64,000 nt of DNA, from contig NZ_LT629693.1 of the NCBI RefSeq assembly GCF_900099825.1, positions 5,529,001 through 5,593,000 on the forward strand, read 5' to 3'. Made by a program: the position numbers and the translations under genes. The notes under the pieces were generated by a model that was not told the DNA's origin, searched no databases, and saw nothing but the letters and a program-made list of their open reading frames with translations. Shown here piece after piece: positions 1-64,000 of the stretch (positions are counted from its first letter, which is position 1; the number at the start of each line of letters is the position of its first letter). This DNA is from Bradyrhizobium ottawaense (GTDB lineage: Bacteria; Pseudomonadota; Alphaproteobacteria; Rhizobiales; Xanthobacteraceae).

Positions 1-1
1 C

Positions 2-1228
2 GTCACCCCCAACCCGCGCCGCGCGCTGGCGCTGGCGGCGGCACGTTTTTATCCGCGGCAACCCGCGACGATCGCCGCCGTCACCGGCACCAGCGGCAAG
101 ACCTCGGTCGCGGCATTTGCGCGCCAGGTCTGGGAGCGGCTCGGCCATGCTTCCGCCAGCATCGGCACCATCGGGCTGGTGTCGCCGAAGCGCACGGTTT
201 ACGGCTCGCTGACGACGCCGGATCCGATCGCGCTTCACCGGCAGCTCGACGAAATCACCGCCGACGGCGTCACGCATCTGGCGTTCGAAGCGTCCTCGCA
301 CGGGCTCGACCAGTTCAGGCTCGACGGTGTGCGCATCTCCGCCGGCGGCTTCACCAATCTCTCGCGCGACCACATGGATTATCATCCTGATGTCGCGCAT
401 TACCTCGCTGCCAAACTGCGGCTGTTCCGCGATCTGGTTCCGCCCGGTGGCGCGGCCGTGATCTCGGCCGACCACGATTGCTCGCAGCAGGTGATCGATG
501 CGGCGCGCTCGAAAAATCTGCGCGTCATCGCCGTGGGCCGCGACGCGGACGGGACAGGCGACGGCATTCGGCTGGTCGAGGCCACGGTCGAAGGCTTTGC
601 GCAAAAGCTCGTGCTCGAACATCGCGGACAGCGGCACATGATCAAATTGCCGCTGGTCGGCGAGTTCCAGATCGAGAATGCGCTGGTCGCCGCAGGTCTC
701 GCGATCGGCACCGGCAGTGAGCCGGCGGCCGTGTTCACGACACTCGAACATCTCGAAGGCGCCAAGGGTCGGCTGGAGCGCGTCGGCGAGCATAACGGCG
801 CGCCGATCTTCGTCGATTACGCGCATAAGCCGGATGCGCTGGCGAAGGCGCTGCAGGCGCTGCGGCCTTACGCCAGCCGCAAGCTGGTGGTGGTGTTCGG
901 CGCCGGTGGCGATCGCGATGCGGGCAAGCGCCCGATCATGGGCGCGATCGCGGCCGACAACGCCGACCATGTCATCGTCACCGATGACAATCCGCGCAGC
1001 GAGAATCCCGCAACGATCCGCGCCGCGATCCTGGCCGAGGCGAAAGGCGCCGACGACATCGGCGATCGCGCCGAGGCGATCAAGGCCGGCATCTCGGCGC
1101 TGCAGCCCGGCGATGCGCTGCTGATCGCCGGCAAGGGCCACGAGACCGGACAGATCGTCGGCGACAAGGTTTTGCATTTCAGCGATCACGAGGCGGTGGC
1201 GGCCGCGCTCGCAGCGAGGGTTGCATGA
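2..1228 (+). CDS. murE: UDP-MurNAc-tripeptide synthetase MurE (5' partial)
   Basis: Adds meso-diaminopimelate to UDP-MurNAc-L-Ala-D-Glu in the cytoplasmic stage of peptidoglycan synthesis. The reading frame is open from base 2, so the start lies outside the window; 408 codons are visible. The ATP-binding loop TGTSGKTS is encoded near bases 86-109. The substrate-specificity motif DNPR, typical of the diaminopimelate-adding enzymes, is at about 986-997. The Mur ligase central and C-terminal domains are complete. The stop codon overlaps the murF start (ATGA), so the two are probably translationally coupled. First gene of the dcw run in this window. Confidence 0.97.
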   Translation, partial: VTPNPRRALALAAARFYPRQPATIAAVTGTSGKTSVAAFARQVWERLGHASASIGTIGLVSPKRTVYGSLTTPDPIALHRQLDEITADGVTHLAFEASSHGLDQFRLDGVRISAGGFTNLSRDHMDYHPDVAHYLAAKLRLFRDLVPPGGAAVISADHDCSQQVIDAARSKNLRVIAVGRDADGTGDGIRLVEATVEGFAQKLVLEHRGQRHMIKLPLVGEFQIENALVAAGLAIGTGSEPAAVFTTLEHLEGAKGRLERVGEHNGAPIFVDYAHKPDALAKALQALRPYASRKLVVVFGAGGDRDAGKRPIMGAIAADNADHVIVTDDNPRSENPATIRAAILAEAKGADDIGDRAEAIKAGISALQPGDALLIAGKGHETGQIVGDKVLHFSDHEAVAAALAARVA

Positions 1229-2607
1229 GCGCTACGCCGTTGTGGACGATTGCCAAAGTGGCCCGCGCGTTGCGGGTATCGGGCGAGTTTCCGGACACGC
1301 CGATCGATTTCGTGACGCAGGACAGCCGGCTGGTAAAGCCGGGTTGCCTGTTCGTGGCACTCAGCGGCACGCCGAGCGGCGGCTTCATTTCGAGTTTTGC
1401 CAGCGCCCGCGACGGCTGGGAGTTCGCCGACAAGGCCGAGGCGTCAGGCGCGGTGGCCATGATTGTCCCGCACCGGATCGAAGGCGTGAAGATTCCGCAG
1501 CTCATCGTAAAGGACACGCTGATCGACGGCCTCTGGGGGCTGGCGCGCGCGGCGCGGGCGCGCTTTAGCGGCCCGGTGATCGGGCTCACCGGCAGCGCCG
1601 GCAAGACCAGCACCAAGGAATTCCTTGCCGCCTATCCGAACGCCTATGCCAGCCCCAGCAGCTTCAACAATTTCTGGGGCGTGCCCCTGACGCTGTGCAA
1701 TGCCAGCCCGCGCGCCAGCGTGTGGGTCGTCGAAATGGGCATGAACCAGACCGGCGAGATCGCGCGGCTGAGCGAACTGACGAAGCCGACCGTGGCGCTG
1801 GTGGTGAACGTGCAGCCGGTGCATCTGGAAAAGCTCGGCAGTCTGGAGGCGATCCGGCGCGAGAAAGTGAGCATCGCACTCGGCCTGCCCAAAGACGGCG
1901 TGCTGGTATTGCCGACCGACGTCGACGCGCCGGAGTGGAACGGCAAGGTGGTTCGTTTCGGCGAGGCATCCGAGGTAAAGGCGTTGAATCATTCGGCGCA
2001 GGGCGAAAGCTGGGACGTCAGCGCGCAGGTCGACGGCGAGCAAGTGCGGTTCAGTCTGACACCCGGCGCGCCGCACCGGCTGCAGAACGCGCTGGCGGCG
2101 CTGGCATCGATCCATGCCGCCAGCCTCGATGCGATGGCGCTGGCAAAGCAATTGAACCACGTCGGCATCATGTCGGGGCGCGGCGTCGAGCAAATAGCCT
2201 GTGGCGTCACCGTCATCGACGACAGTTTTAACGGCAACCCGGCCAGCATGGTGGCAGCGCTCGGCAGCCTGAAGGCGCGGCCGGTAAAGGCCGGCCGGCG
2301 CATCGCGATTCTCGGCGACATGCTGGAACTCGGCGCCGACGCGCCCGCCTATCACGCGAAGCTCGCGGGTGATCTGCCCGGCCTCGATGGCGTCTACTGC
2401 GTCGGCCCGCTGATGCGTCATTTGTATGACCTGGTGCCGGCCGGCCGCGCGCTGGGCTGGCATGAAGACCCGGCAACGCTCGATCCGCAGAAAATCGCGG
2501 CCCTGCTCAGGGGGGGCGACGTGGTGGTGGTCAAGGGCAGCAAAAAGATGTTCTGGGTGAACAAGTTTGTGCCGAGGTTGCTGGCCGCGCTAGCGGCAAA
2601 AGCGTAA
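1225..2607 (+). CDS. murF: UDP-MurNAc-tripeptide--D-alanyl-D-alanine ligase MurF
   Basis: Joins D-Ala-D-Ala to the UDP-MurNAc-tripeptide, the last cytoplasmic step of the pentapeptide precursor. 460 aa, the usual MurF length. The N-terminal uridine-binding region contains DSRLVKPGCLFVAL, the ATP loop GSAGKTSTK lies near residue 125, and the C-terminal domain holds DDSFNGNPASM and ILGDMLELG. The ATG overlaps the murE stop by four bases. A 165-bp spacer follows before mraY, in which no strong terminator is seen, so the transcript probably continues. Confidence 0.97.
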   Translation: MSATPLWTIAKVARALRVSGEFPDTPIDFVTQDSRLVKPGCLFVALSGTPSGGFISSFASARDGWEFADKAEASGAVAMIVPHRIEGVKIPQLIVKDTLIDGLWGLARAARARFSGPVIGLTGSAGKTSTKEFLAAYPNAYASPSSFNNFWGVPLTLCNASPRASVWVVEMGMNQTGEIARLSELTKPTVALVVNVQPVHLEKLGSLEAIRREKVSIALGLPKDGVLVLPTDVDAPEWNGKVVRFGEASEVKALNHSAQGESWDVSAQVDGEQVRFSLTPGAPHRLQNALAALASIHAASLDAMALAKQLNHVGIMSGRGVEQIACGVTVIDDSFNGNPASMVAALGSLKARPVKAGRRIAILGDMLELGADAPAYHAKLAGDLPGLDGVYCVGPLMRHLYDLVPAGRALGWHEDPATLDPQKIAALLRGGDVVVVKGSKKMFWVNKFVPRLLAALAAKA

Positions 2608-2772
2608 ACTGGCCGGGCTGGCTACCCCTTGTTTTTGCATGGCGATTCGCTGACCTTGCCTGCGAGATGACCAAGATTTGCTTGGTTTGAGGACGAAAAC
2701 GATTATCAAGGCGCAAGTGCTGCGCCTCCCGCTGAAGACGGCGCAACCAAGCCGCGTGATAGGGCATATTGA

Positions 2773-3879
2773 ATGTTTTACTGGCTGATCGAGCTTTCCA
2801 ACACCGTTCCCGGTCTTGGTTTCCTCCGCGGGCTCCTGAACGTCTTCCGCTACATCACCTTCCGCACCGGCGGGGCGATGGTGACGGGGGCGCTGTTCGT
2901 GTTCCTGTTCGGTCCCTGGATCATCGATCATCTGCGGCTGCGGCAAGGCAAGGGCCAGCCGATCCGTGCCGACGGTCCGGCATCACACCTGATCTCGAAG
3001 AAGGGCACGCCGACGATGGGCGGGCTGATGATCCTGTCGGGGCTCGTGGTGGCGACACTGCTGTGGGCCAATCCGGCCAACCCCTATGTCTGGATCGTGC
3101 TGGCGGTGACGCTCGGTTTCGGCTTTGTCGGATTCTACGACGACTATCTGAAGGTGACGAAGCAGACCCATAGCGGCTTCGCCGGCAAGCTGCGTCTCTT
3201 GATCGAATTCGCGATTGCGAGTGGGGCCTGTTACGCGCTGGTGCGGCTCGGCCGCGACGCGTCCTCGACTTCGCTGGCGATCCCGTTCTTCAAGGAACTG
3301 GTGTTCAACTTCGGCTGGTTCTTCGTGCTGTTCGGCGCTTTCGTGATGGTCGGCTCCGGCAACGCCGTGAACCTGACCGATGGTCTCGACGGTCTGGCCA
3401 TCGTACCCGTGATGATCGCCGCCGCCAGCTTCGGCATGATCTCGTACCTGACCGGCAACGCGGTCTTCTCGGACTATCTGCAGATCAATTACGTCGCCGG
3501 CACCGGTGAACTCGCTGTGCTGTGCGGCGCGGTGCTGGGGGCGGGCCTCGGCTTCCTCTGGTTCAACGCGCCGCCGGCCTCGATCTTCATGGGCGATACC
3601 GGCTCGCTCGCGCTCGGCGGCATGCTGGGCGCGATCGCGGTCGCGGTCAAACACGAGATCGTGCTGGCCGTGATCGGCGGATTGTTCGTGCTCGAAGCCG
3701 TCTCGGTGATCGTGCAGGTGGTGTCGTTCAAGCTGACGGGCAAGCGCGTGTTCCGGATGGCGCCACTGCATCATCACTTCGAGCAGAAGGGCTGGACCGA
3801 GCCGCAGATCGTGATCCGGTTCTGGATCATCGCGGTGATGCTGGCGCTGGCCGGCCTCTCGACGCTGAAACTGCGGTGA
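2773..3879 (+). CDS. mraY: Phospho-MurNAc-pentapeptide transferase MraY
   Basis: Integral membrane enzyme that transfers phospho-MurNAc-pentapeptide from UDP to undecaprenyl phosphate, giving lipid I. 368 aa with about ten hydrophobic segments. Family motifs are visible in order: KKGTPTMGG near residue 77, FYDDYLK near 122, [10 protein letters not shown] near 201, [12 protein letters not shown] near 273, and the His-rich loop [11 protein letters not shown] near 334. It follows murF and precedes murD by 31 bp, the classical dcw order. Confidence 0.97.
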
Positions 3880-3910
3880 TCGCCTTGCGTCGGACTTCCG
3901 AGGTCAAGCC

Positions 3911-5311
3911 TTGATCCCCGTCACCTCCTTTGCGGGCAAGACGGTCGCCGTCTTCGGCCTCGGCGGCTCGGGGCTGGCGAGTTGCCACGCGCTCAAGGCC
4001 GGCGGCGCCGAAGTGGTCGCGGGTGACGACTCGGCCGACAATGTCGCCAAGGCAGCGCAAGCCGGCTTCATCACCGCCGATCTGCGCAACGTGTCGTGGA
4101 CGAATTTTTCCGCATTGATCCTGACGCCCGGCGCGCCGCTGACGCATCCCGCGCCGCATTGGTCGGTGCTGATGGCGCGCCAGGCCGGCATCGAAGTCGT
4201 TGGCGACATCGAATTGTTCTGCCGCGAGCGCCGCCGCCACGCGCCGGAGGCGCCGTTCGTCGCCATCACTGGCACCAACGGCAAGTCGACCACGACGGCG
4301 CTGATCGCGCATCTGATGCAGGTCGCCGGCTACGACACCCAGATGGGCGGCAATATCGGCACCGCGATCCTGTCGCTGGAGCCGCCGCGGATGGGACGGG
4401 TGCATGTGGTCGAGATGTCGTCCTATCAGATCGACCTTGCGCCCTCGCTCGATCCGTCCGTCGGCATCCTGCTCAATGTCAGCGAAGACCATATCGATCG
4501 CCACGGCACGCTGGAAAATTATGCCGCCGTGAAGGCGCGCCTCGTCGCCGGCGTGCAGCCGCAGGGCACGTCCATTGTCGGCGTTGACGACGGCTGGTGC
4601 CGCAACATCGCCGACCGGCTCGATCAGGCCGGCAAGCGCGTGGTGCGGATTTCGGTGAAAAACCCGCTGCCCGACGGCATCTATGTCGAGCGCGAAACCA
4701 TCGTGCAGGCGTCGGGCGGCGCGCGCCGCGAGATCGCCAAACTCGGCGGCATCGGTTCGCTGCGCGGGATGCACAATGCGCAGAATGCGGCCTGTGCCGC
4801 GGCCTGTGCGCTGGCAACGGGCATTGGCACCGAGACCCTGCAAAGCGGGCTGCGCAGTTTTCCGGGTCTGGCGCACCGCATGGAGCAGGTCGGCCGCCGC
4901 GGCAACGTGCTGTTCGTCAACGATTCCAAAGGCACCAATGCCGATGCCGCCGCGCATGCCCTGTCATCTTTTGGCGACATTTTCTGGATCGCCGGCGGCA
5001 AGCCGAAGCTCGGCGGCATCACCAGTCTGACCGAATACTTTCCACGCATCCGCAAAGCCTATCTGATCGGCGAAGCCGCGCAGGAATTTGCAGGCACATT
5101 GGGGACGCGCGTGCCGCACGAGATTTCGCAGACGCTGGATGTTGCCGTCGCCAGCGCCGCGCGCGACGCGGAGGCCTCCGGGCTTGCCGATCCCGTGGTG
5201 CTGCTGTCGCCGGCCTGCGCTTCGTTCGACCAGTATCGCAATTTCGAAATTCGCGGCACTGCATTTCGCGACCTGGTCACGGCGATGCCGGGCGTGAAAC
5301 CGGTGGTGTGA
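3911..5311 (+). CDS. murD: UDP-MurNAc-L-alanine--D-glutamate ligase MurD
   Basis: Adds D-glutamate to UDP-MurNAc-L-Ala. 466 aa. The start is a TTG giving [21 protein letters not shown], chosen because it places the N-terminal Rossmann-like GLGGSG motif at the usual position; no ATG is available there. The ATP loop [11 protein letters not shown] is near residue 121, and the motif [10 protein letters not shown] is in the C-terminal domain. The C-terminus ends [12 protein letters not shown] decayed second copy of this tail lies at about 9902-9973, just upstream of ftsW, flanking the accessory block that follows. Confidence 0.96.
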
Positions 5312-5354
5312 TCCGCCGCGCCGGAGTTGTCGCTGCTGCTCGAAGGCGTCGTAA

Positions 5355-6803
5355 ATGGCAATTCGCGCTTCCTCAAGTATCCGCCTTCGTTTCGCAGTCG
5401 CGGTGCTTCCAATGGCCTGCGGGTTTCATGCCGTCGCACATGCGGCGCCGCCAGAGCCGGATCGCGTGTCTCTCAGCGAGCAGACGGTTTCGTGGAGCAC
5501 CGTCAAATACGCGACCTATGCCGACAATGGCTTCGTCGATGGCTCCTTCGACAAGACGACCATCGTCGGGCGCACGTTCAGGGCTCACGTGCTCGAGAAC
5601 CGTTATCTGAAGGTGACGCTGGTGCCCGAATTCGGCGGGCGGATTCTCTCCATCATCTACAAGCCGACCGGGCACGAACAGCTCTACCGCACCGAAGTCG
5701 GCGTGCCCTACGGGATGAAGGCCGGCGTGTTCTATTACGACTGGCTGATGGTCTATGGCGGCATCCTCCCGACGTTTCCGGATGCCGAGCACGGCAGGAC
5801 CTGGCTGAAGCCGTGGGATTTCAAGGTGGTCAAGGAGACCGCCGGCGAAGTGACGGTGGCGATGTCGCTCACGGACGATTTCGGGTATTCCGCGGCGCCA
5901 AAACAATTCGTCAGGGGTTCGACGGGGATCGAAGCGACTTACTACGTCACGCTGAAGGCCGGTCGCGCCGCGCTCGATGCGCGCATGGTGCTGAAAAATC
6001 CGAACGACAAGACGATCGACTACGAATACTGGACCTGCACCACGCTGGCGCCGGGATCGGACCCGAACCATCCCAAGGCGACCGGCGGCGCCGAAATCAT
6101 CGCGCCGATCGCGGCCTACAGCACGCCCCACTGGTCGGCCAATCTGTCCGAGGGCGACGACAGCGCGGGCACCGGCAAGTTTCGTTTCGAAAAGCTGCGC
6201 TACTTCAGGAACTGGCCGACGATGGGCATCGCCTACGCCGCGCCCGACATGCAGGGCGGAAATTTCTGGGGCGTGATCAACCACGACAACGAGGAAGGCA
6301 TCATCCGCATCGCCGACAACACCGTCACCCCAGGCCTGAAGATGTGGACCTGGGGATATCCCTCGTTCACCAACGAAACCGACGCCCGCAAGGATCCGAA
6401 CCAGCTACGGCCCTACGTCGAATTATGGGCCGGCGTGTCGGACCAGTTCTTTCACAGCGCAAAATTCCCGGCACGCGGCGAAGTGTCGATCCCGGAAACC
6501 TACAGCCCGACGGTGGGCATGCGCAATGTGACGGATGCGAACGGCAATATCCTGGTCAATCTCGCGGCCACGGCATCCGGCGTGGATCTTCAGTTCGTCA
6601 GCCTTGAGCCGGCCACGCCGTTGCGCGTGACGTTGAAACGCGGTGATGCGATCCTGTTCGACGACACGGTGACATCAGACCCGAAGAACGGCAATCGCAT
6701 TTCGGCGGCGCTGCCCGCCGACGGCAGCGGCGAGCAAATACGGCTGACGATCGGAGCGGCGCAAGGCAACGCCCTGATATCAGCCGAGACAAAAATAAAA
6801 TAG
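5355..6803 (+). CDS. Secreted DUF5107-like (aldose-epimerase-fold) protein
   Basis: 482 aa with a plausible signal peptide (hydrophobic stretch in residues 10-30, ending in an A-H-A-A-type site), so probably periplasmic. The body contains VTLVPEFGGRILSIIYKPTG, a pattern seen in DUF5107 and galactose-mutarotase-like proteins, and later PYVELWAGVSDQFF, resembling the conserved ELW segment of that family. The substrate is probably a carbohydrate, but no function can be assigned. It lies 43 bp after murD and 33 bp before a Gfo/Idh/MocA oxidoreductase, and probably forms a two-gene operon with it. It is not a normal dcw gene. Confidence 0.6.
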   Translation: MAIRASSSIRLRFAVAVLPMACGFHAVAHAAPPEPDRVSLSEQTVSWSTVKYATYADNGFVDGSFDKTTIVGRTFRAHVLENRYLKVTLVPEFGGRILSIIYKPTGHEQLYRTEVGVPYGMKAGVFYYDWLMVYGGILPTFPDAEHGRTWLKPWDFKVVKETAGEVTVAMSLTDDFGYSAAPKQFVRGSTGIEATYYVTLKAGRAALDARMVLKNPNDKTIDYEYWTCTTLAPGSDPNHPKATGGAEIIAPIAAYSTPHWSANLSEGDDSAGTGKFRFEKLRYFRNWPTMGIAYAAPDMQGGNFWGVINHDNEEGIIRIADNTVTPGLKMWTWGYPSFTNETDARKDPNQLRPYVELWAGVSDQFFHSAKFPARGEVSIPETYSPTVGMRNVTDANGNILVNLAATASGVDLQFVSLEPATPLRVTLKRGDAILFDDTVTSDPKNGNRISAALPADGSGEQIRLTIGAAQGNALISAETKIK

Positions 6804-6836
6804 CTTGGTGCCGGCGACGAGGGGGAGACATTTGCA

Positions 6837-8006
6837 ATGACGACAATCAGGATCGGTCTGGCCGGCTGCGGCTTCGTGTCGGAGCTGCACATGCATGCCT
6901 ACCGGCGCGTCTACGGCATGGATGTCGAAGTCAAGGCCGTCGCGGCGCGCGGCGAGCAGGTTGTCGATTTTGCCCGCCGGCACCGGATCCCGACCGCGTA
7001 TCGCAGCTTTCGCGATCTGATCGCTGACGGCGAGATCGATGTCGTCGACATCTGCACGCCGCCCAATCTGCACGCCTCGATGATCGTCGAGGCGATGCAG
7101 GCCGGCAAGCATGTGATCTGCGAAAAGCCGTTCAGCGGCTATTTCGGTCGGGACGGCGACACGGCGCCGATCGGCAAGCACGTGCCCAAGGCGCGGATGT
7201 ACGAACGCGTGCTCGAGGAAATGGAAGCAACCCGCGCTGCGATCAACCGCACCGGCAAACTCTTCATGTATGCCGAAGACTGGATCTACGCGCCGGCGGT
7301 GACCAAGACCGTGGAGATCCTCAAGGCCACCAAAGACAAGATCCTGTTCATGAAGGGGGAGGAGAGCCACAGCGGCTCGCACGCCGCGCACGCGGCGCGA
7401 TGGGCGATGACCGGCGGCGGCTCGCTGATCCGGATGGGATGCCATCCGCTGTCAGCCGTACTCTATCTCAAGCAGGTCGAGGCCAAGGCGCGCGGCGAGA
7501 CGATCGGGGTCGCCAGCGTGATCTGCGACGTCGGCAATGTCGCGGCATGCCTGCGGCCGGAGGAGCGAACCGTGCTTAGGGCTAATCCGGTCGACGTCGA
7601 GGACTGGGGCATGCTGTCCGTCACCTTCTCCGACGGCACCAAGGCCACGGTATTTTCCGGCGACATGATTTTAGGCGGCGTGCGCAACCTGATCGAAACC
7701 CATACCAGCAGCGGCGCGCTGTACGCCAACATCACGCCGAACACGCACATGATGACCTACCAGACCAGCGAGGAGAAACTCGCGGACGTCTATATTACCG
7801 AAAAGGTCGATCGCAAGATCGGCTGGCAATATGTCTGCCTCGAGGAAGAATGGACGCGCGGCTATTTGCAGGAAATCCAGGATTTCATGGAATGCGTCGC
7901 GACCGGCCGGCAGCCGCTGTCGGATCTCGCGCTCGCGTTCGAGACCATCAAGGTCAACTACGCCGGCTATTGGGCCGCCGAAGAGGGCCGTCGCGTCACG
8001 CTGTGA
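6837..8006 (+). CDS. Gfo/Idh/MocA-family NAD(P)-dependent oxidoreductase
   Basis: 389 aa. The N-terminal Rossmann fold starts IRIGLAGCGFVSELHMHAY, with a GxGxxS-type nucleotide loop. DVVDICTPPNLHASMI and HVICEKPFSG follow; EKP is the family signature carrying the catalytic lysine. The C-terminal alpha/beta domain has the expected length. These enzymes oxidise or reduce sugars and related polyols; the substrate cannot be told here. The short gap after the DUF5107-like gene suggests joint action on a carbohydrate. Its 3' end faces the solute-binding-protein gene on the other strand. Confidence 0.88.
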   Translation: MTTIRIGLAGCGFVSELHMHAYRRVYGMDVEVKAVAARGEQVVDFARRHRIPTAYRSFRDLIADGEIDVVDICTPPNLHASMIVEAMQAGKHVICEKPFSGYFGRDGDTAPIGKHVPKARMYERVLEEMEATRAAINRTGKLFMYAEDWIYAPAVTKTVEILKATKDKILFMKGEESHSGSHAAHAARWAMTGGGSLIRMGCHPLSAVLYLKQVEAKARGETIGVASVICDVGNVAACLRPEERTVLRANPVDVEDWGMLSVTFSDGTKATVFSGDMILGGVRNLIETHTSSGALYANITPNTHMMTYQTSEEKLADVYITEKVDRKIGWQYVCLEEEWTRGYLQEIQDFMECVATGRQPLSDLALAFETIKVNYAGYWAAEEGRRVTL

Positions 8007-8099
8007 GCCGAAGCGTGATGGCTTTTGGTTGAGTCAGCGCAGATGTTCGTTCACCTCGCCCCGCAAGAGCGGAGCGAGGGAGATCAAGCCCATCCCGCG

Positions 8100-9410
8100 C
8101 TAGGCGGCGTAGACCGACGATTTCGGCAGCGGGAAAACCGGATCCTGGGTCCGGATATTGGTCGGCCAGACCACCGAGATATGTTCGCCGGCGTTTTGCA
8201 TCACCACCGGCGTCGAGCGTTCGTTCTGGCCGGCGAGCTGCGTGCCGGGCGGATAGAATTTGACGCCGTAGCCCTGGATCGTGCCACCCGCCGGGATGTC
8301 GACGTCGAGCGCCGCCTTGCGAATGGAATCGGGGTCGAAGCCGCCATATTTGTCCTTGGCGACGGGCAGCACGTTGTTGAGCAGGATCCAGGTCTGGTTG
8401 AAGCCCATCGAACAATGCGGCGGAACGTCGGTCGCGCCGGTCTTCTCTTTGTAGCGTGTGACCATGGTCTTGGTGAGATCGCCGATCCCGGGCGCCAGCT
8501 TCGCGGGATCGAGCAATTGCGCGGGCACCGGATCGATATTGCAGAAATTGTCGATGTCCGCGCCGAAGGCCGCGCGCAGCTTGTCGAGCTGGCTGTAGCC
8601 GGCGCCGGCGCCGAACAGCATCTTGAAACGAAGGCCGCTTTCGCGCGCCTGGCGCAGCAACAGGGTGATGTCGGGGTTGTATCCGGCGTGCGAGATCACG
8701 TCGGGCTTGGCGCGCTTGAGCTTGGTGACCAGCACCGAGAGGTCGGGCGCGGATGCCGAATAGCCCTCCTTGAGCACGATCTGAAGTCCGGCTTCCTTGG
8801 CATAAGCCTCGTCGGCAGCGGCGACACCGACGCCGTAGGGGCCGTCTTCGTGAATCAGCGCGACCTTGACGTCCTTGGGCTCCAGGCCGAGCTTGGCCTT
8901 GGCGTGTTCGGCGAGGAAGCCCGCAAAGGCCTGGCCGTACTGATCGGAATGAATTTGTGCGCGGAACACGTATTGCAGGTTCTTGTCCTTGAACACGGCA
9001 GTCGAAACCGCGGTGGTGATCCAGAGGATCTTTTTCTGCTGCTCGACCTTGGCTGCGAGCGGAACGGCGTGCGCACTTGCAAAAATGCCATTGATGATGT
9101 CGACCTTCTCCTGGTCGATCAGGCGTGAGGCCTCGTTGATCGCAACGTCGGGCTTGCTCTGGGAATCGGCGTTGACAGGGGCGACCTTGTACTTGCCGCC
9201 GACGCCGCCCTTCTCGTTGACGAGGTCGATCGCGATTTGCGTGCCGACCGAGGAGGCGACCGAGCCGCCGGCCGCGAACGGGCCGGTCAGGTCGTAGATC
9301 ACGCCGATGCGCACCGTTTCGGCTTGCGCCTGCGCGCGCGTCCAATCCAAGGTGGCTATGGCGGCAGCAGCGGCGGAATTTTTCAGCAGCGTTCGTCGTG
9401 AAGTCGGCAT
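8100..9410 (-). CDS. ABC transporter substrate-binding protein, branched-chain amino acid type
   Basis: 436 aa, starting at MPTSRRTLLKNSAAAAAIATL. A twin-arginine-like SRRTLLK motif and a hydrophobic stretch indicate export; GGAGGA sits five bases before the ATG. The mature part begins VRIGVIYDLTGPFAAGGS, the usual opening of the LivJ/HAAT periplasmic binding fold (Peripla_BP_6). The ligand is unknown. No permease or ATPase gene is adjacent, so it is an orphan binding protein. It runs against the dcw direction inside the murD-ftsW block, next to the HigA-like gene on the same strand. Confidence 0.88.
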   Translation of the reverse strand: MPTSRRTLLKNSAAAAAIATLDWTRAQAQAETVRIGVIYDLTGPFAAGGSVASSVGTQIAIDLVNEKGGVGGKYKVAPVNADSQSKPDVAINEASRLIDQEKVDIINGIFASAHAVPLAAKVEQQKKILWITTAVSTAVFKDKNLQYVFRAQIHSDQYGQAFAGFLAEHAKAKLGLEPKDVKVALIHEDGPYGVGVAAADEAYAKEAGLQIVLKEGYSASAPDLSVLVTKLKRAKPDVISHAGYNPDITLLLRQARESGLRFKMLFGAGAGYSQLDKLRAAFGADIDNFCNIDPVPAQLLDPAKLAPGIGDLTKTMVTRYKEKTGATDVPPHCSMGFNQTWILLNNVLPVAKDKYGGFDPDSIRKAALDVDIPAGGTIQGYGVKFYPPGTQLAGQNERSTPVVMQNAGEHISVVWPTNIRTQDPVFPLPKSSVYAA

Positions 9411-9523
9411 CGTGTCCTCCCCACCCAACTGGTCTTTTTGACCGTCTTTTCTGCTTTTTTTACGAGTATTTGGCGGTTGCGCGGGAAAGTCAACACGAAC
9501 ACCTGCGCGCCAGGCGGAGCAAG

Positions 9524-9835
9524 TCATGCGGCCGATTTCAGGGGCCGGGCGCGTTTGATCCGCTCGCGTTCGCGGGGCGAATGCATCGCATCCCACAAGT
9601 CGCCGCGCCGCTGCACGTTCAGCCAGAAATCCGGGCTGTTGCCGAACACGCGAGCAAGAATCAGCGCCGTGGCCGCGGTGACGGTGCGACGATTGTTGCA
9701 CAACTCGTTTACGTGCTTGCGCTGTACCCCCATCGCCTTGGCAAGGGCGCCTTGGGTCAAACCCATCGGTTCCATGAATTCTTCAATCAGAATTTCACCG
9801 ACGCTCGCCGGCTTACGCTTCGTCGTCAACATCAT
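9524..9835 (-). CDS. HigA-family XRE regulator (addiction-module antidote type)
   Basis: 103 aa with an N-terminal extension EILIEEFMEPMGLTQGALAKAMGV leading into a helix-turn-helix, then ALILARVFGNSPDFWLNVQRRGDLW, the characteristic HigA C-terminal helix. HigA proteins neutralise the mRNA interferase HigB and repress their own operon. No HigB gene is recognisable upstream (9836-10100) or downstream, so this is a lone antitoxin-type regulator. A GGAG sequence lies eight bases before the start. An inverted repeat 24 bases upstream is a candidate operator. Confidence 0.87.
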   Translation of the reverse strand: MMLTTKRKPASVGEILIEEFMEPMGLTQGALAKAMGVQRKHVNELCNNRRTVTAATALILARVFGNSPDFWLNVQRRGDLWDAMHSPRERERIKRARPLKSAA

Positions 9836-9858
9836 GTCTCAACTCCAGAATGAGTAAG

Positions 9859-9877
9859 TGTACCACTCAACGGTACA
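9859..9877. promoter_or_regulatory. Inverted repeat, candidate HigA operator
   Basis: TGTACC, a 7-base spacer, then GGTACA form a perfect six-base inverted repeat 24 bases upstream of the HigA-like start codon. XRE antitoxins normally bind such dyads in their own promoter. Assignment as an operator is inference from position and symmetry. Confidence 0.4.
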
Positions 9878-9901
9878 GGAACAAGCTGCCCGGCAATCCG
9901 C

Positions 9902-9973
9902 TTCCGCGAGCCTTGTGGCGTGAAGTTTTGCGATCATGTGACGGCGTTGCCGGGCCTTAAGCCGGTGGTGTGA
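9902..9973 (+). pseudogene. Decayed copy of the murD 3' end
   Basis: Read in frame, bases 9938-9973 give VTALPGLKPVV and a stop, matching the true MurD ending [11 protein letters not shown] at 5276-5311. The preceding codons give F-C-D-H where MurD has F-R-D-L. The nucleotide match over the last 45-50 bases is about 80 percent by eye, and it fades upstream. Position just before ftsW is where murD would end in an uninterrupted dcw cluster. Confidence 0.75.
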
Positions 9974-9983
9974 AAGCTCGGTT

Positions 9984-10086
9984 GTCGTCACCCGCGAAGG
10001 CGGGTGACCCAGTATTCCAGAGACGTTCGTTATCGGACGGAGAGGCCGCGGCGTACTGGATACCCGCCTTCGCGGGTATGACGACT
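9984..10086. repeat. Palindromic repeat, family A, copy 1
   Basis: Two hairpins face each other: CACCCGC-gaag-GCGGGTG at the left and TACCCGC-cttc-GCGGGTA at the right. The outer ends are GTCGTC and GACGAC, and CCAGTA / TACTGG form an inner inverted pair. The same element occurs at 37779-37869 plus 38884-38900, where an insertion sequence has split it. A related one is at 15193-15309. Together with the murD relic it fills the space between the HigA promoter and ftsW. Confidence 0.8.
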
Positions 10087-10193
10087 TTTTGTGAGGCGTG
10101 GCCACCCTTCCTCAAAAGTTATCGTCCCCATTAACCCCTTGGAAACCATCCTCGGCCACCAATGGGCGTTACCTCTGCCATTTGGGGACGCCC

Positions 10194-11345
10194 ATGCTCG
10201 CCCGTGACCAACGCACCCCGTTTTCGGAATGGTGGTGGACCGTGGACAAGTTGCTGCTTGCCGCGATCATTGCGCTGATGCTGGCCGGCATCATCCTGTC
10301 GCTGGCGGCGAGCCCACCGGTGGCGACACGCATCGGGCTCGATCCCTTTCACTTCTTCAGCCGGCACGTGATGTTCCTGCTGCCGTCGTTCATGGTGCTG
10401 ATCGCGGTGTCGTTCATGTCGCCGAAGGCGATCCGCCGCAGCGCGCTGCTGGTGTTCGTGGTCTCGATCGTTTTGATCGTGGCGACGCTGGCGTTCGGGC
10501 CGGAGGTGAAGGGCTCGCGGCGCTGGATCACGATGCTCGGCGTCAACATCCAGGCGTCCGAATCTGCAAAACCGGCTTTCGTCGTCATGGCGGCGTGGCT
10601 GTTTGCGGAATCGACCAAGCGGCCGGAAATGCCGGCGACCTCGATGGCGATCGTGCTGCTGTTGATGGTGGTGTCGCTGCTGGTCATGGAACCCGATTTC
10701 GGCCAGACCATGCTGCTGCTGATGGTGTGGGGCGCGCTGTTCTTCATCGGCGGCATGCGGATGATTTGGGTAGCCGGTCTCGCCGGCGCCGCCGGTGCCG
10801 GATTGTTCGGCGCCTATCTCCTGGTTCCGCATGTCGCCGGCCGCATCAAGCGCTTCATGAATCCGGCCTCGGGCGACACCTTCCAGGTCGATACCGCGAT
10901 GGAAGCGTTCTGGAACGGCGGCTGGTTCGGCCTTGGCCCCGGCGAAGGTATTGCCAAGCGCAGTCTGCCGGACAGCCACACCGACTTCGTGTTCGCAGTG
11001 GCGGCGGAAGAATTCGGCATCATTCTCTGTCTGGCGCTGGTGGCCCTGTTCGCCTTCGTCGTGATCCGCACGCTGCTCCGCGCCTACCGCAGCGAGGATA
11101 TGTTTTCGCGCTTCGCAGCTTCCGGTCTCGCCATCCTGTTCGGCGTGCAGGCTGCGATCAACATGGCGGTCAATCTGCAGCTGATCCCCGCCAAGGGCAT
11201 GACCTTGCCGTTCATCTCCTATGGCGGCTCCTCGATCGTCTCGCTGGCTTATGGCGTCGGCATGATGCTGGCGCTGACGCGGTTGCGCCCGCGCACCGAG
11301 GTGGAATCGATGAACGACGCCACTACGGCGCGCAGTTACGCCTAG
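10194..11345 (+). CDS. ftsW: Septal peptidoglycan glycosyltransferase FtsW
   Basis: SEDS-family polymerase that works with FtsI to make septal peptidoglycan from lipid II. 383 aa from ATG 10194 (MLARDQRTPFSEWWWTVDK), preceded by GGGGAC. The frame is open further upstream, but those codons lie in non-coding sequence. About ten membrane segments; conserved segments include GPEVKGSRRWI, EPDFGQTMLLL, WNGGWFGLGPGEG and LPFISYGGSSIVSLAYGVGM, the last being a hallmark of FtsW/RodA. In the usual dcw order it would follow murD directly. Confidence 0.96.
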   Translation: MLARDQRTPFSEWWWTVDKLLLAAIIALMLAGIILSLAASPPVATRIGLDPFHFFSRHVMFLLPSFMVLIAVSFMSPKAIRRSALLVFVVSIVLIVATLAFGPEVKGSRRWITMLGVNIQASESAKPAFVVMAAWLFAESTKRPEMPATSMAIVLLLMVVSLLVMEPDFGQTMLLLMVWGALFFIGGMRMIWVAGLAGAAGAGLFGAYLLVPHVAGRIKRFMNPASGDTFQVDTAMEAFWNGGWFGLGPGEGIAKRSLPDSHTDFVFAVAAEEFGIILCLALVALFAFVVIRTLLRAYRSEDMFSRFAASGLAILFGVQAAINMAVNLQLIPAKGMTLPFISYGGSSIVSLAYGVGMMLALTRLRPRTEVESMNDATTARSYA

Positions 11346-11483
11346 AACCGGCCTTGGCTCGCAAAGGTTGCAGCAAAGGCGCATTAAATCTTAAGCAAAA
11401 TTCTGTAAAAGCACCGCCAGATTCCTAAACGATTTTGCCGCAAGCTGAGTCTTGGCGCATCAACCGCAGGAAACGGTGACACC

Positions 11484-13925
11484 ATGAGTATCGACTACGT
11501 CAGCGGCGAACACCCCGATGAAGCCAATCGCAGGGTGGTCCGGTTTTTCGGCATCTGCCTTGGTGTTCTCGTCTTTGCCTATGCTCTCCTGTCGTTTCGC
11601 CTGTTCCTGGAGCGCGGAGCGTTCGAAGCGACCGACCTGCTGCTGATGTCGGCGCGTGCGCTGCTGGGGGCGGCGGCACTTGTGGTCATGCTCAATCCGG
11701 GCTGGCTCGCGCGTCTACTGGACCGCGAGGTCGGGTTGATGGGCAGACTGTTCGAGGACGGCTTTGCCAGTGCCGGCGCCCGGGAAAGGATCCGGCTAAT
11801 CGTGCTGGTGACGATGCTCAGCCTGCTGCTGGAACTGGTCATGATTCGCTGGCTGGCGTCGGTATTCCCGGTATTCTCGTTTTTCAAGAACTTCACCCTG
11901 CTGGCCTGTTTCCTCGGCCTCGGCGCCGGATATGCGGTGGCGGAGAAGCAACCCTGCGCGCCGGCGCTGGTGCTGCCGATGCTGGCGCTGTTCGTCGCCG
12001 TCATCACGCTGCTGCGTTACGACGTCGGCGCCGGCAATGGCTTGTTCACGGCTATACCGATGCACGAGCAAACCACTGTCGGTGTCCCGACCGAGGGCCC
12101 GAGCTGGATCGGGTTGTTGCACGAGGGCGGACCGGTCTACCTGTTGCTGGCGATGAGCTTCGTGCTCTGCGCCTGTATCTGCTATCCGGTCGGCCAGCTC
12201 TGCGGCAAGTTGCTTCACAGCGCCGACGCGCTGAAGGCCTACGGCCTCAACCTGATCGGCAGCATAATCGGCGTCGTGGTGCTGTGCGCGATGAGCCTGT
12301 TCTGGCTACCCCCAGTGGTCTGGTTCACCGCGGTCGGCGGCATCCTGCTGTTTTTCGTGCTCTCGCGCGATACGCGACTGCCCTTGGGGGTGGCCAGTTT
12401 TTGTCTGCTGCTCACGGTGCTGTCATGGCCGGTTCAGCCTGAAATCCAGCGGATCTATTCGCCCTATCAATTGCTGGAGCGGATGGCCAAGTCCGACGGG
12501 CTGATGAACCTGCTGTCGGGCGGCGCCTATTATCAGAAGGTCTTCAACCTTTCGGAGAGCAATCGCGGCCACGAGCCGGAAGAGGATCGCTACGTCCGCG
12601 CCTATTACGAGTTTCCGTTCAGCTTCAAGAAGAAGCCCGAGCGTGTCGCCATTGTCGGCGCCGGCAGCGGCAACGACGTGGCGGCGGCGCTGCGCATGGG
12701 CGCTTCGCATGTCGATGCGATCGAGATCGATCCCGCCATTGCCGATCTCGGCAAGCACTATCATCCCGAGCACCCCTACGACGATCCGCGCGTCACGCTG
12801 CGCATCAACGATGCCCGCAACTTCTTTCGCACGGCCCACCAGCAATACGACCTGATCATCTATGGCGTGCTGGATTCCCATACCGCGCTCAGCCACGCCT
12901 CCAACCTCCGGGTCGATTCCTACGTCTATACGCGGGAGGGAATCGAGGAGGCATTCAAGCTGCTGAAGCCCGATGGCGTGATGTCGGTGGCATTTGCGCT
13001 GCCGAATGAATCGCTCGGCTTCAAGCTGTCTCACATCCTTCAGGATATCCCCGGCGCCGGAAAGCCGCTGGCGGTTCGCGTGCGTTATGATGCGAGCACG
13101 ACCACGGCGTTCATCACCCAGAAGGGCAGCAACGTCGCCATGCCCGAAATCGGCGACCTCGCCGCGATCGGATTCACCGACGTCTCCGCCCACTTCGCGC
13201 AGCCCTATCCGGCAGCCAGCGTCCCGACCGACGACTGGCCGTTCTTCTACATGATCGAGCGCACCTATCCGGTGAGCTACATGATCGCGCTCGGAATGGT
13301 GCTGGTGTTGAGCTTCATGTTCGTGCGCAAGACCATCGGCCTGCGCGGTACGGTCGAGCGCGGCTACCTGCCGTTCTTCTTTCTCGGCGCCGGCTTCATG
13401 CTGGTGGAGACCAAGGCGATCACCGAACTGGGGCTGCATCTCGGCGGCACCTGGTTTGTCATCGCCGCGACCATCATCCTGGTTCTGGGCATGGCATTCC
13501 TCGCCAATCTGATGGTGCGCGGAAAGGTCTTTCAGCAGGCCGGGCTTGCCTATTTCGGGTTGCTGGTCAGTCTGCTCGTCGGATATTTCTACGCCCGCAA
13601 CCACGGGCTTGTCGTTTTCGGTTCGCCGCTGGCCAGTCTGGCGCTCAGTTGCGTGCTGCTGACGCTGCCGTTGTTCTTTTCCGGTATCGTTTTCTCGAGC
13701 CTGATCGGCAGATCCGACGTCAACATCTCGACCGCGCTTGCCTACAACTTGATGGGCGCGCTGTTCGGCGGCCTGATGGAATACAACTCGATGTATTTCG
13801 GATTTGCCTTCCTTTATCTGCTCGCCATGGGATTCTACTTCCTCGCCTGGATGCTGTCGTGGAATCCGGCGGCGGTGTGGACGCGGCGGCGGCTGGGTCT
13901 TCTCGGCGAGGGCTCGGTGCCCTAG
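11484..13925 (+). CDS. Polytopic membrane protein with spermidine-synthase-like domain
   Basis: 813 aa. The N-terminal third has roughly eight hydrophobic segments. The middle (about residues 385-560) is a Rossmann methyltransferase/aminopropyltransferase-like domain with VAIVGAGSGNDVAAALRMG, then DAIEIDPAI, then YDLIIYGVLDSHT. The C-terminal third has about six more membrane segments. An Asp is kept after YDLII, but the surroundings differ from true spermidine synthases, so polyamine synthesis is not proven. It lies between ftsW and murG, 42 bp before murG, which is not a standard dcw position. A differently arranged relative lies at 45613-47895. RBS AGGAAA precedes the ATG. Confidence 0.75.
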   Translation: MSIDYVSGEHPDEANRRVVRFFGICLGVLVFAYALLSFRLFLERGAFEATDLLLMSARALLGAAALVVMLNPGWLARLLDREVGLMGRLFEDGFASAGARERIRLIVLVTMLSLLLELVMIRWLASVFPVFSFFKNFTLLACFLGLGAGYAVAEKQPCAPALVLPMLALFVAVITLLRYDVGAGNGLFTAIPMHEQTTVGVPTEGPSWIGLLHEGGPVYLLLAMSFVLCACICYPVGQLCGKLLHSADALKAYGLNLIGSIIGVVVLCAMSLFWLPPVVWFTAVGGILLFFVLSRDTRLPLGVASFCLLLTVLSWPVQPEIQRIYSPYQLLERMAKSDGLMNLLSGGAYYQKVFNLSESNRGHEPEEDRYVRAYYEFPFSFKKKPERVAIVGAGSGNDVAAALRMGASHVDAIEIDPAIADLGKHYHPEHPYDDPRVTLRINDARNFFRTAHQQYDLIIYGVLDSHTALSHASNLRVDSYVYTREGIEEAFKLLKPDGVMSVAFALPNESLGFKLSHILQDIPGAGKPLAVRVRYDASTTTAFITQKGSNVAMPEIGDLAAIGFTDVSAHFAQPYPAASVPTDDWPFFYMIERTYPVSYMIALGMVLVLSFMFVRKTIGLRGTVERGYLPFFFLGAGFMLVETKAITELGLHLGGTWFVIAATIILVLGMAFLANLMVRGKVFQQAGLAYFGLLVSLLVGYFYARNHGLVVFGSPLASLALSCVLLTLPLFFSGIVFSSLIGRSDVNISTALAYNLMGALFGGLMEYNSMYFGFAFLYLLAMGFYFLAWMLSWNPAAVWTRRRLGLLGEGSVP

Positions 13926-13967
13926 CGTTTTTGATGACTAACGTCGCGTCATCGGCTATTTGAGGCC

Positions 13968-15068
13968 ATGACCGACACCCCACTGATCCTTCTGGCCGCC
14001 GGCGGCACCGGCGGCCATCTGTTTCCGGCCGAGGCGCTCGGCGTCGAACTGATCCGGCGCGGGCTGCGTGTGCGGCTGGCGACCGACGCGCGCGCGCTGC
14101 GCTACAGCGGGCTGTTCACCCCTGACAATATCGACGTGGTGCCGAGCGAAACCGTGCGCGGCCGCGATCCGGTGTCGCTCGCGCGCACCGCCTTCATGCT
14201 CGGCTACGGCACGCTGGTTGCTGCCAAACTGGTGCGGCGGCTGAAGCCATCAGCCGTGGTCGGTTTCGGCGGTTATCCGACGGTGCCACCATTGATGGCT
14301 GCAAAACTGCTCGGCGTATACAGCGTCATTCACGACGCCAACGCCGTGCTCGGCCGCGCCAATCGCTTTCTCTCGGGCCGCGTCGACGCAATCGCGACCT
14401 CGCTGCCCGGCGTGCTCGATCGCGATCCGTCGTTGGCAAGCAAGACCACCACCGTCGGCACGCCGATGCGCCCCGCCGTCCTTGCCGCCGCCGCGGTGCC
14501 GTTTGCCTCGCCTGAGGCGAACGGGCCGCTGCGTCTGCTTGTCGTCGGCGGCAGCCAGGGCGCGCGGGTGATGAGCGACATCGTGCCATCAGCCGTCGAG
14601 CGGCTGGAGCCGACATTGTGGAGCCGTCTGATCCTGACGCAGCAGGTGCGTGACGAAGACATGGCGCGGGTGCGCGCGGTCTATGACCGGCTCAAGATCA
14701 ACGCCGAACTGGCGCCGTTCTTCAGCGATCTGCCGGCGCGGCTGGCGTCGAGCCATCTGGTGGTGTCACGCTCCGGCGCCGGCACGGTGGCCGAACTCGC
14801 CGCGATCGGCCGGCCTTCGATCCTGGTGCCGCTGCCCGGCGCGATCGATCAGGACCAGTTCGCCAATGCCGGCGTGTTGTCGCAGGCCGATGCGGCCTTG
14901 CGGATTCCGCAGAACGAATTCACGCCCGACCGGCTGGCGTCTGAAATCTCGGCACTGGCCGCCGAGCCGGCGCGGCTGGCCGCGATGGCGACCAAGGCCC
15001 GCAACGTCGGCCGGCTCGATGCCGCCGAGCGGCTGGCCGATCTGGTGATGAAAGTGGCCGGAATCTGA
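13968..15068 (+). CDS. murG: Lipid II synthase MurG
   Basis: GT28 glycosyltransferase that adds GlcNAc from UDP-GlcNAc to lipid I at the inner face of the membrane. 366 aa. The N-terminal glycine-rich loop LLAAGGTGGHLFPAEAL is present, HDANAVLGRANR follows, and the C-terminal donor-binding domain has VVGGSQGARVMSD and SRSGAGTVAELAAIGRPSILVP. All are typical of MurG. It is followed by 256 bp of palindromic repeats before murC. Confidence 0.97.
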   Translation: MTDTPLILLAAGGTGGHLFPAEALGVELIRRGLRVRLATDARALRYSGLFTPDNIDVVPSETVRGRDPVSLARTAFMLGYGTLVAAKLVRRLKPSAVVGFGGYPTVPPLMAAKLLGVYSVIHDANAVLGRANRFLSGRVDAIATSLPGVLDRDPSLASKTTTVGTPMRPAVLAAAAVPFASPEANGPLRLLVVGGSQGARVMSDIVPSAVERLEPTLWSRLILTQQVRDEDMARVRAVYDRLKINAELAPFFSDLPARLASSHLVVSRSGAGTVAELAAIGRPSILVPLPGAIDQDQFANAGVLSQADAALRIPQNEFTPDRLASEISALAAEPARLAAMATKARNVGRLDAAERLADLVMKVAGI

Positions 15069-15069
15069 C

Positions 15070-15178
15070 GTCTCGTCGTTCCGGACAGGCCGCGAAGCGG
15101 ACTGATCCGGAATCTCGAGATTCCCCGGGGTGCAATTGCACCCCTGAGGTTCGATGCTTCGCATCGCCCCGGAATGAC
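15070..15178. repeat. Palindromic repeat, family B variant
   Basis: Starts near a GTCGTTCCGG-type end and finishes CCCCGGAATGAC. Internal palindromes include GGAATCTCGAGATTCC, and GGGGTGCAATTGCACCCC is a second perfect one. It is the same family as the copies at 17648, 27834, 28248, 45416 and inside the helicase gene at 55331. Confidence 0.7.
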
Positions 15179-15192
15179 CGGAAAAAGCCCTT

Positions 15193-15309
15193 GTCATGCC
15201 CCGCGAAAGCGGGGCATCCAGTACTCCGCGCAGCTGATTTGAGCTTCGGCTTCGCGGAATGCTGGATCGGCCGCCCTGGTGCGCAAGGGCGCACAAGGCG
15301 GACGATGAC
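15193..15309. repeat. Palindromic repeat, family A-like
   Basis: Begins GTCATGCCCCGC-gaaa-GCGGGGCATCCAGTA and ends GGACGATGACGA. The layout resembles the family A element at 9984: an outer inverted pair and an internal hairpin followed by CCAGTA. Lies directly upstream of murC; the murC ribosome-binding site begins just after it. Confidence 0.65.
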
Positions 15310-15324
15310 GACAGGAAATGCACC

Positions 15325-16722
15325 ATGAGACTGCCGCGCGAGATCGGACCCATTCACTTCGTCGGGATCGGCGGCATCGGCATGAGCGGCATCGCCGAGG
15401 TGTTGTGCAATTTGGGCTATACCGTGCAGGGCTCGGACGCGTCCGAAAGCGGCAACGTCGCGCGGTTGCGCGAGAAGGGCGTCAAGGTTTCGGTCGGCCA
15501 CAAGGCCGAGAATGTCGACGGCGCCGACGTCGTCGTGGTCTCGACCGCGATCAAGCGCGACAATCCGGAATTGATGGCGGCGCGCGCCCAGCGCATTCCG
15601 GTGGTGCGACGCGCCGAAATGCTGGCCGAACTGATGCGGCTGAAGAGCTGCGTCGCGATTGCCGGCACCCATGGCAAGACCACGACGACCACGATGGTGG
15701 CAACCCTGCTCGGTGGTCTCGATCCGACCGTCATCAACGGCGGCATCATCAATGCCTATGGCTCCAATGCGCGCCTCGGCGCCGGTGACTGGATGGTGGT
15801 GGAGGCCGACGAAAGCGACGGCACGTTCCTGAAGCTGCCGTCCGACGTCGTCATCGTCACCAATATCGACCCCGAGCACCTCGACCACTTCAAGACGTTC
15901 GAAGCTATACAGGACGCGTTCCGTAATTTTGTCGAGAACGTGCCGTTCTACGGCTTTGCGGTGATGTGCATCGATCATCCCGTGGTGCAGACTCTCGTCG
16001 GCAAGATCGAGGACCGCCGCATCATTACCTATGGCGAAAACCCGCAGGCCGATGCGCGGCTGGTCGATCTGACGCCGATGGGCGGCGGCTCCAAATTCAA
16101 GGTCGTGTTCCGCAACCGCAAGACCGACGCCACGCACGAAATCGCAGACATCGTGCTGCCGATGCCGGGACGGCACAACGCCTTGAACGCGACCGCGGCG
16201 ATCGCCGTCGCCCGCGAGCTCGGCGTTTCCGACGACGCCATCTGCAAGGCGCTTGCGGGCTTTGGCGGCGTCAAACGGCGTTTTACCAAGACCGGCGAAT
16301 GGAACGGCGTTAAGGTCATTGATGACTATGGTCACCACCCCGTCGAGATCGCGGCGGTGTTGAAGGCGGCGCGCGAATCGACCGACGGCAAGATCGTCGC
16401 CGTGGTGCAGCCGCATCGCTACACCCGCCTGCAATCGCTGTTCGAGGAATTCTGCACCTGCTTCAACGATGCCGACGCGGTCGTGGTCGCCGACGTCTAT
16501 CCGGCGGGCGAGGCGCCGATCCCGGGCATCGACCGCGACCATTTCGTGCTGGGTTTGCGCGCGCACGGTCATCGCGAAGTGATCCCGCTGCCGAACGCGG
16601 GCGAACTCGCCAAGGTGGTTCATGGCCTTGCCGGCCGCGGCGATCTCGTGGTCTGCCTCGGCGCCGGCAACATCACGCAATGGGCCTACGCGCTGCCGGG
16701 CGAATTGAAGGCGCTGGGCTAG
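15325..16722 (+). CDS. murC: UDP-N-acetylmuramate--L-alanine ligase MurC
   Basis: Adds L-alanine to UDP-MurNAc. 465 aa from ATG 15325 ([22 protein letters not shown]), preceded by AGGAAA; upstream codons belong to a palindromic repeat and were rejected. The N-terminal GIGGIGMSG loop binds UDP-MurNAc. The ATP loop [13 protein letters not shown] is near residue 112, and the central domain has [11 protein letters not shown] and NIDPEHLDH. The C-terminal domain has [13 protein letters not shown]. It ends two bases before the murB start. Confidence 0.97.
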
Positions 16723-16724
16723 CC

Positions 16725-17645
16725 GTGGCTTTTCCCGACATCACGCCCGACCTCAAAGCCGCGATGCCGCAATTGCGCGGGCGGCTGCTGGCGAACCAGC
16801 AGCTTTCGGAGTTGACCTGGTTTCGCGTCGGCGGTCCGGCGCAGGTGCTGTTCACGCCGGCGGATGAGGGCGACCTCGCTTACTTCCTGAAGCATCTGCC
16901 GAAGGAGTTGGCGGTCTACGTCGTCGGCGTCGGCTCCAACCTGATCGTGCGCGACGGCGGCATCGCAGGCGTCGTGATCCGGCTGTCGCCGCGCGCGTTC
17001 GGCGAGACCAGCGCCGAGGGCGACACCGTCAGTGCAGGCACGGCCGCGCTCGACAAGCGGGTGGCGGAAACTGCGGCGGCCGCCGGTATCGGCGGCATGG
17101 AATTCTTCTTCGGCATTCCCGGCACCATCGGCGGCGCGCTGCGCATGAACGCCGGCGCCAACGGAAGCGAGACCAAGGACGTCCTGATCGAGGCGGTCGG
17201 CATCGGCCGCGACGGCGCCCGGCACGTCTTCGGCAATGCCGACATGAAATTCGTCTATCGCAACAGCGGCGTCGATCCCTCGATCATCTTTGCTTCCGCG
17301 CGATTTCGCGGAGCCATCACCGATCCCGAGATCATTCGCGCGCGGATGAACGAGGTGCAGACCCATCGCGAAACCGCGCAGCCGATCCGTGAAAAGACCG
17401 GCGGTTCGACCTTCAAGAATCCGCCCGGCCATAGCGCATGGAAACTGGTCGATGCCGCCGGCTGCCGCGGCATGCGCGTCGGCGGTGCGCAGGTTTCGGA
17501 AATGCACTGCAATTTCCTCATCAACACTGGCAACGCCACCGGGCATGATATTGAAACACTGGGCGAAACCGTACGTGAACGGGTTAAAGCTAATTCCGGA
17601 ATCGAGTTACATTGGGAAATCAAGCGGATCGGGAATTTCAAATGA
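16725..17645 (+). CDS. murB: UDP-N-acetylenolpyruvoylglucosamine reductase MurB
   Basis: FAD-dependent reductase forming UDP-MurNAc. 306 aa from GTG 16725 ([14 protein letters not shown]), two bases after the murC stop. FAD-binding segments [18 protein letters not shown] and [18 protein letters not shown] are clear. [11 protein letters not shown] and the later [13 protein letters not shown] (with the catalytic serine) and [14 protein letters not shown] mark a type I-like MurB. A palindromic repeat separates it from ddl. Confidence 0.96.
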
Positions 17646-17647
17646 CT

Positions 17648-17728
17648 GTCATTCCGGGGCGATGCGCAGCATCGAACCCGGAATCTCGAGATTCCGGGTC
17701 TGGTGCTAGCGCACCATCCCGGAATGAC
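17648..17728. repeat. Palindromic repeat, family B
   Basis: GTCATTCCGG at one end and CCGGAATGAC at the other form a perfect outer inverted repeat. CCGGAATCTCGAGATTCCGG is an inner palindrome. Located between murB and ddl; it may act as a mild transcription or mRNA-stability element, as REP sequences can. Confidence 0.85.
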
Positions 17729-17756
17729 GACAGAACCTAATCAGCGGAAAGACACG

Positions 17757-18749
17757 ATGCGGACGACCATTCTCTTCGGCGGCACCAACAAGGAGCGTCT
17801 GGTCTCGGTGGCGAGCGCGCAGGCGCTGCACCGGGCGTTGCCGGAGGCCGACCTCTGGTTCTGGCACGCGGCCGACACCGTGCATGAGGTGAAATCCGAG
17901 ACCCTGCTCAATCACAAGCGACCGTTCGAGGACGCGTTCGAGCCCGGCCATCGCGGCGTCGGATTCGAAGCTGCGCTCGACCAGGCCAAAGCCGAAGGTC
18001 GCCTGCTGGTGCTCGGCCTGCATGGCGGCAGGGCGGAGAATGGCGAGCTGCAGGCGGCGTGCGAAATGCGCGGCATTCCGTTCACGGGATCCGGTTCGGC
18101 GTCCTCGAATCTCGCCTTCGACAAGACCGCGGCCAAGCGCTTTGCGGCGATTGCCGGCGTCATGGCGCCGGAGGGCATCGCGCTGGAAGATATCGACGCG
18201 GCGTTTGCCGAATACGGCAGACTGATTGCGAAACCGGCGCGGGACGGATCGAGCTACGGCCTGATTTTCGTCAACGCCAGGCAGGATCTTGTTGCCGTCC
18301 GCAATGCGGCGAAAACCGAAGAGTATCTGATCGAGCCGTTCGTCTCCGGTGTGGAAGCCACCTGCGGCGTGCTGGAGCGCTCGGACGGCACTATCCTGTC
18401 GCTGCCGCCGGTCGAGATCATTCCGGGGGAGGGCGCGTTCGACTACACCGCCAAATACCTGCTGAAGTCGACCCAGGAGATCTGCCCGGGACGATTTCCC
18501 CCCGACGTCAGCGCCGCGATCATGGAGCAGGCGCTGCGGGCGCACCGGGCACTGTCCTGCAGCGGCTATTCCCGCACCGACTTCATCATCTCGGCCAAGG
18601 GGCCGGTCTATCTGGAAACCAATACCCTGCCGGGTCTGACGGCGGCCTCGCTCTATCCCAAGGCGCTGAAGGCGCAGGGGATCGAATTCGCGGATTTCCT
18701 GCGCGACCAGATCGTTCTGGCCGAAAAGCGCAGCCGGGAGCGGATTTGA
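17757..18749 (+). CDS. ddl: D-alanine--D-alanine ligase-like protein
   Basis: ATP-grasp enzyme, by position the Ddl that makes D-Ala-D-Ala for MurF. 330 aa from ATG 17757 (MRTTILFGGTNKERLVSVASAQ), with GGAAAG upstream; earlier codons lie in a repeat. Motifs are present but divergent. LFGGTNKERLVS stands for the usual GGxSxEREVS, and HGGRAENGELQAACEMRGIPFTGS stands for HGxxGEDGxxQGxLExxGIPYTGS. The metal-binding YLETNTLPGLT corresponds to EVNTxPGMT. It could be a diverged ligase with altered specificity, but the dcw location between murB and ftsQ favours the cell-wall role. Confidence 0.82.
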   Translation: MRTTILFGGTNKERLVSVASAQALHRALPEADLWFWHAADTVHEVKSETLLNHKRPFEDAFEPGHRGVGFEAALDQAKAEGRLLVLGLHGGRAENGELQAACEMRGIPFTGSGSASSNLAFDKTAAKRFAAIAGVMAPEGIALEDIDAAFAEYGRLIAKPARDGSSYGLIFVNARQDLVAVRNAAKTEEYLIEPFVSGVEATCGVLERSDGTILSLPPVEIIPGEGAFDYTAKYLLKSTQEICPGRFPPDVSAAIMEQALRAHRALSCSGYSRTDFIISAKGPVYLETNTLPGLTAASLYPKALKAQGIEFADFLRDQIVLAEKRSRERI

Positions 18750-19061
18750 CCACGGCGCCAAGGCCTTAACAGGACCTTGGGCCGGGAACCGGCCCGGCCA
18801 TGAGAATTATTACTAAAATCCTAACCAATGTCCGGCAAACTACTCAGAAGACGGACCAAAACGCGCGTCCATCGCCCCCAATTTACCCTTTGTTTACCAG
18901 GAAGTCCGAAGGTTAACGCTGGCGGCGCATGTGGCGCTTGGCTGCCGGGGCGTTCGCTGTTCCGACTTTAAGGTCAGCACTTGAGCCCGGCATCACCGAG
19001 AGTCATCTGCGCCAGAACTCGCAAAAATGCTTGCGGGAACAACACTTGACGAGCTCGTGCA
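18750..19061. other. Long ddl-ftsQ spacer, candidate ftsQA promoter region
   Basis: 312 bp without a gene. It contains a perfect hairpin GGGCCGG-GAA-CCGGCCC at 18779-18795 without a T tract. It also has an AT-rich stretch at 18802-18830, the motif TTTA-N7-TTTACC at 18882-18898, and GGTTAAC near 18912. The length and base composition suggest a promoter for ftsQ-ftsA, but no -35/-10 pair can be asserted. Confidence 0.4.
18882..18898 (+). promoter_or_regulatory. CtrA-box-like motif upstream of ftsQ
   Basis: TTTA, seven bases, TTTACC matches the spacing of the alphaproteobacterial CtrA box (TTAA-N7-TTAA) with one mismatch in each half. It lies about 165 bp before the ftsQ start. CtrA is known to act on ftsQA and ftsZ promoters in Caulobacter; the assignment here is inference. 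Confidence 0.3.
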
Positions 19062-20042
19062 ATGGATGGTGCAGGACGCCTCGCTCGATCGCTGAGATCG
19101 CTGGGGCCCCAAGCTGACCTGAAAGCCGCCGCCATCGGAGCGGTGGTGTTGCTGCGCGAGCGGTTGGGCCTTCGTGCCCGGACCCGACCCACGATCGATC
19201 GCACGCCGCCAAACCGGCTCATCCTGTGGCTGGAGCGCACCCTTCCGAACCGCACCGGCGTCGCCCTGACCGTACTGATGCTGCTCGGCAGCGCCGGCCT
19301 CGGGATCGTCAAGGGCGGCCATCTCGACGCACTGACGGCCACGCTCAGCGATACCCGCAATGCGCTGGCCAATTGGGCCGGGTTCCGCATCACCGCGGTT
19401 GCCATCAACGGCCGCAAGCAATTGAGCCAGGACGAGGTGCTCGCGATCGGCGGCGTCAACGGCCGTTCCTCGCTGCTGTTCCTCGATGCCACCACCGTGC
19501 GCGACAAGCTCAAGGCCAATCCGTGGATCGCCGACGCTACCATCCTGAAGCTCTATCCCGGCCAGCTCCAGATCGACATCGTCGAGCGGTCGGCGTTCGC
19601 GCTGTGGCAGCAGGACGGCCGCCTGTCCGTGATCTCCGAGGACGGCGCGGTGCTGGAACCGTTCGTGGCGCGCCGCTTCGTCTCGCTGCCGCTGGTGGTG
19701 GGCAAGGGCGCCGACGGCAAGGCGCGTGATTTCCTCGCGCTGCTGGACCGTTACCCGCAGGTCCGTTCGGTGACCAAGGCCGCGATCTTCGTCGGCGAAC
19801 GGCGCTGGAATTTGCGGCTGAAAGACGGGCTCGACATTCGCCTGCCGGAAAACGACGTCGGCAACGCGCTGGCCGTCCTGAGCAAGCTCGACAAGGACGA
19901 CAAACTGTTCTCGCGCGACATCACAGCCGTCGACATGCGCCTGCCTGATAGATTGACGGTGCAGCTGTCGGAAGACGCTGCCAAGGCCCGCGACGAACTG
20001 TTCAAGGACAAGAAGACCAAGAAAAAGGCCGGTGACGCATGA
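19062..20042 (+). CDS. ftsQ: Cell division protein FtsQ
   Basis: Bitopic membrane protein of the divisome linking FtsB/FtsL and FtsA/FtsK. 326 aa: a basic cytoplasmic N-terminus with a proline-arginine stretch and one membrane helix (GVALTVLMLLGSAGLGIV, near residues 68-86). A POTRA domain beginning FRITAVAINGRKQLSQDEVLAIGG and an FtsQ domain with ANPWIADATILKLYPGQLQIDIVER follow. The basic tail ends KDKKTKKKAGDA. The stop overlaps the ftsA start (ATGA). Confidence 0.94.
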   Translation: MDGAGRLARSLRSLGPQADLKAAAIGAVVLLRERLGLRARTRPTIDRTPPNRLILWLERTLPNRTGVALTVLMLLGSAGLGIVKGGHLDALTATLSDTRNALANWAGFRITAVAINGRKQLSQDEVLAIGGVNGRSSLLFLDATTVRDKLKANPWIADATILKLYPGQLQIDIVERSAFALWQQDGRLSVISEDGAVLEPFVARRFVSLPLVVGKGADGKARDFLALLDRYPQVRSVTKAAIFVGERRWNLRLKDGLDIRLPENDVGNALAVLSKLDKDDKLFSRDITAVDMRLPDRLTVQLSEDAAKARDELFKDKKTKKKAGDA

Positions 20043-21358
20043 CCGGCCTCGATCGCAACCAGACCCCGAAGACGCGGCCGATGGACCAGAAGCGCACCGC
20101 GCTGGTGGCCTCGCTCGATATCGGCACCAGCAAGATCGCCTGCATGATCGCGCGGCTGAAGCCGTGCCCGCCCAATGACGCCCTGCGCGGCCGCAGCCAC
20201 GCGGTCGAACTGATCGGCTACAGCCAGATCCAGTCGCGCGGCGTCAAGTCGGGCTCGGTGGTCGATCTCGCCGAATGCGAGCAGGCGGTGCGCCAGGCGG
20301 TATCGATGGCCGAACGCATGGCCAAGGTTCGCGTCGAGTCGGTGTTGCTGTCGGTTTCCGGCGGCCGACTGCAGGGCCAGCTGGTCGAGGCCGCCGCCGA
20401 CATCAAGGGTGGCTCGGTCACCTCCGACGACGTCACCCGCGTCACCTCGACCGGGATGCGCCATGCCACCGGCGAGGGCCGCACCGTGCTGCACGCGCTG
20501 CCGGTCGGCTATACGCTCGACGGCGTCAAGGGCATCCGCGACCCCAAAGGCATGGTGGCGCGGCAGTTCGGCATCGACATGCAGGTGGTGACGGCGGACG
20601 CCACCGTCGCCCGCAACCTGATGCTGGTGGTCGAACGCTGCCACCTCAACGTCGAGGCCATGGCGGCGAGTCCTTATGTCGCGGGCCTTTCGGTCCTGAC
20701 CGACGACGAGGCCGATTTGGGCGCCGCCGTGGTTGAAATGGGCGCCGGATCGACCACGATCGCGACCTTTTCGGGGGGCCGCTTCGTCCACGCCTCGGGT
20801 TTTGCGGTCGGCGGGCAGCACATCACGATGGATCTTGCACGCGGCGTGGGCGCATGCATTGCGGATGCCGAGCGAATCAAGACGTTATACGGCACAGTGC
20901 TGACCGGCGGGTCGGACGCGCGCGAGTTGATGTCCGTACCGACGTCAGGCGACGAACGTGACGCGCCGCAGATTGTTTCGCGCGCCACGATCGCAAACAT
21001 CGTCCGGCATCGCGCCGAGGAGATTTTTGAAATGGTTCGGGACCGGCTCGCGGATTCTCCCTTTGCGGCAGAGCCGAGGGCGCGGGTTGTCTTGAGCGGC
21101 GGCGCGTCCCAGCTCACCGGCACCGTCGAGCTCGCCACCCGTATTCTCAACCGGCCGGTCCGGATCGGCCGTCCGCTCGGCTTCGGCCGGCTGCCCAACG
21201 AGGCCAAGAGCGCCTCGTTCGCGGTGCCTGCGGGCCTGCTGGTTTATCCGCAATACGCTCATCTTGAGCATGTCGAACCGCGGCATACGCGGCAGGTCAG
21301 GACAGGGACTGACGGCTATTTCGGAAAGGTCGGACGATGGCTTCGCGAGGGCTTCTGA
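20039..21358 (+). CDS. ftsA: Cell division protein FtsA
   Basis: Actin-like ATPase that tethers FtsZ to the membrane. 439 aa. The N-terminal phosphate loop ASLDIGTSKIACMIARL, the second phosphate segment AAVVEMGAGSTTIATF and the adenosine motif VLSGGASQLTGTVELA are all present. The C-terminus, KVGRWLREGF, looks like the amphipathic membrane-targeting helix. Overlaps ftsQ by four bases and is followed after 90 bp by ftsZ. Confidence 0.96.
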   Translation: MTGLDRNQTPKTRPMDQKRTALVASLDIGTSKIACMIARLKPCPPNDALRGRSHAVELIGYSQIQSRGVKSGSVVDLAECEQAVRQAVSMAERMAKVRVESVLLSVSGGRLQGQLVEAAADIKGGSVTSDDVTRVTSTGMRHATGEGRTVLHALPVGYTLDGVKGIRDPKGMVARQFGIDMQVVTADATVARNLMLVVERCHLNVEAMAASPYVAGLSVLTDDEADLGAAVVEMGAGSTTIATFSGGRFVHASGFAVGGQHITMDLARGVGACIADAERIKTLYGTVLTGGSDARELMSVPTSGDERDAPQIVSRATIANIVRHRAEEIFEMVRDRLADSPFAAEPRARVVLSGGASQLTGTVELATRILNRPVRIGRPLGFGRLPNEAKSASFAVPAGLLVYPQYAHLEHVEPRHTRQVRTGTDGYFGKVGRWLREGF

Positions 21359-21448
21359 TGACCGATCCTGTGACCAAACGACTTTCACCAACTCCCGCGG
21401 CCGCCGGCCGGGGCGAACCAACGCGCGCGTCGTAATCGAGAGGCAACC

Positions 21449-23233
21449 ATGGCACTCAATCTGACCCCCCCTGACATCAGCGAGCTGAAACCGCGGATCA
21501 CCGTCTTCGGCGTCGGTGGCGCAGGCGGCAATGCCGTCAACAACATGATCACTGCCGGGTTGCAGGGCGTCGATTTCGTCGTCGCCAATACCGACGCGCA
21601 GGCGCTGACCATGTCGAAGGCCCAGCGCATCGTGCAGATGGGCACGCAGGTCACGCAAGGCCTCGGCGCCGGATCGCAGCCCGATGTCGGTGCGGCCGCG
21701 GCCCAGGAGGTCATCGATGAACTCCGCGACCATCTCACCGGCGCCAACATGGTGTTCGTCACCGCCGGCATGGGCGGCGGCACCGGCACCGGCGCGGCCC
21801 CCGTCATCGCCAAGACCGCGCGCGACATGGGCATCCTCACCGTCGGCGTGGTGACCAAACCGTTCCACTTCGAAGGCCAGCGCCGCATGCGCACCGCCGA
21901 GGCCGGCATTGCCGAACTGCACAAGGTGGTCGACACGCTCTTGATCATCCCGAACCAGAACCTGTTCCGGGTCGCCAACGAAAAGACCACTTTCGCCGAC
22001 GCCTTCGCGATGGCCGACCAGGTGCTCTATTCGGGCGTCGCCTGCATCACCGACCTGATGGTCAAGGAAGGCCTGATCAACCTCGACTTCGCCGACGTGA
22101 GGGCGGTGATGAGGGAGATGGGCAAGGCGATGATGGGCACCGGCGAAGCCACCGGCGAGAAGCGCGCGCTGACCGCGGCGGAAGCCGCGATCGCCAACCC
22201 GCTGATCGACGATAGCTCGATGAAGGGTGCGCGTGGCCTCTTGATCTCGATCACCGGCGGCAAGGACCTGACCCTGTTCGAAGTCGACGAAGCCGCGACG
22301 CGGATTCGCGAGGAAGTCGACCAGGACGCCAACATCATCGTCGGCGCCACCTTCGACGAATCGCTCGACGGCATCATCCGCGTCTCGGTCGTCGCCACCG
22401 GCATCGAACAGGCGCTGATCGCCCGCAACGCGACGCCGGCCGCGCCGGCCGTCGCCACCGCAGTGACCTCGGCCCCCGATAGCCGCCTGGCCGAACTGAC
22501 CGCGCGGCTGCGCGCCGACAATGCCCGGATGGCCGAACGTGCCCAGAAGCTCGAACCCGCGGCTCAGGTCGCAGCTCCCGCACCGGTCCAGCAGCGCCAG
22601 TCCAGCAATGTCGAGCGCGCCGCATTGGCCGCCATTGCCGCCGCCGTCGCAGCCCCCGAAGCGCCGCAGCAGGCGCCGCTGCAGTCCGCGTCCTATGGCG
22701 ACGTCACGGTTCGCCCGATCGCCCAGAAGCCGACCCTGTTCCCGGACCATCACGACGCGCCCCGCGCCGAGACCGAGGAGCCGGTGATGCCTGATACCTT
22801 CATCCCGCAGGCGGCCGAACGTGCGCCGGTCCGCACCCCCAGGATGCCGAAGTTCGAGGACCTTCCGATGCCGGCGCAGGCCGAAATCCGGCAGGCCCGC
22901 GGCGACGCCGAGGAAGACCATCCCCAGAAGACCCGGCTGTCGCTGCTGCAGCGGCTGGCCAATGTCGGCCTCGGCCGCCGTGACGAAGAGACCGAGCCGC
23001 CGATCGCGGCCCGCGCCTCCGGTCCTTCGATGTCGCCGTTGCCGCCGCTCCCCGAGCGCAAGCCGCAGCGCACCGTCTCCCAGCAGATGGGGAACGAGCC
23101 GGTATCCGAGTATGCGCGACGTCCCGCACCGCAAGGTTTGGACACCCACGGCCGCCCGGCACCTGTTGCACCGGCGCCACAGGGCGACGACCATCTTGAT
23201 ATCCCGGCCTTCCTGCGCCGGCAGGCCAACTGA
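21449..23233 (+). CDS. ftsZ: Cell division protein FtsZ
   Basis: Tubulin-like GTPase forming the Z ring. 594 aa, long for the family because of a variable linker of roughly 250 residues rich in Ala, Pro, Gln and charged residues. The GTP-binding [11 protein letters not shown] and tubulin signature [13 protein letters not shown] are intact, and the T7-loop region NLDFADVR is present. The C-terminal peptide [10 protein letters not shown] binds FtsA. RBS GAGAGG precedes the ATG. A strong terminator follows, so it ends the main dcw transcript. Confidence 0.97.
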
Positions 23234-23260
23234 AGATTGTTACAATTCTGACGACCCGAA

Positions 23261-23293
23261 AGGCCCCGGCTGATCCAGCCGGGGCCTTTTTCT
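23261..23293 (+). terminator. Rho-independent terminator after ftsZ
   Basis: Twelve-base perfect stem AGGCCCCGGCTG / CAGCCGGGGCCT with a 3-base loop, followed by TTTTTCTT, 28 bases after the ftsZ stop. The clearest intrinsic terminator in the window; it separates the dcw run from lpxC. Confidence 0.93.
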
Positions 23294-23583
23294 TGGGTGT
23301 CGCGACGAGGCGTGGCTGGGTAGCCAACCACCTGATTTTAAATCATTAATTATGTATTCCTGATCAGATGGGGCAGCCAGAATGGTGTCCAACCGGTTCG
23401 GAATTTGTCTAAGCCTTGGCGCGAATGCGGCAGAGATAGGGTAACAATCGGTAAAAAAGCGTGAGTTGGCGCGCTTTCAGGCTGTGACTATGGTCTGCCG
23501 TGACTTGGGGATGCCTAAACTTCGAATCAGCGTGCAAGCGTGGTTCCAGTCTTGGGTTAAGTCGGGTAGTGGGCAGTTATCGT
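23294..23583. other. Leader region of lpxC
   Basis: About 290 bp between the ftsZ terminator and lpxC. It includes an AT-rich segment at 23335-23360, where TTTAAATCATTAATTATG is found, and a run of six adenines near 23455. Likely contains the lpxC promoter and an untranslated leader. No structured RNA is recognised. Confidence 0.35.
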
Positions 23584-24543
23584 ATGAAATTCAGCCGTCA
23601 AACCACGCTTCGGTCGCAAGCCACCGTGACTGGCGTCGGCGTACATTCCGGTCTGGCTGTTAATCTCACCATTGGACCTGCACCCATCGATGCAGGTTTT
23701 ATTTTTGTCCGCACCGGTCTTGAAGATGCCGACCGCGAAGTTCCGGCGGTCGCGGGATCCGTGATCGCCACCGACCTCGCGACCGTTCTCGGCGATAGCG
23801 ACGGTCCGCTGGTTTCCACCGCCGAACATGTGCTCGCGGCCTTGCGCGGCATGGGCGTCGACAACGCCATCATCGAAGTCGATGGTCCCGAAGTTCCGAT
23901 CATGGACGGCAGTGCGGCCGCTTTCGTCGCCGCCATCGATCAAGCCGGCATCGTCACCCAGTCCGCAACCCGCCGTTTCATCCAGGTGCTGAAGCCGGTG
24001 CAGGTTGTGATCGGCGACAGTTTTGGCGAGTTGCGCCCCCATGCCAGCGGGTTCCGCGCCGAGGTCGAAATCAACTTCGCCAATCCCGCGATCGGCCACC
24101 AGAATTTTGCGTTCGATCTCTGTCCCGAAAGCTTCCGCCGCGATGTTTCGCGCGCCCGCACCTTCGGCTTCATGAACGAAGTGGCGCGGCTCTGGAACGC
24201 CGGTTTCGCGCGCGGCGCGTCCTTTGAGAATACGGTGGTGTTCGACGAAGCCCGGCTGCACAACGCCGAAGGCCTGCGCTACGCCGACGAATGCGTCCGT
24301 CACAAGGTGCTCGACGTGATCGGCGATCTCGCGCTGGCCGGTCTGCCGCTGCAAGGCGTCTATCGCTCGGTGCGTGGCGGCCACAAGCTCAATCACGCCG
24401 TGCTGACGGCCCTGCTGGCCGATCACAGTGCCTGGCGAGTGGTCGAAGCCGAACCGGCGCGCCGTTCCCGCAGTCATGCCGAGGCAGGTGCCGGCATGGT
24501 GGGCGGCATGATCGCCCCGGCCTACGGCCCGGACGTGTCCTGA
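23584..24543 (+). CDS. lpxC: UDP-3-O-acyl-N-acetylglucosamine deacetylase LpxC
   Basis: Zinc amidase of the committed step in lipid A synthesis. 319 aa from ATG 23584 (MKFSRQTTLRSQATVTGVGVHSG). Zinc ligands are visible in STAEHVLAAL (His) and in HKVLDVIGDLALAG (His and Asp). The catalytic GGHKLNHAVLTAL is present. GRPVEVPIMDGS-type substrate contacts appear as DGPEVPIMDGSAAAF. The stop codon (24541-24543) falls inside the first unit of a tandem hairpin array. Confidence 0.96.
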   Translation: MKFSRQTTLRSQATVTGVGVHSGLAVNLTIGPAPIDAGFIFVRTGLEDADREVPAVAGSVIATDLATVLGDSDGPLVSTAEHVLAALRGMGVDNAIIEVDGPEVPIMDGSAAAFVAAIDQAGIVTQSATRRFIQVLKPVQVVIGDSFGELRPHASGFRAEVEINFANPAIGHQNFAFDLCPESFRRDVSRARTFGFMNEVARLWNAGFARGASFENTVVFDEARLHNAEGLRYADECVRHKVLDVIGDLALAGLPLQGVYRSVRGGHKLNHAVLTALLADHSAWRVVEAEPARRSRSHAEAGAGMVGGMIAPAYGPDVS

Positions 24544-24696
24544 CTTTCGACTTCGAAATGTCCTGACTTGCGCCTTCGCAATGTCCTGACTTTCGACTTC
24601 GAAATGTCCCGACTTGCGCCTTCGCAATGTCCTGACTTTCGGCTTGGAAATGTCCTGACTTTCGATTCTCTGATTCCCTGACTTTCGGCTTCGTGA
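24536..24696. repeat. Seven tandem 23-bp hairpin units after lpxC
   Basis: Units begin TGTCCTGACTT. The second halves alternate between TTTCG-ACTT-CGAAA (units 1 and 3) and TTGCG-CCTT-CGCAA (units 2 and 4). Both stem strands change together, so pairing is preserved. Units 5-7 are increasingly diverged. 23 is not a multiple of three, so this is not a protein repeat. The array starts within the last codons of lpxC. Confidence 0.9.
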
Positions 24697-24755
24697 GGGG
24701 CGCCCGCGCGCCCGATCCGGTATGCTCCACCGGACGCATCGACAGGAGCCCCGCC

Positions 24756-24938
24756 ATGCTCGCCTCGATCATTTTCAATGTCGTCATTATCGCCGTCATG
24801 GTTTGGTGCGGGCGTTTCAGCGCCAAATACGCGGAGCGACGCGGGCGCGCCCGGCGCCCCTGGTTCCTGCTGGGCGCGCTGTTCTTTCCGATTCCATCGA
24901 TTGTGCTGGCGCTTTTGCCGCCCCGCGGCGCCCTGTGA
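24756..24938 (+). CDS. Small membrane protein
   Basis: 60 aa from ATG 24756 with AGGAG at good spacing. Two hydrophobic stretches, ASIIFNVVIIAVMVWCG and FLLGALFFPIPSIVLALL, flank a strongly basic loop (KYAERRGRARRP). No family recognised. It lies between the lpxC hairpin array and bamD on the same strand. Confidence 0.65.
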   Translation: MLASIIFNVVIIAVMVWCGRFSAKYAERRGRARRPWFLLGALFFPIPSIVLALLPPRGAL

Positions 24939-25224
24939 CGATCTGACGTGGCTGGCGCGTTTTCCGTAGTAACCACAATTGGTAACGATGCGGTCCTGCC
25001 GCCTTAATCCGGGCGAATTGGCCCCGTATTCGGTTGGTTAACGATTGTTTTTCGGCTACACAGGCCTTGCGGTTGCGCCATCTCGCGCCGCGAGGCCTTT
25101 GAAGAGTTGGGCTTGGGGAATAGGCGTCCATGACCGCGGTTCATGGACGGGCGGGCGGATAGCCGCCGCATCACCATCGACCGCAACAAATGCGACCGCA
25201 CCAGAGGCGTCAGGTCTTAACTTC

Positions 25225-26136
25225 ATGTCGGCACAGCGTATGACGCTCGAACCACGCAAATCATCCGGCTATTTTGGCTTCGACGGGTCCTTGGCCCGCT
25301 CGTTGCGGCTGGCGGCGGGATTGATCGCGCTGGCCATCCCCTTGAGCGGATGCGGCACCGGCGCGCTGTGGGACAAGTTCACCGCCAAGGACGACACCTT
25401 CGTCGAGGAACCCGCGGACAAGCTCTACAATGAGGGCTTGTTCCTGATGAACCAGCGCAAGGATAACAAGGCGGCGTCGAAGAAATTCGAGGAAGTCGAT
25501 CGTCAGCATCCTTATTCCGACTGGGCGCGCAAATCGCTGCTGATGTCGGCCTATGCGTTCTACAATTCCGGCGACTATGACAATTGCATCGGCGCCGCGA
25601 CCCGTTACGTCACGCTGCATCCCGGCAGCCCCGATTCGGCTTACGCGCAGTATCTGATCGCGGCGTCGCATTACGACCAGATTCCGGATGTTTCCCGCGA
25701 CCAGGGCCGCACCGAGAAGGCGATCGCGGCGCTGGAAGAGGTGATTCGCAAGTATCCGACCTCGGAATACGCCACCTCCGCCAAGGCCAAGCTGGAAGGC
25801 GCGCGCGACCAGCTCGCCGGCAAGGAAATGGACGTCGGCCGCTACTACCTCGAAAAGCACGACTATCCCGCTGCCATCAACCGTTTCAAGACCGTGGTCA
25901 CCCGCTATCAGACCACGCGGCATGTCGAGGAGGCGCTGGCCCGGCTCACCGAGGCCTATATGGCGATCGGCATCGTCGGCGAGGCGCAGACCGCCGCCGC
26001 GGTACTTGGGCACAATTTTCCTGACAGCCGCTGGTACAAGGACGCCTATAATCTTGTAAAGTCCGGTGGTCTCGAGCCGAGCGAGAATCAGGGTTCCTAC
26101 ATTTCCAGGGCCTTCAAGAAGATAGGTCTCGGCTAG
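25225..26136 (+). CDS. bamD: Outer membrane assembly lipoprotein BamD
   Basis: TPR lipoprotein of the BAM complex that folds outer-membrane beta-barrels. 303 aa from ATG 25225 (MSAQRMTLEPRKSSG). A second possible start is ATG 25240. The lipobox LSGCG is near residue 45 after a hydrophobic stretch. TPR-like repeats follow: PADKLYNEGLFLM, then HPYSDWARKSLLMSAYAFY, then HPGSPDSAYAQYLIA, all typical of BamD/ComL. It is followed after 13 bp by recN. Confidence 0.94.
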   Translation: MSAQRMTLEPRKSSGYFGFDGSLARSLRLAAGLIALAIPLSGCGTGALWDKFTAKDDTFVEEPADKLYNEGLFLMNQRKDNKAASKKFEEVDRQHPYSDWARKSLLMSAYAFYNSGDYDNCIGAATRYVTLHPGSPDSAYAQYLIAASHYDQIPDVSRDQGRTEKAIAALEEVIRKYPTSEYATSAKAKLEGARDQLAGKEMDVGRYYLEKHDYPAAINRFKTVVTRYQTTRHVEEALARLTEAYMAIGIVGEAQTAAAVLGHNFPDSRWYKDAYNLVKSGGLEPSENQGSYISRAFKKIGLG

Positions 26137-26149
26137 GAATTTACTTGGC

Positions 26150-27823
26150 ATGCTGGCCCGTCTGTCGATCCGTGACATCGTCCTGATCGAACGGCTCGAT
26201 ATAGAGTTTTCCCGTGGCCTCGCGGTGCTGACCGGCGAAACCGGCGCGGGCAAATCCATCCTGCTCGATGCGTTCGCGCTGGCGCTCGGCGGCCGCGGCG
26301 ATCAGGGTTTGGTTCGCCATGGCGCGGAGCAGGGCCAGGTCACCGCGACCTTCGATGTGCCCAAGGACCATCCGGCGGCAAAGATTCTTTCCGAGAACGG
26401 CCTCGACGATACCGGTGAAATGATTCTGCGCCGCGTCCAGCTTGCCGACGGCCGCACCCGCGCCTTCATCAACGACCAGTCGATCTCTGTGCAGACCCTG
26501 AAGGCGGTCGGCGCGGCGCTGGTCGAGATCCACGGCCAGCATGACGAGCGCGCGCTGGTCGATGCCTCGACGCACCGCCAGTTGCTCGACGCCTTCGCAG
26601 GCCTCGAGAAGGAGGTCAGCGCCCTGGAGACGCTCTGGGAGGCGCGGCGCTCCGCCAACACGGTGCTTGAGGCGCATCGCGCCAGCATGGAGCGCGCGGC
26701 GCGCGAGGCGGATTACCTGCGCCACGCCTCGGACGAGTTGAAGGCGCTGCGGCCAAAGGACGGCGAGGAGAGCGCGCTGGCCGAACGCCGCACCACGATG
26801 ATGCAGGGCGAGAAGATCGCCAGCGATTTGCGCGAGGCGCAAGAGGCGGTCGGCGGCAATCATTCGCCGGTGCCGGCGCTGGCCGCCGCGGTTCGCCGGC
26901 TCGAACGCCGCGCCGGCAATCTGCCGCATCTGGTCGAACCGGCGGTGAAGGCGATCGATATCGCCATCAATGCGCTGGAAGAGGCCGAACAGCACCTCAA
27001 CGCCGCTTTGGCCGCCGCCGATTTCGATCCGGCGGAACTGGAACGCATCGAGGAGCGGCTGTTCGCGCTGCGCGCGGCCTCGCGCAAATATTCGACGCCG
27101 GTCGATGGCCTCGCAGCGCTGGCTGCGAAATACGCTGCCGACGTGGCGCTGATCGATGCCGGCGCCGGCCAGTTGAAGAAACTGGAAGCGGCGGCGGCCG
27201 AGGCCGACAAGCTCTACGGTGCCGCGGCTGCCAAGCTCTCCGCGGCGCGGACCAAATCCGCCGAAAAACTCAACAAGGCCGTCAACGCCGAGCTGGCGCC
27301 GCTGAAACTCGAACGCGCCAAATTCATGACGCAGGTCGAGAGCGACGCCAACGCGCCGGGGCCGCAGGGCATCGATCGCGTCGAGTTCTGGGTGCAGACC
27401 AATCCCGGCACCAAGCCGGGCCCGATGATGAAAGTCGCGTCCGGTGGCGAACTGTCGCGATTCCTGCTGGCGCTCAAGGTGGTGCTGTCCGATCGGGGTT
27501 CGGCGCCCACGCTGGTGTTCGACGAAATCGATACCGGCGTCGGCGGCGCGGTGGCGGATGCCATCGGCGCCCGGCTGGCGCGGCTGGCCGGCAAGGTTCA
27601 GGTGATGGCGGTGACGCACGCGCCGCAGGTCGCGGCCCGCGCCAGCCAGCATCTACTGATTTCCAAGGACGCGCTCGACAAGGGAAAGCGCGTCGCCACC
27701 CGCGTCAATGCGCTCGCTGCCGACCTCCGCCGCGAGGAAATCGCCCGCATGCTGGCCGGCGCCGAGATCACCGCCGAGGCAAGGGCCGCGGCGGACCGGC
27801 TGCTGAAGGCCGCGACGGCGTAA
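26150..27823 (+). CDS. recN: DNA repair ATPase RecN
   Basis: SMC-like protein for double-strand-break repair. 557 aa. N-terminal GETGAGKSILLDAFALALGGRG is the Walker A motif, with INDQSISVQTLKAVG and IHGQHDERALVDAS before a long coiled-coil middle. The C-terminal signature SGGELSRFLLALK and Walker B TLVFDEIDTGVGG follow, then VTHAPQVAARASQHLLI. It lies 13 bp after bamD, the common alphaproteobacterial order bamD-recN-ligA. Confidence 0.96.
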   Translation: MLARLSIRDIVLIERLDIEFSRGLAVLTGETGAGKSILLDAFALALGGRGDQGLVRHGAEQGQVTATFDVPKDHPAAKILSENGLDDTGEMILRRVQLADGRTRAFINDQSISVQTLKAVGAALVEIHGQHDERALVDASTHRQLLDAFAGLEKEVSALETLWEARRSANTVLEAHRASMERAAREADYLRHASDELKALRPKDGEESALAERRTTMMQGEKIASDLREAQEAVGGNHSPVPALAAAVRRLERRAGNLPHLVEPAVKAIDIAINALEEAEQHLNAALAAADFDPAELERIEERLFALRAASRKYSTPVDGLAALAAKYAADVALIDAGAGQLKKLEAAAAEADKLYGAAAAKLSAARTKSAEKLNKAVNAELAPLKLERAKFMTQVESDANAPGPQGIDRVEFWVQTNPGTKPGPMMKVASGGELSRFLLALKVVLSDRGSAPTLVFDEIDTGVGGAVADAIGARLARLAGKVQVMAVTHAPQVAARASQHLLISKDALDKGKRVATRVNALAADLRREEIARMLAGAEITAEARAAADRLLKAATA

Positions 27824-27833
27824 CTCTCTCAAC

Positions 27834-27911
27834 GTCATTCCGGGGCGATGCGCAGCATCGAACCCGGAATCTCGAGATCCCGGGTTCGTGCTTCGCACGC
27901 CCCGGAATGAC
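27834..27911. repeat. Palindromic repeat, family B
   Basis: GTCATTCCGG and CCGGAATGAC at the ends; the inner part includes GGAATCTCGAGATCCCGG. Lies between recN and the convergent GIY-YIG gene and may serve both as a 3'-end structure. Confidence 0.85.
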
Positions 27912-27931
27912 AGCCTTAGTTATGGACGGAC

Positions 27932-28219
27932 TCATTGGCAGATCGACTCGTACAAATCATCCCACGCCGGATTCTGCGCCTCGATCAACTGGACCTTCCA
28001 CGCCCGCTTCCATTTCTTTAGTTCTTTTTCGCGGGAAATTGCGGAAACCGGATCGTCGTAGATTTCGAACCAAACCAGCCGTGTGATATTGTACCTGGAT
28101 GAGAAGCCGGGGACGGCCTTGGTGCGGTGCTCGTAAATCCGGCGCACAAGGTCGTTCGTTACGCCGATATAGGTCGCTCCGTCCTTTCGGCTCGCCAGGA
28201 TGTAGACATAGTAGGACAT
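27932..28219 (-). CDS. GIY-YIG nuclease superfamily protein
   Basis: 95 aa from ATG at 28219, giving MSYYVYILASRKDGATYIGVTNDLVRR. The GIY-YIG pattern appears as YVYILAS and TYIGVTNDLVRRIYEH. The catalytic Arg is within LVRRIYEHR, and EKELKKWKRAWKVQLIE is the usual UPF0213/YhbQ-like C-terminal part. Such proteins are widespread, small single-domain nucleases of uncertain role. Upstream codons fall in a family B repeat and were excluded. Confidence 0.88.
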   Translation of the reverse strand: MSYYVYILASRKDGATYIGVTNDLVRRIYEHRTKAVPGFSSRYNITRLVWFEIYDDPVSAISREKELKKWKRAWKVQLIEAQNPAWDDLYESICQ

Positions 28220-28221
28220 GA

Positions 28222-30495
<2,274 letters not shown>

Positions 30496-30506
30496 CCGTT
30501 TACTTT

Positions 30507-30625
30507 CGTCATTGCGAGCGAAGCGACTTGTTCGCCGAAGCTCAACGAGCGAAGGCGGAAGCAATCCATCGCACGGCGTAAAGAAAGAATGGATTGCTTC
30601 GTCGCTGCGCTTCTCGCAATGACGA
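30507..30625. repeat. Palindromic repeat, family C
   Basis: CGTCATTGCGAG at one end and CTCGCAATGACG at the other. GCAATCCAT and ATGGATTGC pair in the middle, with GAAGCGAC-type arms. It fills the space between the convergent ligA and the small membrane-protein gene. Confidence 0.8.
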
Positions 30626-30979
30626 CTAATTCAGCTTCCTCGGCCCGTCACTGACCAGTCTCAGGTCGATCCTGCCGATCAGCTCCGAACGATGAGCCTC
30701 GGCGGCGTTGATGGCGGCTGTGGTCTGTTGCAAGGTGCTAGTGTTCGATCCGAGCGACACGATACCGCCCAGCACCGCAGCGATCGATCCGAGGGCAGCG
30801 GTGGCGCCGGACCCGAACAGGCCGAGCATCATCACCAGCAGCAAGAGGGCGCCGGCAGCGATCGCTGTCTTCGACACCATGATGATCTTCCGGCAGCGTT
30901 CGGCGCGCTCGGCAAGCGCCTCGAGCCGTGCTTCAAGCTGTGAAATCTCGTCGGTCGGGTCGTCTTCTTCAGCCATCAT
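30626..30979 (-). CDS. Small coiled-coil membrane protein
   Basis: 117 aa. An acidic N-terminus and a short coiled coil (ISQLEARLEALAERAERCRK) lead to two hydrophobic segments, AIAAGALLLLVMMLGLFG and TAALGSIAAVLGGIVSLG. A polar tail, QTTAAINAAEAHRSELIGRIDL, follows. No family is recognised. It is convergent with ligA and divergent from the Gly-rich precursor gene. Confidence 0.6.
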   Translation of the reverse strand: MMAEEDDPTDEISQLEARLEALAERAERCRKIIMVSKTAIAAGALLLLVMMLGLFGSGATAALGSIAAVLGGIVSLGSNTSTLQQTTAAINAAEAHRSELIGRIDLRLVSDGPRKLN

Positions 30980-31006
30980 GTCCAGGATTGAGCCCCATTA
31001 CACGTC

Positions 31007-31054
31007 ATTCCGCGGCAAGCTCCAACGGCGCTTCGCGCGGCATGACGATCGCGT
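31007..31054. repeat. Partial copy of the histidine-kinase 3' end / palindrome
   Basis: Read on the minus strand it gives IVMPREAPLELAAE and a stop. The histidine kinase ends IVVPREAPPELAAQ and a stop at 32787-32829. Identity over about 55 bases is roughly 80 percent by eye, in the same orientation, so the two copies flank the precursor/radical SAM cassette. This copy also forms a long hairpin (CGTCAT... ATGACG arms), so it may instead be a member of a palindromic repeat family. Confidence 0.55.
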
Positions 31055-31278
31055 TGTCCTGCCAGATGAAAATGATTTTGCAAATGATTCAATGGGCATT
31101 CCCGCTCCCTATGATGCCGCTGTAAGCCGATTGCGTCCGGGCGCGATCCGTCAGATCTCCAGGATTGCGCCGACACATTGTCGCTGCAATAAAATGGGTA
31201 TAAGATCTCAGTCACTCGGCTTTTTCGGATACCGGCCTTTCGTTCGCTCCTTGGTTGCATCGCAAAAAGGACCACAAC

Positions 31279-31530
31279 ATGCCGATTACGACGCTGAAGG
31301 TTCTCTCGACTATCCTGCAATTGCATGGACCGGGCGCAACAATCCAGAGCGATCACCAGGGCATCGACGCGTTGCTGAGTGATCTGCGCGGGCAAAATGC
31401 TGCAGAGCCGACCCAGGTCTATTTTCGGCGCGGCGGTTTCCTTCGAGGCGGAGGCTACGGCGGCGGCTTTCGCAGAGCGGGATACGGCGGTGGTGGCGGG
31501 TTCCGCAGGGGCGGCTTTATCCGTTACTAG
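31279..31530 (+). CDS. Gly-rich RiPP precursor candidate with FxR motifs
   Basis: 83 aa from ATG 31279. The first 47 residues look like a leader: MPITTLKVLSTILQLHGPG, then a polar segment ending GQNAAEPTQV. Residues 49-83 are a Gly/Arg/aromatic core containing five Phe-X-Arg triplets (F49RR, F54LR, F64RR, F75RR, F80IR) separated by Gly runs, and ending FIRY. Aromatic-X-polar triplets in Gly-rich tails are the known substrates of three-residue-cyclophane radical SAM enzymes (GRRM/Xye-type triceptides). The radical SAM/SPASM gene starts 12 bases downstream. The assignment as a modified peptide is inference; no homologue was searched. Confidence 0.7.
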   Translation: MPITTLKVLSTILQLHGPGATIQSDHQGIDALLSDLRGQNAAEPTQVYFRRGGFLRGGGYGGGFRRAGYGGGGGFRRGGFIRY

Positions 31531-31542
31531 GTCTGCTTCGTA

Positions 31543-32769
31543 GTGGTGTCCCCACCCGGTATCGGCATGTCGGCTGACGCTCAAGATGCTTTGCCAGATG
31601 CTTTGGGCTTCCAGGAGCAGCCAATCTCGCAGCTGTTGGTCAAGGTTGCTTCGAGATGCAACATCGACTGCTCTTATTGCTACTGGTTCCGCGACGCGTC
31701 GGTTTATGACAAGCCGAAGCTGATGAGTTCTGAGGTGCTGCTTCAGTTGTTGCAGCGCATCGAAGAGCACGTCGCCAGGCATTCCCTGATCGATTTTCCC
31801 ATCATTCTGCATGGCGGCGAGCCCCTGCTGTGGGGAATCGATAATTTTCACCGCATTGCGGCGGCGTGCGAAGGCATAACGTCACGAACGGGCTGCGACA
31901 TACCCATCGCGGTGACCACCAATGGCGTGTTGATCGACGATGAGTGGCTGAACTGTTTTGAGGCTCGCAACATCCAGGTCGCGATCAGCCTGGACGGTCC
32001 GGAACATATTCACGACCTGCACCGGAAAACGTTTCAAGGCACCGGCACCCACGCCGCGGCAGAGCGAGCCGCCCGGATGCTGGCGTCACGCGACATCGCC
32101 ATGAGCGCGCTGGCCGTCTGCAATCCCGCTTACCCGCCAAAGGAATACGTCGAATTTTTCGCGAGTTGCGGAATTGCCAACTACGACATCATGATCCCTG
32201 ATGCGACGGTGGATGAGACCCCCGCATCCGTTGGTTCGTTCTACAAGGGGCTGTTCGATCTGTGGCTGGAGGCCAACCGCAGCAAGCCCACGGTGAATAT
32301 CCGGATCATTGCCGACATGATCACCGCCATGCTCGGCAACAATTCGCCGACCGAGGGCGTCGGCTACAAACCCATCGAACTCTGCACGGTCATGACTGAC
32401 GGTTCGGTCGAGGCGCATGATGTGCTGCGGATTGCCGGCGACGGATTCACGACCACGAAGTTCAACATTTTCGAGCATGCGATCGACGACGTCAGGAACG
32501 AGCCCCGCTGGAAAGCCGCGCGTGATGCTTCCATCCAGCTTTCCGGGAAATGTCAGCAGTGCAAGTTCATGAACGCCTGCGGCGGCGGCTATCTTCCGCA
32601 TCGCTTCTCCAGGAAGAACGGATATGACAATCCGTCAGTCTATTGCGACGACCTCTATTCGATGTTCGAGAACATGCAGTCCGTGCTTGAAAGCCACCTT
32701 TACGTCAGCAAGCCGGACGGGGAACGTCTCGGCGTGCGGGACGCGCTGGCGGGGCGCGTAGCAGGTTAA
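31543..32769 (+). CDS. Radical SAM/SPASM RiPP maturase
   Basis: 408 aa from GTG 31543; ATG 31567 is the alternative start. The radical SAM cluster motif is C39-N-I-D-C-S-Y-C46 (CX3CX2C), followed by the SAM-binding HGGEPLL. The C-terminal SPASM-type region has C281 (ELCTVMTDGSV), C337-Q-Q-C340, C346 in FMNACGGGYLPHRFS, and C368 in NPSVYCDDLY. CGGGYLPHR-NPSVYC is typical of the Xye/Fxs/Grr peptide maturases that form C-C crosslinks. It is paired with the Gly-rich precursor just upstream. Two sampled 60-base lines of this gene have about 50-52 percent G+C against about 70 percent in neighbours such as recN, suggesting transfer. No exporter or protease is adjacent. Confidence 0.85.
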   Translation: MVSPPGIGMSADAQDALPDALGFQEQPISQLLVKVASRCNIDCSYCYWFRDASVYDKPKLMSSEVLLQLLQRIEEHVARHSLIDFPIILHGGEPLLWGIDNFHRIAAACEGITSRTGCDIPIAVTTNGVLIDDEWLNCFEARNIQVAISLDGPEHIHDLHRKTFQGTGTHAAAERAARMLASRDIAMSALAVCNPAYPPKEYVEFFASCGIANYDIMIPDATVDETPASVGSFYKGLFDLWLEANRSKPTVNIRIIADMITAMLGNNSPTEGVGYKPIELCTVMTDGSVEAHDVLRIAGDGFTTTKFNIFEHAIDDVRNEPRWKAARDASIQLSGKCQQCKFMNACGGGYLPHRFSRKNGYDNPSVYCDDLYSMFENMQSVLESHLYVSKPDGERLGVRDALAGRVAG

Positions 32770-32786
32770 TCGGGTTCCGTTACGCG

Positions 32787-34271
32787 TCATTGCGCGGCAA
32801 GCTCCGGCGGAGCCTCGCGCGGCACCACGATCCGGATTTTCGTGCCCGCGCCGGGCCTGGTCTCCAGCTGGATCCGGCCACCCAGACGATTGGTCACGAT
32901 GTTGTGGACGATGTGCAGTCCGAGGCCGGTGCTGCCGTGGTCGCGCCGGGTCGTGAAAAACGGGTCGAACACCTGGCGCCTGACCTCCGGGCTCATGCCG
33001 CAGCCGTCGTCGGAAAACAGTACTTCGATGTTGTTCTTGCCCGACGCTTGCGCCGCAATGTGGACGGATCCGCGTTCGCCATCGGGAAAGGCATGCACCG
33101 CGGAATTGAGAACCAGGTTGGTGATCACCTGGCCGTAGGGCCCGGGATAGCTGTTCATCGCCAGATCGCCTTCGCATTCGACGTCGACCACAAGGTCTCT
33201 GCGCAGGCTGAACCGCAGTCCCTTGACGACCTGTTCGGTGACCTCGCCGAGATCGAAAGCCCTGCGGTCTGAAATGTTGCGATCGGTCGCCACCTGCTTG
33301 AACGACTGGATCAGGTCGATGGCATGATTGAGGTTGATCATGACTTGCGATGCCGCTTCCCGGTTCGCGGCGACGAATTCAGTCAGGGTCGAGCGGCGCA
33401 CGTCGCCCGAGGCGACAACGGCTTCAAATCGATCGGTCTTTTCGATCAGCGTCGAGGCAACCGTCAGGCTGGTGCCGATCGGGGTGTTGATCTCGTGCGC
33501 AACACCAGCCACCAGCCGTCCCAGCGCGGCGAGCTTCTCGGTCTGCACCAGACTGTCCTGCGCGGCGCGGAGGTCGTCGAGCGATTGCGTCAGTTGCTGG
33601 GTGCGCTCCTGCACCTCGGCGAACAGCCGCGTATTCTCGATCGCGATCACCGCCTGACCGGCAAAGGTCCGCAGCAGTTCGACCTGCGTCTTCGGAAACA
33701 GCTGCGGTTCGAGCCGCATCACCGCGATCGCGCCGATCGCGACATCGTCGCGCAGCATCGGCACGACGAGGATGCTGCGATAGCCGGAAGTTCGCTGCAG
33801 GTCGCTGTATCCGCCCGAGATCAGCACATCGGGCTCGTGCACGACCCGGCGCTCGCGCAGCGCGACCGAGATCAGGTTCTTGCTGGCGAGCGGGGCAGGG
33901 TAGGCCTTCCGCACCGCCGCCACCGATTCCGGAGAGAACTTGTCGTGCGCGACCAGGTGGACCTGCTCGCCGTCGCGGCGATAGACGGCGCTCAACACGC
34001 TCTGACAGAGCCGTGCGGCGTTCTTGACGATCCGGTCGAACACCGGCTGCAAATCCGTTGGCGCGTCCGCAATCAGGGTCAGCACCTCGGCCGTCGCGGC
34101 CTGCCGCTCCCTGGCCTCCCCGAGTTCGCGGGCAAGCCGTTCAGCGTCGGCCTTCGCAGAACCGCTGATTTTTGCAGGCCGAGACACGCGCGCAGTTTTG
34201 GGCGCAACGCTGGGCTTTCGCGTCGTCGTCTTGCGGCTCCGCGATTTGTTGGGTCCGCCGGCTGCTTTCAT
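32787..34271 (-). CDS. GAF-domain sensor histidine kinase
   Basis: 494 aa from ATG 34271 (MKAAGGPNKSRS), preceded by GGGGAGG. A basic, Lys/Arg/Thr-rich N-terminus and a coiled coil (ADAERLARELGEARERQAATAEVL) lead to a GAF domain (about 95-260; GYRSILVVPMLRDDVAIGAIAVMR). The dimerisation H-box LGRLVAGVAHEINTPIGTSL follows. The ATPase domain has QVITNLVLNSAVHAF (N), DDGCGMS (G1) and FDPFFTTRRDHGSTGLGLHIV (F/G2). No membrane segment, so it is cytoplasmic. No response regulator is adjacent. It is convergent with the radical SAM gene, 17 bp apart. Confidence 0.92.
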   Translation of the reverse strand: MKAAGGPNKSRSRKTTTRKPSVAPKTARVSRPAKISGSAKADAERLARELGEARERQAATAEVLTLIADAPTDLQPVFDRIVKNAARLCQSVLSAVYRRDGEQVHLVAHDKFSPESVAAVRKAYPAPLASKNLISVALRERRVVHEPDVLISGGYSDLQRTSGYRSILVVPMLRDDVAIGAIAVMRLEPQLFPKTQVELLRTFAGQAVIAIENTRLFAEVQERTQQLTQSLDDLRAAQDSLVQTEKLAALGRLVAGVAHEINTPIGTSLTVASTLIEKTDRFEAVVASGDVRRSTLTEFVAANREAASQVMINLNHAIDLIQSFKQVATDRNISDRRAFDLGEVTEQVVKGLRFSLRRDLVVDVECEGDLAMNSYPGPYGQVITNLVLNSAVHAFPDGERGSVHIAAQASGKNNIEVLFSDDGCGMSPEVRRQVFDPFFTTRRDHGSTGLGLHIVHNIVTNRLGGRIQLETRPGAGTKIRIVVPREAPPELAAQ

Positions 34272-34498
34272 TGCCTCCCCCGAGTCGAGCCAGGCTATGA
34301 TTCGGGATATCGTAGCGGACGAACTGGCCATGGGAAATGGGTTCGCGGCCGGCATCTGGGGGCTGCACCGCCCAACCCGTAGACTGTCCGACGGGCAAAT
34401 CACCCCCGGATATGGGTCCAGCCCTTCGCAAAAAAATAAATCGCTGGCGCCGTCGGGCAAATCAGTCGTTCAACTCCCGCCATCCTGTCCCACCAGAG
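34272..34498. other. Upstream region of the histidine kinase
   Basis: About 227 bp lacking a gene. GACGGGCAAATCA occurs at 34391-34403, and GTCGGGCAAATCA at 34452-34464, a direct repeat. The block CCCGCCATCCTGTCCCACCAG at its end appears continuous with 35808 onward once the IS110-type element is removed. Confidence 0.4.
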
Positions 34499-34655
34499 CA
34501 ACTGTGCTGAAGTAGACCGGTGATCGGCTGGCCTCAAGGCTGGCGCGAGGCGCGCCCCCGCCTTCGGCGGCTTACGGCCTTGACGCCGTCCGCTCCCCGG
34601 TCTGTTGGCTAGGCATGCGCTCGGTCGAGGACCGAGCGCGGTGAAGTGCGCTCGC

Positions 34656-35618
34656 TCAATTCAGTGCGTAACGGCTGGGATCCCATTTCTGCCGGCGTGC
34701 GATCATTGTGTTGAGGATGATGATCAGCTTTCGCATGCAGGCGACGAGCGCAACCTTCGGCTCCTTCCCCTTGGCAAGTAGCCGTTGATAGTAGGCCTTG
34801 AAGACAGGATTGTTCTGTGTGGCCGCGCCGAGGCACGGCATGTAGAGGGCGTTTCGGACCCAACGGCGGCCGCCCTTGATGTGGCGTTCGCCGCGGCGCT
34901 TTCCGCTATCATCGTCATAAGGGGCAACGCCTAACAACGCCGCGGCGATCTCGTCGCTCACTTGGCCAAGCTCCGGCATTCCAGCAATGAGGTTCGCTGA
35001 GCTCGTTTCGGCAAAGCCCGGCACGCTCTCGACGATCTCGGCGCGTTCGGCAAGATGAGGTGTGGCCCTGACCTGGGCCGAGATCGCGACTTCGAGCTTG
35101 GCAATTTCCTCGAGCAAGCTCTTCAAGATACGGGTCCGCGCTTTCCGAGCCTGTCCTGGTGCAGCATGCTCGTTTTGAGCTTCCAGTCGTATCTTGAGAT
35201 CGACCAGATTGAGACGAGCTTTCACCAGCGCCTGCAGCTCTTCGCGCGCGGCATCGTGCACTTGGCCCGGCGCCTCGCTGAACGTCTCTGCGAACCAAGC
35301 GATCATCTCTGCATCAATCGTATCGTTCTTGGCCAGGCGTCCGGCCGACTGCGCAAAGCTGCGGACTCGCTTGGGGTCGACGATCCGTACGGCGATGCCG
35401 GCCAGACGGAGCACCTTCCCCCAATCGCGCTCATAGCCGCCGCTGGCCTCCATCACCGCCCTGTTCACCTTGTGCTTGCGAAGCCAGGCAACCAGCTTGC
35501 GATGACCCTGGGCAGTGCTCGGATACGTCTGCCGCAGCGCCAACTCGCGAATGCACGCATCGACCTTGTCCTTTGCTACATCGATGCCGACGACAACGAG
35601 ACCATTTTGTGCCATCAT
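34656..35618 (-). CDS. IS110-family transposase (DEDD recombinase)
   Basis: 320 aa. The N-terminal RuvC-like domain carries the acidic residues in VVVGIDVAKDKVDA, AVMEASGGYERD and AKNDTIDAEMIAWFAE. The C-terminal transposase_20 part has EIVESVPGFAETSSANLIAGMPELG, and later DDSGKRRGERHIKGGRRWVRNALYMP, the conserved serine-recombinase-like segment. It appears intact. IS110 enzymes are now known to be guided by a structured bridge RNA from the element's non-coding end. Confidence 0.93.
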   Translation of the reverse strand: MMAQNGLVVVGIDVAKDKVDACIRELALRQTYPSTAQGHRKLVAWLRKHKVNRAVMEASGGYERDWGKVLRLAGIAVRIVDPKRVRSFAQSAGRLAKNDTIDAEMIAWFAETFSEAPGQVHDAAREELQALVKARLNLVDLKIRLEAQNEHAAPGQARKARTRILKSLLEEIAKLEVAISAQVRATPHLAERAEIVESVPGFAETSSANLIAGMPELGQVSDEIAAALLGVAPYDDDSGKRRGERHIKGGRRWVRNALYMPCLGAATQNNPVFKAYYQRLLAKGKEPKVALVACMRKLIIILNTMIARRQKWDPSRYALN

Positions 35619-35807
35619 CCACTCCCTTCCTTGCTCGGTACGGGCTCAACGGCCCTTGCAACTGTTCGGGTTGAGGAAGACACCGGAGCTGTCCCTCGCT
35701 CTCATACAGGCTCTGCCGCTTTGGGGCGTTACGGGCTCAGTTCCAGCAACGGGCGGTTCTGCTTCAACCGCCCGTTCGCACATTCTGCCAGTTTTTGCCG
35801 ACACAAG
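35619..35807 (-). ncRNA. Candidate bridge-RNA region of the IS110 element
   Basis: The roughly 189-bp non-coding end upstream of the transposase contains a strong hairpin. ACGGGCGGTT (35749-35758) and AACCGCCCGT (35766-35775) form a perfect 10-bp stem with a 7-base loop. Other GC-rich arms lie nearby. The size and place match the bridge-RNA-encoding left end of IS110-group elements. This is inference from location and structure only. Confidence 0.35.
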
Positions 35808-36363
35808 GGGCGTTGGCCATCGTCGCGAACGAGGGGCGGGGAGCGGTGGACGTGAGGCAGCGACTGACGAGCGCGGCACTTGCGTACGGCGAAATCGTTT
35901 GGGTCCGACGCCCCGGTGCTGGCGTCAAGTTGGCGGAAGCGAAAGCTGAAGCTGATGATGGTGGCAAGAAAGCCGGTCACCAGGACGATCTCGTATAAGC
36001 CGTAAAGCCATTGCGCAGGGAAGGCCGGGTGTTCTCCGCTGAACCTGTATGCTCGTGTGCAGCATTCCTTGATGCACATTGCACGCGAGACCGCGGGTGC
36101 AGCGCGCATCCGGTCTTCCCTGCGCCCTCTGATTTCGAGGGCAAGGTTTTCTTGCAAAACTCCGGGCGCACCGCGCCGCGAGAATGCAGACGCTTACCCT
36201 CCCCTGGTGGGGTCCGAGACGAGCGAAGCTCGCTCGTGGGTCGACGTCGCGAACAGTGCCCGAGTGGAGAGATCACCCCACCCCGTCGAGCATTGCGCTT
36301 CGCTTCATGCTCGCCGACCCTCCCCCTCCAGGGGAGGGTGAAGCAAGGCGAGAAACGATGGCT
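35808..36363. repeat. Gene-free repeat-rich stretch
   Basis: About 550 bp with no convincing gene. Bases 35808-36160 resemble a long intergenic repeat that I recall from many Bradyrhizobium genomes; a spurious minus-strand frame there reads QWLYGLYEIVLVTGFLATII. Bases 36190-36350 form a separate palindromic element with TACCCTCCCCTGG at one end and CCAGGGGAGGGT at the other. No promoter or RNA is recognised. Confidence 0.5.
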
Positions 36364-37647
36364 CTACAGCATCCCCGACTCTTCCTCCTCCGCCTGCTCG
36401 ATCAACGCCTCGCTGACGATCACGGTCCGTCGCGGCACGATGAAGATCATGGTCGAGGCGCAGGCGATCGAGATGACGAAGATCGCGGCCGTCAGCGGCA
36501 GCGTGGTGGTGGAGTGGCCGCCAAGATAGGCGCCGAATTGCGAGACCAGGGCGCCTACGCCCTGTTGCAGGAATCCCATGGCGCCGGAGGCGGTGCCGGC
36601 GGCTTCGGGGCGGACGCTGATGGCGCCGGCCGCGGAATTCGCCATCACGAAGGCATTGGCGACCATCACGATCATCTGGGTGCCGAACAGGATCGACGGC
36701 GCCTGGTTGATCCCGGTGACGCTCCAGACGACGTTGAGCAGGCTGCCGCCGAGCTGCAGCGCCAGTCCGAACCAGATCAGCCGTTCCAGCGCGTGGCGCG
36801 GCGCGAAACGCACGCAGAACAGATTGCCGACCAGATAGGCAAATGCCGTGGTCGCAAACCACGCGCCATATTCGGCGCTGTTGCGGCCCATCTGCGTCAC
36901 CACGATGTAGGGCCCGCCGCCGGCAAAGGCGAAGATGATCTGCGACGCCAGCACCTGGCACAGCACATAGCCGATGAAGGCGCGGCTTCGGATCAGGCTG
37001 CCGACGTCGCCGCGAAAGCTGGAGCCGTCGATGCGGTTGCGGCGGGTTTCCGGCAGCATGAATGCGATCATGATCGTGATCGTCAGCGACGCCGCGGTGA
37101 TCAGATAGAAGATCGCGCGCCAGCCGAACGCGGTTTCCAACAGGCCGCCGGTCAGCGGCGACAGCATCTGCGCGATCATCATGACCGCGATGACGAGGCT
37201 GATCATGGAAGAGATGCGGTCGCGGCTGTAGAGATCGCGGATGATGGCGCGGCTCACCACCATGCCGGAAGCGCCGCCGAGCGCCTGCAGGAAGCGGGCG
37301 GCGATCAGTTGTGGCAGCGTCTCGGCGAAAATGCAGGCCGCACTGGCGGCGACCATCAGGCCGATGCCGCCCAGCAGCACCGGGCGGCGGCCGAACCGGT
37401 CGGACAACGGTCCCATGATGATCTGCGAGCAGGCGATGCCGACCATAAAGAGCGACACCGTCATCTGTGCGACGGAGATGTCGCGGCCGAACGTGGTCGC
37501 CAGTACCGGCAGCGCCGGCACCAGCATGTACAGCGAGATCGGCGCCACGCCCGTCATCAGGACGAGCAGCAGCAGCATGGTCCGGGAATTCGCGGGGCCG
37601 CCTGCCTCCGTCGTAGCGCCAGGCGGCTGGCCCATCACGCCATGCAT
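36364..37647 (-). CDS. Bcr/CflA-type MFS drug efflux transporter
   Basis: 427 aa with about twelve membrane segments. Motif A appears as GPLSDRFGRRPVLLGGIG after helix 2, and the family start MLVPALPVLATTFGRDISVAQMTVSLFMVGIACSQI matches Bcr/CflA (DHA1) transporters. RFLQALGGASGMVVSRAIIRDL is also typical. A proton-driven exporter of drugs or metabolites; the substrate is unknown. The last residues are acidic (QAEEEESGML). It sits between two insertion sequences. Confidence 0.92.
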   Translation of the reverse strand: MHGVMGQPPGATTEAGGPANSRTMLLLLVLMTGVAPISLYMLVPALPVLATTFGRDISVAQMTVSLFMVGIACSQIIMGPLSDRFGRRPVLLGGIGLMVAASAACIFAETLPQLIAARFLQALGGASGMVVSRAIIRDLYSRDRISSMISLVIAVMMIAQMLSPLTGGLLETAFGWRAIFYLITAASLTITIMIAFMLPETRRNRIDGSSFRGDVGSLIRSRAFIGYVLCQVLASQIIFAFAGGGPYIVVTQMGRNSAEYGAWFATTAFAYLVGNLFCVRFAPRHALERLIWFGLALQLGGSLLNVVWSVTGINQAPSILFGTQMIVMVANAFVMANSAAGAISVRPEAAGTASGAMGFLQQGVGALVSQFGAYLGGHSTTTLPLTAAIFVISIACASTMIFIVPRRTVIVSEALIEQAEEEESGML

Positions 37648-37869
37648 TCAGGTCTGATCCTCTGTGTGGTCAGAACTGTAGCGTTATCGCCGTGGGCGAA
37701 TACGGCCGTTTCGGCATGCGGGTATGCTGATTTGGGGAGGCGAGGGACGATGTTTCGCCCTGCGCAACATATGCCGATGTCATCACCCGCGAAGGCGGGT
37801 GATCCAGTATTCCAGAGGCAGTAGTGATTCAGATCGATAGGCCGCGGCGTACTGGGTCCCCTGCCTTCG

Positions 37870-38883
37870 TGTTTGGTCCCGGAAGATTGGTTGGACGGAA
37901 TCGGTGTAGAACGAGGCGTGGCCTTTATCAGGGAGCGCCTCGAGTCATGGAACTGAACCTGCACGCCAATGCTACGACGACGCCAAAGACGCGCGGCTAC
38001 ATCCAGCGCAGCAGGAAATCAGTCGTCCAATTGGCCGCGGAACTCGGGGTTAGCGAGACCACCATTCGTCGCTGGCGCGGACGAACGACGGTCGCGGACC
38101 GCTCGCATCAGCCGCGCAACCTGACGACCAGCCTGTCGGCTGTGGAAGAGAGGGCGGTTTGCGAGCTGCGGACGTCGCTGCAATTGCCGCTGGATGACAT
38201 CGTCGAGGTGATGCAGCGCTGCATTAATGCCAAGCTATCCCGCAGCGCCATCCACCGCTGTCTGCAGCGAAATGGGATTAGTCGGCGTCCCAAGCCGGAC
38301 AAGCCAAAGGCCGGCGTCTTCGAGACCGCCAGTGTTGGGTTCATCCATATCGACCTCAAGCATCTGCCGGCCCTGCAGCGTCGCACGAGTTATGCCTTTG
38401 TCGCCATCGATCGCGCCACTCGCTACGTCTATGTCGAGATCCACTCCAGGCGGGACAGCGAGACTGCGGCCGGCTTCCTCCAGCGCTTCCTGGCCCACTT
38501 CCCGCATGATGTTCACACCATCCTGACCGACAATGGCGCCGAGTTCACCGACCGTTTCGCCGTCGACAAGAAGAACAAGCCGCCCGGTCGGCCTTCCGGC
38601 AGTCATCCCTTTGATCGGCTCTGCAAGCAACACGGCATCGACCATCGCCTGACCAAGCCCTACCACCCGCAGACCAACGGTTTGGTCGAGCGCTTCAATC
38701 GCCGCATCGCCGAAGCCATCGGCCGCGAGGAAAAGCGCGGCAGCGCCCGCCGCACATTCGCCGACCATGCCGATCGCGACGCCTTCCTCGGCAAGTTCGT
38801 CCACGATTACAATCGAACCCGCCTCAAATGCCTTGGATACAAGGCCCCCATCCAGGCCCTCACCAATCTTCCGGGACCAAACA
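37870..38883 (+). mobile_element. IS481-family insertion sequence
   Basis: 1014 bp bounded by perfect 21-bp inverted repeats, TGTTTGGTCCCGGAAGATTG plus one base at 37870-37890, and its complement at 38863-38883. The flanking direct repeats CCTTCG at 37864-37869 and 38884-38889 are a 6-bp target duplication. It contains one transposase frame. The perfect ends and duplication suggest a recent insertion. Confidence 0.95.
37947..38883 (+). CDS. IS481-family transposase, no stop codon within the element
   Basis: About 312 codons from ATG 37947 (MELNLHANATTTPKTRGYI). The helix-turn-helix is RKSVVQLAAELGVSETTIRRWRGR. The rve catalytic core has its DDE residues in GFIHIDLKHLP, ILTDNGAEFTDR and GLVERFNRRIAEAIGRE. 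The frame crosses the right inverted repeat (LTNLPGPNT) without a stop and, at this site, stays open to 41378 antisense to the M24 peptidase. Elements of this kind may rely on flanking DNA for termination. The core itself appears intact. Confidence 0.88.
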
Positions 38884-38906
38884 CCTTCGCAGGGGACGAC
38901 AGATCC

Positions 38907-40742
38907 CTAAATCACCAACAGCGCCGCCGTCGCTTCATCCAGCCACAGCTTCGTCGCGTTGTCGTCGAGATGCGGGCGCACCTCGCGGTTAACGCGGCTG
39001 TGGTAGTCGTTGAGCCATTTCAGTTCCGTCGGGCTCAACATCGCCACGTCGATCAGGCGGCGATCGATCGGCGCCAGGGTCAGCGTCTCGAAGGCGTTCA
39101 CCGGCTTCTCGGCACCGACGATATCGGCGCCGACGACGAGTTCCAGGTTCTCGATCCGGATGCCGTAGGCGTCGGTCTTGTAGTAGCCGGGCTCGTTCGA
39201 CAGGATCATGCCGCGCTTCAGCGGCGTGGTGCCGAGTTTCGAAATCCGCGCCGGGCCTTCGTGGACCGACAGATAGCTGCCGACGCCGTGGCCGGTGCCG
39301 TGTTCGAAATCGAGGCCGGCCTGCCAGAGATGTTGCCGCGCGAAACTGTCGAGTTGCGCGCCGGTGGTGCCGTCGGGGAAAACCGCGCGCGCAATCGCGA
39401 TATGGCCGCGCAGCACGCGGGTGAAACGGTCGCGCATCTCTTCGGTCGGTTCGCCGATCGCGATGGTGCGGGTGACGTCGGTGGTGCCGTCTTCATATTG
39501 CGCGCCGGAATCGATCAGCAGCAGATCGCCGGAGACAATCCGCCGGTTGCTCTTGCGGGTGACGCGGTAATGCACGATGGCGCCGTTCGGCCCGGTACCG
39601 GCGATGGTGGGGAAAGAAACATCCTTCAGCGCGCAGGTCTGGCGGCGAAAGGTTTCCAGCGCCTCGACGGTGTCGATTTCGGTCAGCGCGCCCGAGGGCG
39701 CCTCGCGGTCGATCCAGGCGAGGAACCGCACCAGCGCCACCGCGTCGCGCTGGTGCGCGGTGCGTGTGCCCTCGATCTCGGTGAGGTTCTTCACCGCCTT
39801 CAACAGGCTGACCGGATCGTTGCCGCGCACCGGCTTGCCGCCGGCGGCCGCAATCAGGCGGCTCAGCGCATCGGCCGCGGTGGCGGTGTCGAGCGCGATG
39901 GCCGCGCCGCGTCTGGCGAGCTCCATCAGCGCCGGCGTCAGCGCCTCGGGGTCGCGGACGTCGGCGGACTGTTCGAGATGATGGCGCGACAGGTTCGACA
40001 GCTTGCGGTGATCGACGAACACGGTGGGGCGGCCTTCCTTCGGCACCAGCGCATAGGACAGGGGCAGCGGCGTATGCGAGACGTCGGCGCCGCGGATGTT
40101 GAAGGTCCAGGCCACCGCGTGACTGTCCGACAGTACCAGCGCATCGACGCCGAGCTTGTTGATCTCCAGCCGGATCCGCTTGAGCTTCTCGGCTTCGATC
40201 TCGCCGGAAAACTGCGTGCCGTGGATGGCGACCGGGCCGAGCGGCGGGGCCGGTCGCTCGGTCCAGACCTGGTCGAGCGGGTTGGTCTCCACCGCCACCA
40301 GTTCCGCGCCGGCCTTGGCGCAGGCGGCGGCGAGGCGTTCGGCTGCCGCCGAAGTGTGCAGCCAAGGGTCAAAACCGAGGCGGTCGCCGGCCGAAAGGTG
40401 CCGCCCCAGCCAGTGTTCCGGCGGCGGATCGACCAGCGGTTCGATATGCCAGGCCTTGCGGTCGACCTGTTTGGCGGCCTGCAACGTGTATCGGCCGTCG
40501 ACGAATACCGCCGCCTCATGGGCGAGGGCGATGGCAAGGCCGGCCGAGCCGGTGAAGCCGGTCAGCCAGGCCAGCCGCTCTTCCGAGGGCGCTACATATT
40601 CATTCTGCTGCTGATCGGCGCGGGGAATCACGAATCCCGTCAGCTTCCGGCGCGCCAGCTCCTCGCGGAAGGCGGCCAGCCGCGCGCTCAGCGCCACGCC
40701 GCTTTCGGGCTCTTCGAATGTCTGGAAATGGGCTTCGAACAT
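38907..40742 (-). CDS. pepP: M24 family Xaa-Pro aminopeptidase
   Basis: 611 aa with two N-terminal creatinase-type domains and a C-terminal pita-bread peptidase domain, the three-domain eukaryote-like aminopeptidase P layout. Metal ligands: LLIDSGAQYEDGTTDVTRT (two Asp), GTGHGVGSYLSVHEGP (His), ILSNEPGYY (Glu) and RIENLELV (Glu). Removes N-terminal residues that precede proline. The stop codon is only 7 bp from the family A repeat that carries the IS481 element, so the insertion just missed this gene. Confidence 0.93.
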   Translation of the reverse strand: MFEAHFQTFEEPESGVALSARLAAFREELARRKLTGFVIPRADQQQNEYVAPSEERLAWLTGFTGSAGLAIALAHEAAVFVDGRYTLQAAKQVDRKAWHIEPLVDPPPEHWLGRHLSAGDRLGFDPWLHTSAAAERLAAACAKAGAELVAVETNPLDQVWTERPAPPLGPVAIHGTQFSGEIEAEKLKRIRLEINKLGVDALVLSDSHAVAWTFNIRGADVSHTPLPLSYALVPKEGRPTVFVDHRKLSNLSRHHLEQSADVRDPEALTPALMELARRGAAIALDTATAADALSRLIAAAGGKPVRGNDPVSLLKAVKNLTEIEGTRTAHQRDAVALVRFLAWIDREAPSGALTEIDTVEALETFRRQTCALKDVSFPTIAGTGPNGAIVHYRVTRKSNRRIVSGDLLLIDSGAQYEDGTTDVTRTIAIGEPTEEMRDRFTRVLRGHIAIARAVFPDGTTGAQLDSFARQHLWQAGLDFEHGTGHGVGSYLSVHEGPARISKLGTTPLKRGMILSNEPGYYKTDAYGIRIENLELVVGADIVGAEKPVNAFETLTLAPIDRRLIDVAMLSPTELKWLNDYHSRVNREVRPHLDDNATKLWLDEATAALLVI

Positions 40743-40930
40743 GGCCTGAACACTCTAGGGGTGGGGGGAGCGGTCCGCAATCCGATCCAGATCAACTCGA
40801 TCTGGCATAATCTATGCTTGAATTTTGTGGTCCGCGTTAGATCGGACGGAACGGGTTGCGGTGCAAGCCGTTCGTCTAGGGTACAGGGGGGCTCCAGGAG
40901 TGTCTCAACTCAACGAAGAGGGGATACACG

Positions 40931-41119
40931 ATGCCTGCTTTCACGTTTGAGAAGATTTCGCCGCCGGTCCACCGCGCTCCGATTCCGCCGATTGCGAACA
41001 AGAAGCAGCGTGGGGTCATCGTCCAGATGCTGGACCGGTTTGTCGAGGCCCGCGTCAAGCGCGGCGTGCCCGATGATAAAAGCGTGCTCGCCCGCAATCC
41101 CCACCGACCTCCCGATTAG
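40931..41119 (+). CDS. Conserved-looking small protein
   Basis: 62 aa from ATG 40931 with GAGGGG nine bases upstream. MPAFTFEKISPPVHRAPIPP is proline-rich and extended; a basic amphipathic segment, RGVIVQMLDRFVEARVKRG, follows. No family name can be given. A good ribosome-binding site and a terminator just downstream support a real, separately transcribed gene. The stop codon lies in the loop of a hairpin (41108-41126). Confidence 0.72.
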   Translation: MPAFTFEKISPPVHRAPIPPIANKKQRGVIVQMLDRFVEARVKRGVPDDKSVLARNPHRPPD

Positions 41120-41150
41120 CGGGAGGCCAATTTCATCATCTGCGAACGTG

Positions 41151-41182
41151 CGGGTCCGGTTCATGCCGGACCCGTTTCGTTT
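41151..41182 (+). terminator. Intrinsic terminator after the 62-aa gene
   Basis: Nine-base stem CGGGTCCGG / CCGGACCCG, loop TTCATG, then TTTCGTTT. It lies between the small gene and the convergent prmA. A second hairpin, CCTCCCG-attag-CGGGAGG, precedes it at 41108-41126. Confidence 0.85.
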
Positions 41183-41195
41183 AGGCCCGGCGCAG

Positions 41196-42089
41196 TCATT
41201 TGACACGGCGCAGCAGCAGGCTGCTCCAGCCATCGATGCGCAGATGCCGCAGCGGGACCAGTCCCCGGGCACGGTACGCGGCGATGACGGCGGGCGCCTG
41301 ATGCGTCAGCAGGCCCGACAGGATCACCAGCGCCGACGGCGCCAGATGCCGCGCCATCGGCGTCGCCAATTGCCGTAGCGGGTTGGCGAGGATGTTCGCC
41401 AGCACCAGGTCGAACGGACCGCGTTGCGCGAATTCGGGTGCAGCGAATCCGGTGGCGTGGATCATCTGCACGAGATGGCCGGTCCGGTTCGCCCGCGCAT
41501 TCTCGCGTGCGACAACAACCGAGAGCGGGTCGATATCGCTCGCCAGAACGCCCTCCTGCAGCGCCTTGGCCGCAGCAATCGCCAGCACGCCGGTGCCGGT
41601 GCCGAGATCGAGCACGCGCCGCGGACGCCAGGCCTTCAGCACATGGTCGAGCAGCAGCAGGCAGCCCCGCGTGGTGCCGTGATGGCCGGTGCCGAACGCC
41701 AGCGCCGCCTCGATCTCGATGCCGAGCTTGTTGGGCGCGATGCGGTCGCGGTCGTGCTGGCCGTGGACGACGAAGCGGCCGGCCGGGACCGGGACCAGAT
41801 CTTCCAGGGTTGCCTTGACCCAGTCCCTGGCTTCGACCGTGTCGAAAACGATGCCGCCTGCGGCCTCGGCACCGGCGGCGTTGGCCACGAGTTCGCGCAC
41901 CAAAACCTGGTCGGGCGGATCGGCGAAATAGGCCGTAACGTCCCAGCGCCCCTCCGGCCGCTCGAACGCGGCGATTGCGGCTTGGCCTTCAAAAAAAATT
42001 TCAGTGAGGACGTCGACCACGCGTTTGGCGGTGGATTCGTCCCCGATCGCAAAGCCGGCGCGATGGGTGGGAGGGGTGGTGTAAGTCAT
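41196..42089 (-). CDS. prmA: Ribosomal protein L11 methyltransferase
   Basis: 297 aa from ATG 42089 (MTYTTPPTHRAGFAI). The SAM-binding motif VLDLGTGTGVLAIAAAKAL and the PrmA-typical LAFGTGHHGTTRGCLLLLD precede DIDPLSVVVARENARANR and DLVLANILANPL, the NPPF-like catalytic region. The N-terminal L11-recognition domain is present. Methylates ribosomal protein L11. Confidence 0.93.
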   Translation of the reverse strand: MTYTTPPTHRAGFAIGDESTAKRVVDVLTEIFFEGQAAIAAFERPEGRWDVTAYFADPPDQVLVRELVANAAGAEAAGGIVFDTVEARDWVKATLEDLVPVPAGRFVVHGQHDRDRIAPNKLGIEIEAALAFGTGHHGTTRGCLLLLDHVLKAWRPRRVLDLGTGTGVLAIAAAKALQEGVLASDIDPLSVVVARENARANRTGHLVQMIHATGFAAPEFAQRGPFDLVLANILANPLRQLATPMARHLAPSALVILSGLLTHQAPAVIAAYRARGLVPLRHLRIDGWSSLLLRRVK

Positions 42090-42152
42090 TGGAAAACCGA
42101 AAAAAAGTGGAACCGAGATGGAACCGGGAGGGAACCCAAGCAGGCCGTTTGT

Positions 42153-42164
42153 CTCAAATTTGAG
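42153..42164. promoter_or_regulatory. Perfect 12-bp palindrome between prmA and the pilin gene
   Basis: CTCAAATTTGAG in the 212-bp divergent intergenic region, followed by CAAATTTCA. It could be an operator for either gene; no regulator is identified. Confidence 0.3.
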
Positions 42165-42301
42165 CAAATTTCATTTCGCAATATCCCGAAAAGTTACATG
42201 TGCGCCGTTATAGCAACCTTAGATTTCTGGCCGTAGTTTCACGTGCGGAACTTAGGGAACCCTCTGTTCCGAGGCACAAAAAACCGAGGTCGGAACCAGC
42301 C

Positions 42302-42466
42302 ATGAAGTCGCTCATTTTGTCTTTCCTCAAGAACGAATCCGGTGCCACGGCCATCGAGTATGGCCTGATTGCAGCCGGCATCGCCATTGCCATCATCACC
42401 GCCGTCAAAGGCGTCGGCACCTCGCTGAGCACAACCTTTGACAGCATCAGCACCTCACTGAAATAA
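42302..42466 (+). CDS. Flp/Fap-type pilin
   Basis: 54 aa from ATG 42302, preceded by GAGG. A short basic leader MKSLILSFLKNESG is followed by the pilin-defining ATAIEYGLIAAGIAIAIIT, with the Glu-Tyr pair after the prepilin-peptidase Gly. It ends TTFDSISTSLK. Subunit of thin tight-adherence (Tad) pili. No cpa/tad secretion genes are nearby, so it depends on a locus elsewhere. Confidence 0.93.
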   Translation: MKSLILSFLKNESGATAIEYGLIAAGIAIAIITAVKGVGTSLSTTFDSISTSLK

Positions 42467-42488
42467 ACGCATCATTTCGAGACATTCC

Positions 42489-42518
42489 AGAGACCGGACG
42501 CGGCAGCGCCCGGTCTCT
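42489..42518 (+). terminator. Probable terminator after the pilin gene
   Basis: Nine-base stem AGAGACCGG / CCGGTCTCT with a 12-base loop, 22 bases after the pilin stop. Only a weak T tract follows (TTGC), so efficiency is uncertain. Confidence 0.6.
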
Positions 42519-42550
42519 TGCTGACAGCCTGTCGGCCGCTCATACAGGGG

Positions 42551-42673
42551 TTATTCACAGGCTTATACACCAAGGCTCCCCAGGCTCTCGCGCCGGCTTT
42601 CCCGCCCCTGCTACCGCCTTGTCCACAGCGTCTTCGAGCGCTTTTCCACACTCCATCCCCGGGATCATCCACA
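42551..42673 (+). promoter_or_regulatory. Cluster of DnaA-box-like 9-mers
   Basis: Five sites in one orientation within 123 bp: TTATTCACA (42551, full match to TTATNCACA), TTATACACC (42563), TTGTCCACA (42619), TTTTCCACA (42642) and TCATCCACA (42665). The last four each have one mismatch. It occupies the 250-bp gene-free gap between the pilin gene and a convergent binding-protein gene. Confidence 0.45.
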
Positions 42674-42716
42674 GCCGCCCGCGCAGTGCCGGCCGGGCCA
42701 AGACCCTATTCGATCC

Positions 42717-43715
42717 CTATTCGATCACCTGATCGGCGAGGACCAGCAGGCTTGGCGGAATGGTCAGCCCCAGCGCGCGGGCGGTCCTGAGGTTCACGTT
42801 CAACTCGAATTTGGTCGGGAGCTGAATCGGCAGATCACCGGGCTTCTCGCCTTTCAGGATGCGGTCGACATAGCCGGCAGCGCGGCGGAACAGGTCGCCA
42901 AGGTCCGCGCCATAGCTGAACAGGGCGCCGGCCCGGGCGATGTCGCCGTACTCGCCTATGACGGCGATGCGGCCATTCAGCCCGGCCTTGCAGATGTCAT
43001 CCCCGAGCGCGGCCGTCAGGAAGTCGCGGATCACGATCATGGCGGTGCCGCCCTTGTCGGCGAGCTTGCGAAACTGCTCGGCGACCGGCGCGGTTTGCGA
43101 CGGATCCAGCCCCAGTTGTACCGGTTCGATCCCCTGTTTGCGTGCGTCCTCCATGGTCCGCTCGCCCCAGGCGCGGAACATCGGGTCGGTTGCATTGTGC
43201 ATCACGCCCAGGGTCTTCAGGCCAGGTAGAATCTCCTTCAGCATCTCGATGCGCTTGGCGGACATCTCTTCGCCAAAGGCCGAGAAGCCGGTCAGGCTGC
43301 CGCCGGGATGGGCGAGGCTTGAAAACAACCCGGGCTCGCTTTGCGTGGCCGGCAGCGCGACCGCGACCACGGGGATATCGGTCTTGCGAACAAGGGCGCG
43401 AGACACCGCAGGGCCCGGCGAAAGGAAGACGTCGACCGGCAGGGCCACCAATTCGGCGATCAGGGCGTGACCACGGTTGACGTCGCCGTCCGCGTTGCGA
43501 GTTTCAAGGATGATCGTGCTGCCCTCGGTGTAGCCGAGTGTTTTGAGGACTTCTCGAAACGGTAAAATGGCTCTGTCGTCTACGGCGGACGAAGCCAGCC
43601 CCACAAAGCCGACACGCGGCACGCGCCGGGTGCCCGATTCTCGTTGAGCTCGCGCTCCGAACGGCCACGCCGTTGCTGCGCCGCCAAGTATCGCTATGAA
43701 ATCGCGCCTTCGCAT
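42717..43715 (-). CDS. ABC transporter substrate-binding protein (TrpX/YnpA type)
   Basis: 332 aa. The twin-arginine-like start MRRRDFIAILGGAATAWPFGARAQ indicates export. The mature part (RVGFVGLASSAVDDRAILPFREVLKTLGYTEGSTI) matches ABC_sub_bind proteins, which are very numerous in Bradyrhizobium. VDVFLSPGPAVSRALVRKTDIPVV and GLKTLGVMHN are characteristic. The ligand is unknown, and there is no permease or ATPase nearby. Confidence 0.88.
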   Translation of the reverse strand: MRRRDFIAILGGAATAWPFGARAQRESGTRRVPRVGFVGLASSAVDDRAILPFREVLKTLGYTEGSTIILETRNADGDVNRGHALIAELVALPVDVFLSPGPAVSRALVRKTDIPVVAVALPATQSEPGLFSSLAHPGGSLTGFSAFGEEMSAKRIEMLKEILPGLKTLGVMHNATDPMFRAWGERTMEDARKQGIEPVQLGLDPSQTAPVAEQFRKLADKGGTAMIVIRDFLTAALGDDICKAGLNGRIAVIGEYGDIARAGALFSYGADLGDLFRRAAGYVDRILKGEKPGDLPIQLPTKFELNVNLRTARALGLTIPPSLLVLADQVIE

Positions 43716-43778
43716 TCGGTCCTGCTAGCTTTGAAAGACTATATCGCCTGAGATCGGATCGACGAAAGGGCGATTGCG

Positions 43779-45380
43779 TCATCCAAACAGCGCCCGGTGA
43801 TCCCCCAAAATCACCCGCGCGGCGTTGTGGCCGGGAGCGCCGGTGACGCCGCCACCGGGATGGGCGCCGGAGCCGCAGTGGTAGAGGCCCTTCAGCGGCC
43901 CGCGATAGTCCGCATGGCCCAGCATCGGCCGCGCCGAGAACAATTGATTGAGCGTCAGCGCGCCGTGAAAGATGTCGCCGCCGAGCAGGCCGAACTGCCG
44001 CTCCAGATCGAGCGGCGACAGGATCTGGCGCCCGATCACGCTCGCCGCAAAGCCCGGCGCGTATCTGTCGACGGTAGCTATCATGAGATCGGCGACCTCC
44101 TCGCGGTGGTCGTCCCATGATTTTCCGTCCGGCAATTCCGGCGCGACATGCTGGCAGAACAGGCTCGCGACATGCTGTCCTGCGGGCGCGAGCGAGTCGT
44201 CGAGGGTCGAGGGGATCAGTACCTCGACCACGGGCTCGCGGCTCCAGCCATGGCTGCGGGCATCCTGCCAGGCGCGATCCATATAGGGGAGACTCGGTGC
44301 GAGGATGATGCCGGCGGTGAGATGATCGCCCATGCCTGATAGCGCCGAGAAGGAGGGCAGTGCGCTGAGCGCGACATTCATGCGGAACGTTCCGGAGCCG
44401 TTGCGCCAGCGTCCGATACGGTCGAGAAATTCCGGCGTCAGCGCGCCCGGCGGCATCAGCCGCGTGTACAGCAATTTCGGATTGACGCCGGATGCCACAT
44501 ATTTCGCGCGGATGGTTGTGCCGTTGTCGAGCACGACGCCGACCGCGCGGCCGCGCTCGACGATCACTTCGCGCACACCGGCGTCGGTTTCGATCTCGGC
44601 GCCATGGCCGCGCGCGGCACGCGCCATCGCCTGCGTGATTGCGCCCATGCCGCCGATGGCGTGGCCCCAGACGCCTTTCTTGCCGTTCACTTCGCCGAAG
44701 GCGTGGTGCAGCATCACATAGGCGGAGCCTGCGGCATACGGACTCGCATAGTTGCCGACAATGGCGTCGAAGCCGAACAGCGCCTTGACCAGATCGCTTT
44801 CAAAGCGATCGTCAAGCATCTCGCCGGCCGAGCAGGTGAACAGATCGAGCAGGTTGCGCTGGGCTTCCAGCCGCAGTGTTCGCAGAATGTTGGCGGTGCC
44901 GAGCGCGTTGACGGCCTCGCGAATGGCGCCGACGCCAAGGCCTTCGACGATGTTCGGCGGCGCGCGCAGCACGAATTGCCGCAGCACGTCGGCGATGGTC
45001 TCCAACTCGCGCGAGAACGTCTCGATACGGTCGGCATCGCGCGGGCTCAGTTTGGCGACCGACGCGCGGGTGCGGCCTTCGCCGGTCAAGAGATAGCTGC
45101 CATCGGGCGCGGGCAGGAAATTCTGGGCGCGGCGCTCGACGATCCGCAGGCCGTGATCGGCCAGTTTCAGGTCGGCGGCGATCTGCGGATTGAGCAGGCT
45201 GACGGTATAGGCCGCTACAGAATTGCGGAAGCCGGGGTGGAATTCCTCGGTGACAGCAGCGCCGCCGACCGCCTTGCGGCGCTCGACCACCTTCACGCGC
45301 AGCCCGGCCATCGCGAGATAGGCCGCACAAGTGAGGCCGTTATGCCCCGCACCGATAATGACGACGTCCGCTTCGTTCAT
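43779..45380 (-). CDS. Phytoene-dehydrogenase-like FAD oxidoreductase
   Basis: 533 aa. The N-terminal FAD-binding loop DVVIIGAGHNGLTCAAYLAMAG leads to VVERRKAVGGAAVTEEFHPGFR. The C-terminal part has PMLGHADYRGPLKGLYHCGSGAHPGGGVTGAPGHNAA, the second FAD contact, as in CrtI/PYROXD2-like amine or carotenoid oxidoreductases. No carotenoid genes are near, so the substrate is unknown. Standalone gene, divergent from the spermidine-synthase-like gene. Confidence 0.88.
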   Translation of the reverse strand: MNEADVVIIGAGHNGLTCAAYLAMAGLRVKVVERRKAVGGAAVTEEFHPGFRNSVAAYTVSLLNPQIAADLKLADHGLRIVERRAQNFLPAPDGSYLLTGEGRTRASVAKLSPRDADRIETFSRELETIADVLRQFVLRAPPNIVEGLGVGAIREAVNALGTANILRTLRLEAQRNLLDLFTCSAGEMLDDRFESDLVKALFGFDAIVGNYASPYAAGSAYVMLHHAFGEVNGKKGVWGHAIGGMGAITQAMARAARGHGAEIETDAGVREVIVERGRAVGVVLDNGTTIRAKYVASGVNPKLLYTRLMPPGALTPEFLDRIGRWRNGSGTFRMNVALSALPSFSALSGMGDHLTAGIILAPSLPYMDRAWQDARSHGWSREPVVEVLIPSTLDDSLAPAGQHVASLFCQHVAPELPDGKSWDDHREEVADLMIATVDRYAPGFAASVIGRQILSPLDLERQFGLLGGDIFHGALTLNQLFSARPMLGHADYRGPLKGLYHCGSGAHPGGGVTGAPGHNAARVILGDHRALFG

Positions 45381-45415
45381 GTTCGCTTCAAGAAGGTTTG
45401 ATTAGTGTGGCGCGC

Positions 45416-45499
45416 GTCATTCCGGGATGGTCCGCAGGACCAGACCCGGAATCTCGATGTTCCCCGGCGGTTCGATGCTGTGCATCGCCCCGGAACGAC
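45416..45499. repeat. Palindromic repeat, family B
   Basis: GTCATTCCGGGATGGTCC at the left, CCCCGGAACGAC at the right with one change from the usual GGAATGAC. Lies between two divergent genes, and its presence inflates the apparent reading frame of the downstream gene. Confidence 0.8.
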
Positions 45500-45612
45500 A
45501 CGTCTTATCCCGCATTGCTCGGCAAGTTGCCATATGCTCCACTCAAGGCCTCTGGCACAACCCTGCCAAAATTCCCGCCGCCGGCGCCCGCCGGGTTCTA
45601 GCCGGAGCTTTC

Positions 45613-47895
45613 ATGACTTCTGAGCCATCTGTCGTCACGGACCAGTCGTCCGCCGCGCGAAACCGGCTGATCCTGGTGGTCTATACCGCCGCGATCTTCG
45701 TCAGTGCGCTGCTGCTGTTCTCGGTGCAACCGCTGTTTACCAAGATGGTGCTGCCACGGCTCGGCGGTTCGCCGGCGGTGTGGTCGGTGGCGATGGTGTT
45801 CTTCCAGTCGCTGCTGCTCGGCGGCTACGCCTATGCGCATTTCCTGATGCAGATCAAAAACCGCGCGATTCCGGTGGCGGTTCATCTGGTGCTGCTCGCG
45901 GTCGCGCTGCTGACACTGCCGCTGTCGATCGCAACCGGGTGGGGCGAGCCGCCGACCTCGGGTTACGCGTTCTGGCTGCTCGGCCTGTTTGCGGTCTCGA
46001 TCGGGCTGCCGTTCTTTGCGCTCGCTGCCAACAACCCTCTGCTGCAGGCCTGGTTCGTTCGCACCGGTCATCCCAACGGCCCCGATCCTTATTTCCTCTA
46101 CGCCTCCTCGAACATCGGCAGCTTTCTGGCGCTATTGTCCTATCCGGTGCTGCTGGAGCCGATGTTCACGCTGCGCACGCAAAACCTGATCTGGACCGGC
46201 GGCTATGGGCTGCTGATCGTCCTGATCGCGGCGTGCGGCATCCTGCTGCTGCGCTCGCCGGCCAATGCCGCCGCGTTGAACATGCCGGCCGACGACGCCA
46301 ATGCGCCGGCGCCATCCTGGACGGTGCGCGCGCGCTGGATCTTCCTGGCCGCGGTGCCGTCGGGCCTCCTGATCGCCGTGACCGCGCATATCTCGACCGA
46401 CGTCGCCGCCGCGCCCTTGCTGTGGGTGTTGCCGCTGTCGCTCTATCTGTTGACCTGGGTGCTGGTGTTCCAGTCACGGCCGCTGCTGCCGCACAAGTGG
46501 ATGCTGCTGGCGCAGCCGCTGGCGATCGCCGGCGTGGTGATCCTGCTGGCGGTGGGCGGCGAGCAGAATCTACTGCTGACGCTGGGCGGGCATCAGCTCT
46601 GCTTCTTCGTCATCGCGATGGCCTGCCATGGCGAACTGGCGCGAACCCGGCCGGCGGCGAAATATCTCACCGGCTTCTATGTCGCGCTGTCGTTCGGCGG
46701 CATGGTCGGCGGGTTGTTTGCTGGCCTGATCGCGCCGTTCACCTTCTCCTGGGTCGCCGAATATCCGATCCTGCTGGCACTGGCGGCGTTGTGCCGTCCG
46801 TCCGGGAATGAGCGCCTGCCACGCTGGAGCGCCTGGTACTGGCCATTCCTCGCAGTGCTGGCGGTCGCATTGATCGCGCCGTCCTATTCCACCGGCAAAC
46901 TGTTCAGCTGGATCGATGATCACAGGGTGTGGGTGATCGGCGCGGTCGGCGTGCTCTCGGCGTTGCTGGCGCTCGGCCTCAACGTCAGCCGCTGGAAGAT
47001 TTTTGCCACCGTCGCCGTCGCCCTGCTGCTGCTGCGGGCCTATCCTTCCGACGACGGGCGGGTGGAAACCGTGCGCAGCTTCTTCGGCGTCCACAAGATC
47101 GTGGTGACGCCGAACGGGCAGTATCACGTGCTGATGCACGGCACGACGATACACGGCGCGGAAAAATTCAAGAACGACGACGGCACCCCCGTCACCGGCC
47201 GGCCCGAGGCGATCACCTATTACCACAAGGACGGCGGCATCGGTCAGGCGATCACGGCGGTGCGCGAGCGCAAGGGGGCGCCGCTGCGCGTGGCGGTGAT
47301 CGGGCTCGGGTCGGGCACGCTGACCTGCGCGTCTGAGCCCGGCGAGGACTGGAAGTTTTTCGAGATCGACCAGTCGATGGTCGATACCGCGCGCGATCCG
47401 AAATACTTCACCTATATCCAGAACTGCGAGCCGAACCTGAAGCCCGTGATCGGCGATGCGCGCCTGACGTTTGCGCGGGAGCCCAACGGCATCTACGACC
47501 TGATCATCGTCGACGCCTATTCGTCGGATGCGATCCCGATTCATCTCGCGACCGAAGAGGCGATGGAAATCTATAAGGAAAAGCTGGCGCCGCAGGGCGC
47601 GGTGGTGATGCATGTTTCCAACCGGCATCTGGAACTTGCCAGCGTCATTGTCGGCATTGCCGATGCCAACGAGATGAAGAGCTGGGTCTACAGCGAGGAT
47701 TCCGGCCGCGACAACGAGTACATCTTCTCGACCTCGGTCGTGGTGTCGGCGCGGGAAGAGGCCGATGTCGGCAAGCTGGCGTCGTCGGACGTGTGGGCGC
47801 TGACCGAGGCCGAAGACAACCAGCGGGTCTGGACCGACGACTATTCCAACGTACTCGGTGCGGTCTGGCGGCGGCTGCGCGACGGGGAGCAGTGA
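45613..47895 (+). CDS. Membrane protein fused to spermidine-synthase-like domain
   Basis: 760 aa from ATG 45613 (MTSEPSVVTDQSSAARN). About twelve hydrophobic segments in the first 480 residues (MFS-like, beginning LILVVYTAAIFVSALLLFSVQPLF) precede a Rossmann domain. There RVAVIGLGSGTLTC, KFFEIDQSMVDTA and YDLIIVDAYSSDAIPIHL are visible; the Asp after DLIIV matches the spermidine-synthase catalytic region. These fused MFS/spermidine-synthase proteins are common, but their activity is not established. It differs from the 813-aa protein in the dcw cluster, which has membrane segments on both sides. Confidence 0.85.
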   Translation: MTSEPSVVTDQSSAARNRLILVVYTAAIFVSALLLFSVQPLFTKMVLPRLGGSPAVWSVAMVFFQSLLLGGYAYAHFLMQIKNRAIPVAVHLVLLAVALLTLPLSIATGWGEPPTSGYAFWLLGLFAVSIGLPFFALAANNPLLQAWFVRTGHPNGPDPYFLYASSNIGSFLALLSYPVLLEPMFTLRTQNLIWTGGYGLLIVLIAACGILLLRSPANAAALNMPADDANAPAPSWTVRARWIFLAAVPSGLLIAVTAHISTDVAAAPLLWVLPLSLYLLTWVLVFQSRPLLPHKWMLLAQPLAIAGVVILLAVGGEQNLLLTLGGHQLCFFVIAMACHGELARTRPAAKYLTGFYVALSFGGMVGGLFAGLIAPFTFSWVAEYPILLALAALCRPSGNERLPRWSAWYWPFLAVLAVALIAPSYSTGKLFSWIDDHRVWVIGAVGVLSALLALGLNVSRWKIFATVAVALLLLRAYPSDDGRVETVRSFFGVHKIVVTPNGQYHVLMHGTTIHGAEKFKNDDGTPVTGRPEAITYYHKDGGIGQAITAVRERKGAPLRVAVIGLGSGTLTCASEPGEDWKFFEIDQSMVDTARDPKYFTYIQNCEPNLKPVIGDARLTFAREPNGIYDLIIVDAYSSDAIPIHLATEEAMEIYKEKLAPQGAVVMHVSNRHLELASVIVGIADANEMKSWVYSEDSGRDNEYIFSTSVVVSAREEADVGKLASSDVWALTEAEDNQRVWTDDYSNVLGAVWRRLRDGEQ

Positions 47896-47998
47896 ACGGC
47901 GCAGCCGTTGCAGGCAGCGCGGCCACTGTAAACGGCGTTGCCATTGTACAGGGTGCGCCTATGATTCAGCGGGCCAACCTAACAAACGGAAACCTGCT

Positions 47999-48424
47999 AT
48001 GGCCAATTTCACACCCCTGTCGGCCGCGATCGGCGGCGTGCTGATCGGCGTTTCCGCCGTGCTGCTGATGCTGCTGACCGGCCGCATCGCCGGCATCAGC
48101 GGCATTTTCAGCGGCCTGCTCAATCTGCGCGGCGAGGACAAAGGCTGGCGCATCGCCTTCATCGCCGGGCTCATCCTGGCACCCATCATCGCCGGCTGGA
48201 TCGGCTACGGGATGGCGCCGCCCAAACTGCCGGCGAACTGGGTGATCATAACAGCCGCGGGACTGCTGGTCGGCTTCGGCACCCGGCTCGGCGGTGGCTG
48301 CACCTCGGGTCACGGCATTTGCGGGATCGGGCGGTTGTCGATGCGCTCGATTGCAGCCACCATCGTCTTCATGGCGACGGCCGTGATCACGGTCGCCATC
48401 ACGCATCATATTCTGGGAGGTTGA
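47999..48424 (+). CDS. YeeE/YedE-family transporter, first half
   Basis: 141 aa from ATG 47999 (MANFTPLSAAIGGVLIG). Four hydrophobic segments. GFGTRLGGGCTSGHGICGIGRLSMRS is the DUF395 signature with conserved cysteines for binding thiosulfate or related sulfur species. Followed after three bases by its partner half-gene. Confidence 0.9.
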   Translation: MANFTPLSAAIGGVLIGVSAVLLMLLTGRIAGISGIFSGLLNLRGEDKGWRIAFIAGLILAPIIAGWIGYGMAPPKLPANWVIITAAGLLVGFGTRLGGGCTSGHGICGIGRLSMRSIAATIVFMATAVITVAITHHILGG

Positions 48425-48427
48425 GCC

Positions 48428-48886
48428 ATGTGGATCATTGCGCCTCTGGTGTGCGGTCTGATCTTCGGGGCGGGCCTGCTCATTTCCGGCATGGTGCAGC
48501 CGACCAAGGTTCTCGGCTTTCTCGATATCTTCGGCGCGTGGGATCCGAGCCTTGCCGTGGTGATGGCTGCGGCGCTCGCGGTTTCGGTGCCCGGCTTCAT
48601 GCTGGCCAACCAGCGCCCGCGGCCATGGCTGGCCAAACAATATTTCTGGCCAAGCAAATCGGAGATCGACCTGCCGCTGGTGGCCGGCGCCGCGATGTTC
48701 GGTATTGGATGGGGCCTTGTCGGCCTGTGCCCGGGACCAGCGCTGGAAAGTCTCGCGACGCTGTCGCCCGGCGTCATCGTCTTTGTCGTCGCGATGGCCA
48801 TCGGCATGGCGCTTCACGAAGTCTCGCAGAAATCGCGGCTGACCGCCCAGCGCAACAGCCCGCTTGCGAGCGCGACGGACGGATGA
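48428..48886 (+). CDS. YeeE/YedE-family transporter, second half
   Basis: 152 aa. Starts MWIIAPLVCGLIFGAGLLISGMVQPTKVLGFLD; GIGWGLVGLCPGPALESLATL carries the conserved Cys of the C-terminal half. Together with the preceding gene it makes a split YeeE-type sulfur-compound permease. The two half-genes are separated by three bases and are surely co-transcribed. Confidence 0.9.
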   Translation: MWIIAPLVCGLIFGAGLLISGMVQPTKVLGFLDIFGAWDPSLAVVMAAALAVSVPGFMLANQRPRPWLAKQYFWPSKSEIDLPLVAGAAMFGIGWGLVGLCPGPALESLATLSPGVIVFVVAMAIGMALHEVSQKSRLTAQRNSPLASATDG

Positions 48887-48930
48887 GGTTGCGATCGGAG
48901 TGATGCTGCGATCGCTGGGAGTGCAGTCGG

Positions 48931-49731
48931 CTAGTCCTGATAGGTGAACAGCCCGCGCGGCTGATATTGCGGTCGTGGTTGGTAGTAGCCCTGCGGCGCC
49001 GGAGCGTAGCCGCGGTTACCGTAATATTGCTGCTGCTGATAGGATTGAGTGTCGTAGACGCGGCGGCTCGGCGGCGCCGGATAGCGCGCTTCGTTGGAAG
49101 AGCCGTCGGCCGGATAGATGTAGCCGTCATCGGCGCGCTGCACCGGCACCGTATCGGCGCGCTGTATCGGCACTATGCGCTGTTGTGGCGTGATCACGAC
49201 GGGATCGCCGGCGGATTCATATTGCTGGTCGATCTGCGGCTGTGGGTCGCGGCGCGCGACGGCGTTGTTGGTGCGCGGCTTCGGATTGCGCGCCATCGCG
49301 ACCTGGGCCGAGCCGGTCAGCGTCACCGTGGTGTTGAGCACGCCTTCCTGCTGGACCAGCGCATACAGCGTCGAGGCGTTGTCGCGCGACAGCCGCACAC
49401 AGCCATGCGAGGCGGGAGTGCCGAGACGGCTCACGGAATCGGTGCCGTGAATGGCATGGCCTTGCTTGGTGAAGAAGATCGAGTGCGGCATCGGCGCGTC
49501 GTCGAATTCCTTGGAGAAGTGGTCTTCTTCCATGCGGAAGGCGCGGAAACTGCCGCCCGGCGTCTCACGTGAAGGAATGCCTGACGATACCGGCCAGTGA
49601 TAACGCTCGACGCCGTCGACGGCGACGGTCATCCGCTGGTTATCCTTGTCGATGGTGATGGCGACTTTGGCCTGCGCGGCGCCCGACGTCAGCAGCGTCA
49701 GTGCGGTGAAAGCAATGAGGAAGGAACGCAT
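48931..49731 (-). CDS. L,D-transpeptidase (YkuD domain)
   Basis: 266 aa with a signal peptide (MRSFLIAFTALTLLTSGAAQA). The YkuD domain covers about residues 22-140, with the catalytic motif HGTDSVSRLGTPASHGCVRLS (His and Cys). The rest is a long, low-complexity Gln/Tyr/Pro-rich tail, ending QPRPQYQPRGLFTYQD. Crosslinks peptidoglycan 3-3 or attaches proteins to it in the periplasm. Confidence 0.92.
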   Translation of the reverse strand: MRSFLIAFTALTLLTSGAAQAKVAITIDKDNQRMTVAVDGVERYHWPVSSGIPSRETPGGSFRAFRMEEDHFSKEFDDAPMPHSIFFTKQGHAIHGTDSVSRLGTPASHGCVRLSRDNASTLYALVQQEGVLNTTVTLTGSAQVAMARNPKPRTNNAVARRDPQPQIDQQYESAGDPVVITPQQRIVPIQRADTVPVQRADDGYIYPADGSSNEARYPAPPSRRVYDTQSYQQQQYYGNRGYAPAPQGYYQPRPQYQPRGLFTYQD

Positions 49732-50032
49732 TTTACCTTTGGCCTCCGGGCCAGCTGCAGCACCGCTTCTCTCCGTCCCCCGGCATCCAATATGCCCGGA
49801 ATCCGGCTATGTTTCCAGCAGGCTGCAACTGCATCGTTAATGCGTCCCACGGCGCAATCAAGGCGGTGCCGGGGCCGATTGGGGTCGCCGCCGCTGACTT
49901 TTTCGCGAGCGGCGAGGCAGTGGCTTCACTTCCCGGGTAGCCGCCGCGCAACTTTTTCGCCTGTCCCGCGTTGGAAAGTCCCGCTTCCCCGGTCGTAAAA
50001 CGCTGGCTTCCCAAGGAACGAAGATAACGAAG
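49732..50032. other. Gene-free divergent region
   Basis: 301 bp between the divergent L,D-transpeptidase and Gly-zipper protein genes. It presumably holds both promoters. I see no convincing promoter pair, repeat or structured RNA here. Confidence 0.4.
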
Positions 50033-50365
50033 ATGAAGAAAATCAGGGTCAAGACGGCAGCGCTGCCTGTGGGCTTACCGGTCAGGTTCTGGCTCGCGAT
50101 GGCCGCCATTGTCCTCGCGCTATCGGCGCTTCCCCATGCCGGACACGCCCAGGGCATCGTGCGCGGGGCGCAGGAAGGCTCCTACGAAGGTAACCGGGTC
50201 GCCGGCCCGGTAGGCGGCGTGGTCGGTGGTGCGGTCGGAGCCGGCGTCGGCGGCGCCATGGGCGCGGTCAAGGGCGTGTTCGGAATACCCGATAGTGGAT
50301 ACCGGCGCGGCTATCGCTGCCGCGGGTACTACAATCGCTACGGTCATTTCCGGTGTTATCGATAA
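50033..50365 (+). CDS. Exported glycine-zipper protein
   Basis: 110 aa; AAGGA upstream of the ATG. A signal peptide (hydrophobic FWLAMAAIVLALSALPHAGHAQ) is followed by VGGVVGGAVGAGVGGAMGAVKG, a glycine zipper able to insert in membranes. A Tyr/Arg/Cys-rich tail, RGYRCRGYYNRYGHFRCYR, closes it. No specific function is known; similar proteins are common in rhizobia. Confidence 0.7.
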   Translation: MKKIRVKTAALPVGLPVRFWLAMAAIVLALSALPHAGHAQGIVRGAQEGSYEGNRVAGPVGGVVGGAVGAGVGGAMGAVKGVFGIPDSGYRRGYRCRGYYNRYGHFRCYR

Positions 50366-50392
50366 TTCAGTCGTCTGTACGCCAAGTAAGAT

Positions 50393-50517
50393 CGTCATGC
50401 CCGGGCTTGTCCCGGGCATCCACGTCTTAGAGCAGGCGTAAGGTAAGGCGTGGATGGCCGGGCATAGGCGAGCGGAAGCGACGCCGTCCTCTGGACGGCT
50501 ATGCCCGGCCATGACGG
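50393..50517. repeat. Palindromic repeat, family E
   Basis: CGTCATGCCCGGGCTTGTCCCGGGCATCC at the left and GGCTATGCCCGGCCATGACGG at the right give outer inverted ends (CGTCATG / CATGACG). CATCCACG and CGTGGATG pair inside. Lies between two convergent genes. Confidence 0.8.
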
Positions 50518-50533
50518 AGAAATATTCTCGGCG

Positions 50534-51291
50534 TCAATTCTTCAGCCGGTATCCGGTCTTGAAGATCCACCACACCAGAACCATGCAGATCGCAAGGAAG
50601 CCGAGCGTGACGCCGATGCTCAAACCGACGCTGACGTCGGCGATCTCGTAGAAGCTCCAGCGGAAACCCGAGATCAGGTAGACCACCGGATTGAGCAGCG
50701 TGATGGTGCGCCAGCCCGACGGCAGCATGTTGACCGAATAGAAGCTGCCGCCGAGGAAGGTCAGCGGCGTCACCACCAGCATCGGGATCATCTGCAGCTT
50801 TTCGAAGCCGTCGGCCCAGATGCCGATGATGAAGCCGAACAGGCTGAAAGTCACCGCCGTCAGCACCAGGAAGGTCAGCATCCACCAGGGGTGATGGATC
50901 TGCAGCGGTACGAACAGCGCCGCGGTGGCGAGAATGATCAGGCCGAGGATGATCGATTTGGTCGCGGCCGCCCCGACATAGCCGATCACGATCTCGAAAT
51001 AGGAGATCGGCGCCGACAAGATTTCATAGATGGTGCCGACGAACTTCGGAAAGTAGATTCCGAACGAGGCGTTGGCGATGCTCTGGGTCAGCACCGACAG
51101 CATCACCAGCCCCGGCACGATGAAGGTGCCGTAGCTGACGCCTTCGACCTGGGTGATGCGCGAGCCGATCGCGGCGCCGAACACCACGAAATACAGCGAG
51201 GTCGACACCACAGGCGAGACGATGCTCTGCAGCAGCGTGCGCCAGGTGCGCGCCATTTCGAACAGATAGATTGCGCGGATCGCCCGGAAAT

Positions 51292-51295
<4 letters not shown>
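50534..51295 (-). CDS. ABC-2 type transporter permease (YadH-like)
   Basis: 253 aa with six hydrophobic segments. [40 protein letters not shown] and [28 protein letters not shown] follow the YadH pattern. [31 protein letters not shown] is the conserved ABC-2 C-terminal part. It pairs with the ATPase gene that overlaps it by four bases. The substrate is unknown. Confidence 0.92.
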
Positions 51296-52224
<929 letters not shown>

Positions 52225-52434
52225 GACAATATGAGTCGCAAATGCGGGAAGCGATCAAAAGGCGCGGCAGGCCTGATCTGGGGGCGAGTTTCCACAAATA
52301 GGAACTCGGATGCGGCCGCGCAAGCGCCACTCCGCCAGGAAACCGATCCGACAGCAACAGCTTGCCTTACATGAGGGCTGCCACAATTCAGTGCGGTGCA
52401 GGCTGTCTGGCCGGCAAAATCCGGGTCTGATATT

Positions 52435-53556
52435 TCAACGCGCCGCAAGCGCGGGCGTCTTGGTACCGGGGGTGGCATCCCCGGAGGTGTTGCGAGATTG
52501 ATAGGATTTCAGGACGTCGCGAGATGTCTCGATGTTGAGGCGGCCGAACTCGCCTTCCAGGCCCTTCAATTCTCGCGCGCCGATACGGTAATCCCGGGCG
52601 CCCAGAAAAAGCAGGGACATTGTTGTCGCCCACGAAAAGCCGAGGGCTTTGAACAGTACCAGCAGCGTTTCCCGGTTGGTGTCCGACAGGGCGCGCTCGA
52701 TCGCATCTTCAGGCAGCTTGCTCAGCAGGCCCATACCGATCGTGACTTCTTCAAGCCTGCGGGAGCGTGCATAGCCGGAAATGGTGTTCTCATTCAGCTT
52801 GCCCTGTCGATGCAGGGCGGTCACGGCTAGCTTCGCGATGGCGTAACTCTTCGAAGCCGGGCCGAGCTTGGACTGCAGTTCGTTCGCGACATTGGCCACC
52901 GTCGACTGAATCGGTTGGACCATATCGGGGCGTTCGCGGTGCAGCCGCTTCTTCACCTCGTCCGACGCTTTTGCGACCAACTGCTCGAAAACATGTCGTG
53001 GAATGTCGGCGCGCAGACCGAGCCGCTCGGCGAGAATGGAATCGCTCTCGGCATGCTCGATCATGTGCCGGAACCCGGCCTCAGAGAACCGCGCGCCCTC
53101 GTTGGAGGCGACGGAGGTCACGACTTCCTGGTTGCCGTGGGTCACCAGCACATCGGTGACCATCTCCACCAGGGTCTCCCGTTTCGATATCGCGAGCAGA
53201 TGCATCTGGCTCTTGAGGCAGACATTGGCGACCATCGCATAAGGCTCGAGTCGCTCGGACTCCAGCAGGATGGGAGCGGCCACATTGATCGAATCATCGA
53301 AAGCGAGCTTGTGAATGACGTTGATCGGCGCGTCGTTGAAGCGGGCCAGCCGTTTTGCGAGCTGCGCGCGGGCCGCGACCTCGATCTCGTCCGCGAGCCG
53401 GCCGATCACGACGCCGAAGGTCCAGATTTCGTCTTCGCTGTAACGGCCCGCCATCATCAGATCGGTCGTATGCCACAACGCCCGCGCCCGGCTTCCCGGG
53501 GTGCCGCGCGCGACGACCTCGTCGAGATCGCTGAGAAATGGATTTACCTTGGTCAT
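52435..53556 (-). CDS. DUF2336 domain protein
   Basis: 373 aa from ATG 53556 (MTKVNPFLSDLDEVVARGT). Helical-repeat features: SRARALWHTTDLMMAGRYSEDEIWTFGVVIGRLADEIE and HKLAFDDSINVAAPILLES match the DUF2336 pattern found in alphaproteobacteria. VAPILLESERL-type segments support the assignment. No catalytic residues are evident; probably a regulatory or scaffolding protein. Confidence 0.82.
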   Translation of the reverse strand: MTKVNPFLSDLDEVVARGTPGSRARALWHTTDLMMAGRYSEDEIWTFGVVIGRLADEIEVAARAQLAKRLARFNDAPINVIHKLAFDDSINVAAPILLESERLEPYAMVANVCLKSQMHLLAISKRETLVEMVTDVLVTHGNQEVVTSVASNEGARFSEAGFRHMIEHAESDSILAERLGLRADIPRHVFEQLVAKASDEVKKRLHRERPDMVQPIQSTVANVANELQSKLGPASKSYAIAKLAVTALHRQGKLNENTISGYARSRRLEEVTIGMGLLSKLPEDAIERALSDTNRETLLVLFKALGFSWATTMSLLFLGARDYRIGARELKGLEGEFGRLNIETSRDVLKSYQSRNTSGDATPGTKTPALAAR

Positions 53557-53694
53557 TTCTTGATAACTCTGATGAACGGACCCAACGATCGCTGGGCCGA
53601 AGGCTATTCCGGCACCTGCGAGTTTTCGGTCTAACAATTCATTCAAATGCCGCGCAGTTGGCGGGCTGTTCCGGCCGGGGCGGCCGCGAGGGGG

Positions 53695-56325
53695 CTACAC
53701 CCGCTCCACAAAACTATCGACCACCTTCTTCTCGCCGGCCTTCTCGAACGCGATCGTCAGCTTGTTGCCGTCGACCTTCACCACATGGCCGTAGCCGAAT
53801 TTCTGGTGAAACACGCGGTCGTCGAGCGAGAATTCGGAAACGGTGCCGGTGGATTTCGCGACCAGTTCGCCTTCGATCACCATCGGGCCGCGCTTGTTGC
53901 GCGCGAAACCGCCGGTCTCGCCGCGCGAGCTGCCATAGGATGACTGGGCCTCGTCGAAGCCGCCCCGCGCCTGTCCGCCGCCGCCACGATTTTTCGCGCG
54001 ATTGGCCTGCGCCCGCTGCCAGCCCGGCGTCGTGTAGCTGGAGCCGAAGGATTCGACGTTGTCGAAACGCGAGGCGCCATAGCCGCCGCTGCCGCCCCAG
54101 CCGGAGCCGCCCTTGGACTCCGTGATCTCGACATTCGGCGACGGCAATTCGTCGAGGAAGCGCGACGGGATCGTGGTCGACCAGGTCCCGTGAATGCGCC
54201 GGTTGGTGGCGAAATACAATTTGGCGCGGCGGCGCGCGCGGGTCAGGCCGACATGGGCGAGGCGCCGCTCTTCCTCGAGGCCGGCGCGGCCCTGTTCGTC
54301 GAGCGTGCGCTGGCTCGGAAACAGGCCTTCTTCCCAGCCGGGCAGGAACACGTTGTCGAATTCGAGGCCCTTGGCGGAATGCAGCGTCATCAGCGACACC
54401 GCTTCCTCATCCGGCCCGCCGTCGCGGTCCATCACCAGCGAGATATGTTCGAGGAAACCCTGCAGGTTCTCGAACTCCTCCATCGAGCGCACCAGCTCCT
54501 TCAGGTTGTCCAGCCGCCCGGCGGCGTCGGCGGAGCGGTCCTTCTGCCACATGTCGGTGTAGCCGCTCTCGTCGAGCACGATTTCGGCGAGCTCGGTATG
54601 CGAGGTCACCTCGCGCCGGGCGCGCCAGCGGTCGAAATGCAGGATCAGCTCGCGCAAGGAGCCCCGCGCCTTCGGCTTCAACTCGTCGGTTTCGACCACC
54701 GCGCGCGCGGCTTCGAACAGGGGGATGCGACGCTTGCGGGCATGGTCGTGCAGCATCTGTACGGTGGCGTCGCCGAGGCCGCGCTTGGGCACGTTGACGA
54801 TACGCTCGAAGGCAAGATCGTCGGCGGGCGAATTGATCACCCGCAGGTAGGCGAGCGCATCGCGGATTTCGGCCCGCTCATAGAACCTCGGACCGCCGAT
54901 CACGCGGTAGGACAGGCCAAGCGTGACGAAGCGATCTTCGAACTCGCGCATCTGGAACGAGGCCCGCACCAGGATCGCGATCTCGTTGAGATTCTCGCCC
55001 GATCGCTGCAGATCCTCGATCTCCTCGCCGATGGCGCGGGCTTCCTCTTCCGAGTCCCAGGAGCCGGTCACGGTGACCTTTTCGCCGTCGACATCCTCGG
55101 TGCGCAGCGTCTTGCCGAGCCGGCCTTCGTTGTGCGCGATCAGGTGCGAGGCGGCGGCGAGAATGTGGCCGGTGGAGCGGTAATTGCGTTCCAGGCGGAT
55201 AACCTTGGCGCCGGGAAAATCGTGATCGAAGCGCAGGATGTTGTCGACCTCGGCGCCGCGCCAGCCGTAGATCGACTGGTCGTCGTCGCCGACGCAGCAG
55301 ATGTTCTTGAGGGGGGCCTGCGGAGGGGATGTCATTCCGGGATGGTCCGGAGGACCAGACCCGGAAGCTGGGGATGAGCCTTCTCCATCTCGACCTTCCG
55401 TGTTCACGCCTTCGGCGTGCCCTGGAATGACGGGCGAGGCAGCATTCTCCGCGACAACTGCAGTATCTGTCGCACCCGGAATAATCGCCGAAAGCGGCAC
55501 ACCGGCACGCGACGGCGCCTGCGACAGCAGCCGCAGCCACAGATATTGCGCGACGTTGGTGTCCTGATATTCGTCGACCAGAATGAACTTGAACCGGTTC
55601 TGGTACTGCCGGAGCACGTCGGGATGCTCGCGGAACAGGCGGATATTCTCCAGCAGCAGATCGCCGAAATCGGCGGCGTTGAGGATCTTCAGCCGCTCCT
55701 GATAGCTGGCGTAGAGCTTGCCGCCCTTGCCGTTGCCGAACACCGCGGCCTCGCCGGCGGGAACCTGCGCGGGCGTCAGTCCGCGGTTTTTCCAGCCGTC
55801 GATCAATCCGGCCAGCATGCGCGCCGGCCAGCGCTTGTCGTCGATGTTTTCGGCTTGCAATAGCTGTTTGAGCAGCCGGACCTGGTCGTCGACGTCGAGC
55901 ACGGTGAAATTGGACTTGAGCTGCACCAGTTCGGCATGGATGCGCAGGATGCGGCCGCCGATCGAATGGAAGGTGCCGAGCCACGGCATGCCTTCCACGG
56001 CCTGGCCGAGCATCTGGCCGAGGCGGAGCTTCATCTCGCGCGCCGCCTTGTTGGTGAAGGTCACCGACAGGATCTCGTGCGGCCGGGCCCGGCCCTGGCT
56101 CAGGATGTGGGCGATGCGGGTGGTCAGCACCCGGGTCTTGCCGGTGCCGGCGCCGGCCAGCACCAGAACCGGTCCGTCCAATGAGACCACCGCCTCGCGC
56201 TGCTCCGGATTGAGGCCGGTGAGATATTGCGGACCGGCCGCCGCCCGCGCACGCGCAGCGATGCCGCCAGCCGCAGGCTGGTGCTCGGGGACGCCGTGAT
56301 GAGGCAGTTTGCTCGGCTCGGTCAT
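53695..56325 (-). CDS. uvrD: UvrD/PcrA-family DNA helicase with in-frame repeat insertion
   Basis: 876 aa from ATG 56325 (MTEPSKLPHHGVPEHQP); ATG 56382 is possible. Helicase motifs: LNPEQREAVV (Q), GAGTGKTRVLTTRI (I), VDEYQDTN (II), CVGDDDQSIYGWRGA (III), and later VSLMTLHSAKGLEFDNVFLPGWEEG and EERRLAHVGLTRAR. The C-terminal tail has a Gly-rich linker and a Tudor-like end (VFHQKFGYGHVVKVDGNKLTIAFE). Between motifs II and III lies an extra segment of about 70 residues encoded by a family B palindromic repeat. Unwinds DNA in repair. Confidence 0.95.
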   Translation of the reverse strand: MTEPSKLPHHGVPEHQPAAGGIAARARAAAGPQYLTGLNPEQREAVVSLDGPVLVLAGAGTGKTRVLTTRIAHILSQGRARPHEILSVTFTNKAAREMKLRLGQMLGQAVEGMPWLGTFHSIGGRILRIHAELVQLKSNFTVLDVDDQVRLLKQLLQAENIDDKRWPARMLAGLIDGWKNRGLTPAQVPAGEAAVFGNGKGGKLYASYQERLKILNAADFGDLLLENIRLFREHPDVLRQYQNRFKFILVDEYQDTNVAQYLWLRLLSQAPSRAGVPLSAIIPGATDTAVVAENAASPVIPGHAEGVNTEGRDGEGSSPASGSGPPDHPGMTSPPQAPLKNICCVGDDDQSIYGWRGAEVDNILRFDHDFPGAKVIRLERNYRSTGHILAAASHLIAHNEGRLGKTLRTEDVDGEKVTVTGSWDSEEEARAIGEEIEDLQRSGENLNEIAILVRASFQMREFEDRFVTLGLSYRVIGGPRFYERAEIRDALAYLRVINSPADDLAFERIVNVPKRGLGDATVQMLHDHARKRRIPLFEAARAVVETDELKPKARGSLRELILHFDRWRARREVTSHTELAEIVLDESGYTDMWQKDRSADAAGRLDNLKELVRSMEEFENLQGFLEHISLVMDRDGGPDEEAVSLMTLHSAKGLEFDNVFLPGWEEGLFPSQRTLDEQGRAGLEEERRLAHVGLTRARRRAKLYFATNRRIHGTWSTTIPSRFLDELPSPNVEITESKGGSGWGGSGGYGASRFDNVESFGSSYTTPGWQRAQANRAKNRGGGGQARGGFDEAQSSYGSSRGETGGFARNKRGPMVIEGELVAKSTGTVSEFSLDDRVFHQKFGYGHVVKVDGNKLTIAFEKAGEKKVVDSFVERV
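55331..55431. repeat. Palindromic repeat, family B, inside the helicase gene
   Basis: GTCATTCCGGGATGGTCC to CCTGGAATGAC, matching the intergenic family B copies at 28248 and 45416. It is read in frame on the minus strand and contributes residues including VIPGHAEGVNTEGR and GSGPPDHPGMTS. Confidence 0.85.
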
Positions 56326-56614
56326 TCGCGAATCGTGTTGTCCCCACGATGGCACCGTGGGGCGATGAAGGGGAGCCTTCATAACAGGGATTACGGGCCA
56401 TATAGGGCCTGATCGGCCGTTTTGACAGGTTTTATCCCAGCGTTCTTGAAGGCTGGCTTTCGAGCGGCCTCACGGTTTGGTTCCGCGCGAATCGTCAAAT
56501 TTCGGGGTTTCGCCGCCAGGAACCTTCGTTCCCGGCCTGGATTATTTCTGCAGCCGATGAGCGACGGTTTCGGTCGCTGCCATCGCAGGAGAAACCGACA
56601 ACAGAGGTCCTGTC

Positions 56615-56788
56615 ATGCTGAGCTGGGTTGTAACGTTTTTGGTCGTCGCACTGATCGCGGGCATTTTGGGCTTCGGCGGCATCGCCGGCGTCTCCATCGA
56701 AATCGCCAAGACGATCTTCTTCATCGCCGTGATCCTGTTCCTGGTCTCGGCCGTGGTTGGGCTGGCGCGCGGGCGCAGCCGGGTCTAG
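56615..56788 (+). CDS. DUF1328-family small membrane protein
   Basis: 57 aa, MLSWVVTFLVVALIAGILGF followed by GGIAGVSIEIAKTIFFIAVILFLVSAVVGL, the near-invariant DUF1328 (YtjA) pattern with two membrane helices. RBS AGAGG is seven bases before the ATG. These small inner-membrane proteins often respond to envelope stress; no activity is known. The convergent thioesterase gene ends 5 bases away. Confidence 0.9.
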   Translation: MLSWVVTFLVVALIAGILGFGGIAGVSIEIAKTIFFIAVILFLVSAVVGLARGRSRV

Positions 56789-56792
56789 CGAT

Positions 56793-57320
56793 CTATTTCG
56801 AGGGCATCGCGACCTTGCGTCCGGTGCCCTCGGGCTGTGGGACGGCCGCGTGGCTATCCACCACAGCCTGGATGCGGGCGCGGATGTCGGGCGGGAAGGG
56901 CGCGACCTTTCGCGCATTCATGTCGATATGAACGGTCATGTTCTCCGACGTGGCCGAGATCCAGCCTTCGGTGGCGTGCCGCAGTTCCTCAAACGTGTGG
57001 ATGCGCTTTTCATCGGCGGCCAGCAGATAGACCGAGACCTGCACGGGATTGCCGAGGTGAATCTCGCGCAGATAGCGCACATGGCATTCGGCGGTGAAGG
57101 TCGAGCCGTGGCGCTCCTTCATGTAGCCGGGTCCGATCCCGAGCTGCAGCCACATCTCGTCGATCGCACGGTCCATCATCACATTGTAATAGGCCATGTT
57201 GAGATGGCCGTTATAGTCGATCCATTGCGGCTCGATCTGCATCACCGATGACAGGAACGGCGCCGGCGGCAACGGCATATCCTTCAAGCGGTTCCTGGTG
57301 GCGGCATCCGTCGTCATCAT
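56793..57320 (-). CDS. Hotdog-fold thioesterase
   Basis: 175 aa from the double ATG at 57320/57317 (MMTTDAATRNRLKDMPLPPAPF). The 4HBT motif IDYNGHLNMAYYNVMMDRAIDEMW is conserved, with Asp-Tyr-Asn-Gly-His replacing DxxGHVNN. VRYLREIHLGNPVQVSVYLLAADEKRIHTFEEL completes the hotdog fold. Similar to betainyl-CoA thioesterases, but the acyl-CoA substrate is unknown. Confidence 0.87.
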   Translation of the reverse strand: MMTTDAATRNRLKDMPLPPAPFLSSVMQIEPQWIDYNGHLNMAYYNVMMDRAIDEMWLQLGIGPGYMKERHGSTFTAECHVRYLREIHLGNPVQVSVYLLAADEKRIHTFEELRHATEGWISATSENMTVHIDMNARKVAPFPPDIRARIQAVVDSHAAVPQPEGTGRKVAMPSK

Positions 57321-57391
57321 CCATCCCTTTGTTCTCTTGACCCCCTTTATATCCTTTGCCACGGTCGTCTCAAAGCCGGGAGGAATTTTGC

Positions 57392-58810
57392 GTGGCGATG
57401 ACGATTTCGAACAATCCGACGCGGCCGGAGCCGCAGGCGCTGGCGAGTGCGATTGAGGCGCTGGCGGCGCGGTTCGGCAACCGGTTGATTACCTCGCAAG
57501 CGGTGCGCGAACAGCATGCCCATACCACCACCTGGCTGCCGACCCAGCCGCCGGACGCGGTGGTAATGGCGCAGGAAACCGCGGACATCCAGGACGTGGT
57601 GCGGATCTGTTCCAAGCACAGCGTTCCCGTCATCGCCTTCGGCACCGGCACCTCGCTGGAGGGCCAGGTCAATGCGCCCGCCGGCGGCATCTGCATCGAC
57701 CTGCGCGACATGAACAAGGTGCTGGAAGTGCACGCCGACGATCTGGACTGCGTGATCCAGCCCGGCGTTACCCGCAAGGCGCTGAACGAGCATCTGCGCG
57801 ACCAGGGTGTTTTCTTTCCGATCGATCCCGGCGCCGACGCCTCGCTCGGCGGCATGGCGTCGACCCGTGCGTCCGGCACCAACGCGGTCCGCTACGGCAC
57901 CATGCGCGACAACGTGCTGGCACTCAAAGTGGTGCGCGGCGACGGCGAGATCATCACGACGGGGACGCGGGCGAAGAAATCCTCCGCCGGTTACGACCTG
58001 ACGCATCTGTTCGTCGGCGCCGAAGGAACGCTGGGCATCATCTCCGAACTGACGATCAAGTTGCGTGGCATTCCCGACACCATCGCGGCCGCCGCCTGTT
58101 CGTTCGAGACCGTGCGCGGTGCCTGCCAGGCGACGATTTTGGCGATCCAGACCGGCATTCCCGTCGCGCGTATCGAACTGCTCAATGCCGAGCAGGTGCG
58201 CGCCTGCAATGCCTATTCGAAACTGACCCTGCCGGAGACGCCGCTGTTGCTGTTGGAATTTCACGGCAGCGCCAATGATGTTGCCGAGCAATCGAAAAAC
58301 TTCAAGGAAATCGCCGGCGAATGCGGCGGCGGCGATTTCACCTGGACCACCAGGCCGGAAGATCGCACCAAGCTCTGGCAGGCGCGGCACGACGCCTACT
58401 GGTCGGTGAAGGCGCTGCGTCCCGGCGCCGGCGTGGTCGCGACCGACGTCTGCGTCCCGATCTCGCGGCTGGCCGATTGCGTCACCGAGACCGAGGAAGA
58501 CCTGAAACGGCTCAACCTGCTGTCGCCGATCGTCGGCCATGTCGGCGACGGCAACTTCCACTGCTCGCTGGTCTGCGACGTCGACGATGCCGACGAAATG
58601 GCCCGCGGCGAGGAGTTCATGCATCGCTTGGTCGAGCGCGCGCAGTCGATGGGGGGCACCTGTACCGGCGAGCACGGCATCGGCCAGGGCAAGCAGAAAT
58701 ACCTCAAGGCCGAACTCGGCCCCGAGGCGATCGACGCCATGCGCGCGCTGAAGCAGGCGCTCGACCCGCAGAACATCTTCAATCCCGGCAAGATCGTGCC
58801 GGCGGTTTAG
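57392..58810 (+). CDS. FAD-linked D-lactate dehydrogenase-type oxidase
   Basis: 472 aa from GTG 57392, placed seven bases after GGGAGGA. FAD_binding_4 features: PVIAFGTGTSLEGQVNAPAGGICIDL and FFPIDPGADASLGGMASTRASGTNAVRYGTM. The C-terminal FAD-oxidase domain has VGHVGDGNFHCSLV, and CTGEHGIGQGKQKYL carries the metal-binding His. It belongs to the D-lactate/D-2-hydroxyacid dehydrogenase (cytochrome) group. The stop overlaps the stop of the convergent SulP gene. Confidence 0.92.
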   Translation: MAMTISNNPTRPEPQALASAIEALAARFGNRLITSQAVREQHAHTTTWLPTQPPDAVVMAQETADIQDVVRICSKHSVPVIAFGTGTSLEGQVNAPAGGICIDLRDMNKVLEVHADDLDCVIQPGVTRKALNEHLRDQGVFFPIDPGADASLGGMASTRASGTNAVRYGTMRDNVLALKVVRGDGEIITTGTRAKKSSAGYDLTHLFVGAEGTLGIISELTIKLRGIPDTIAAAACSFETVRGACQATILAIQTGIPVARIELLNAEQVRACNAYSKLTLPETPLLLLEFHGSANDVAEQSKNFKEIAGECGGGDFTWTTRPEDRTKLWQARHDAYWSVKALRPGAGVVATDVCVPISRLADCVTETEEDLKRLNLLSPIVGHVGDGNFHCSLVCDVDDADEMARGEEFMHRLVERAQSMGGTCTGEHGIGQGKQKYLKAELGPEAIDAMRALKQALDPQNIFNPGKIVPAV

Positions 58811-60507
58811 CTCGCCGGTTGGGTCTTGCCGGCCAGCGCATGGATTGCCTGGTCGACGCTGTGGAAGATGCAGCCCTTCGGCAGCACGTCGTAAATCCCG
58901 AAGCGCGCGAACGCTTCCTGCGCCCGCGTCGATTCGAGCCGGGCCATGGCGACGGTGACGCCATCCTCGCCACATTGCTTGATGAGATCGAGCAGGATCT
59001 GCGCGGCGGTGAAGTCGATCTCCAGGATGCCGCTGGCTTCCAGCACCAGCAACCGCGGCTTTGGCGTCGAGGTCCTGATGACGTGCAGCACGTCGGACCG
59101 GAAATTCGAGGCGTTGAGAAACGACAGCGGCGCCTGCAGGCCGACCACGGCGACATCGGGGCTGCGTTCGCCGGGCATGTGCGGATTGGCCGGCCACCAG
59201 ATCGTGGTATCCGGCACGCGATCGAACTGAACCAGGCGTGCGCGTGTCGTGCTCCAGATTCCGTGCAGCAGCGATAGCGCGATGCCGACGGCGACGCCCT
59301 GTTCGATCGGCAGCACGATGATCGCGGCTGCCGTCGCCACGATAAGCAGGAATTCGCCGAACGACTGGCGATAGATCGTGACGATCTGGCCGAGGCGAAT
59401 GATCCGCAGCGCCACGAACAGCAGCACGCCGCCGAGGGCGGCTTCCGGCACGTGCTGCAACAGCGTGGCGCCGAATGCCAGCAGCGCCAGCACGATCGTG
59501 GCGGCGAACAGCCCGGAGATCTGGGTTCGTCCGCCGGTCTCCGACACGATGCCGGTCCGTGGTGGACTGGCGTTGACCGGAAACGCGCCGAACAGGCCGG
59601 CAAGGATACTGCCGGCTCCGGCACCGAGAAAATCACGATCGACGTCGGCCGGCTTGTCCGGATCGGAAGGGAAGGAGCGCGTGGTCGCTGCGGTCTGCAC
59701 CATCACCACGATGGCGATCAGGAACGCCAGCGGGACCAGCTTCACCCAACGCTCGGGCGCGAGTTCGGGAAGCGACGGCGTCGGCAGCGTGCCCGGCACG
59801 ACGCCGACCACGCTGACGCCCTTGCTTTCGAGATGGCCCAGGATCACCGCCGCCGTCGCCGCGATCAGGCCGATCAGCGCGCCGGGAATTCGCGCACTGA
59901 TCTTCTCCGATCCGGCGACGACGGCGAGCACGCCGAAGCCGATGATGAGCGTGTAGAGGTTGCTTTCGCCGAGATGCTGCGCAAGGGCCGCGATCTTATC
60001 CAGCGTCGGCCCTTTCGGCGATGGCAGTCCGAGCACGCCGGGCATTTGCGAGACCAGGATGTGCACGGAAATGCCGGCGAGGAAGCCGACCGTTACCGGC
60101 GTCGAGAGCAGATTGGCGATCCAGCCAAGACGAAAAAGGCTGCCGACGACGAGAATGACGCCGACCAGCAGCGCCAGCGCGATGGCGAGCGCCTGATAGT
60201 CAGGCGAGCCGGATGTCGCCAGCAGTGCCAGGCCGCCGGCGAAGATCGGCGTGATGGTGGAATCCGCGCCGCAGGACAGGAAGCGGTTGCCGCCGAGCAT
60301 GGCAAAGCCCAGCGAACCCGCGATGAACGCGAAGAAGCCGATCTGCGGCGAGAAACCGCCGAGCCGTGCGGTGGCCATCTGTTCGGGGATCGCGATCGCG
60401 GCCAGGGTCAGGCCCGCGATCAGGTCGCCCGGCAGGTCGCTCGGGCGGAACGACGCCAGCGAACGGAACACCGGCCAGCTGGTTTTGGTAAGTGTGCTCT
60501 CGGTCAT
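58807..60507 (-). CDS. SulP-family anion transporter with STAS domain
   Basis: 566 aa from ATG 60507 (MTESTLTKTSWPVFRSLASFRPSDLPGDL). About twelve membrane segments; the SulP signature is IAIPEQMATARLGGFSPQIGFFAF. A C-terminal STAS domain (about residues 440-560) contains RLLVLEASGILEIDFTAAQILLDLI. It transports sulfate or another anion; the substrate is not resolved. Its end overlaps the convergent flavoenzyme gene by four bases. Confidence 0.92.
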   Translation of the reverse strand: MTESTLTKTSWPVFRSLASFRPSDLPGDLIAGLTLAAIAIPEQMATARLGGFSPQIGFFAFIAGSLGFAMLGGNRFLSCGADSTITPIFAGGLALLATSGSPDYQALAIALALLVGVILVVGSLFRLGWIANLLSTPVTVGFLAGISVHILVSQMPGVLGLPSPKGPTLDKIAALAQHLGESNLYTLIIGFGVLAVVAGSEKISARIPGALIGLIAATAAVILGHLESKGVSVVGVVPGTLPTPSLPELAPERWVKLVPLAFLIAIVVMVQTAATTRSFPSDPDKPADVDRDFLGAGAGSILAGLFGAFPVNASPPRTGIVSETGGRTQISGLFAATIVLALLAFGATLLQHVPEAALGGVLLFVALRIIRLGQIVTIYRQSFGEFLLIVATAAAIIVLPIEQGVAVGIALSLLHGIWSTTRARLVQFDRVPDTTIWWPANPHMPGERSPDVAVVGLQAPLSFLNASNFRSDVLHVIRTSTPKPRLLVLEASGILEIDFTAAQILLDLIKQCGEDGVTVAMARLESTRAQEAFARFGIYDVLPKGCIFHSVDQAIHALAGKTQPAS

Positions 60508-60641
60508 CAAGTCAGGCTCTCTGCGCAGCAGCAAGTCGGGCAACCTTCCAATATCGCGCGCCGAAAAGCCAGCTTTGTGCAAGGCTTCCTTTATGCAGAC
60601 TTCGCCAGACGTCTATTGCGCGTGCGAACAGGATGGCGTTG

Positions 60642-61628
60642 TCAGCCGTGCCGCTCGGTGATGGCCTTGCGGATCGCCGCGAGCGGCGCGGCATCGTCGA
60701 ATTCGAGGTTCTCGCCCTGCAATCTCAGCCCGAGATCACGCCACAGCGCCGCGAGGTCGGGCGTTACCGGTTTAGGTCCCATCTCGTTGTGAAGACGCGT
60801 CAGCACGTCGACGCCGACCGCCTTGTCGGCGGTGGAAAGAACGCGATCCAGCGACCAATCCTTCTCGTGATTGCCGCCGGCCGACAGGACGCCGCGCATC
60901 GCATCCTGCAGGCCGAGGCGGTTGTCGGTCCGTTTGCGGATTTCGATATCGGCGAGCAGGCAGAACATCGCGCCGCCCCAATATTTGCGGCCCCAAGTGT
61001 CGGTATTGTCGAGGCCCTGGTCGCCGCTCTCCGGCAAGCCCTTGGGCATGTCGCGCATGATATCCCGCCAGACGGCGCGCGCCGACAAATCGCCGGCCTG
61101 CACCCGCGCGATTGGTTCGACATAGACGGCCAGGCCTTCCGACAACCAGTCATAGCGCTGGTCGAGATCGGGCAGGGCGGTATGCACCATCTCGTGCACC
61201 ATGACCCAATCGCGCCGCAGCACATCCTCGGTGGAATCGCGGCCGAGTGGGATGCGGATGGCGGCGCCGCGATAGCCCCACGTGGTGCCGCCGCGTATGC
61301 GCGCGCCATCGATCGGCACCAGCAGCAATCTCAGCGAGCTGACGGGAAAACGTCCGTAATAGGTCGAGACCGCCTTGGCCGACATCCGGATCCAGTCCAG
61401 CACCTTTTCCTTCGGCAAAGCAATGTCACCGGGCGCGAACGCAACATGGATGGTGCCGCCTGCGATTTCGAGATCGGTCTTGGGCAGGGCGTCGAAGGCA
61501 TCGTAGGGCATGCGATTGCCGCGCATATATTCCGATTGCGCGTCGGCGCGGAAGGATATGACGCTGGCCAGCATGGCCGCGATGACGGCGCCAGCCGCGA
61601 TCCAGCGAAGGGCGGTGGCGTTCCTCAT
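60642..61628 (-). CDS. Secreted HExxH metalloprotease
   Basis: 328 aa from ATG 61628 (MRNATALRWIAAGAVIAAMLASV) with a signal peptide. The zinc motif HEMVHTALPD and the downstream LSEGLAVYVEP (third ligand Glu) give an HExxH...E gluzincin, peptidase-MA-like layout. The ATG overlaps the stop of the creatininase-family gene, so it is translationally coupled to it and to bufBC. The target is unknown; processing of the exported RiPP precursor is one inference. Confidence 0.8.
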   Translation of the reverse strand: MRNATALRWIAAGAVIAAMLASVISFRADAQSEYMRGNRMPYDAFDALPKTDLEIAGGTIHVAFAPGDIALPKEKVLDWIRMSAKAVSTYYGRFPVSSLRLLLVPIDGARIRGGTTWGYRGAAIRIPLGRDSTEDVLRRDWVMVHEMVHTALPDLDQRYDWLSEGLAVYVEPIARVQAGDLSARAVWRDIMRDMPKGLPESGDQGLDNTDTWGRKYWGGAMFCLLADIEIRKRTDNRLGLQDAMRGVLSAGGNHEKDWSLDRVLSTADKAVGVDVLTRLHNEMGPKPVTPDLAALWRDLGLRLQGENLEFDDAAPLAAIRKAITERHG

Positions 61629-62416
61629 CGCGACGGGCTTTGCATCGTGGCGGGTTTCGGTTCGGCGGCAGGTGGCTTTGCGACGAAAGCGGCAACGTGC
61701 TCGTTGAGGTCGTCGAGCATGGCGGCCAGCAACATCTCGCCCTTGGCCGATGTCGCCAGCGTCGGATCGCCATAGCTGCCGGAACGGCTGTAGTTCGGCG
61801 AATTCGGATCCGACGGCGTCAGCGGACCCGGCGTGTCCTGGGTCATGGCCGGGCTCGCCTCGGCACGCGCCATATCGACAAGGTGCGGCGCCAGCGCCAG
61901 CATCAGCGAGGTCTCGAGCTCGTCGGCGTGGCTGCCGTGGCCCTGTTGCGCCAACCCTTTCGCAACACGGGGATAACGCGGGCCTCCGTGGGTCCACACA
62001 TGCATCACGCGGCTGGTGTTCAGGCGCGCCAGCGCGCGATCGACCGGGGCCAGCGTGCTGATACCGGTATTGAGCACGAGCAGCTTTCCGCATCCGCCGC
62101 CGAGAATCCCTGCCGCGACTTCGTGCACGAGCGTCTCGAACGTCGCCGCCGACAGGCTGCTGCTTCCGGCATATTCGACGAAGGCCGGATAATGGCCGTA
62201 GGTCAGCGTCGGCCAGATCAGGGCGTCGACAGGTTCGGCAATCCTGGCGGCGAGCCATTCGGCCTGAAGGCGATCGGTATTGAGGGGAAGGTGGAAGCCG
62301 TGCTGCTTGGCGGCGGCACCGATCGGCAATATCGCTGCCGCGCCGTCACCGATACGACGGGCGACTTGCTGCCACGTCATTCGCTCGATGAAATGGCGAT
62401 CGGTGTCCGCGCCCAT
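61625..62416 (-). CDS. Creatininase-family hydrolase
   Basis: 263 aa. ILPIGAAAKQHGFHLPLNTDRLQAEWLA corresponds to the metal-binding EQHG-HLP-TD segment of creatininases; here the residue before QH is Lys. YGHYPAFVEYAGSSSLSAATFETLVHEV and HGSHADELETSLMLAL are also family-typical. The group includes creatinine amidohydrolases and MftE, the mycofactocin peptide hydrolase. It begins 14 bases after bufC and overlaps the metalloprotease gene. Confidence 0.85.
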   Translation of the reverse strand: MGADTDRHFIERMTWQQVARRIGDGAAAILPIGAAAKQHGFHLPLNTDRLQAEWLAARIAEPVDALIWPTLTYGHYPAFVEYAGSSSLSAATFETLVHEVAAGILGGGCGKLLVLNTGISTLAPVDRALARLNTSRVMHVWTHGGPRYPRVAKGLAQQGHGSHADELETSLMLALAPHLVDMARAEASPAMTQDTPGPLTPSDPNSPNYSRSGSYGDPTLATSAKGEMLLAAMLDDLNEHVAAFVAKPPAAEPKPATMQSPSR

Positions 62417-62430
62417 GGCCGGCCTTTCAT

Positions 62431-63234
62431 CTAAGCGCCGATGGAAACACCCGTCAAAAGTCCCGATGTAATCCAGCCGTGCAGATAGCCCGCGCCGCGC
62501 GCCGCCGCGCCATCGGGGTCGTCATAGGTCGCGAGCATTTCGCAGAGCACGCCGAACGGAACGCCGTTCGCGGCTTCATCCCACATCATCGCTTCCTCAG
62601 TCGAAAGCTCGCGGAACATCGGCGTCGTGTCCTGACGCCAGATCAAGAGGCGCGCGGGCTCTTCCAGCACGGCCGCGTCGGGCGGGGTCTCTTCGTTCTT
62701 GAGCGCCAGCCACACCGCAGACGCGTTGGTCGCGAGATCCAGCCTCGAGGCGCTGGGGTGCGGAACGAATTCGAGATCGGGCCAGGCTTCCGGCGAAAAG
62801 CCGGCCATGGCGGAAAGATCCACCACCGGGCCTTCCGCGGCGTCGAAGGCGTCGTTGAGGTTTTTTTCCAGCGCGGCGAGATCGGACAGCACGGGATGGT
62901 TTGAATAGGGCTCCGCCGATTTCAGGAAATCCGGCAGGCCTTGCGAGAACCAGCGCAGGTTCGGGTGCTCGGACGGGTGCGCCTTGACATAGGCATGCCC
63001 CATCTCGTCGAACATCTCATCGCCGAGATAGAGGTGCAGCAATCCGTGATCATTGCGCATCGCATCGACCAGCCGCGAGCCGTAGGCATAGCGATAGACG
63101 CCGAACAGCGTGTCGCGCTTTTCGCGGGGGCTATCGAGAATTTCTGATAGCACCGTATCGTCGTCGGTCAGGATGCCGCGCTGAAATTCAGCTTGCTGTC
63201 GCGCGAAATCGCTCATCCCGGATGGGTTACTCAT
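62431..63234 (-). CDS. bufC: Bufferin-type partner protein BufC/HvfC (DUF2063)
   Basis: 267 aa from ATG 63234 (MSNPSGMSDFARQQAEFQRGILT), overlapping the bufB stop (ATGA). The DUF2063 N-terminal pattern FARQQAEFQRGIL and YAYGSRLVDAMRNDHGLLHLYLGDEMFDEM is clear. The C-terminal part ends GWITSGLLTGVSIG. In bufferin and related systems this is the partner that presents the precursor to the DUF692 enzyme. Confidence 0.88.
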   Translation of the reverse strand: MSNPSGMSDFARQQAEFQRGILTDDDTVLSEILDSPREKRDTLFGVYRYAYGSRLVDAMRNDHGLLHLYLGDEMFDEMGHAYVKAHPSEHPNLRWFSQGLPDFLKSAEPYSNHPVLSDLAALEKNLNDAFDAAEGPVVDLSAMAGFSPEAWPDLEFVPHPSASRLDLATNASAVWLALKNEETPPDAAVLEEPARLLIWRQDTTPMFRELSTEEAMMWDEAANGVPFGVLCEMLATYDDPDGAAARGAGYLHGWITSGLLTGVSIGA

Positions 63235-64000
63235 CCTACATGCTTGCCCGTCGCCGGCAACACCTTGTCGGCGATCTCCCGGGTCCGGTTCACTTCCTCG
63301 AGCAATTCGGCAAGCGGCGGAATGTTGTCGTCGCGCTCGATCATGGTCGAGACCCGGCCGAACCGCTTCAGAGCCGCGACATAGAGATCCCAGACATCCT
63401 CGCACACCGGATGATCGTGGGTGTCGATGATATGGGTGCCCATATGGCTGTGGCCGGCCATATGGAACTGGACCACGCGATCCGCCGGAATTCCGTTGAG
63501 AAAGGTCAAGGGATCGTAGCCATGGTTGAAGGCGCTGACATAGACGTTGTTGATGTCGAACAGTAACCAGCAGCCGGAGCGGCGCGACAGTTCCGAAAGG
63601 AACTCCCATTCCGTCATTTCAGAATTGTTGAACTGGACGTAGGTCGAGACATTCTCGAGCACGAGCGCGCGGCCGAGCAAATCCTGGACCAGCTGAACGC
63701 GGCTGACGACGTGGTCGAGCGCTTCGGAGGTGTAGGGGATTGGCAGCAGATCGTGCAGGTTCTTGCCGTGCACGCCGGTCCAGCACAGATGGTCCGAAAT
63801 CCATTTCGGCTCGACCCGCCTGGCGAGGTCTTTCAAGCCTTGCAGATATTCGAAATTGGGCGGCGCGGTGGAAGCGATCGACAGCGAGACGCCATGCATC
63901 ACGACCGGATAGCGTTCGCGGATTAGGTCGAGCGTGCGCAGCGGCTGGCCGCCGGGGATCATGTAATTTTCGCTGATGACCTCGAACCAGTCGATGTCAG
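63231..64000 (-). CDS. bufB: Multinuclear iron oxidase BufB (DUF692/MNIO), 5' partial
   Basis: Frame open to the window end, encoding DIDWFEVISENYMIPGG at the visible N-terminal side; the start lies outside. Iron-binding residues are seen in WISDHLCW (His), LVLENVSTY (Glu/Asn), LLFDINNVYVSAFNHG (Asp/Asn), FHMAGHSHMG and IIDTHDHPV (His, Asp), and STMIERDDNIP (Glu). MbnB/BufB enzymes convert cysteines of RiPP precursors. The precursor gene (bufA) would lie just upstream, beyond the window. Confidence 0.9.
   Translation of the reverse strand, partial: DIDWFEVISENYMIPGGQPLRTLDLIRERYPVVMHGVSLSIASTAPPNFEYLQGLKDLARRVEPKWISDHLCWTGVHGKNLHDLLPIPYTSEALDHVVSRVQLVQDLLGRALVLENVSTYVQFNNSEMTEWEFLSELSRRSGCWLLFDINNVYVSAFNHGYDPLTFLNGIPADRVVQFHMAGHSHMGTHIIDTHDHPVCEDVWDLYVAALKRFGRVSTMIERDDNIPPLAELLEEVNRTREIADKVLPATGKHVG

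Follow-up and report, generated by a model that had tools for sequence, protein, structure and literature searches.

The 64,000-nucleotide stretch of Bradyrhizobium ottawaense DNA analysed here (the window) contains a cassette of two neighbouring forward-strand genes. The first (31279..31530, + strand) encodes an 83-aa putative precursor peptide with a conserved leader (residues ~1–40), a short linker and a Gly-rich core (~46–83). The second (31567..32769, + strand) encodes a radical SAM enzyme with a SPASM-type C-terminal Cys site, probably a three-residue cyclophane synthase. A first-pass annotation had placed the enzyme 12 bases after the precursor, which presumes an alternative GTG start at 31543 (+ strand). 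This spacing is probably off: an ATG at 31567, which leaves a gap of 36 bases, is the likelier start because its Met is kept in the six other Bradyrhizobium enzymes aligned and because translation from it gives 400 aa, the same size as the closest database enzyme.

Both Cys motifs ascribed to the enzyme were found as claimed (positions counted from the GTG start). These were CX3CX2C (31657..31680, + strand; C39, C43 and C46), the ligands of the radical SAM [4Fe-4S] cluster, and a CX2CX5CX21C auxiliary cluster site (32551..32646, + strand; C337, C340, C346 and C368) in the region CGGGYLPHR...NPSVYC. All seven Cys were invariant across 15 aligned enzymes, giving a radical SAM core and one auxiliary four-Cys site; a full SPASM domain has two auxiliary sites. 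The precursor and the enzyme each had one match in their own genome (E up to 1e-3). Upstream of the cassette, positions 31171..31278 (+ strand) accompany it in some genomes and probably hold its promoter and ribosome-binding site, with a GGA just 5' of the precursor ATG. A promoter and terminator scan returned no sigma-70-type promoters and no terminators, and no RNA elements were detected at Rfam gathering thresholds in positions 30400–33000.

Motifs and conservation of the precursor

The Gly-rich tail with F49RR, F54LR, F64RR, F75RR and F80IR was borne out in coordinates, length and motifs. All five Phe residues of the 83-aa protein sit in FxR, and the core contains 16 Gly and 8 Arg among its 38 residues. 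When this 38-aa core was shuffled, five FxR motifs were reached in 20 of 200,000 permutations, and one of 735 stop-to-stop frames of 40–250 aa in the window carried at least five. The precursor matched no Pfam or NCBIfam family; six of its relatives compared with NCBIfam yielded a single match, below cut-off (P0103 to GrrA, 14 bits, cut-off 31).

Conservation was examined in 144 distinct precursors, namely that of the window, those from 24 genome loci and the best 120 of 672 database relatives (a sample that thereby leans towards the query). The core was counted from a point 24 residues beyond the QLHG start. At the second position past Phe it had Arg in 703 of 729 cases, Lys in 21 and another residue (Ser, Ala or Glu) in 5, such that 724 of 729 core Phe were followed by Arg or Lys at +2. 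Five motifs were present in 136 precursors, six in 6 and four in 2. Across 17 precursors from the genus (the window's and those of 16 of the 24 loci), the five Phe columns were invariant despite synonymous changes. The leader had a pN/pS of 0.26 and the core one of 0.27; the Phe columns gave 0 and, within the core, the ratio was 0.24 at +2, 0.30 at +1 and 0.35 for the remainder. Purifying selection thus acts on the precursor. Arg at +1 varied no more than the +2 residue in three of the five motifs (in two of the three, +2 was sometimes Lys), and these motifs by themselves therefore give no preference for +2. The remaining two motifs had a variable +1 (A, V, G, L or I), with Phe and the +2 Arg or Lys kept. 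The leader was conserved among relatives; the linker between leader and core varied, and the precursors of the 24 loci therefore measured 83–126 aa. Y69 and Y83 were invariant across 31 precursor proteins. Y48-F-R50 was ruled out as a motif, since Y48 is Ala in several relatives and the motif thus cannot be essential.

Pairing with the enzyme and genomic surroundings

In a survey of 195 genomes of the genus (enzyme threshold E up to 1e-60, precursor threshold E up to 1e-3), 34 genomes had the enzyme and 33 the precursor, and these were the same genomes except for G003, in which a 42% identical enzyme directly follows a 187-aa protein with repeated Tyr-x-Arg. The pair shared contig and strand in 33 of 33 genomes, with the matched stretches 15–218 bases apart; four enzyme matches (G010, G012, G043 and G083) had one in-frame stop within the matched stretch, beside open frames of 405–541 aa. 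A search of genome contigs, from which 80 loci of 129 relatives were kept, gave 24 Bradyrhizobium loci (74–90% identity), and the precursor lay directly upstream of the enzyme in all 24; the two sets share species and are not independent. Among 397 genomes of the order, the enzyme was found in six, five of them from the same genus (own genome included) and the sixth G258, whose 42% identical enzyme is preceded by a precursor with repeated Tyr-Arg-Arg, for which a reading with F-Y-R also fits. No FxR-rich protein was found by script in 8 distant loci examined (L027–L034, of 56). The expectation that homologues always sit beside an FxR protein thus held inside the clade, where no enzyme lacking such a neighbour was found, and, as expected, did not extend beyond it to the 42% identical enzymes with Tyr-x-Arg precursors or to the eight distant loci. 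The pairing of precursor and enzyme is specific.

The unit common to these loci was ~1.5–1.6 kb, and the flanking genes differed among them (flanks of at most 6 kb, often ended by contig ends). Seven window neighbours, three of which we take from their sequences to be ligA, recN and bamD and the others being a DUF2721-like gene, a histidine kinase gene, an IS110-type transposase gene and an MFS gene, were absent from the 24 loci at E 1e-20. At E 1e-8 a single ligA match appeared (L018), and the enzyme and precursor controls were recovered in 24 of 24. Besides the pair and its antisense frames, no frame family of at least 100 aa occurred in more than 6 of the 24 loci, and nine flanking frames compared with Pfam matched SDR, CrcB, ClpS, MFS, chorismate synthase and nucleotide cyclase families, with three giving no match. 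That no exporter or protease adjoins the cassette, as the first-pass annotation had it, was confirmed, because its two adjoining genes are the DUF2721-like gene and the histidine kinase gene; no exporter or protease gene was common to more than 4 of the 24 loci, the maximum being an MFS gene in 4. Since the flanking genes differ, the cassette looks like a free-standing two-gene module without a dedicated exporter or protease.

DNA similarity spanned window positions 31171 to 32761 in L003, L004 and L005, which have other surroundings, and began at 31232 in L086 and at 31265 in L019. Within the fetched stretches, G102 kept the window's gene order on both sides (30008–34195). In that of G138 the left side was kept and the end of the enzyme gene was joined to sequence like 36068–37557, and this genome therefore lacks the segment with the kinase and IS110 genes. 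The lower G+C described at first was confirmed (cassette 0.587, window 0.637), and the cassette fell in the 1st percentile of equal window tiles. Third-position G+C was 0.741 in the enzyme gene; the DUF gene had 0.78, the IS110 gene 0.71, and recN, ligA, the kinase gene and the MFS gene 0.796–0.895. The nearby insertion sequence is also real, being the IS110-type transposase gene at 34656–35618. Differing surroundings and low G+C fit, and do not prove, horizontal movement of the two-gene unit within the genus, and in this sense the proposed acquisition by transfer gained support.

Several further features were observed around the cassette. A 56-base direct repeat, 84% identical, flanks it (30995–31050 and 32777–32832), and a 66-base query detected just these two copies in the own genome (E up to 1e-3, with 40 of 47 candidates scored). 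As read from the sequence, the histidine kinase gene ends within the right copy, and the left copy, on the minus strand, would specify a protein tail like that of the kinase; the repeat may therefore be the remnant of a duplication. The segment missing after the cassette in G138 (32787–36067) holds the histidine kinase gene, with GAF domains, and the IS110-type transposase gene. In the draft assemblies G001, G012 and G024 a related kinase gene and the cassette were on different contigs, and G023 had the kinase without the cassette. About 5 kb from the cassette, the first third of an open frame at 37824–41378 matched an integrase-core (rve) transposase domain.

Kinship of the enzyme and known cyclophane systems

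Cyclophane-forming families led the NCBIfam profile matches of the enzyme, all below the curated cut-offs. The best profile was YhhB (NF041707; 307 bits, cut-off 445), followed by FxsB (TIGR04269; 275 bits, cut-off 370) and XyeB (TIGR04496; 184 bits, cut-off 450); GrrM/OscB (TIGR04261) scored 128 bits (cut-off 310) and an anaerobic sulfatase maturase profile 151 bits (cut-off 349). Membership of the Xye, Grr or Fxs families, to which the first-pass annotation had likened the enzyme, is thus rejected by the curated cut-offs, and YhhB membership was rejected both by score and by position outside the YhhB rows of the tree. Searched against 385 genomes of the class, the YhhB model gave 6 matches at E up to 1e-50, among them the window's enzyme; 2 of the 6 exceeded the cut-off. 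A defence-system role was also considered and rejected, as there were just two matches to viperin models, both weak (37.8 and 25.8 bits) and both to the radical SAM core. The best solved relative was the radical SAM domain of ChlB (PDB 9gm3; 195 bits), with which the cluster Cys align. Judged from its sequence, the enzyme has the features of the triceptide-maturase class, namely CX3CX2C with a SPASM-type site, closest kinship and an adjacent aromatic-x-partner precursor.

In a 44-row tree, which contained no GrrM row, 11 enzymes with FxR precursors formed one clade (100/99), sister to a 10-row clade around L143 (100/100). The joint 21-row clade (100/99) stood apart from YhhB rows, HaaA-linked FxsB, XyeB and others, and the YhhB rows fell in two groups, neither of which joined it; the branching order outside this clade is unsure because several outer rows have long branches. 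The sister systems (L143:5142–6998 and L142:1483–3242) resemble the cassette in having 42% identical enzymes with a precursor of repeated aromatic-x-Arg directly upstream, and differ from its Phe-x-Arg in carrying Tyr-x-Arg (L143) or mainly Tyr-Arg-Arg (L142). This motif evidence comes from two precursors, one of which (L142) also allows a reading with F-Y-R. By reading, the sister precursors have a twin-Arg-like N-terminus, with model matches that were weak and below cut-off, and their leaders showed weak similarity to the cassette leader (P 0.0043, probability 8%). The L143 enzyme had 2,762 database relatives (E up to 1e-3), not all of which belong to its clade; the best 120 of these comprised one own entry and others 65–78% identical, nearly all from jgi, ena or lgn sources. 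A search for the sister-clade enzyme in 398 genomes of the phylum gave one new match (G1202, 29% identity), and a search in 12 genomes of the family of G258 gave G258 alone.

Carbon-carbon bonds between residues i and i+2 are reported for XncB, OscB, MscB and YhhB in PMC11002830. According to this paper, XncB joins Trp to Arg or Asn, OscB joins Trp to Asn or Asp, XncB or OscB joins Phe to Asn, MscB joins Phe to Ser, and YhhB joins Tyr to Arg and His to Arg, the beta carbon of Arg being linked to C3 of Tyr or C2 of His. The Arg partner is therefore precedented, as YhhB is reported there to crosslink both Tyr and His to Arg. Partners that are all Arg, proposed at first as an unusual variant, are less unusual than thought in view of this enzyme; the near-invariance of the Arg partner in the cassette precursors (703 of 729) is supported.

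The YhhA/YhhB system resembles the cassette in its radical SAM enzyme directly after a short precursor, its C-terminal aromatic-x-Arg and its Arg partner. The cassette precursor has five Phe-x-Arg in a Gly-rich tail, whereas YhhA has a [YF]xR...RHNR ending; fetched YhhA-type precursors end in strings such as YDRMHHRHNRS, and one has FDR. Similarity between the cassette leader and YhhA leaders was not significant. The oxygenase YhhC, seen in the Vibrio locus, was not found among the scanned neighbours of the cassette. ChlB (PDB 9gm3 and 9gmc) has the same CX3CX2C and the same four-Cys auxiliary site as the enzyme, and is called a multiple cyclophane synthase in a title cited by PMC12636437; it differs in its substrate and in its fusion to a HEXXH hydroxylase domain, which PMC12636437 describes for the characterised protein. 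FxsB/HaaB, XyeB/XncB and GrrM/OscB are three-residue cyclophane enzymes like the one proposed here, and have other precursor types.

Elsewhere, related plasmid enzymes of Calothrix (L163), Polymorphobacter (L166) and Spirosoma (L171) adjoin small proteins without an obvious aromatic-x-Arg repeat, which suggests other substrates in the wider group. On two Rhizobium plasmids (L158:2070–6333 and L159:2733–6288), long repetitive proteins with many MHDQTHSEGGG-like copies lie directly before a protein with a HEXXH motif and a radical SAM enzyme related to that of the cassette; these repetitive proteins are possible giant multi-core RiPP precursors.

Proposed chemistry and its alternatives

We consider it probable that the two genes make up a self-contained RiPP module of the Bradyrhizobium group, with a three-residue cyclophane synthase that would form up to five Phe-Arg crosslinks. 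The enzyme would bind the conserved leader of the precursor and cleave SAM at the CX3CX2C cluster, and the 5'-deoxyadenosyl radical would abstract a hydrogen from the beta carbon of the residue at +2 of each Phe, an Arg or, rarely, a Lys. The resulting carbon radical would bond to the Phe ring, with the auxiliary four-Cys cluster accepting the leftover electron. Repetition along the Gly-rich core would give up to five Phe-Arg three-residue cyclophanes, each with a loss of 2 Da, and the product would be a rigid, strongly cationic peptide, whose export and leader removal, if any, would be left to host proteins encoded elsewhere. We infer the Phe-Arg bond, the number of crosslinks and the binding of the leader from the sequences. 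The Phe side and the Arg partner are each precedented, and the fivefold Phe-Arg pattern is the combination proposed here.

The first-pass view of the pair as a RiPP precursor and a cyclophane-type maturase is supported by profile kinship, cluster Cys, strict adjacency and motif conservation. Cyclophane formation is argued for because YhhB, FxsB and XyeB lead the profile scores, the ChlB Cys align, the genes adjoin in 33 of 33 genomes and 24 of 24 loci, Arg or Lys occupies +2 after 724 of 729 core Phe, the Phe columns are invariant, the two sister precursors seen have repeated aromatic-x-Arg, mainly Tyr-x-Arg, and PMC11002830 reports Tyr-Arg and His-Arg bonds for YhhB. Against it, every cyclophane-family cut-off shown was missed, three motifs do not favour +2 over +1, the leader has no significant similarity to YhhA leaders and a weak one to those of the sister clade, the sister motifs come from two precursors (one with the F-Y-R reading) and the module contains no processing genes.

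These points leave some room for another radical reaction on the same peptide, such as epimerisation at or beside Arg or a different crosslink, with FxR serving as a recognition mark. Profiles, here all below cut-off, give relationship and not reaction; FRR could act as a repeated binding element; Arg at +1 is invariant in three motifs of the 17 precursors; and the core Tyr residues Y69 and Y83 are conserved too. We nevertheless regard such a reaction as unlikely, given that the three top-scoring named families are cyclophane formers, that Y48-F-R50 cannot be essential and that Phe and the +2 Arg or Lys stay in the two motifs in which +1 varies. A thioether is excluded because the precursor has no Cys.

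An ordinary Gly/Arg-rich protein that binds nucleic acid or a surface, beside an enzyme that acts on something else, would account for the composition of the core and for the missing processing genes; it is very improbable in view of the strict co-occurrence and adjacency of the pair, which is found in differing surroundings. The least probable reading is an alphaproteobacterial form of the cyanobacterial GrrA/GrrM pair. A Gly-rich repeat precursor adjoining a radical SAM enzyme, together with the weak GrrA match of P0103, recalls that pair, but the GrrM score lies far below both its own cut-off and the YhhB and FxsB scores, and neither the window precursor nor five of the six relatives scanned matched GrrA (TIGR04260).

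Within the preferred reading of Phe-Arg crosslinking, we tentatively suggest, as a possibility that falls short of probable, that the enzymes form a clade of cyclophane synthases dedicated to Phe-Arg, which would act for five or six rounds on each Gly-rich peptide and would have parted from a Tyr-Arg sister by a change of aromatic residue with Arg kept. Since the module has neither protease nor exporter, the crosslinked full-length protein may itself be the working product, in the cell or the envelope.

A literature search gave no cyclophane peptides in Bradyrhizobium and no Phe-Arg crosslink by titles and abstract beginnings among the matches listed; an earlier description in the two founding triceptide papers is possible. 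The genus comprises legume symbionts and soil bacteria, and the cassette is patchily distributed in it, with 33 of the 195 genomes surveyed having the pair. If the proposed chemistry is true, it would add a precursor family not named by NCBIfam, Pfam or PADLOC, together with a clade of enzymes that score under the cut-off of every named cyclophane family. Sister clades with the same Arg partner and either Phe or Tyr as the aromatic residue make the choice of aromatic directly testable by peptide swap, and five crosslinks from a two-gene unit would constitute a compact system for rigid cationic peptides.
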